Shown piece after piece: positions 1-22,200 of a DNA stretch of 22,200 bases (the stretch's first letter is position 1; every line of letters begins with the position of its first letter). This DNA is from a virus: positions 1 to 22,200 of IMG/VR virus record IMGVR_UViG_3300024343_000125, one strand, 5' to 3'. A program made the translations under genes and the position numbers. Under the pieces are notes generated by a model. That model was not told the DNA's origin. It saw nothing but the letters and a program-made list of their open reading frames with translations, and did no database searches.

Positions 1-184
1 AAGCAAAGACAGGATTAGAATAACTTACCTGTTGAATTTTGGTGGGGAATCCCGAAGAACTAATATCACCCATACCAAATGTCTCTTGTGCTAATGTAAA
101 TGGCTTATTAAGTCTATCTTTAATCATATCTACCTCAGACTTAGGTCCTTGGATAGTCAATGTGTTATAACACCAATTTGGCAT
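1..184 (-). CDS. DUF1281/YubB-like small protein, C-terminus cut by window edge
   Basis: Only the first 61 codons are present; the gene runs off the left edge. The start MPNWCYNTLTI followed by QGP matches the typical N-terminus of the DUF1281 (YubB, ferredoxin-like fold) proteins common in phages and plasmids, which begin MPNWC.N.L.I.G. Their function is not established. The start is set by a leader with CAACGAAAGG about 8 bases upstream of the ATG. The gene has its own promoter of the TGTCAG-N10-TATAAT type at 212-233, inside the end of the preceding gene. Family recognition is from memory of the motif and was not searched. Confidence 0.75.
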   Translation of the reverse strand, partial: MPNWCYNTLTIQGPKSEVDMIKDRLNKPFTLAQETFGMGDISSSGFPTKIQQVSYSNPVFA

Positions 185-211
185 TTTATATCCTTTCGTT
201 GATATGTGATT

Positions 212-233
212 ATTATATACTAGACCACTGACA
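212..233 (-). promoter_or_regulatory. TGTCAG-N10-TATAAT promoter
   Basis: TGTCAG at 228-233 and TATAAT at 212-217 on the minus strand, with exactly 10 bp between. It drives the gene starting at 184 and overlaps the last codons and stop of the gene at 220-483. Confidence 0.7.
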
Positions 234-483
234 AATACTTATCAATTTTCCTTATTTCATCTTCTCTTTTTTTACTCTTATATTTTTTTACAATTTTTTT
301 TCTAGCATTTGAGCAGGCAAACCATCCTTTATTTTTAGTGCTCAAATAGATCAAAAGTACATCTCCGCATATAGAGCATTCTCCTATTTGATTAGATTTA
401 ATAGATTTGTCTTGTTTAGTAATATGATGAGCATTGCTATCAGTTGTTACTATTACTCGATTCCCCTCAATTTTTATTGCCAT
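220..483 (-). CDS. small basic protein with CxxC motif, leaderless
   Basis: An 87-residue protein of unknown function. It has a CSICG knuckle near residue 36, a further cysteine near residue 57 in FACSN, and a lysine/arginine-rich C-terminal third, which would suit a nucleic-acid-binding mini zinc protein; this is inference. A longer reading from 561 exists, but the -10 box TATAAT at 490-495 lies exactly 6 bases before the ATG at 483, so transcription would begin at or next to the start codon. I therefore choose 483 and call the mRNA leaderless. The longer frame would contain its own promoter. Confidence 0.6.
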   Translation of the reverse strand: MAIKIEGNRVIVTTDSNAHHITKQDKSIKSNQIGECSICGDVLLIYLSTKNKGWFACSNARKKIVKKYKSKKREDEIRKIDKYLSVV

Positions 484-489
484 TAGAGA

Positions 490-511
490 ATTATATATGA
501 GACCACTGACA
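490..511 (-). promoter_or_regulatory. TGTCAG-N10-TATAAT promoter, leaderless start
   Basis: TGTCAG at 506-511, TATAAT at 490-495, 10 bp apart. The ATG at 483 is 6 bases below the -10 box, so the transcript should have no leader. Confidence 0.7.
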
Positions 512-546
512 TTTGGAATAGAAAGCTTCTGTGATTCCCGCCACAT

Positions 547-562
547 AGTGGCCAAGATCACA
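547..562. promoter_or_regulatory. degenerate CRP-like palindrome
   Basis: AGTGG-N6-TCACA, 8 of 10 matches to TGTGA-N6-TCACA. It is centred 64.5 bp upstream of the -10 box at 490-495 and is followed by the same AAAATTCCAGGGG flank as the better sites at 7195 and 5782. It is weak alone; the flank and position support it. Confidence 0.4.
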
Positions 563-626
563 AAATTCCAGGGGATTTAAATTTGACTTCTTAAATAGAA
601 ATTGCTACCCTCTGTCTTTTGCGGGC

Positions 627-652
627 AAAAAAAATCCCAGCATAAGCTGGGA
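627..652 (-). terminator. rho-independent terminator of the small RNA
   Basis: Minus-strand stem of 7 bp (TCCCAGC with GCTGGGA, loop of 4) followed directly by eight T. Confidence 0.85.
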
Positions 653-760
653 ATGTAAAGGCTGCTAGAGTCTACCAACGAAAGTAAAAAGCTCTGCCTT
701 ATTTAACGACTAGGGAAACCTAATAGCCGCACCTCTACTTATAAGAAGGCCCCTGGGCCT
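627..760 (-). ncRNA. probable small RNA with anti-leader loop
   Basis: No open frame fits here, yet the stretch has an extended -10 box TGGTATAAT (767-775) at one end and a textbook rho-independent terminator at the other. The predicted RNA opens with a hairpin (AGGCC-4 nt-GGCCT, 747-760). A second weak hairpin and a long imperfect one at 658-700 follow: 5 bp, a 4-nt bulge, 4 bp, a 3-nt bulge, 5 bp, and an 8-nt loop UUUCGUUG at 676-683. A pair in the inner stem is G-U on the minus strand but C-A on the plus strand, which supports minus-strand RNA. The loop and closing bases complement CAACGAAA, the ribosome binding region of many early leaders in this window (11 continuous pairs with the leader of the gene starting at 4771). 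A trans-acting regulator is the natural guess. It could instead be the 3' untranslated part of the operon ending at 768. Confidence 0.55.
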
Positions 761-766
761 ACTTAA

Positions 767-775
767 ATTATACCA
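767..775 (-). promoter_or_regulatory. extended -10 promoter TGGTATAAT
   Basis: TGG immediately before TATAAT. It overlaps the stop codon of the gene at 768-1133 and predicts a start near 760 for the small RNA. No -35 box is visible. The same extended box stands at 9391 and, as TGGTAGAAT, at 13745 and 15743. Confidence 0.5.
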
Positions 776-1133
776 TAACTAGTCGACTGTATTTTTGTAC
801 AAAATCGGCTAATGATAAACTAAATACTTCTGTGGTTAGGTCCTCTTCAAACAATGTAAATGTTTTAGCGGTCCAGTTAATTACAGGAATTTTGTGCTCG
901 TTGTCTAGAATTCTATCAACGCTTAAGCCCCAGCCTGTTTCAGACTTCCAGTCTTCTCCAATTAGATTAGAGATAGCAATACGTGTGGCATATGATTCAT
1001 CCTGCCACCTTGGCTCTGCAGCACTTACAGCGCTAGCCAAGTTTGCTAACATCTCATGGCCCGCCCAGTGCCCGTACAAAAAGATTGTGTTGCCGTCAGA
1101 TTGCTTGAATCCGAAGTTTGCTCTGTCTCCCAT
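768..1133 (-). CDS. conserved actinophage-type protein of unknown function
   Basis: A 121-residue soluble protein beginning MGDRANFGFKQSDG, with YGHWAGHEML near residue 20, YATRIAISNLIG near residue 48 and DNEHKIPVINW near residue 77. I recognise this pattern from conserved hypothetical proteins of actinobacteriophages; no function is established. It is the last gene of a five-gene operon (from 2363 down to 768) and starts one base after the stop of the gene above it. The TATAAT of the small-RNA promoter overlaps its stop codon. Confidence 0.8.
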   Translation of the reverse strand: MGDRANFGFKQSDGNTIFLYGHWAGHEMLANLASAVSAAEPRWQDESYATRIAISNLIGEDWKSETGWGLSVDRILDNEHKIPVINWTAKTFTLFEEDLTTEVFSLSLADFVQKYSRLVMV

Positions 1134-1134
1134 T

Positions 1135-1344
1135 TTATTCCGCCGTTTCTAGTATAGGTGTTGGTTCTTCTATTTTGTTTAAGTCTATCACTTCATAAGC
1201 GACCTTGTCAAGGCCTGCTTTGCTTGCATTGTAGTGGTGCCCGCAAAAGAATAACTCTCCTTCTACAAGCTTAACTAAATACATTGCTTGTGCTGTACCG
1301 CATTGATCACAGCCAATCCATCTTGTTAGATCTTCCGTTGTCAT
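1135..1344 (-). CDS. DUF7455-like small zinc-ribbon protein
   Basis: A 69-residue protein with CDQCG at residues 12-16 and FFCGHHYN near residue 33. The C-x2-C...CGHH layout with a hydrophobic strand between matches DUF7455 proteins common in actinobacteria and their phages (recalled, not searched). It probably binds one zinc ion; its role is unknown. Its ATG overlaps the TGA of the gene at 1341-1487 by ATGA, which indicates translational coupling. Confidence 0.75.
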   Translation of the reverse strand: MTTEDLTRWIGCDQCGTAQAMYLVKLVEGELFFCGHHYNASKAGLDKVAYEVIDLNKIEEPTPILETAE

Positions 1345-1487
1345 AGTTGTCCGCCTTCTATCATTTCAGATATTCTATCTAGAATCCAAGAATCGATATC
1401 CATGATGTCAATCTCTGATAACTTCTCCATCATTTCTTCACGAGCAAACTTGTACCCGTCTGTGAATCCATCCTTGTAGTCTGACAT
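1341..1487 (-). CDS. 48-residue acidic microprotein
   Basis: A short gene starting MSDYKDGFTDGYKFAREEMM and ending in GGQL. It is acidic and probably helical, with no membrane segment or cysteine. Its ribosome binding site GGGAG lies in the last codons of the preceding gene (stop at 1489), and its stop overlaps the next start as ATGA. The exact fit into the operon is the main support. Function unknown. Confidence 0.65.
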   Translation of the reverse strand: MSDYKDGFTDGYKFAREEMMEKLSEIDIMDIDSWILDRISEMIEGGQL

Positions 1488-1488
1488 T

Positions 1489-1701
1489 TTATCTCCCTGT
1501 ATATCCTGTTGGCTCGTAGTCTGATATGTATGATTCTGTTAAATTATACTTATCACGAATGCGACTTACCTTCTCAATACTACCAGTTCCAATGTTGAAA
1601 GTCAACGGTGCGATTGTCATTGGGTCCAACCCAAGCAACTCCGCATCCCAGGTAGCCCTCGCAAAGGCTACCTGGTTTGGAGCGGTTAACTCAAAGTACA
1701 T
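1489..1701 (-). CDS. hypothetical protein, 70 aa
   Basis: A 70-residue protein of unknown function that starts MYFELTAPNQ and ends YEPTGYTGR. No motif is recognised. The start ATG shares its first A and T with the stop of the preceding gene (TAATG), and the next gene follows one base after its stop. Coupled translation within the 2363-768 operon is likely. Confidence 0.65.
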   Translation of the reverse strand: MYFELTAPNQVAFARATWDAELLGLDPMTIAPLTFNIGTGSIEKVSRIRDKYNLTESYISDYEPTGYTGR

Positions 1702-2159
1702 TAGGCTTCACGCACATGACACACTTCGGTGTCATCAATTGTTATGTTGCCATTGTTTGAATCAGCATAAAGAGCATCTGTGACTTCTGAATCTAAATCT
1801 AATTCATAATCAGAATCAAGAATGTTGTATGTATATGTTCCGCTAACCTCAAGAGTTGCGGTGAAAAGAACTTCTCGAACTAGTTCAATGCCAAGCGCTT
1901 CAGCAATTGCACGTAGTGTATCTTGGTCATCTGAATCAGCATATGCCTCAGTAATAATATCTTTAACAGTATTAATCTTAGACTGAAGAGTAGTTACATT
2001 CTTCTGTGATTGACGTCCATTGTGTAGGTCCCACTCAAGAGATGCGACCTTGTCTGTTGCATATTCAGCATCTGAATAACCACGGATTACTTTGTAGGTA
2101 ACCAATAGGTTAGGGTTGTATGTATCAGGGATTGGTGATGTTGTTACTGTTGATTCCAT
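1701..2159 (-). CDS. nested in-frame product (C-terminal domain alone)
   Basis: Within the gene at 1701-2363, a complete TGTCAG-N10-TACAAT promoter (2191-2212) is followed by an early-type leader (AAACGAAAGAGGAAC) and an ATG at 2157-2159 in the same frame. This would give a 152-residue protein, MESTVTTSPIPDTY onward, without the zinc ribbon. Other genes of this block show the same order of promoter, AACGAAAG leader and ATG, so I believe this start is used. It could even be the main product, with the longer reading minor. Confidence 0.55.
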   Translation of the reverse strand: MESTVTTSPIPDTYNPNLLVTYKVIRGYSDAEYATDKVASLEWDLHNGRQSQKNVTTLQSKINTVKDIITEAYADSDDQDTLRAIAEALGIELVREVLFTATLEVSGTYTYNILDSDYELDLDSEVTDALYADSNNGNITIDDTEVCHVREA

Positions 2160-2363
2160 TTGTTCCTCTTTCGTTTGGTTTGAAGGTGCAATTGTAGCAT
2201 GCTCCACTGACACCAAGGTGGTCTTACGGCCACACGGGCATGTGAGTTCTGTCACACCTGATGGGAATCCGAACCCATCAGATGATGTTAGTTCTATTAA
2301 GCAATCGCATTCATCTGGGTCGCAGACAAATGTATATTTAGATGATACTAGTTCGTTGGTCAT
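1701..2363 (-). CDS. two-part protein: N-terminal zinc ribbon, acidic C-terminal part; leaderless
   Basis: A 220-residue protein. Residues 1-60 carry a cysteine cluster CDPDECDC (about residues 14-21) and CPCGR (about 42-46), a plausible single zinc ribbon. Residues 69-220 form an acidic domain with a helical stretch (TTLQSKINTVKDIITEAYAD) and a Thr/Asp-rich end. The function is not recognised. The start at 2363 is chosen because the -10 box TACAAT at 2370-2375 is exactly 6 bases upstream, which makes the mRNA leaderless; an open reading to 2396 lies above the promoter. A second promoter and ribosome binding site inside the gene predict a shorter product from 2159 in the same frame. It is first in the operon down to 768. 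Confidence 0.65.
   Translation of the reverse strand: MTNELVSSKYTFVCDPDECDCLIELTSSDGFGFPSGVTELTCPCGRKTTLVSVEHATIAPSNQTKEEQMESTVTTSPIPDTYNPNLLVTYKVIRGYSDAEYATDKVASLEWDLHNGRQSQKNVTTLQSKINTVKDIITEAYADSDDQDTLRAIAEALGIELVREVLFTATLEVSGTYTYNILDSDYELDLDSEVTDALYADSNNGNITIDDTEVCHVREA
2191..2212 (-). promoter_or_regulatory. TGTCAG-N10-TACAAT promoter inside a gene
   Basis: TGTCAG at 2207-2212 and TACAAT at 2191-2196 (with TGC before it, so extended), 10 bp apart. It lies within the coding region of 1701-2363 and points at the in-frame start at 2159. Confidence 0.65.
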
Positions 2364-2369
2364 GGAAGA

Positions 2370-2391
2370 ATTGTACCAGGGCCCACTGACA
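2370..2391 (-). promoter_or_regulatory. TGTCAG-N10-TACAAT promoter, leaderless start
   Basis: TGTCAG at 2386-2391, TACAAT at 2370-2375, 10 bp apart. The ATG at 2363 is 6 bases below the -10 box. Confidence 0.7.
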
Positions 2392-2407
2392 TTCACAATA
2401 GATTCCA

Positions 2408-2427
2408 GGGGATTTTTTATGATCCCC
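2408..2427. terminator. hairpin in the tRNA-Asp to operon gap
   Basis: GGGGAT pairs with ATCCCC around an 8-base loop. Its place between the tRNA and the next promoter suggests a second terminator or an operator; no T-run follows on the minus strand. Confidence 0.3.
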
Positions 2428-2428
2428 G

Positions 2429-2444
2429 TATGATAAAAATCACA
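2429..2444. promoter_or_regulatory. CRP-like palindrome
   Basis: TATGA-N6-TCACA, 9 of 10 matches to the CRP/GlxR pattern, centred 66.5 bp upstream of the -10 box at 2370-2375. It overlaps the tail of the tRNA terminator. Confidence 0.5.
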
Positions 2445-2460
2445 CCCGCAACATTGCGGG
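2434..2460 (-). terminator. terminator after tRNA-Asp
   Basis: Minus-strand hairpin CCCGCA-4 nt-TGCGGG, then TGTGA and five T, about 20 bases below the tRNA 3' end. Confidence 0.6.
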
Positions 2461-2479
2461 CATTGTCGACAAATCTATT

Positions 2480-2556
2480 TGGCGACCCCTACGGGACTTG
2501 AACCCGTGGCCTCTACCGTGACAGGGTAGCGCTCTAACCAACTGAGCTAAGAGATC
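2480..2556 (-). tRNA. tRNA-Asp (GTC), CCA encoded
   Basis: Complete cloverleaf on the minus strand. The 7-bp acceptor stem is GATCTCT with AGGGGTC, with G-U wobbles. The D arm is GCTC...GAGC, the anticodon stem is CTACC/GGTAG with loop CTGTCAC giving anticodon GTC, and the T arm is ACGGG-TTCAAGT-CCCGT. The discriminator is G and the 3' CCA is encoded (2480-2482). It lies below the DUF932 gene, with which it may be co-transcribed. A phage-encoded tRNA-Asp would supplement host decoding of GAC/GAT codons. Confidence 0.95.
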
Positions 2557-2595
2557 GTGCAGGCAGTTTTAAATCATGCCTAGGATTTTTATTTA

Positions 2596-3603
2596 TTAAA
2601 ACGCAGAAATTAATTTCTTAATTTTATTTTTTTCTGCGGTTAAGATTGGGTCAAACCCTGATGCACCCGCCATGAGTGTTTCAGCGTTTCCACGTGATGA
2701 ACGATAGTAATCAAGGCGTTCAGTAAGTGCATTAAACGCACCCCATTTTGTGCCCTTGATATTAGCGTTAGTTGGTGAGTTATGATAAAGGTCATCAAGC
2801 AGAACAACCTTATTTTCCCACTTAGTTAGCGCAACTTTTGCTGCATCCTTGTCTGGCTTAGGATAGATTGTCTGAATCAACTTAGAAAATTCAGCATCAG
2901 TAATTGCTTGTGAGTAAAGAGATTTTGCTTCTGCTTCAAACTCATCAAAGTAACCAAGCGCAAGACCAAGGGTCTCACGTGCAACTTGAATGCGACCTTC
3001 AACAGATTGTGTATGACGAATTTTGAATGATTGCTTAGCATTACGCATTGCAAGATTCAAAGTGTTTTGGCATACAACACGAACAGGTGTAACCGCTGCT
3101 TGAACAGCAACAGAGCCGTCATGAGATGTCCAAACAATAAGATATAATTTTGTCTCATCATTTGCACCTTGTGGGTCAAGCACCATTGTGCGGGGAATAT
3201 CAACAGTTCCAAACACAACTTTACCCTTTTTTAGAGAACCAGCAGATTCCCAACGGCAGTCAGCGTTAGCATCATGAATTGCATCAGCGAATGCAAACAA
3301 TTCTTCATTCTGCACAGGCTTGTAACGCTTTCCAACAGTTGCAAGAACATCAGTTCCGCCATTGAATGGGTTATCACGAATGACAAGAGATGCATTCGAT
3401 ACATCATTCCAAGATTCTGAAATGTGGTCAGTTAGTGGAGACAAGCGAACATTCCAATTTGCCAATTTTGCTTCTTCAAGCATTAGGGCAGTTGTAACTT
3501 CCTCATCTTTTGTAAAGATGCGATTTGCAAGGTTGTGCCAAGCAGGAGCGCCACGCAAAGCGAATGCAACTTCGCCATTTTCGGTTTCGAGATTATGAGC
3601 CAT
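2596..3603 (-). CDS. DUF932 phage/plasmid-like protein
   Basis: A 335-residue soluble protein. The start MAHNLETENGEVAFALRG and the early APAWHNLANRI, followed by a middle part with TVDIPRTMVLDPQG and AVTPVRVVCQNTLNLAM, are hallmarks of DUF932 (TIGR03299, phage/plasmid-like protein). The motif RVVCxNTLxxA is the best marker (about residues 178-190). The family is widespread in phages and plasmids; its biochemical role is not established, although a link to DNA transactions is often proposed. The length is usual for the family. The gene stands alone behind its own TGTCAG promoter (3631-3652), CRP-like site and DnaA boxes, with leader TAACGAAAGG. Confidence 0.9.
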   Translation of the reverse strand: MAHNLETENGEVAFALRGAPAWHNLANRIFTKDEEVTTALMLEEAKLANWNVRLSPLTDHISESWNDVSNASLVIRDNPFNGGTDVLATVGKRYKPVQNEELFAFADAIHDANADCRWESAGSLKKGKVVFGTVDIPRTMVLDPQGANDETKLYLIVWTSHDGSVAVQAAVTPVRVVCQNTLNLAMRNAKQSFKIRHTQSVEGRIQVARETLGLALGYFDEFEAEAKSLYSQAITDAEFSKLIQTIYPKPDKDAAKVALTKWENKVVLLDDLYHNSPTNANIKGTKWGAFNALTERLDYYRSSRGNAETLMAGASGFDPILTAEKNKIKKLISAF

Positions 3604-3630
3604 TTTTTACCTTTCGTTAGATTAGTTGCA

Positions 3631-3652
3631 ATTATAGCAGGGGGGTCTGACA
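3631..3652 (-). promoter_or_regulatory. TGTCAG-N10-TATAAT promoter
   Basis: TGTCAG at 3647-3652, TATAAT at 3631-3636, 10 bp apart, with TGC before the -10 box. It drives the DUF932 gene through a leader of about 20 bases. Confidence 0.75.
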
Positions 3653-3690
3653 TTATCAATAGTTAGATGCAATATATCCCAATTGATCCA

Positions 3691-3706
3691 TGTGATCAAT
3701 CTCACA
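3691..3706. promoter_or_regulatory. CRP/GlxR-like operator
   Basis: Perfect TGTGA-N6-TCACA, centred 67.5 bp upstream of the -10 box at 3631-3636. It overlaps a second inverted repeat (ATTGATC with GATCAAT, 3682-3700). Confidence 0.65.
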
Positions 3707-3718
3707 ATTTTCCAGGAG

Positions 3719-3750
3719 TTTTCCACAGCCTGCCGTAAGCCTGTGGATAA
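3719..3750. promoter_or_regulatory. inverted pair of DnaA boxes
   Basis: TGTGGATAA at 3742-3750 is the complement of the consensus DnaA box TTATCCACA. TTTTCCACA at 3719-3727, one mismatch, faces it. Together they form a hairpin with a 7-bp stem. They could bind host DnaA as a regulatory or replication site, or be only a hairpin. Confidence 0.5.
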
Positions 3751-3771
3751 CCCCGCAGCTTTGTGGGCATT

Positions 3772-3777
3772 GTCGAC
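3772..3777. other. GTCGAC in a 12-bp palindrome
   Basis: ATTGTCGACAAT is a perfect palindrome at 3769-3780. A near copy stands at 2462-2472 in the same relative place, just outside a GCCCACA/GCCCGCA hairpin. It may be a protein site; no known owner. Confidence 0.3.
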
Positions 3778-3781
3778 AATT

Positions 3782-3805
3782 GGGGCGGGAATAGGATCCC
3801 GCCCC
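3782..3805. terminator. strong GC hairpin terminator without T-run
   Basis: GGGGCGGGA pairs with TCCCGCCCC around 6 bases, just below the stop of the gene at 3811-4038. No T-run follows on the minus strand, but hairpins of this shape are used as terminators in actinobacteria. Confidence 0.6.
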
Positions 3806-3810
3806 GTTAA

Positions 3811-4038
3811 TCAAATTACTTTATATTTATTTACAACCGCTTCATCAAGAAACATTGCAGTTGTCTTTTTCTTTTTTACATTATCAAATACATAAGCATT
3901 TACTTTACCGCTAAACTTACGCAGATTAGAAAATACTAATTCAGTTAGATACTCTTTATCAACGCCGCTATCTGAATAAATAGTTACATCATTCATTTTG
4001 TTTGCGTCATAGATTTCTACACGATAACGATTTTTCAT
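3811..4038 (-). CDS. hypothetical protein, 75 aa
   Basis: A small basic protein starting MKNRYRVEIYDANKMNDV, with a run of four lysines near residue 55 and no cysteine or membrane segment. The first part (RYRVEIYD, DVTIYSDSG) looks like alternating beta strands. Function unknown. The ribosome binding site GAGAAAG is about 8 bases upstream. A -10 box TATACT (4066-4071) lies beside the terminator hairpin of the preceding gene, so it appears to have its own promoter. A strong hairpin ends the unit. Confidence 0.65.
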   Translation of the reverse strand: MKNRYRVEIYDANKMNDVTIYSDSGVDKEYLTELVFSNLRKFSGKVNAYVFDNVKKKKTTAMFLDEAVVNKYKVI

Positions 4039-4065
4039 TTTGGTCTTTCTCTAGTAGGGATAAGA

Positions 4066-4071
4066 AGTATA
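4066..4071 (-). promoter_or_regulatory. -10 box TATACT beside a terminator hairpin
   Basis: TATACT with TGT before it. The sequence 10 bp further up is AGCTAG rather than TGTCAG, so this is not a member of the main promoter family. It is placed to drive the gene starting at 4038. Confidence 0.4.
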
Positions 4072-4076
4072 ACATT

Positions 4077-4101
4077 GGGGGCTAGCTTTTGTCTAGCCCC
4101 C
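4077..4101. terminator. GC hairpin, terminator for the 4108 gene
   Basis: Nine perfect pairs, GGGGGCTAG with CTAGCCCCC, around a 7-base loop directly below the stop at 4108. The following bases run into the TATACT box of the next gene. Confidence 0.65.
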
Positions 4102-4107
4102 ATAAGA

Positions 4108-4290
4108 TTATGCGCCGATTTTTACCATTGCCCAACGCAGACCATTTTCTGTATTCAATCCAAGTTTAGTTAGTGTTGGACGAATAGAAATGATTTCTGT
4201 GATGGTGCCAGTAATTCCTGATTTACCAGTTGTGAATACATCTCCCTTGCGGTAGAAGCGACCCTTAGCAGTATCTAGAATTGGTGACAT
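4108..4290 (-). CDS. 60-aa protein, paralogue of the 4909-5082 product
   Basis: The pattern YRKGDVFTT.KSGITGTI.EII...., then L.TENGLRWAMV, recurs in the 57-residue protein at 4909-5082, so the two are paralogues. Such short beta-rich proteins often adopt a KOW/SH3-like barrel; that is a guess. An upstream reading to 4335 exists, but the leader TAACGAAAGGTAATAAA stands directly before the ATG at 4290, which fixes the start. No TGTCAG promoter precedes it; read-through from the gene at 4355-4771 is likely. Confidence 0.7.
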   Translation of the reverse strand: MSPILDTAKGRFYRKGDVFTTGKSGITGTITEIISIRPTLTKLGLNTENGLRWAMVKIGA

Positions 4291-4354
4291 TTTATTACCT
4301 TTCGTTAGTTGGTTGGTTGAGTAGTTTAGCGACATACTCAGGTCGTTGTATTAG

Positions 4355-4771
4355 TTAGAGATAACGAGCAATTTGCTTCATTGTAGAAGCATTTACTGTT
4401 TCCTCATCTGTCATCTTTAGAATTGTGAGAGCATTTGTGATGTCCTCTACAATTTCATTGTATGAGTGCTGGTGCATAACTGTATAATCACGCTCAGGCT
4501 CTTTTGGCAAATCCTTTTCGGATACTGTCAAATCAAAGTCAATGTTGAGTGTGTTATTCCAAGAACGATAAGAGGTGCGAAGGTTCTCTGACTTCTTGAT
4601 GTTTGCGATTGCATAGTCCTGAAGTTCTTTCTGCCAAGCCTTACGAGCCTTTTCATACTTAGCCTCGTTTGCACCTTGCTCTGCGTAGTCCTTTTTGATT
4701 GTTGCTAACTTTGTTTCCAAAGCCTTGATTACCTTTGGTGTTGCCACCTTTACTGTGATTGCTCTGCTCAT
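4355..4771 (-). CDS. hypothetical protein, 138 aa, coiled-coil-like
   Basis: A 138-residue soluble protein of unknown function. Residues 10-70 are rich in Lys, Glu and Ala with heptad-like spacing (ALETKLATIKKDY and KARKAWQKELQDYA), suggesting a helical hairpin or coiled coil. The C-terminal part holds a helix with NEIVEDITNALTIL. The leader CCAACGAAAGGTAA stands directly upstream and gives the longest match (11 bases) to the loop of the candidate small RNA. The promoter is at 4807-4828. Confidence 0.75.
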   Translation of the reverse strand: MSRAITVKVATPKVIKALETKLATIKKDYAEQGANEAKYEKARKAWQKELQDYAIANIKKSENLRTSYRSWNNTLNIDFDLTVSEKDLPKEPERDYTVMHQHSYNEIVEDITNALTILKMTDEETVNASTMKQIARYL

Positions 4772-4806
4772 TTGGTATTACCTTTCGTTGGTTAGTTTGT
4801 TTGAGT

Positions 4807-4828
4807 AGTATAACATAGGGGTCTGACA
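4807..4828 (-). promoter_or_regulatory. TGTCAG-N10-TATACT promoter
   Basis: TGTCAG at 4823-4828, TATACT at 4807-4812, 10 bp apart. No CRP-like palindrome was found at the usual distance upstream; instead a hairpin lies there (GAGAG.GTTCT with AGAAC.CTCTC, about 4842-4881). Confidence 0.65.
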
Positions 4829-4908
4829 TTTCCCCGAAGGGAGAGAGTTCTTACTTACGACATTGGACGAGAACACTCTCTGAAACTGTCCCTGTTTCGT
4901 TTAGCCGT

Positions 4909-5082
4909 TTAGGCTAGGCTATCGGCAAGAACTGTTGTCCAGCGTTCGCCATTGTCTGTTTCCAGACGGACACGCACCGAGCCAGATGCGTTAGGAATAA
5001 TCTCTTTGATTACTCCTGTTTCCTTCGACTTTAGAGTGGTGAATAAATCACCAACCTGATAGGTTTTGTTTCCTAGTGTCAT
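4909..5082 (-). CDS. 57-aa protein, paralogue of the 4108-4290 product
   Basis: It starts MTLGNKTYQVGDLFTTLKSK and continues with TGVIKEIIP and then LETDNGERWTTVLA. It aligns with the 4108-4290 product at Y..GD.FTT.KS..TG.I.EII and L.T.NG.RW..V, so the pair probably arose by duplication. Small, beta-rich, function unknown. The leader AACAGAAAGGAAGC is a variant of the AACGAAAGG leader. The promoter at 5109-5130 and a CRP-like palindrome at 5168 are upstream. Confidence 0.75.
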   Translation of the reverse strand: MTLGNKTYQVGDLFTTLKSKETGVIKEIIPNASGSVRVRLETDNGERWTTVLADSLA

Positions 5083-5108
5083 TTTGCTTCCTTTCTGTTT
5101 AGGGTGTT

Positions 5109-5130
5109 ATTGTAGCAGTTGGGTCTGACA
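5109..5130 (-). promoter_or_regulatory. TGTCAG-N10-TACAAT promoter
   Basis: TGTCAG at 5125-5130, TACAAT at 5109-5114 preceded by TGC, 10 bp apart. It drives the gene starting at 5082. Confidence 0.75.
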
Positions 5131-5167
5131 TTTTCTAGCCCAATCTTATTATTTGAGATACCAAGCG

Positions 5168-5183
5168 TGTGAGTAATCTCACA
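5168..5183. promoter_or_regulatory. CRP/GlxR-like operator, or terminator hairpin
   Basis: Perfect TGTGA-N6-TCACA; the arms extend to 8 bp (5165-5186). It is centred 66.5 bp upstream of the -10 box at 5109. It also lies just below the stop at 5201, so it could act as a hairpin terminator; both are possible. Confidence 0.55.
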
Positions 5184-5200
5184 CGCCTGGTTTTGATCCC

Positions 5201-5470
5201 TTAGTCCTCGTATTGTGGAAGCCAAGCCTCTAAGTGGTGAGCATCTACAATAGCGTGTGCAGGGCAGGAAGTCTGACCTCGCCAAGAGATACCTTCAGGC
5301 AAGTTAATCTCTCGCCCATAGTCCTCCTCATAGTATGCGTCAATAGCATCTATGCAAGGTTGCACCATTGAAACGGGAACGGGTGGATAGTGATTACCTT
5401 GCAAGTGATAAGCAAGTCCTGCCTCTAGTGATAAATCTTCTTCAAGTGCTAAGGCTGTTGTGTATCCCAT
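5201..5470 (-). CDS. conserved phage hypothetical protein, 89 aa
   Basis: An acidic 89-residue protein starting MGYTTALALEEDLSLEAG, with HYPPVPVSMVQPCIDAIDAY in the middle and a C-terminal SCPAHAIVDAHHLEAWLP. The last segment resembles conserved hypothetical proteins of actinophages (from memory). Function unknown; histidines and two cysteines could bind metal. A reading from 5506 would overlap the preceding gene by 34 bases. The ATG at 5470 follows that gene's stop by two bases and has AAAGGA upstream, so it is preferred. Confidence 0.75.
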   Translation of the reverse strand: MGYTTALALEEDLSLEAGLAYHLQGNHYPPVPVSMVQPCIDAIDAYYEEDYGREINLPEGISWRGQTSCPAHAIVDAHHLEAWLPQYED

Positions 5471-5472
5471 TT

Positions 5473-5697
5473 TTATTCTGTATCCTTTACTGTTAATTCT
5501 GCCCAATAGTTACCTGTATTTGCTACCTCTAAAGTATTTGATAGTGATAACGCATTAAGTGTTGCACCCTTGCACATTTCTTGAATTGCATTTTCAGGAA
5601 GTGCAATTAGTGTTGGAAGCATGCTTGCAGGAATTTTATCCAAGTCAATAATTGCCTCGAATGTTATTGTGTGTGGAACTTTCATTAGATTAGACAT
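5473..5697 (-). CDS. hypothetical protein, 74 aa
   Basis: A 74-residue protein of unknown function, with a strand-rich start (HTITFEAIIDLDKIP) and a helix (ENAIQEMCKGATLNAL). No known motif is seen. The leader CAACGAAAGGTAAC directly precedes the ATG. It is first of a two-gene operon with the 5201-5470 gene. Promoter at 5727-5748, CRP-like site at 5782 and two DnaA boxes lie upstream. Confidence 0.7.
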   Translation of the reverse strand: MSNLMKVPHTITFEAIIDLDKIPASMLPTLIALPENAIQEMCKGATLNALSLSNTLEVANTGNYWAELTVKDTE

Positions 5698-5726
5698 TTG
5701 TTACCTTTCGTTGTTGGAATAAGAGT

Positions 5727-5748
5727 ATTTTAGCATAGGCCACCGACA
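5727..5748 (-). promoter_or_regulatory. TGTCGG-N10-TAAAAT promoter
   Basis: TGTCGG at 5743-5748, TAAAAT at 5727-5732 preceded by TGC, 10 bp apart. Confidence 0.7.
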
Positions 5749-5781
5749 TTACCTAATCCATTTACGGCGTGTCGCAGCTTT

Positions 5782-5797
5782 TGTGAAATTAATCACA
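5782..5797. promoter_or_regulatory. CRP/GlxR-like operator
   Basis: Perfect TGTGA-N6-TCACA with AAA/TTT flanks, centred 62.5 bp upstream of the -10 box at 5727. Confidence 0.65.
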
Positions 5798-5810
5798 AAA
5801 TTTCAGGGGT

Positions 5811-5839
5811 TGTGGATAACCTCCCATAATTGTGGATAA
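5811..5839. promoter_or_regulatory. two consensus DnaA boxes
   Basis: TGTGGATAA at 5811-5819 and 5831-5839, both the exact complement of TTATCCACA, in the same direction and 20 bp apart (two helical turns). Confidence 0.55.
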
Positions 5840-5889
5840 CCCCCCACAGCTTTGCGGGCACCTGATCATTTTGTCAAGTCGACACGCCG

Positions 5890-5985
5890 CTAACTTCTAA
5901 ACACTGCCCAAATTGCTAACGGTATTGGAAGACATATCGCTAAAATAAAAAGCATTCCTATAACTGCACCAATAAACTCAGTCAA
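5890..5985 (-). CDS. 31-aa single-pass membrane microprotein
   Basis: TTG start with AAGGGG seven bases upstream. The protein starts MTEFIGAVIGMLFILAICLP and ends IPLAIWAVFRS, almost entirely one hydrophobic helix with a short basic tail. It overlaps the stop of the basic microprotein gene above it by 8 bases and is last in the operon starting at 7093. No function is recognised; tiny phage membrane proteins include lysis and exclusion factors. Confidence 0.5.
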   Translation of the reverse strand: MTEFIGAVIGMLFILAICLPIPLAIWAVFRS

Positions 5986-6109
5986 AATTTTTCCCCTTGT
6001 GTTTTATTTTACGTGTGTACTTTTTTTTATTGCGAACAGGTTGCGCCGCATTGCTACGGCGCAATTCCTGAATGCGTTTAACTTTACTTTGAAGAGAAGT
6101 TAGGAACAT
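5978..6109 (-). CDS. 43-aa strongly basic microprotein
   Basis: Open frame from an ATG inside the end of the gene at 6084-6275 (different frame). The product begins MFLTSLQSKVKRIQELRRSN and is lysine/arginine-rich through KKKYTRKIKHKGK, which would suit nucleic-acid binding. The Shine-Dalgarno match is weak and the 26-base overlap is long. A perfect 8-bp hairpin (TTGCGCCG/CGGCGCAA) lies within the gene. It fills an otherwise empty gap in the operon and runs into the next start. Moderately supported only. Confidence 0.45.
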   Translation of the reverse strand: MFLTSLQSKVKRIQELRRSNAAQPVRNKKKYTRKIKHKGKNFD

Positions 6110-6275
6110 GATAACCACTCGCTTCATGAAAACGATTTACATCAAATCGCTCATTATCCTTGGCAAACATTTCAGCAAAGTCATTTACAACTTTAGAAAA
6201 AACAGCGGGATGAGTTTTGTTACTCATGAAATTCAAAATCTCTGCGGTTGCTACATAGTCTTTACGTGTCATCAT
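6084..6275 (-). CDS. hypothetical protein, 63 aa
   Basis: A 63-residue, mostly helical protein starting MMTRKDYVATAEILNFMSNK, with a VFSKVVNDFAEMFAKDNERF stretch and ending in NFSSK. The arrangement RKDYVATAEIL...H...F..VV..FA.MFA.DN.RFD..RF resembles small conserved phage proteins of unknown function that I have seen in actinophages. Its ATG overlaps the preceding TGA (ATGA), and GGAAAGG lies upstream. Confidence 0.75.
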   Translation of the reverse strand: MMTRKDYVATAEILNFMSNKTHPAVFSKVVNDFAEMFAKDNERFDVNRFHEASGYHVPNFSSK

Positions 6276-6472
6276 TTTTGTGTAACCTTTCCATTTCGGT
6301 AGAAGTTCTTAGTATGCATTTTACCAGAGGGCTCTGACAAATTATAGGTTGCGTATTCTTTAGCATCGCCAAAGTCTACACAACGATCAAACTGATGCAC
6401 CGCCTCTAATGCATCTGAATAAGACCAAATGGCTACGGGTGTTCCGTCATAGTAAATAGATAGTTTATACAT
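6272..6472 (-). CDS. hypothetical protein, 66 aa
   Basis: It starts MYKLSIYYDGTPVAIWSYSD and continues with a helix EAVHQFDRCVDFG and a KEYATYNLSEPSGKM strand pair. A small alpha/beta protein of unknown function. Its start is fused to the preceding stop (TAATG) and its own stop to the next start (ATGA), so translation is coupled on both sides. A TGTCAG-type promoter (6318-6339) is embedded in its 3' half. Confidence 0.7.
   Translation of the reverse strand: MYKLSIYYDGTPVAIWSYSDALEAVHQFDRCVDFGDAKEYATYNLSEPSGKMHTKNFYRNGKVTQK
6318..6339 (-). promoter_or_regulatory. TGTCAG-N10-TAAAAT promoter inside a gene
   Basis: TGTCAG at 6334-6339, TAAAAT at 6318-6323, 10 bp apart. It is positioned to drive the 6275 gene and those below. 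Being within coding sequence, chance cannot be excluded. Confidence 0.45.
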
Positions 6473-6636
6473 TATTCATTTACCCAATCTAGAGTTAGTT
6501 CATCTTCAGTTTCTACAACGCATTCGCAAGGCTCTACGTCATAATTATTTTCATCGCCCCAGAATAAAAATCCAGCGCCACCGCATTCATCACAAGCCGC
6601 AGAAATAATTTCTACGTATTCTTTCATTCTAGCCAT
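6472..6636 (-). CDS. 54-aa acidic zinc-binding microprotein
   Basis: Starts MARMKEYVEIISAACDECGG. The cysteine motif CDECGGAGF (residues 15-23) is the CxxCGGxG knuckle of DnaJ-type zinc fingers, and CEC at residues 37-39 supplies the second half. The rest is acidic. One zinc ion is likely; the partner is unknown. AACGAAGGGG precedes the ATG by about 9 bases. The stop overlaps the next ATG (TAATG). Promoter at 6666-6687, inside the preceding gene. Confidence 0.7.
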   Translation of the reverse strand: MARMKEYVEIISAACDECGGAGFLFWGDENNYDVEPCECVVETEDELTLDWVNE

Positions 6637-6751
6637 TTAGGTTTTCCCCTTCGTTTGTTTTGGTAATTGTAGCAGATAGCACTGACAAGGCTTCCGCCTT
6701 GCTTGCTTCACGTTGTGCGATAACGTGCTTTTTGAATTCGTCTAGATTCAT
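6629..6751 (-). CDS. 40-aa helical microprotein
   Basis: Starts MNLDEFKKHVIAQREASKAE, then ALSVLSATITKTNEG; probably one long charged helix. Its ATG overlaps the preceding stop (ATGA) and GAAGGAG lies 7 bases upstream. A TGTCAG promoter (6666-6687) and the leader of the next gene lie within its 3' half, so part of this frame does double duty. Function unknown. Confidence 0.55.
   Translation of the reverse strand: MNLDEFKKHVIAQREASKAEALSVLSATITKTNEGENLNG
6666..6687 (-). promoter_or_regulatory. TGTCAG-N10-TACAAT promoter
   Basis: TGTCAG at 6682-6687, TACAAT at 6666-6671 preceded by TGC, 10 bp apart. It drives the 6636 gene from within the preceding gene. Confidence 0.65.
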
Positions 6752-6873
6752 TCGAACGCTCCTTCGTTTAGTAATCCGATTTCGATTTGAAATAATTCAT
6801 CGGGTGTTGCTTCGGATAAATCTACCCAGCCAGCACCTTCTTCATTCATTCTAAAAATTTCAATGTATCCCAT
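6748..6873 (-). CDS. 41-aa acidic microprotein
   Basis: Starts MGYIEIFRMNEEGAGWVDLS and ends LLNEGAFE. AGGAG lies about 9 bases upstream of the ATG, four bases below the preceding stop. Its TGA overlaps the next ATG. No motif; function unknown. Confidence 0.6.
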   Translation of the reverse strand: MGYIEIFRMNEEGAGWVDLSEATPDELFQIEIGLLNEGAFE

Positions 6874-6877
6874 TTGT

Positions 6878-7093
6878 TTATTCTCCTGTCTTTACTGCAA
6901 GATAACGATATTCATCTTTTATATAAATATTTCTTGCGGAATAAGTTGGGCGAACTTGCACAAGGTAAGTATCGCAATCGGCATACCATACCGCAGAAGT
7001 TTTTTCTGCGTCAATGATTTCACCTGTAAGAGTGCGAGAGTAATAAGTTTTCCCAATGAGGAGGGATTCTACTGAATAGACATTTGCTGACAT
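6878..7093 (-). CDS. hypothetical protein, 71 aa
   Basis: A strand-rich protein beginning MSANVYSVESLLIGKTYYSR, with IIDAEKTSAVWYADCDTYLV and then RPTYSARNIYIKDEYRYLAV. Function unknown; a small beta barrel is a guess. First gene of the longest early operon (7093 down to 5890). Leader AAACGAAAGGTG; promoter at 7126-7147; CRP-like operator at 7195. Confidence 0.7.
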   Translation of the reverse strand: MSANVYSVESLLIGKTYYSRTLTGEIIDAEKTSAVWYADCDTYLVQVRPTYSARNIYIKDEYRYLAVKTGE

Positions 7094-7125
7094 AAGTTGT
7101 CACCTTTCGTTTGTTGAATAATGGA

Positions 7126-7147
7126 ATTGTAGCAGAACAGACTGACA
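7126..7147 (-). promoter_or_regulatory. TGTCAG-N10-TACAAT promoter
   Basis: TGTCAG at 7142-7147, TACAAT at 7126-7131 preceded by TGC, 10 bp apart. Confidence 0.75.
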
Positions 7148-7194
7148 TTTTCCAATTCTGCAAGGGTTTGTCTCAATATGTGGAGCGTGGGTTT

Positions 7195-7210
7195 TGTGAT
7201 TAATCTCACA
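7195..7210. promoter_or_regulatory. CRP/GlxR-like operator
   Basis: Perfect TGTGA-N6-TCACA, centred 76.5 bp upstream of the -10 box at 7126, followed by AAATTCCAGGG as at the other sites. Confidence 0.65.
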
Positions 7211-7242
7211 AAATTCCAGGGTGTTTTTTATCACACTCTTAA

Positions 7243-7301
7243 CGACACGCCCGACGCCGCAGCTTTTGTGGGCGCATCGACTTTTGTCAAGTCGACACGC
7301 C
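7243..7301. repeat. CGACACGCC repeats around a hairpin
   Basis: The 9-mer CGACACGCC stands at 7243-7251 and 7293-7301, with an imperfect CCGCA...TGTGG hairpin between. The right-hand copy is part of a longer stretch (TTTTGTCAAGTCGACACGCC) that is repeated exactly at 5869-5888. Another 9-mer copy is at 8043-8051. Confidence 0.55.
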
Positions 7302-7306
7302 GTTAT

Positions 7307-7405
7307 TTATTTAATTTTTTCTAAAAGTTTTTCTAATTCTTTTAGTTGATCTAGATCAAGGTGATCTAGTTGAATTGCTTTTTCAAATCCAAATAAATCG
7401 CTCAT
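7307..7405 (-). CDS. 32-aa leucine-rich helical microprotein
   Basis: Starts MSDLFGFEKAIQLDHLDLDQ and ends LKELEKLLEKIK, an amphipathic helix with leucines in heptad spacing that could dimerise. The ATG is fused to the stop of the membrane microgene above it (TAATG); the Shine-Dalgarno is weak, so coupling is probably needed. Function unknown. Confidence 0.5.
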   Translation of the reverse strand: MSDLFGFEKAIQLDHLDLDQLKELEKLLEKIK

Positions 7406-7515
7406 TAGTTTAACCCGTTTTCTTTTAGGTCTTTTATTACGGCGATTACTAGCGGGATAGTAACTCCCGCTAGTAGTAATTGGACGGCGGTAGTTAGTAG
7501 ACGATTAGTAGTCAT
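7405..7515 (-). CDS. 36-aa membrane microprotein
   Basis: Starts MTTNRLLTTAVQLLLAGVTI and goes on PLVIAVIKDLKENGLN: one membrane helix with a charged tail. Fused by TAATG at both ends to its neighbours. A perfect 9-bp hairpin (ACTAGCGGG/CCCGCTAGT) lies within the coding sequence and could modulate translation. AGAGGAA is about 6 bases upstream. Function unknown. Confidence 0.55.
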   Translation of the reverse strand: MTTNRLLTTAVQLLLAGVTIPLVIAVIKDLKENGLN

Positions 7516-7655
7516 TACTTATTCCTCTTTCTCTTGATTACTGTATAGAGTGTAGCACCTACTACCGACAAGATAATAAACGCCCACGATTGGGATACAT
7601 AGAGGAAATCCCCTAGGTCAATCATTAAGCCATAGTCATTTAGTTCAATAGTCAT
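7515..7655 (-). CDS. 46-aa single-pass membrane microprotein
   Basis: An acidic N-terminus (MTIELNDYGLMIDLGDFLY) leads into a hydrophobic helix (SWAFIILSVVGATLYTVI) and a basic end KRKRNK, which predicts N-out, C-in topology. It overlaps both neighbours as TAATG. Function unknown. A TGTCGG-type promoter (7549-7570) lies in its membrane-helix codons. Confidence 0.6.
   Translation of the reverse strand: MTIELNDYGLMIDLGDFLYVSQSWAFIILSVVGATLYTVIKRKRNK
7549..7570 (-). promoter_or_regulatory. TGTCGG-N10-TACACT promoter inside a gene
   Basis: TGTCGG at 7565-7570, TACACT at 7549-7554 preceded by TGC, 10 bp apart. It is within the gene at 7515-7655 and would drive the two microgenes below. Confidence 0.45.
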
Positions 7656-7825
7656 TAGTCATTCCAATCTAGTGTAAGTGCCTTATGCAATTCATCATCA
7701 TCATAGTCATCACTATCAAAATCTATTGCGCCCTCTGCTAACGCTTTCTCATACATTTCTTCTTCATCAAGATAAACATAAGCGTCGCTTACATCTGCTT
7801 GGATAGTATCCCATTTAGTCATCAT
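7655..7825 (-). CDS. 56-aa very acidic microprotein
   Basis: Starts MMTKWDTIQADVSDAYVYLD and holds long acidic runs (LDEEEMY and DFDSDDYDDDE) before a helical end. Such acidity recalls DNA-mimic or antirestriction-type proteins, but no motif proves it. Its start overlaps the stop of the gene above (TAATG) and its stop overlaps the next start in the same way. GAGG lies 8 bases upstream. Confidence 0.6.
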   Translation of the reverse strand: MMTKWDTIQADVSDAYVYLDEEEMYEKALAEGAIDFDSDDYDDDELHKALTLDWND

Positions 7826-7977
7826 TACTTTACCTCTACTTCTCTAATGTTGTAAGTGAAACCCTTACCTAGTTTATTTAGTTCAGCGATTACCGCTAAG
7901 ATTTCTTCAGGCTTGCTAGCCTTTTGATTTACGGCTAATAGTTGAGAGCCTTGCCATAGTGTATAAGTGATAGTCAT
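7825..7977 (-). CDS. 50-aa microprotein
   Basis: Starts MTITYTLWQGSQLLAVNQKA, then a helix PEEILAVIAELNKLG and a last strand FTYNIREVEVK: a small beta-alpha-beta shape. Function unknown. First gene of the 7977-7307 operon. The leader AACGAAAGAAGAAC and promoter 8013-8034 stand upstream. Confidence 0.65.
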   Translation of the reverse strand: MTITYTLWQGSQLLAVNQKASKPEEILAVIAELNKLGKGFTYNIREVEVK

Positions 7978-8012
7978 TATCTGTTCTTCTTTCGTTAGTA
8001 GTTATAGTAGGA

Positions 8013-8034
8013 ATTGTAGCGCATAGCGCCGACA
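8013..8034 (-). promoter_or_regulatory. TGTCGG-N10-TACAAT promoter
   Basis: TGTCGG at 8029-8034, TACAAT at 8013-8018, 10 bp apart. Confidence 0.7.
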
Positions 8035-8062
8035 TTGTATAGCGACACGCCCTAGGGCTAAG

Positions 8063-8078
8063 TGTTATCTGTATCACA
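8063..8078. promoter_or_regulatory. CRP-like palindrome
   Basis: TGTTA-N6-TCACA, 9 of 10 matches, centred 57.5 bp upstream of the -10 box at 8013; next to the stop of the gene at 8079. Confidence 0.5.
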
Positions 8079-8234
8079 TTAGATACAGTTGATACACTCG
8101 CAACCCTTAGAGCGGATAAGATAGGCAAGGATTTCCTTGCGTGTATAAGTATCTAATCCATAAGAGGACTTTACGCCTCCGTTATGGTAGTCATGCACGA
8201 TAGTGCTAAATAGTGTTTCTGTTAGTTGAGTCAT
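8079..8234 (-). CDS. 51-aa protein with C-terminal cysteine motif
   Basis: Starts MTQLTETLFSTIVHDYHNGG and ends with CECINCI, a CxCxxC motif at the very C-terminus that could hold metal. The middle (YGLDTYTRKEILAYLI) looks helical. Function unknown. GAAAGGGG lies 9 bases upstream; single gene behind promoter 8284-8305. Confidence 0.65.
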   Translation of the reverse strand: MTQLTETLFSTIVHDYHNGGVKSSYGLDTYTRKEILAYLIRSKGCECINCI

Positions 8235-8283
8235 TGTATGACCCCTTTCTTTTAGTAGTTATTTATTAAGTTGTTATGGTGTA

Positions 8284-8305
8284 ACCCTATCATAGGCTAC
8301 TGACA
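8284..8305 (-). promoter_or_regulatory. TGTCAG-type promoter with weak -10 box
   Basis: TGTCAG at 8300-8305. At the usual 10-bp distance stands TAGGGT, a poor -10 box; TATGAT at 8289-8294 is better but only 5 bp away. Confidence 0.45.
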
Positions 8306-8333
8306 TTTATCCCCATTTAGGGCTAGTGTCGTG

Positions 8334-8349
8334 TGTGAATTACTTCACA
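8334..8349. promoter_or_regulatory. CRP/GlxR-like operator
   Basis: Perfect TGTGA-N6-TCACA, centred 57.5 bp upstream of position 8284; it overlaps the stop codon of the gene at 8340. Confidence 0.6.
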
Positions 8350-8492
8350 TTAACTAGAGCGTGTGTAGCGTAGTTACCGCCACACATTACGCATAGAGTC
8401 CAAGCGGTTACTCTACCGCAACCGCTAGAGCAAGCGACATAGTCGCTGTTAGTCATGTAGTCGTTACGACTTTCGAAAATTCTGTTTGTCAT
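8340..8492 (-). CDS. 50-aa zinc-ribbon microprotein
   Basis: Starts MTNRIFESRNDYMTNSDYVA and has two knuckles, CSSGCG (residues 21-26) and CVMCGG (residues 34-39), a full four-cysteine zinc ribbon. Function unknown; a nucleic-acid or protein adaptor is plausible. GAAAGG lies 9 bases upstream. It is the first gene of the leftward block, with promoter 8549-8570. Confidence 0.7.
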   Translation of the reverse strand: MTNRIFESRNDYMTNSDYVACSSGCGRVTAWTLCVMCGGNYATHALVNVK

Positions 8493-8548
8493 TTTATTGA
8501 CCTTTCTTTTTTTAAGTATTAAGTATTTCTTAACTTCTTATAGTATTA

Positions 8549-8570
8549 ACTATACATGGGGGGTCTGACA
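8549..8570 (-). promoter_or_regulatory. TGTCAG-N10-TATAGT promoter
   Basis: TGTCAG at 8565-8570, TATAGT at 8549-8554, 10 bp apart; the rightmost member of the family. Confidence 0.65.
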
Positions 8571-8586
8571 TTTTGCAAGTCGCAAC

Positions 8587-8674
8587 TCGGGCAATTCGGA
8601 CATTTTAGAAAAGTATTTAGTGTTTTACATCACATTTAGGCTCATTATGGGCGCACTATCGGACAAATCGGACA
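8587..8674. repeat. two pairs of TCGGRCA direct repeats
   Basis: TCGGGCA at 8587-8593, then TCGGACA at 8596-8602, 8659-8665 and 8668-8674. Within each pair the repeat distance is 9 bp; the pairs are 72 bp apart. Likely a protein-binding array. Confidence 0.5.
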
Positions 8675-8739
8675 TTCAAAAAGGTGTGTATCGTACAAAT
8701 TAAAAATATATTAACATTTTGTCAAATTTGAAAAAGCTA

Positions 8740-8769
8740 TTGACTTTCGAAAATACCAAATGTTATACT
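8740..8769 (+). promoter_or_regulatory. sigma-70-type promoter, rightward
   Basis: TTGACT (8740-8745), 18 bp, TATACT (8764-8769) with TGT before the -10 box. No gene starts soon after; the first good start is at 9016, so a long leader or an untranslated RNA would result. Confidence 0.65.
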
Positions 8770-8864
8770 TGGAAAGGTTTCGGGGGGTTACACTAAGGAA
8801 CTCAATACACCAAGTAAAATTGGGATTGATCCAGACTCTCCTCTACTTTCCAAAAAGTTAATTT

Positions 8865-8879
8865 GGGGGGTAGGGGGGG
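8865..8879 (+). other. G-run pair, possible quadruplex
   Basis: Six G, TA, seven G. The runs can be split into four G-triplets, so a quadruplex is possible in single-stranded form. Confidence 0.3.
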
Positions 8880-9015
8880 TTTGCTAAAAAATCTAATTCC
8901 CAAGTAATCAATAAAAGAAAATACAAATATATAATATATATAAGCAATAAGCAATAGCTAAAAAATTTTTTATTAACATTTGATAAAATCTAAAAAGCAG
9001 TCGACTAGGATAATC

Positions 9016-9165
9016 ATGAAGGTTTACATTTACGATCTAGCAATTAAGGTAGCAGTATTGGCGGATTCTGAAGAAGAAGCTAATGCAAAAATGGATCAAG
9101 GACAGGCATCACAAATTTCAATGGAAAGAAATCTTTCTTCAACTACAGATATTGCAGTTGACTAG
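9016..9165 (+). CDS. 49-aa acidic microprotein
   Basis: Starts MKVYIYDLAIKVAVLADSEE and ends SSTTDIAVD. The first 18 residues form a beta strand pattern followed by an acidic helix. Function unknown. The ATG at 9016 has CTAGGA 6 bases upstream within GTCGACTAGGAT, an element seen again as GTCAACTAGGAT before the gene at 9623. A TTG start at 8980 in the same frame has no such site and is less likely. Confidence 0.6.
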   Translation: MKVYIYDLAIKVAVLADSEEEANAKMDQGQASQISMERNLSSTTDIAVD

Positions 9166-9174
9166 ATTTTATAG

Positions 9175-9180
9175 TACAAT
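9175..9180 (+). promoter_or_regulatory. -10 box TACAAT, leaderless start
   Basis: TACAAT ends 6 bases before the ATG at 9187; no -35 box visible. Confidence 0.5.
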
Positions 9181-9186
9181 ATAAAG

Positions 9187-9300
9187 ATGAAATGCAGTTT
9201 TTGCAAGAATGACAAGTACGTCCAACGATTAAATTCGAGGGGGATTCTTGAAAACTTTTGCATTGACTGCATTTCTACTTTAAATAACCGAATACGCTAG
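9187..9300 (+). CDS. 37-aa zinc-ribbon microprotein, leaderless
   Basis: Starts MKCSFCKNDKYVQRLNSRGI; the second knuckle is CIDC at residues 25-28. CxxC-18 residues-CxxC makes a minimal zinc ribbon. There is no Shine-Dalgarno; the -10 box TACAAT lies exactly 6 bases upstream of the ATG, which indicates a leaderless mRNA. The gene ends just before the tRNA. Function unknown. Confidence 0.6.
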   Translation: MKCSFCKNDKYVQRLNSRGILENFCIDCISTLNNRIR

Positions 9301-9306
9301 TCCCTA

Positions 9307-9381
9307 GGGGATATAGCTTAATCTGGTTAAAGCATTTGTCTTATATACAAACGACTCTGGGTTCAAATCCCAGTATCCCTA
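9307..9381 (+). tRNA. tRNA-Ile (TAT anticodon)
   Basis: Acceptor GGGGATA with TATCCCT (first pair G-U), D arm GCTT...AAGC with GG in the loop, anticodon stem TTTGT/ACAAA with loop CTTATAT giving anticodon TAT, variable loop CGACT, T arm CTGGG-TTCAAAT-CCCAG, discriminator A. CCA is not encoded. It should read AUA. Bacteria usually read AUA with a lysidine-modified CAU tRNA, so a UAU tRNA is unusual and would suit an AUA-rich phage. The ends could shift by one base. Confidence 0.88.
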
Positions 9382-9390
9382 CTTTAAAGG

Positions 9391-9399
9391 TGGTATAAT
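9391..9399 (+). promoter_or_regulatory. extended -10 promoter TGGTATAAT, leaderless start
   Basis: TATAAT at 9394-9399 with TGG before it; the ATG at 9406 is 6 bases below. Confidence 0.6.
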
Positions 9400-9405
9400 A
9401 ATACT

Positions 9406-9600
9406 ATGATTGATAACATTTCAGATAACGTACCTACATGCGATGTGTGCAGCATGTCCAAATGGGGAGTAGAAATGCGAGAAGACGGAGAACTCGTCAC
9501 ATTTTGCATTGTATGCTCAGGTGACATTGTTCACACTAAAGAAGCAAGAGATGCAGCAGAAGCTCTGCTAAACTCTGAATCAACAACAGACTCTGAGTAA
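9406..9600 (+). CDS. 64-aa acidic zinc-ribbon protein, leaderless
   Basis: CDVC at residues 12-15 and CIVC at residues 34-37 make a CxxC...CxxC zinc ribbon between MIDNISDNVPT and a helical acidic tail (KEARDAAEALLN). No Shine-Dalgarno precedes the ATG; the extended -10 box TGGTATAAT ends 6 bases upstream, right after the tRNA. Function unknown. Confidence 0.75.
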   Translation: MIDNISDNVPTCDVCSMSKWGVEMREDGELVTFCIVCSGDIVHTKEARDAAEALLNSESTTDSE

Positions 9601-9622
9601 ATACTAGTCAACTAGGATTAAT

Positions 9623-9766
9623 ATGCATGATCATGAAAATATAGTTTTGGCTACAGGTTCAGGAATAACTGAAATGCAGCTTATGTGGATCATCATGGGA
9701 GCCATGGCTATTCATCACATTTGGATGTGGTGGAAAATGAAAAAGAAAAATTGTAACTGTAAATGA
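9623..9766 (+). CDS. 47-aa Met/His/Trp-rich membrane protein
   Basis: Starts MHDHENIVLATGSGITEMQL; a membrane helix follows (MWIIMGAMAIHHIWMWW), then a basic, cysteine-bearing tail ending CNCK. Six methionines from residue 18 on, four histidines and a C-terminal CxC could bind metal, or simply suit a pore-like helix. CTAGGA lies 7 bases upstream. Its TGA overlaps the next ATG. First of four overlapping membrane microgenes. Confidence 0.65.
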   Translation: MHDHENIVLATGSGITEMQLMWIIMGAMAIHHIWMWWKMKKKNCNCK

Positions 9767-9840
9767 ACTGGATCCAAGCAACAATTATATTTGGACCTAT
9801 ATTAGTTCTGTTAATAGCATTTTGGGATGATATCAAATGA
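9763..9840 (+). CDS. 25-aa membrane microprotein
   Basis: MNWIQATIIFGPILVLLIAF followed by WDDIK: one hydrophobic helix with an acidic end. ATGA overlap with the genes on both sides; there is no independent ribosome site, so it depends on coupling. Confidence 0.5.
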   Translation: MNWIQATIIFGPILVLLIAFWDDIK

Positions 9841-9980
9841 AAAAACTATCTGCTTTAATAATACTGATTGCGACAGCAATCCTTTCAGGTGCTTTGCTCA
9901 ATAGATTTTTAAATTGGGCGGGAAATATAGAAATCTTTGATTTCGACCTAAATGAAGATATAGACAATGAACAGTTCTAA
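9837..9980 (+). CDS. 47-aa membrane or secreted microprotein
   Basis: Starts MKKLSALIILIATAILSGAL, a classic signal or anchor sequence (two Lys then a hydrophobic core), followed by an acidic outer part (FDFDLNEDIDNEQF). With no clear cleavage cysteine it is more likely anchored. ATGA overlap with the gene above it. Function unknown. Confidence 0.6.
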   Translation: MKKLSALIILIATAILSGALLNRFLNWAGNIEIFDFDLNEDIDNEQF

Positions 9981-10047
9981 ATACTTCATCTGGTCATTAC
10001 TATCTATCTTGGCTATATACTACTCATTGGTTATTATTACTCTATAG
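9967..10047 (+). CDS. 26-aa membrane microprotein
   Basis: MNSSKYFIWSLLSILAIYYS then LVIITL; nearly all one hydrophobic helix. It starts inside the end of the preceding gene in another frame (14-base overlap). Last of the cassette; supported by position and composition only. Confidence 0.45.
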   Translation: MNSSKYFIWSLLSILAIYYSLVIITL

Positions 10048-10077
10048 TCCATATCTTTTTTCTCCCGCCCTTTCTTG

Positions 10078-10110
10078 GGGTCTTTCAGTGGGAACCACCA
10101 AATATGACCC
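10078..10110. terminator. hairpin between convergent genes
   Basis: GGGTC...GACCC around an inner GTGG-GAA-CCAC hairpin. It lies between the rightward cassette and the leftward gene at 10149, a place where a two-way terminator is expected; no clear T-run. Three AGGGCT repeats follow (10115-10150). Confidence 0.35.
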
Positions 10111-10148
10111 GTTAAGGGCTTAGAACCCCCGTAGAGGGCTTATAAGGG

Positions 10149-10280
10149 CTATTTCTTAAAGATGTACCAAAGTCTAAATTTGATCTTTTGAATAATTCTA
10201 TCTATTTGTTGCTCGACTTTAATATCATTGTGATTATAGCTCTTAGGACTATTCCATAGTTTATAAAAGTGTCTAGGCAT
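10149..10280 (-). CDS. 43-aa basic microprotein, leaderless
   Basis: Starts MPRHFYKLWNSPKSYNHNDI and continues as a basic, aromatic-rich helix (DRIIQKIKFRLWYIFKK) that could bind membranes or nucleic acid. The -10 box TATAAT (10287-10292) with TG before it ends 6 bases above the ATG, so the mRNA should be leaderless. Function unknown. Confidence 0.5.
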   Translation of the reverse strand: MPRHFYKLWNSPKSYNHNDIKVEQQIDRIIQKIKFRLWYIFKK

Positions 10281-10286
10281 AATATA

Positions 10287-10292
10287 ATTATA
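10287..10292 (-). promoter_or_regulatory. -10 box TATAAT, leaderless start
   Basis: TATAAT preceded by TG, 6 bases above the ATG at 10280; not a member of the TGTCAG family (AAGAGA at the 10-bp distance). Confidence 0.5.
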
Positions 10293-10380
10293 CAGCATGT
10301 GGTCTCTTATTTTCGGCGCACTTTTTTCGCACTTTTTGCACTATGTGTCTATATTGTTCGTATTATATATAAATGTCTAT

Positions 10381-10419
10381 AAAAGAAAAATTCCCAATCA
10401 GAGGCGGATCCGATTGGGA
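10381..10419 (-). terminator. rho-independent terminator of the lysin operon
   Basis: Minus-strand stem TCCCAATC with GATTGGGA around 12 bases, followed by ATTTTTCTTTT. Confidence 0.8.
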
Positions 10420-10478
10420 CTTTCTAGTGTATTGCTACACATTATATAGGGAGACATGGTGGTGTCTCTAACCTACAC
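10381..10478 (-). ncRNA. possible small RNA or structured 3' end
   Basis: No gene fits. A -10-like TACAAT (10485-10490) precedes two short hairpins (GAGACA/TGTCTC at 10451-10468; GTGTA/TACAC at 10427-10440) and a terminator. It may be a separate small RNA of about 98 nt or just the 3' untranslated end of the lysin operon. Confidence 0.35.
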
Positions 10479-10499
10479 ATCTTTATTGTAGAATATGTT

Positions 10500-10790
10500 T
10501 TATTCTAAGTCAACTGTTTTTGCAATGATATCTTCAGCAGGAGGATATTCAATAATCCAACCGTAAGGATCCTTATTTGTTTCTGGGTTATTTCCAAGAT
10601 ACTCAAGATACTCAGGCAGGTTAGTAATTTCTGCTAAAAGTACCATTAGGTCCACACAGCGTCTATGCGGAGCTTGGTGAGTTGTATGGCACTTGTACTT
10701 ATCGTCTACATTTGGACATACTTTTAAAATTTCCATAAGTCTAAAAACAACCTTGTGGGCAAACTCCATTTGATCTTGACTATATGCCAT
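10500..10790 (-). CDS. hypothetical protein, 96 aa
   Basis: A soluble helical protein starting MAYSQDQMEFAHKVVFRLME. A Cys/His patch (KVCPNVDDKYKC, then HTTHQAPHRRC) near residues 23-45 could bind metal. Last gene of the lysin operon, overlapping the preceding gene by 11 bases. AAGGATGAGG lies upstream of the ATG. Function unknown. Confidence 0.75.
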   Translation of the reverse strand: MAYSQDQMEFAHKVVFRLMEILKVCPNVDDKYKCHTTHQAPHRRCVDLMVLLAEITNLPEYLEYLGNNPETNKDPYGWIIEYPPAEDIIAKTVDLE

Positions 10791-11025
10791 CTACCTCATC
10801 CTTTACTTCAATTGGTGTATATGCAGGTTCAGGACCAAGTAAAAATCCTTTTTCATGATATCCAACCATCTTTGATACTTCTTCCCCGCCAACAATTTTG
10901 TCAGCAATCAAAGAAAGTAGATCATAGATTCTGTGAAGCATGATATATGTAACCATTGGAAGGTTGTCTTCAATAGTTCCAGCATCTGATATTACAGCAC
11001 CATCAGGCAATGTTGATTCATCCAT
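10780..11025 (-). CDS. hypothetical protein, 81 aa
   Basis: An acidic 81-residue protein starting MDESTLPDGAVISDAGTIED with a helix TYIMLHRIYDLLSLIADKI. No motif known. The ribosome site GGAGGG precedes the ATG. It overlaps the genes on both sides by 8-11 bases. Function unknown. Confidence 0.75.
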   Translation of the reverse strand: MDESTLPDGAVISDAGTIEDNLPMVTYIMLHRIYDLLSLIADKIVGGEEVSKMVGYHEKGFLLGPEPAYTPIEVKDEVDGI

Positions 11026-11176
11026 TTTTATTTATCCCTCCATCTGTATTGGGGAAGATTACAGGCATCTTCCATTCATATGTTTCAAATCCAGCAGACT
11101 CATATTGAATCTCTTCTGGTGTGTTTATTTGAATTCCTTTTCCGCACATGCAGTTTCCGCACTCACAATTTGACAT
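11018..11176 (-). CDS. 52-aa protein with cysteine cluster
   Basis: Starts MSNCECGNCMCGKGIQINTP: four cysteines in nine residues (CECGNCMC), a compact metal-binding cluster, followed by an acidic, aromatic stretch. The ATG is fused to the preceding stop (TAATG). Function unknown; a metal-binding or thiol role is a guess. Confidence 0.65.
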   Translation of the reverse strand: MSNCECGNCMCGKGIQINTPEEIQYESAGFETYEWKMPVIFPNTDGGINKNG

Positions 11177-11877
11177 TATTTGTATTCCTTTCTTTTCCAG
11201 TATTTGTTTTTATACCATCCAATAATATGTTTTAAAGATTCACTTCTTGCTAATTTTGCTTCTGCTAATAAATTTGTATTTCTTTCAAGTTTCCACGGCT
11301 CTGTTTTAATAGGTATAATTTGTGCAATTGGAGTTCCAGCTTTTATTATACCTTCAAAGCCCTCTCTTAATAAAAATGGCAGCTTGCCCCCATTCATCGG
11401 GTAGTTTGCGTCAACAATTCCAGACATTGTTCTAAATGGTAAATCATCTCTATTTAGAGGGTGTGTAATTAAAAGGCTATATCCATCTTCAACCTTAAGT
11501 ATTTGTTTTGTACTCCATGAAAAATGATTGCTATGAAACCCTATTGGTATTGGTAAAGTTGGAATCATACCAACATTACGCTCAATTATAAAATCTGTTT
11601 CTTTGTAATCAAAATCAAAAAAGTTCCAAGTTATTCTAGGACCATCTGGGGTTTGTTCAACTAAAAAATCTACAGGAGCTGGAATATAGTAACCAGTTAA
11701 AAAAGCATCCATAAAAGGAGCACAGCTTTTTACAGTTATTGTTGAAGGCATTATGCTTAATTTTCCACCAGAAAATTTTTCTATTTTTTTAAACCATTCG
11801 GGCATCACGTTATTCATATAACCAATATGCTCAAAAACTGGATGATAGACATCATACTCTAGTTTTTTATATTTCAT
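11176..11877 (-). CDS. conserved viral protein of unknown function (DUF6065-like)
   Basis: A 233-residue soluble protein. Landmarks are PEWFKKIEK near residue 26, TVKSCAPFMDAFLTGYYIP near 48, TWNFFDFDY near 83, the central GYSLLITHPLNRDDLPFRT near 132 and a C-terminal GFEGIIKAGTPIAQIIPIK near 173. These recur in a family found in marine and freshwater phages, which I associate with DUF6065; the name is from memory. No enzymatic motif is certain. Second gene below the lysin in the operon and overlapping the zinc-ribbon gene above by 11 bases. Confidence 0.75.
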   Translation of the reverse strand: MKYKKLEYDVYHPVFEHIGYMNNVMPEWFKKIEKFSGGKLSIMPSTITVKSCAPFMDAFLTGYYIPAPVDFLVEQTPDGPRITWNFFDFDYKETDFIIERNVGMIPTLPIPIGFHSNHFSWSTKQILKVEDGYSLLITHPLNRDDLPFRTMSGIVDANYPMNGGKLPFLLREGFEGIIKAGTPIAQIIPIKTEPWKLERNTNLLAEAKLARSESLKHIIGWYKNKYWKRKEYK

Positions 11878-12076
11878 TTGTAACCGATTCTACTATTTTT
11901 TTATAAACTTCTAAACCAATATTATTTTTGTAATTACAAGAAAGGCAATATAAGTAAATATTATCTTCTAAATCTATATTACATAGGAGAGAGCCTTGAT
12001 CCATTGGACATTCAAGTCTAGGAACAAGGCCCTCTTCTGATAAGGCTATGTACTTAGATACATATTGTATCTGCAT
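11867..12076 (-). CDS. 69-aa zinc-ribbon protein
   Basis: Cysteines in CPMDQGSLLC (about residues 23-32) and CLSC (about 44-47), a zinc-ribbon layout. The start MQIQYVSKYIALSEEGLVP is polar. It lies 5 bases below the lysin stop and overlaps the next gene by 11 bases. Function unknown. Confidence 0.7.
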   Translation of the reverse strand: MQIQYVSKYIALSEEGLVPRLECPMDQGSLLCNIDLEDNIYLYCLSCNYKNNIGLEVYKKIVESVTNEI

Positions 12077-12081
12077 TTGAC

Positions 12082-12633
12082 CTACTTTTTCTGATCAGTC
12101 GGGAATTGCAATAGCCATTCCTTTGCTTTTGGGGTCATACCCTTCCAAGCTGACCAATCACTGCCGCCATCGGTCATATAATACGTTATCTCTGCGTTTG
12201 TTACTGGGTCGAATAACTCTTTGTTACTCTTTAGGTCGAACTTCTCAAGTCTTTCAGGACCAAGATTTCCGATCATGTTAATCTGGAATATTCCGTAAGA
12301 ACTATCTCCAGTTTTCCTATTCCCGTTATAGGCAAGCGGTCTTCCGTTAGATTCACGCTTTGCTATTGACCAAGCTTTTTTAAGGCTTGACCCTTCGAAT
12401 CCTACAGTCTTAAGAAGCAATAGCAACTCTTCGTCTGTAAGCATCTCAGATGGCTTGTAAATCTCTTTACTAAAACTATCTAAGACTTCTTGCTTTAATT
12501 GGGCTTCAGTTTTCACTAAAGGTTTTACTACTAAGGCATTTGCAGGCTGTACAGGAAACAAAAATAATGTTATCATTACTATTGTGACTATGTTATGAGC
12601 CAAATCACTTACCTGTTGTTTTATTTTCTCCAT
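12082..12633 (-). CDS. secreted lysozyme-like transglycosylase (phage lysin candidate)
   Basis: A 183-residue protein with an N-terminal hydrophobic segment (NIVTIVMITLFLFPVQPANA, about residues 14-33) that looks like a signal peptide with an AxA cleavage site or an anchor. From residue 90 there is a lytic-transglycosylase/lysozyme-type core: IAKRESNGR with catalytic Glu near residue 94, then GDSSYGIFQINM and a C-terminal WSAWKGMTP. It would cut the peptidoglycan glycan strand outside the membrane. The ATG at 12633 is chosen because AGGAGG is 7 bases upstream; the ATG at 12639 is too close. A strong promoter (12667-12696) drives it. It could serve host lysis or, with its signal, act as a virion or anti-competitor enzyme. 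Confidence 0.85.
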   Translation of the reverse strand: MEKIKQQVSDLAHNIVTIVMITLFLFPVQPANALVVKPLVKTEAQLKQEVLDSFSKEIYKPSEMLTDEELLLLLKTVGFEGSSLKKAWSIAKRESNGRPLAYNGNRKTGDSSYGIFQINMIGNLGPERLEKFDLKSNKELFDPVTNAEITYYMTDGGSDWSAWKGMTPKAKEWLLQFPTDQKK

Positions 12634-12662
12634 TGGCATTTCCTCCTCTAGAGATAACGAAC

Positions 12663-12668
12663 TATAAT
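12663..12668 (+). promoter_or_regulatory. -10 box TATAAT toward the glycosyltransferase
   Basis: TATAAT on the plus strand, overlapping the divergent lysin promoter; no clear -35 box. Confidence 0.35.
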
Positions 12669-12696
12669 CATAACATTAATTTAGTAACCCTGTCAA
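12667..12696 (-). promoter_or_regulatory. sigma-70-type promoter of the lysin operon
   Basis: TTGACA (12691-12696), 18 bp, TATGAT (12667-12672) with TGT before it. The best classical promoter in the window; the 18-bp spacer matches the rightward promoter at 8740. Confidence 0.8.
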
Positions 12697-12718
12697 GCCA
12701 GTCGACCAGAAAGAAAAC

Positions 12719-13720
12719 ATGAATATATCTTATTATACAATTAAAGCTGGACTTAATCCTGCAGTCGGTTTTGGCTATGCGGGAAAAAATATAGTTAAAT
12801 CTTTAAATAACCTTGGTCATTTTGTTACATACGCTGACCCTAAAGCAGATATACAAATTAATTTTACACAGCCTCAACATTTTAAAATGCATAGGAAGCA
12901 GTATCAGATAGGATACACTCCGTGGGAATCTACTTCAATGCGCCCAGACTGGGTTGAAAGATTTAATCATTGCGACGAGGTTTGGACTACATCAGATTGG
13001 TGTGCTAAAGTATTTAAAGATAATGGAATAACAAAACCAATATACGTTTATCCTCACGGCATTGAAGATTTTTGGGTTCCAAAGCGTAGAGTAGTTAATG
13101 AAGGCCAGCCAATAAAATTTTTGCACATAGGCGAGCCATCACCAAGAAAAGACGGGCAGTTAGTAGTAGATACTTTTGCTAAGATATTTGGAAATAATCC
13201 AGACTATCAACTTACATTAAAGTGTCATAACTCAAATACTACTAGAATGTATAATAAAAATAATGAATTCGTAACACCAGATACAATATATTCAAATATC
13301 AAAATAATAACTGATGAATATCCAGAAGAACAGCTTTTAAGCTTATATCATAGTCATCATGTACTTTTATATCCTACTTGGGGTGAAGGATTTGGCTTTA
13401 TTCCTCTTCAAGGCCTTGCAACAGGAATGCCAGTAATATCAACATATGACTGGTGTCACTATGAAAAATATTTAGGCCCATTAAAATTGAAATCTAAACT
13501 TACAGATGAGACTTTGCCAAAATCAGTTGGCGATGATTACATAGGAAAAATGTTTAAGCCAGATGCAAAGCATTTAGAAGATCAAATGTATGAAGCAGTA
13601 ATTAACTTCAAAGCATATTCAGGATATTATTATGCACAAGCAAACAATATTCATAAAGAGTACAACTGGGACCAGTTGACTAAGAATGCATTTGATCATT
13701 TAGTTAAAAAATTCTCTTAA
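12719..13720 (+). CDS. GT4-type glycosyltransferase
   Basis: A 333-residue soluble enzyme of the GT-B fold. The N-terminal half starts MNISYYTIKAGLNPAVGFGY and holds PHG near residue 113. The C-terminal half has the nucleotide-sugar motif EGFGFIPLQGLATGMPVI (from about residue 223), in which the E-x7-E signature of family 4 appears with Gln at the second place. FLHIGEPSPRKDG near residue 140 is the usual loop after the domain linker. It would move a sugar from a nucleotide donor to an unknown acceptor. In phages such enzymes modify DNA, host surface glycans or virion proteins; neighbours do not decide. AGAAAG lies 5 bases upstream of the ATG. It shares a divergent promoter region with the lysin. 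Confidence 0.85.
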   Translation: MNISYYTIKAGLNPAVGFGYAGKNIVKSLNNLGHFVTYADPKADIQINFTQPQHFKMHRKQYQIGYTPWESTSMRPDWVERFNHCDEVWTTSDWCAKVFKDNGITKPIYVYPHGIEDFWVPKRRVVNEGQPIKFLHIGEPSPRKDGQLVVDTFAKIFGNNPDYQLTLKCHNSNTTRMYNKNNEFVTPDTIYSNIKIITDEYPEEQLLSLYHSHHVLLYPTWGEGFGFIPLQGLATGMPVISTYDWCHYEKYLGPLKLKSKLTDETLPKSVGDDYIGKMFKPDAKHLEDQMYEAVINFKAYSGYYYAQANNIHKEYNWDQLTKNAFDHLVKKFS

Positions 13721-13744
13721 CCCCTTCCCCTTTAAATGCTTCTT

Positions 13745-13753
13745 TGGTAGAAT
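13745..13753 (+). promoter_or_regulatory. extended -10 promoter TGGTAGAAT
   Basis: TGG directly before TAGAAT, giving a leader of about 45 bases for the reductase; the same nine bases stand at 15743. No -35 box. Confidence 0.5.
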
Positions 13754-13805
13754 AGGATCTTCACTCAAAAAATTAAACCGCAAGGCGGAGAAACAGGTAT
13801 TATAA

Positions 13806-15740
13806 ATGTCAAAGACTATTGCTAACCCATATGAAAACTTTATTGCGCTATCTCGATATGCAAGATGGATTCCAGAAGAGAATAGACGTGAAACATGGGG
13901 AGAAACAGTAGATCGCTATTTTGCGTTTATGCTAAACCATTTAAAACAAAATCATAATTATATTCCAGATGAAAAGCTTGTAGCGGAATTAAAAGACGGT
14001 GTATTTCAAAGAAATGTCATGCCGTCTATGCGCTCCGTTATGACATCTGGAGCAGCATTAGAAAGAGATAACGTTGCAGGATATAATTGCTCATTTGTCC
14101 CAGTAGATAGCCCAAGATCATTTGATGAAACAATGTATATTCTTATGTGTGGTACAGGAGTTGGATTCTCCGTTGAATACAAGTACGTTAATAAACTTCC
14201 TGCCGTCCCAGATTCTTTTGAGAAGTCAGACACAGTCATTGTTGTAGAGGATTCAAAGCAGGGTTGGGCAAAGGCTTATCGTGAACTACTAGCACTCCTT
14301 TGGACTGGACACATTCCAGCAATTGATGTTAGCAAAGTTCGTCCAGCTGGTGCACGTTTAAAGACAATGGGTGGACGCTCATCAGGACCACAACCATTAA
14401 TCAATTTGTTTGATTTTACAATTGCAAAGTTTAAAAATGCAGCAGGCCGTCAACTAAAACCAATTGAAGCACATGACATCATGTGTAAAATAGGTGAAGT
14501 TGTTGTTGTAGGAGGAGTTCGTCGTTCAGCAATGATTTCTCTTTCTAATATTAATGATATTGAGATGGCAGCAGCAAAGTCAGGCAACTGGTGGGAAAAT
14601 AATACACAACGTGCATTATCAAATAACTCTGTTGCGTATTCACGCAAGCCAGAGATGGAACAGTTTATTGCAGAATGGAAATCTTTGTATGATTCAAAAT
14701 CAGGAGAACGAGGCATATACAATGTGGCCGCAGCTCAAGCCCAAGCAGCCAAGTATGGAAGAAGAGATCCAGATGTACACTATGGAACTAACCCTTGCTC
14801 AGAGATTATCTTACGTCCTTACCAGTTTTGTAATCTTTCAGAAGTCGTACTTCGTGAAAAAGATACAGTTGAAGAGGTTGCAAATAAAGTACGCCTTGCA
14901 ACAATTCTTGGCACGTGGCAATCAACATTAACAGATTTCAAGTATCTTCGTAAAATTTGGAAAGACAACACAGAAGAAGAGCGCCTACTTGGAGTTTCTT
15001 TAACAGGACAATTCGGACACAAATTCTTTTCAGGAAAAGAAAATATTAAAAAGCTAGAAGATACTTTAAGCGGTCTTCGTGAATATGCAAGAGAAACAAA
15101 TAAAGAAGAGGCTGGGAAAATTTGGATTCCTGAGTCTGCAGCTATTACATGCGTAAAGCCTTCTGGAACAGTGTCTCAATTGGTCGGGGTATCTTCAGGA
15201 ATGCATCCATGGCATTCACCATATTATATTCGTACAGTACGTGGCTCAAAGGGAGATCCAATCTCTACATTTTTAAAGGAAGTTGGAATTCCTGTAGAAG
15301 ATGATGTAATGAAGCCAAATGATACATACGTATTTTCATTTCCAGTTAAGGCACCAGAAGGTGCAATTGTTAGAAATGATCTTACAGCACTGGATCATTT
15401 GAACACATGGCTTGTCTATCAACGTGCATGGTGTGAACATAAGCCATCTATCACTGTTTCTGTAAAAGAAGAAGAGTGGATGGAAGTCGGTGCTTGGGTG
15501 TATAAGCATTTTGATGAGGTTTCTGGAATTTCTTTCCTTCCTCATTCAGATCATACATACAAGCAAGCTCCTTATCAAGAAGTTGATAAAGCAGAGTATG
15601 ATGCACTTGTTGCAAGGATGCCAAAGAGCATTCGCTGGGAAGATTTATCTTTTTACGAAACAGAAGACGGAACTTCAACAAATGCTACGCTTGCATGTAC
15701 TTCAGATGGCAATTGTGAAATAGTAGATATATCTGCCTAA
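13806..15740 (+). CDS. class II (B12-dependent) ribonucleotide reductase
   Basis: A 644-residue enzyme that reduces ribonucleotides to deoxyribonucleotides for phage DNA synthesis using adenosylcobalamin. It resembles the monomeric triphosphate reductase of Lactobacillus leichmannii. YNCSF holds the first active-site cysteine (C95), followed by MCGTGVGFS. NPCSEI (C331, E333) and FCNLSE (C342, the thiyl position) are 11 residues apart, as in that enzyme. KPSGTVSQLVGVSSGMHPWHSPYYIR is seen near residue 450, and the C-terminal pair is C631/C637 in ACTSDGNCE. It is shorter than the 739-residue relative. The leader contains a small CCGC-AAG-GCGG hairpin, and AGG lies 8 bases upstream of the ATG. 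The host must supply cobalamin, since no synthesis genes are here. Confidence 0.95.
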   Translation: MSKTIANPYENFIALSRYARWIPEENRRETWGETVDRYFAFMLNHLKQNHNYIPDEKLVAELKDGVFQRNVMPSMRSVMTSGAALERDNVAGYNCSFVPVDSPRSFDETMYILMCGTGVGFSVEYKYVNKLPAVPDSFEKSDTVIVVEDSKQGWAKAYRELLALLWTGHIPAIDVSKVRPAGARLKTMGGRSSGPQPLINLFDFTIAKFKNAAGRQLKPIEAHDIMCKIGEVVVVGGVRRSAMISLSNINDIEMAAAKSGNWWENNTQRALSNNSVAYSRKPEMEQFIAEWKSLYDSKSGERGIYNVAAAQAQAAKYGRRDPDVHYGTNPCSEIILRPYQFCNLSEVVLREKDTVEEVANKVRLATILGTWQSTLTDFKYLRKIWKDNTEEERLLGVSLTGQFGHKFFSGKENIKKLEDTLSGLREYARETNKEEAGKIWIPESAAITCVKPSGTVSQLVGVSSGMHPWHSPYYIRTVRGSKGDPISTFLKEVGIPVEDDVMKPNDTYVFSFPVKAPEGAIVRNDLTALDHLNTWLVYQRAWCEHKPSITVSVKEEEWMEVGAWVYKHFDEVSGISFLPHSDHTYKQAPYQEVDKAEYDALVARMPKSIRWEDLSFYETEDGTSTNATLACTSDGNCEIVDISA

Positions 15741-15742
15741 TA

Positions 15743-15751
15743 TGGTAGAAT
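15743..15751 (+). promoter_or_regulatory. extended -10 promoter TGGTAGAAT
   Basis: Identical to the box at 13745. The transcript would begin near 15758 with a hairpin TTGGGG-TAAAT-CCCCAA at its 5' end. Confidence 0.5.
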
Positions 15752-15811
15752 TATAGTATTGGGGTAAATCCCCAAAATTCTGGGCACCCCGCCCAAAATG
15801 GAGATGATAAA

Positions 15812-16051
15812 ATGGCTAAATTCAATAAGTTGGATTTAAACAAAGACGGAAAGGTAACAATGACAGAACAGATCTTAGCAGCACTTGGAACATATGCTCG
15901 TGCATTTCTTTCAGCAGCAATTGCTTTGTACATGACTGGCAATACAAACCCAAAGGACCTTCTTCTAGGTGGAGTAGCAGCAGTTGCACCAGTAATCCTT
16001 AAGGCCCTAAGCCCAAGTAACCAAGAGTTTGGTTTTAAGGCTCCAAAGTAA
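15812..16051 (+). CDS. holin-like membrane protein
   Basis: A 79-residue protein. Residues 7-20 (LDLNKDGKVTMTEQ) match an EF-hand loop pattern DxNxDGxVxxxE. Residues 22-42 (LAALGTYARAFLSAAIALYM) and 50-66 (LLLGGVAAVAPVILKAL) are two membrane helices, and the end is polar with SPSNQEFGF. The two-helix part, with RAFLSA...LY..G..NPK.LL.GG.AA..PVI......N, resembles holins of actinobacteriophages. It could let the lysin reach the wall. The EF-hand-like start is unusual. GGAG lies 8 bases upstream. A terminator follows, so it is expressed as a single gene. Confidence 0.75.
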   Translation: MAKFNKLDLNKDGKVTMTEQILAALGTYARAFLSAAIALYMTGNTNPKDLLLGGVAAVAPVILKALSPSNQEFGFKAPK

Positions 16052-16073
16052 AATTTAATACGAATTAGGGATG

Positions 16074-16105
16074 CTCCTGTGCTAAAATAAGTACAGGAGT
16101 TTTCC
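16074..16105 (+). terminator. terminator after the holin-like gene
   Basis: CTCCTGT pairs with ACAGGAG around 12 bases, followed by TTTTCC. The loop contains TGCTAAAAT, a possible extended -10 box for the tail genes. Confidence 0.6.
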
Positions 16106-16121
16106 TATTTTAGGAGATATT

Positions 16122-16469
16122 ATGTCGGCGCAAAAGAATTTTGAGATTGATCAAAACACCACCTTTTCATTTATTGTTGAATATAAAGACAATAATGGAG
16201 CTCCTATAGCTTTAACCTCAGCATCAGCAAAAATGCAAGTTCGTGATACAAAAGGTGGGTCAAAATTAGCCTTTACTTTATCATCACCAACCAGCGGAAT
16301 TGTAATAGATCAGCCAGCTGGAAAACTAACAGTAGTAATGACTGCAGCACAAACAAATAGTCTTTTCTATCCAAAATCTTCTTATGATATTATGGTAACA
16401 GATTCAAATGGAAATAGAACAAAGCTTCTTGAGGGATATATAACTCTAAGTAGATCGGTGACAATATGA
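16122..16469 (+). CDS. minor tail or baseplate-associated protein
   Basis: A 115-residue beta-rich protein starting MSAQKNFEIDQNTTFSFIVE. The run YKDNNGAPIALTSASAKMQV, then GKLTVVMTAAQT and SYDIMVTDSNGNRTKLLEG, matches a widely distributed small phage protein found beside tail-fibre genes. Its exact place in the tail is not known. AGGAG lies upstream; the next gene overlaps it by 4 bases. First gene of the structural operon. Confidence 0.75.
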   Translation: MSAQKNFEIDQNTTFSFIVEYKDNNGAPIALTSASAKMQVRDTKGGSKLAFTLSSPTSGIVIDQPAGKLTVVMTAAQTNSLFYPKSSYDIMVTDSNGNRTKLLEGYITLSRSVTI

Positions 16470-16909
16470 GCGTAGATAAAGTAGTAGTAACGGAAATAAA
16501 AAATGATGTCGTTATATCCTCTCCTGGCCCACAAGGCCCAAGAGGAAAAACCATACTTAATGGAAACGGAGCCCCATCAAATTCACTAGGGCTCGAAGGT
16601 GACTTTTATTATGACAAGGTCACAACAAGATTTTATGGTCCAAAAGTAAATGATCTTACTTGGGAGAATGCTCCAAGCTACCTTTTAAGCACAGGAACTC
16701 TTACTTATACATGGAACATAAACCAAGTAACAGGACCAGTTTCTGGTGTATATCGCCTTGTTATAGTCCACAATCTAGGATATAACCCTAATGTGACTAT
16801 TAAGAATAGCGCAGGGGACATATTAGAAACGGGAATAGACTATAATAGTATTAACCAAATTACACTGACGATGGCACAACCATTTTCAGGGACAGCGTAC
16901 CTGTCCTAA
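16466..16909 (+). CDS. tail-fibre-like protein with short collagen motif
   Basis: A 147-residue protein. Near residue 19 it has a short collagen stretch PGPQGPRGK, followed by NGAPSNSLGLEGDFYYDKVT, a segment typical of phage fibres. The C-terminal half holds RLVIVHNLGYNPNVTIKNSA, and the next protein has a related QVNHNLGTSDVTVQVFETAG segment. It overlaps the preceding gene by ATGA. Probably a tail-tip or fibre component. Confidence 0.75.
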   Translation: MSVDKVVVTEIKNDVVISSPGPQGPRGKTILNGNGAPSNSLGLEGDFYYDKVTTRFYGPKVNDLTWENAPSYLLSTGTLTYTWNINQVTGPVSGVYRLVIVHNLGYNPNVTIKNSAGDILETGIDYNSINQITLTMAQPFSGTAYLS

Positions 16910-16921
16910 AGGAGAAGAAAA

Positions 16922-18331
16922 ATGTCAAGATTATTTGTCACGAACATTGACCTCAATAAAAATGAGTTGCTCAATGCAAGAATTCAGAATTTAAGTTCAG
17001 CACCATCAAACCCAGTACTAGGTCAGATTTACTATGACTCATTAACAAATGTAATGTACTACTACAATGGGCTTGCTTCTCCTAATGGCCCATGGATGCC
17101 AATGTCTGGATCTTCAGAGGTTATCCAAGATCTCATTGGTTCATCAGTTATTGGCGGAGTTGGTTTAACATCAACATACAGCGATTCTGCTGGAACACTA
17201 ACAATTGATCTTGATAATACAGCAGTAACAGCTGGCTCATATGGATCAACAACAAAGATTCCAACTTTTACAGTAGATGCACAGGGTCGTTTAACTGCTG
17301 CAAGCGAAGCAGACGTAGCAACAAACCTTTCAATTGCAGGAGACACTGGAACAGATACTGTTAATCTTTTAACTGACACATTAACTGTTGCAGGTGGAGA
17401 AGGAATTGATGTAGCTGTAACAAATAATACAGTTACCGTATCAGCAGAAGATGCAACTTCGTCAAATAAAGGTGTTGCAAGCTTTGACTCAACAGATTTT
17501 ACAGTAACATCAGGCGCAGTAACATTAAATGCTGAGCGTGTACAAGATATCGTTGGCGGAATGGTTACAGCTCCAAATACTGAATCAGGTATTTCTGTAA
17601 CATACGATGATACAAACGGAAAATTAGATTTTAATGTAGCAGATCCTACAATTACTCTTTCAGGAGACGTAACTGGTTCTGCAACAATGACAAACCTTGG
17701 CGATGTAACAATTAATGCTACTATTCAGCCAAACTCAGTTGCACTTGGAACAGATACAACTGGAGACTATGTACAAAACATTCAGGGCACAGCCAATGAA
17801 GTAACAGTTTCTCCTACATCAGGTGAAGGAACAACAGTAACAATTGGTCTTCCAGATGATGTAACAATTACTAATAATTTAAACGTTGGCGGAAACTTAA
17901 ATGTAACTGGAACAATTAACTCAGTAAATACCACTCAGGTAAATATTGTTGATAATAAGATTAACCTTAATACAGACTTTACTGGGGCTCCAACAGCAGA
18001 TGCTGGAATCCGTGTAGAGCGTGGCGAAGGTACAGATGTAGAGATTCTTTGGAATGAAACAGATGACCGCTGGACATTAACAAATAATGGAACTAACTAT
18101 CATGCAATTGCAAGAAAGTATGCAGCGAATCTAGCAAATCCATCAAGCTTAACATATATTCAAGTAAACCATAACTTGGGAACATCAGATGTCACAGTTC
18201 AAGTTTTTGAAACAGCTGGTTCTAAAGCATTAGTTGAAGCAGATGTAGAGCGTACTTCTGATGACGCAGTAACAATTAAATTTGCAACAGCACCAGCAAG
18301 TGGAGCATACAGAGTCGTAATTACTGGTTAA
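16922..18331 (+). CDS. tail fibre protein
   Basis: A 469-residue, Thr/Asn/Val-rich beta-repeat protein. Near residue 30 the segment PVLGQIYYDSLTNVMYYYNG is a repeated-fibre entry motif, and it recurs in the 18342 product. In the middle there are many short VTVSA and TVTIG strands, with a NLNVGGNLNVTGTINSVNTT segment near residue 320 as in many marine-phage fibres. The C-terminal domain (about residues 400-469) resembles that of the preceding protein. AGGAGA lies upstream of the ATG. Probably a trimeric receptor-binding fibre. Confidence 0.8.
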   Translation: MSRLFVTNIDLNKNELLNARIQNLSSAPSNPVLGQIYYDSLTNVMYYYNGLASPNGPWMPMSGSSEVIQDLIGSSVIGGVGLTSTYSDSAGTLTIDLDNTAVTAGSYGSTTKIPTFTVDAQGRLTAASEADVATNLSIAGDTGTDTVNLLTDTLTVAGGEGIDVAVTNNTVTVSAEDATSSNKGVASFDSTDFTVTSGAVTLNAERVQDIVGGMVTAPNTESGISVTYDDTNGKLDFNVADPTITLSGDVTGSATMTNLGDVTINATIQPNSVALGTDTTGDYVQNIQGTANEVTVSPTSGEGTTVTIGLPDDVTITNNLNVGGNLNVTGTINSVNTTQVNIVDNKINLNTDFTGAPTADAGIRVERGEGTDVEILWNETDDRWTLTNNGTNYHAIARKYAANLANPSSLTYIQVNHNLGTSDVTVQVFETAGSKALVEADVERTSDDAVTIKFATAPASGAYRVVITG

Positions 18332-18341
18332 GGAGATTTAA

Positions 18342-20058
<1,717 letters not shown>

Positions 20059-20059
<1 letters not shown>

Positions 20060-21435
20060 TGGCAGTTAGAATTCAAGTAAGAAGAGATAGCTCAATAAAC
20101 TGGACATCAAATAATCCAATTTTACAAGTTGGTGAATTTGGTTTTGATACAACAGTAAATAGATTTAAGGTTGGCATTGCTTCAAATGACACATCTAGGT
20201 GGAACGCACTTCCTTATTTAAATGTTATTCCAAGCGAATTAGCTGAGCTTGCTCAGGATGCAGTAGAAGCAGCAATTGCGGCAGGAACTGGAATTGCTAA
20301 AGTTTATAATGACAACGCTAACACTATTACTCTTTCAGTAGATAGCACAATTGCTAATAAGACATATGTAGATACTGCTATTTCAGGATTAGGTAATACG
20401 GTGTCAACTGGGTACATCCCCTTATCTCTTAAGGGTAACGTAGACGGAGTTGCAGAGCTTGATGAAAATGGCTATGTTCCACAAACACAATTAACAAATA
20501 CATTAAACGATATAACTTATTATGTTGATGGTGCAGTTGCGGGAATAGTTAATTCCGCTCCAGCAGCCTTAAATACATTAAAAGAATTATCAGATGCTTT
20601 AGGAGCAGATGCAAATTTTGCTACTACAACAGCCACAGCATTAGGAACAAAAATAACTGCAACAAGCCAAGACACACTTAAAAATAAAATTATTTCTATA
20701 TCAAATGGAATTACTTCAGTTTCACAGTATGATACAACAGCAGGATTTTATGGACAAAATAATATTCCAGTAATTCAAAATGGCGGCTCAGGTGCAGCAA
20801 TCAATATATCAGGTACAGGTGTAATTACTGTTGCATCTTCTGGAATTGGATACACTTCTGGTATAGCTATTATTGGCGGTGGAACAAGAATACTAATTGA
20901 AATTGGTGGCAATACGCTTACTGGAACAAAAGCTCAATTTAATGCTGCAATGACAGATGCAGATTTTGCAACCTTAACAGGTACAGAAGAATTGTTAAAT
21001 AAAACTTTAAACTCTCCAATAATTAATCAGCCATCTGGACTATTGAAGTCAGATGTTGGCCTCAGCAATGTAGATAATACTTCTGATTCTAATAAGCCAA
21101 TATCAACTGCAACACAAACTGAGTTAGATACTAAATTAAATAAGCTTGTTCAAACAAATGCACAAGCAGGTTCATATCAACTTACAGTAGGAGATGCCTT
21201 TAAGTTAATTGAAATGAGCGGCGGCGGATCCTTAACAATACTAGATTCTGGCCTATTTCCAATAGGATATACTGTAGATATTTTACAAACTGGATCTTCT
21301 CAGGTAACAATTCAGGGTAATGGTTTTACTCCAAATGCTACGCCAGGGCTAAAATTAAGAACACAGTGGAGTTCTGCAACTTTAATTAAAAGAGCATTAA
21401 ACTCATGGGTTGTTCTTGGCGATTTAACCGCTTAA
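20059..21435 (+). CDS. second Mtd_N-type tail fibre
   Basis: A 458-residue protein. Its start (VRRDSSINWTSNNPILQVGE, FGFDTTVNRFKVGI and WNALPYL) is the same Mtd_N-type module as in the preceding collagen fibre. In the middle are two fibre repeats: LNDITYYVDGAVAGIVNSAP followed by LNTLKELSDALGADANFA, a common module of phage fibres, and KTLNSPIINQPSG. The end (SGGGSLTILDSGLFPIGYTV, then VTIQGNGFTP) resembles fibre tips. It overlaps the preceding gene by TAATG. Probably a long tail fibre or adhesin. Confidence 0.85.
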
Positions 21436-21450
21436 AAGAAAGATACATAA

Positions 21451-22200
21451 ATGGCAATTAGGAACTTTGGTAAACATGGCAGGCGCAAAGTGTCTGTCCC
21501 AAACGTAACTGGATCAACCAGGTCTAATGCTCAAATAGCAATTACTTCAGCTCAATTAACATACTCAGAGTCTTCAACAAATACATCCGATATTGGTCTT
21601 TCGCAAGTAGTTCAAAGCCAAGGAGTTTCTTCAGGGTCTGTTGTTTTAATAGGAAGTAATATCCCATTTACTTATTATAACTATGTCGCACCCCCAGTCG
21701 TTCCACCAGTGGTTCCACCAGTCAACCCTCCAGTCAACCCTCCAGTTGTTCCTCCAGTAACCCCACCAGTTGCACCTACAATTAATTCAATTACAGAGTC
21801 ATCAACATGTACAACTATCTCTATTAATTGGTCAGGAAGCAATGCTGCTTCATATGCTGTTACAAATTCTACAGGTTGGACTTCTCCTACATCAGGTGAA
21901 GGCGGAAATTCTGGATCTTGGACAGGAACTATTGGTGCTTGCGGTACTACAAGAACAGCAACCCTTCGACTCTACTCTGGCCCAGGACAAACTGGACTTT
22001 CAACATCACAAGCGTTCTCTATAAGTACAATATCTTGTGCTACCTGTTTCCCTCCAGTGGTTCCTCCAGTGGTTCCTCCAGTGGTTCCTCCAGTGGTTCC
22101 TCCAGTCAACCCTCCAGTCAACCCTCCAGTCAACCCTCCAGTCAACCCTCCAGTGGTTCCTCCAGTGGTTCCTCCAGTGGTTCCTCCAGTGGTTCCTCCA
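21451..22200 (+). CDS. proline-rich fibre or adhesin, C-terminus cut by window edge
   Basis: 250 codons remain open to the right edge. The protein starts MAIRNFGKHGRRKVSVPNVT, passes a proline-rich linker (PPVVPPVNPPV repeats, about residues 81-108), a beta-sandwich domain of about 85 residues (ITESSTCTTISINWSGSNAA, then GSWTGTIGACGTTRTATLRL) with several cysteines, and then a second, longer PPVV/PPVN stretch from about residue 201. Polyproline linkers with immunoglobulin-like domains suit an extended surface or fibre protein; the domain type is inferred. AAAGAAAGA lies upstream of the ATG. Confidence 0.75.
   Translation, partial: MAIRNFGKHGRRKVSVPNVTGSTRSNAQIAITSAQLTYSESSTNTSDIGLSQVVQSQGVSSGSVVLIGSNIPFTYYNYVAPPVVPPVVPPVNPPVNPPVVPPVTPPVAPTINSITESSTCTTISINWSGSNAASYAVTNSTGWTSPTSGEGGNSGSWTGTIGACGTTRTATLRLYSGPGQTGLSTSQAFSISTISCATCFPPVVPPVVPPVVPPVVPPVNPPVNPPVNPPVNPPVVPPVVPPVVPPVVPP
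22051..22200 (+). repeat. 12-base proline-coding tandem repeat in blocks of four
   Basis: Twelve exact 12-base units and part of a thirteenth: four CCTCCAGTGGTT (PPVV), four CCTCCAGTCAAC (PPVN), four CCTCCAGTGGTT, then the edge. A shorter degenerate version lies at 21691-21776. Confidence 0.9.

Follow-up and report, generated by a model that had tools for sequence, protein, structure and literature searches.

The window, a 22.2-kb virus record from IMG/VR, carries on its minus strand a conserved RNA gene with covarying stems and a fixed loop, matched by complementary fixed leaders of early genes and by concerted shifts in the flanks of loop and leaders. The RNA is probably a phage-encoded, trans-acting antisense regulator that occludes the Shine-Dalgarno (SD) sequence of an early regulon. 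Judged from the sequences, the pairing of loop and leaders is well supported. Pairing in the cell, expression, repression rather than activation, and the timing of any effect are inferred; there are no expression data.

The RNA gene and the complementary leaders

Early-type genes run leftward in the left part of the window, and other genes run rightward on the right. The RNA sits in a gene-free stretch between the gene at 768-1133 and the gene at 220-561. Since the DUF932 protein and the 768-1133 protein have named relatives in the ~130-kb Streptomyces cluster BE phages, and the latter also has one in the lake phage DSL-LC01, the inferred host is most likely an actinobacterium. Phage isolates exist for the freshwater actinobacterial Nanopelagicales (PMC10202952). 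A link to tmRNA, raised by the tmRNA that follows the 768-1133 homolog in Karimac, was rejected, as ARAGORN and Rfam find no tmRNA in the window.

A preliminary description had placed a promoter-like box, four hairpins and a strong terminator in about 130 nt without a gene, with the RNA read from the minus strand, and each of these points is borne out (Table 1). The promoter is of the extended -10 type, without a TTGACA-like -35 box and without the TGTC(A/G)G seen in the early promoters, and there is no ORF of at least 50 aa inside 627-760. The predicted fold of this stretch has a minimum free energy of -49.1 kcal/mol, compared with -36.4 ± 3.8 kcal/mol for shuffled sequences, of which 2 in 200 are as low. 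On the minus strand the RNA starts at about 760 and the P2 hairpin, as folded, spans 730-706; in the single-sequence minimum-energy structure, the P3 loop shrinks to 6 nt through an extra U-G pair. Its own promoter and terminator, both kept in most relatives, mark the RNA as a discrete gene as far as sequence alone can do so, while a terminator is not evident in one subgroup of relatives. No Rfam covariance model, C4 and 6C included, matches the RNA at its gathering score, and none does at E 10; the best sub-threshold scores (NsiR1, 20.9/39 bits; MicX, 18.9/75) come mostly from the terminator. In BLASTN, neither the window nor the RNA matches any named phage.

Table 1. Coordinates of the predicted RNA, its parts and the complementary leaders in the window
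Feature	Position	Strand	Basis or remark
Whole predicted small RNA, ~134 nt	627-760	-	promoter, terminator, fold z -3.3, conservation
Extended -10 promoter of the RNA, TATGGTATAAT	767-777	-	sequence; kept upstream of the RNA in relatives
5′ hairpin	742-765	-	in most relatives; absent from the GCCCCT subgroup
Three-way junction core	656-737	-	93.8% of cells paired; 8 pairs changed on both sides
Junction parts	P1 737-731/662-656; P2 730-725/711-706; J2/3 705-698; P3 697-664	-	
P3 loop UUUCGUUG, putative antisense seed	676-683	-	conservation in relatives and leader pairing
Invariant family core of the P3 loop, CUUUCGUU	684-677	-	
Intrinsic terminator, CCCAGC hairpin and T8	627-652	-	fold (hairpin 652-635, T8 634-627)
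Target leader AACGAAAG, start 184	193-200	-	
Target leader AACGAAAG, start 2159	2168-2175	-	
Target leader AACGAAAG, start 3603 (DUF932 gene)	3611-3618	-	
Target leader AACGAAAG, start 4290	4299-4306	-	
Target leader ACCAACGAAAG, start 4771	4782-4792	-	longest match, 11 bp, -16.7 kcal/mol
Target leader AACGAAAG, start 5697	5705-5712	-	
Target leader AACGAAAG, start 7093	7104-7111	-	
Target leader AACGAAAG, start 7977	7989-7996	-	

The 8-nt loop reads as first proposed on 683-676. The window contains nine copies of its complement, AACGAAAG, where 0.7 would be expected, and none of 100 shuffles attains that number. Eight copies are on the minus strand, each right before a start and at the eight starts named beforehand, with the longest match, as claimed, at the 4771 leader; the remaining copy belongs to the plus strand and is the RNA loop itself. 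Within the RNA, the 11-nt segment with the strongest leader pairing is CUUUCGUUGGU, in the loop, which none of 1000 shuffled loops equals, and the predicted pairing lies at z -5.9 relative to composition-matched nulls. The late genes had been expected to escape by virtue of AGGAG sites. Most late plus-strand leaders do have AGGAG-type sites, and their predicted pairing energies are weak (-3.7 to -7.9 kcal/mol, compared with -10 to -17 kcal/mol for the early leaders). The full motif is missing at some other early-side genes (5082, 8234, 8492 and 6636). Actinobacterial 16S rRNA ends in CCUCCUUUCU, so the AAC of the leader lies beyond the reach of pairing with the 16S tail. The alternative of reading AACGAAAGG as a plain SD sequence for a host whose 16S rRNA ends in CCUUUCGUU was set aside: among the matches listed, this ending belongs nearly always to Alphaproteobacteria and never to actinobacteria, which is not decisive.

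Seven of the eight target leaders (193, 2168, 3611, 4782, 5705, 7104 and 7989) have TGTC(A/G)G ahead of them. In the early promoters this element precedes the -10 box by about 10 nt, frequently as TGCTANAAT, and such promoters probably form a phage-specific early class. Two further features of the intergenic DNA were noted. A repeated element at 540-625, 2395-2470, 3690-3790, 5790-5885 and 7190-7285 holds CCAGGG, TTGYGGGC and GTCGAC, with a DnaA-box-like GTGGATAA in two places. Just past the 3′ end of the terminator, at 585-625 (minus strand), the sequence GCCCGCAAAAG-n-GAGGGTA(T/G)CATA-n-TTTTACG is conserved among relatives, in a place without a visible gene.

Conservation of the RNA and the leaders in relatives

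Scanning IMG/VR twice with proteins and once with a pattern yields 144 related loci, and nhmmer finds the RNA in 137 of them, the window's own included. When the window and the 13 loci fetched by the loop itself are excluded, it is present in 123 of 131; several of these loci share contigs, and the eight misses were not inspected singly. A further scan, which relied on the sequences of the junction and of P1 alone and put no constraint on the loop, recovers the known groups together with new ones. There are about 79 distinct RNA cores (82 strings, three of them double-counted), and all except one have CUUUCGUU, which remains fixed, in the loop-free scan as well, while the closing stems and the size of the loop vary. 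The flanks of the loop are characteristic of each group: UACUUUCGUUGGUA in A1, UUCUUUCGUUGGAA in A2, CCUUUCGUU within a larger loop in B and UUCCUUUCGUUGAGG in C.

The consensus of 58 representatives, as predicted by RNAalifold, is a three-way junction made up of P1, P2, an A-rich joining segment (UAARUAAA) and P3, with the junction nucleotides as the most conserved part of the RNA. Double-changed cells number 151, compared with 53.5 ± 5.3 after shuffling and 9-42 for slid structures. This count was made on a structure with three outer P1 pairs added; the weak ones are at columns 6 and 7, which are unpaired in 25 and 15 sequences, respectively. Because the P3 loop of group B is out of place in the alignment, the loop was assessed from the raw sequences. 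Within columns 50-54 of the A1 alignment, a junction base changes together with the base that follows P2 (GCTAAG/GTTAAA), which, as a pattern in the alignment, suggests a tertiary pair. The RNA combines a conserved structure bearing compensatory changes with an unpaired seed that is likewise conserved and is complementary to the SD region of mRNAs from other loci, and the conserved loop and covarying stem proposed as a check on the preliminary description are both found.

The RNA-bearing contigs hold 826 unique copies of AACGAAAG, 723 of them before an open frame, 86 corresponding to the RNA loop on the other strand and 17 elsewhere. The leader copies lie 6-15 nt, and nearly all of them 7-11 nt, ahead of the open frame. 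Since the spacing of the motif varies much less relative to the start (sd 1.4) than relative to the -10 box (sd 4.6), it appears to be tied to translation and not to the promoter. A leader position is occupied by 88% of the copies, compared with 26-47% for control words of like composition. Eight of the larger IMG/VR records (19-117 kb) carry 9-14 copies of the motif on one strand, and the copy that their early region has on the other strand lies at the RNA locus; two of these records have one extra opposite-strand copy elsewhere.

The sequences around the core also correspond. In the three large loop groups, 57, 60 and 42% of the GAAAG leaders are preceded by AAC. In groups B and C, where the loop is extended over the SD sequence, GGAA is found in 52% of the AAC leaders, compared with 12% in group A (p 9e-15), and in 28% of the non-AAC leaders, compared with 12% in group A. 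For A1 and B, the mean duplex energies are consistent with this, leaders of each group pairing more strongly with their own loop: -14.0 (A1 loop) against -13.2 (B loop) for A1 leaders, and -14.7 (B loop) against -13.4 (A1 loop) for B leaders. The energies are not a clean test for group C, because its long loop pairs best with the leaders of every group, and the relatedness of the contigs makes the p-values overstate the evidence. Even though the flanks shift together, no change of the 8-nt core made in step on the RNA and leader sides is seen among the relatives.

Known systems and distant relatives

Two known RNAs have a comparable layout, and by Rfam the window RNA is a member of neither family. 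C4 of P1 and P7 is a structured, phage-encoded RNA of ~77 nt that blocks translation of a phage mRNA through loops complementary to the ribosome-binding region of that mRNA (PMC12197685). It resembles the window RNA in the way a loop faces a ribosome-binding site. However, C4 targets the ant mRNA, while the target word of the window RNA is common to 8-14 separate early leaders; C4 does not match the window RNA even at E 10, and the three-way-junction fold is not that of a known family. The 6C/B11 RNA of Actinobacteria is a stem-loop RNA with loops that pair with the 5′-UTRs of many mRNAs, and in B11 compensatory changes of loop and UTR restore repression (PMC10470900). The likeness lies in loops directed at many 5′-UTRs. 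6C/B11 is host-encoded and has C-rich loops that face G tracts, whereas the window RNA is viral and its leader word reaches past the SD sequence; the window RNA has no Rfam match to 6C.

The start-associated sequence (SAS) of Cluster K mycobacteriophages is similar in layout only, since the phages, the sequence and the fold all differ; the SAS leader repeat, GGGATAGGAGCCC, is absent from the window, where the leader word is AACGAAAG. In Anaya (JF704106, L287:31730-31960), the single SAS site in opposite orientation lies at the tip of an intergenic hairpin, as its apical loop, CCUCCUAUCC. This loop is antisense to GGGATAGGAG, and the hairpin is conserved (also in L290-L294). The loop is kept in Yunkel11, Adephagia, Peanam and Enkosi, is imperfect in Hammy, Tierra and Cain, and has no counterpart at the aligned position in SirPhilip and Oscar, which retain their SAS copies. 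The link between hairpin and SAS is therefore a lead and not a proof. In ZoeJ, the opposite SAS site was rejected as an antisense loop, being merely the leader of minus-strand gene 40.

Scaffold and leader word can exist apart, and they are matched in the freshwater group. The Streptomyces BE phages have an unannotated three-way-junction RNA in the terminal repeat, adjoining the DUF932 gene. It shares with the window RNA the three-way layout, a similar P2 (CCCUAUCAGUC...GGC.AGGG) and a J2/3 of UUAAAUA, but its P3 loop is (A/U)GGUCGG, no leader complement was found and the covariance model (CM) gives an E of only 0.2-0.4. At the BE loci (L265:770-843 in Samisti12, L269 and L274-L283), the GGUCGG of the loop and a 3′ tail, ACCUUUCAAU, are invariant. 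Neither loop nor tail has a convincing complement in the leaders, the best segments being inside stems, so the scaffold may serve another purpose as well. A homolog in L187 (E 1e-11) has a different P3 loop, no complement of note elsewhere in its contig and no copy of AACGAAAG in its 21 kb. A more distant one (L204:8768-8855, CM E 2e-7) belongs to another kind of phage, one that has genes for UDG-PolA and an SNF2 helicase. Right before the next start codon lies GATTAGAA, to which the P3 loop of this homolog, UUCUAAUC, is complementary, possibly a cis version.

DSL-LC01, a distant relative, shows the opposite case. CGAAAGG occurs 24 times on one strand of its genome and not at all on the other, and most of those that were inspected are leaders ahead of a start. 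Its ACGAAAGG leaders have no antisense copy, and the CM finds no match to the RNA. Between 24015 and 43360 of OQ999401 (DSL-LC01) there are twenty copies of ACGAAAGGA on one strand, with no antisense copy in the genome; those inspected are leaders, often CGACGAAAGGACAA, downstream of promoters of the TATAATNGAATCA type. The leader motif must accordingly have a role of its own and is not kept for the RNA only. The expectation that leaders and loop are kept together is fulfilled in the RNA-bearing contigs and fails in DSL-LC01.

Proposed mechanism, alternatives and significance

In the proposed mechanism, the RNA would fold as a three-way junction with the loop CUUUCGUU(G) exposed, and this loop would pair with AACGAAAG across the SD sequence of the short early leaders. 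The resulting duplex would block binding of the 30S subunit, so that one RNA could turn down 8-14 early genes together, probably as the infection leaves its early phase. The timing is a guess, made because the RNA promoter lacks the TGTC(A/G)G of the early promoters, which would fit separate timing. The layout of one RNA and many leaders given in the preliminary description stands, and its interpretation is supported to the extent that sequence evidence allows; its early-late switch, and repression itself, remain unproven. Eight clean pairs also make only a short duplex.

An RNA that pairs with the leaders in order to protect or activate them, by covering short 5′ ends against decay or by recruiting a factor, so that early genes stay on, would share all the pairing evidence with antisense repression. 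It would also suit the shortness of the predicted leaders, in which the -10 box is about 14 nt ahead of the motif. It is nevertheless quite unlikely, for the duplex covers an SD sequence 7-11 nt before the start, which would normally block initiation. Somewhat less improbable, though still not favored, is a real RNA whose core has another function, with a protein or host RNA as partner and an exchangeable P3, and whose loop mimics an anti-SD sequence on ribosomes or host mRNAs and ignores the phage's own leaders. The junction is indeed the most conserved part, a similar P2 and J2/3 occur with a different loop in the Streptomyces phages, and the L187 and L204 homologs carry other loops; yet the loop of the window RNA matches the leader-specific AAC besides the SD sequence, and the flanks of loop and leader shift together.

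There is little room for the view that AACGAAAG is a DNA or protein-recognition element, with the copy in the RNA gene as one more site and no RNA-RNA pairing. Such an element could account for a motif that follows conserved early promoters and for the like motif without an antisense copy in DSL-LC01. It would not explain why the spacing is tied to the start codon and not to the promoter, nor why the one exceptional copy lies on the other strand, in the loop that caps a covarying stem, and keeps this place despite changes of stem and loop size. An 8-mer is short enough for chance complementarity to an unrelated structured RNA to be raised, but this is scarcely credible given the shuffled loops and windows, the fixity of the loop in all except one of ~79 distinct homologs, the opposite-strand copy that coincides with the loop in large genomes and the concerted flank shifts.

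If antisense occlusion is correct, the phage controls a whole early regulon post-transcriptionally by means of a single RNA and a leader word common to the regulon, and needs no protein repressor to do so. This would offer a testable reason why the leader sequence of some phages is longer than the SD sequence, the same question that is left open for the SAS of Cluster K, whose function has been open since 2011 and which an antisense-loop design, if true, would explain. A broader proposal, tentative and on balance doubtful, is that of a large actinophage RNA class in which one junction scaffold carries an exchangeable P3 loop tuned to the phage's own early leader, with the design having arisen independently in Cluster K and explaining SAS. 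The finding, if true, also means that abundant freshwater phages have an RNA family that lacks annotation and to which an RNA of the well-studied Streptomyces phages is likely related.
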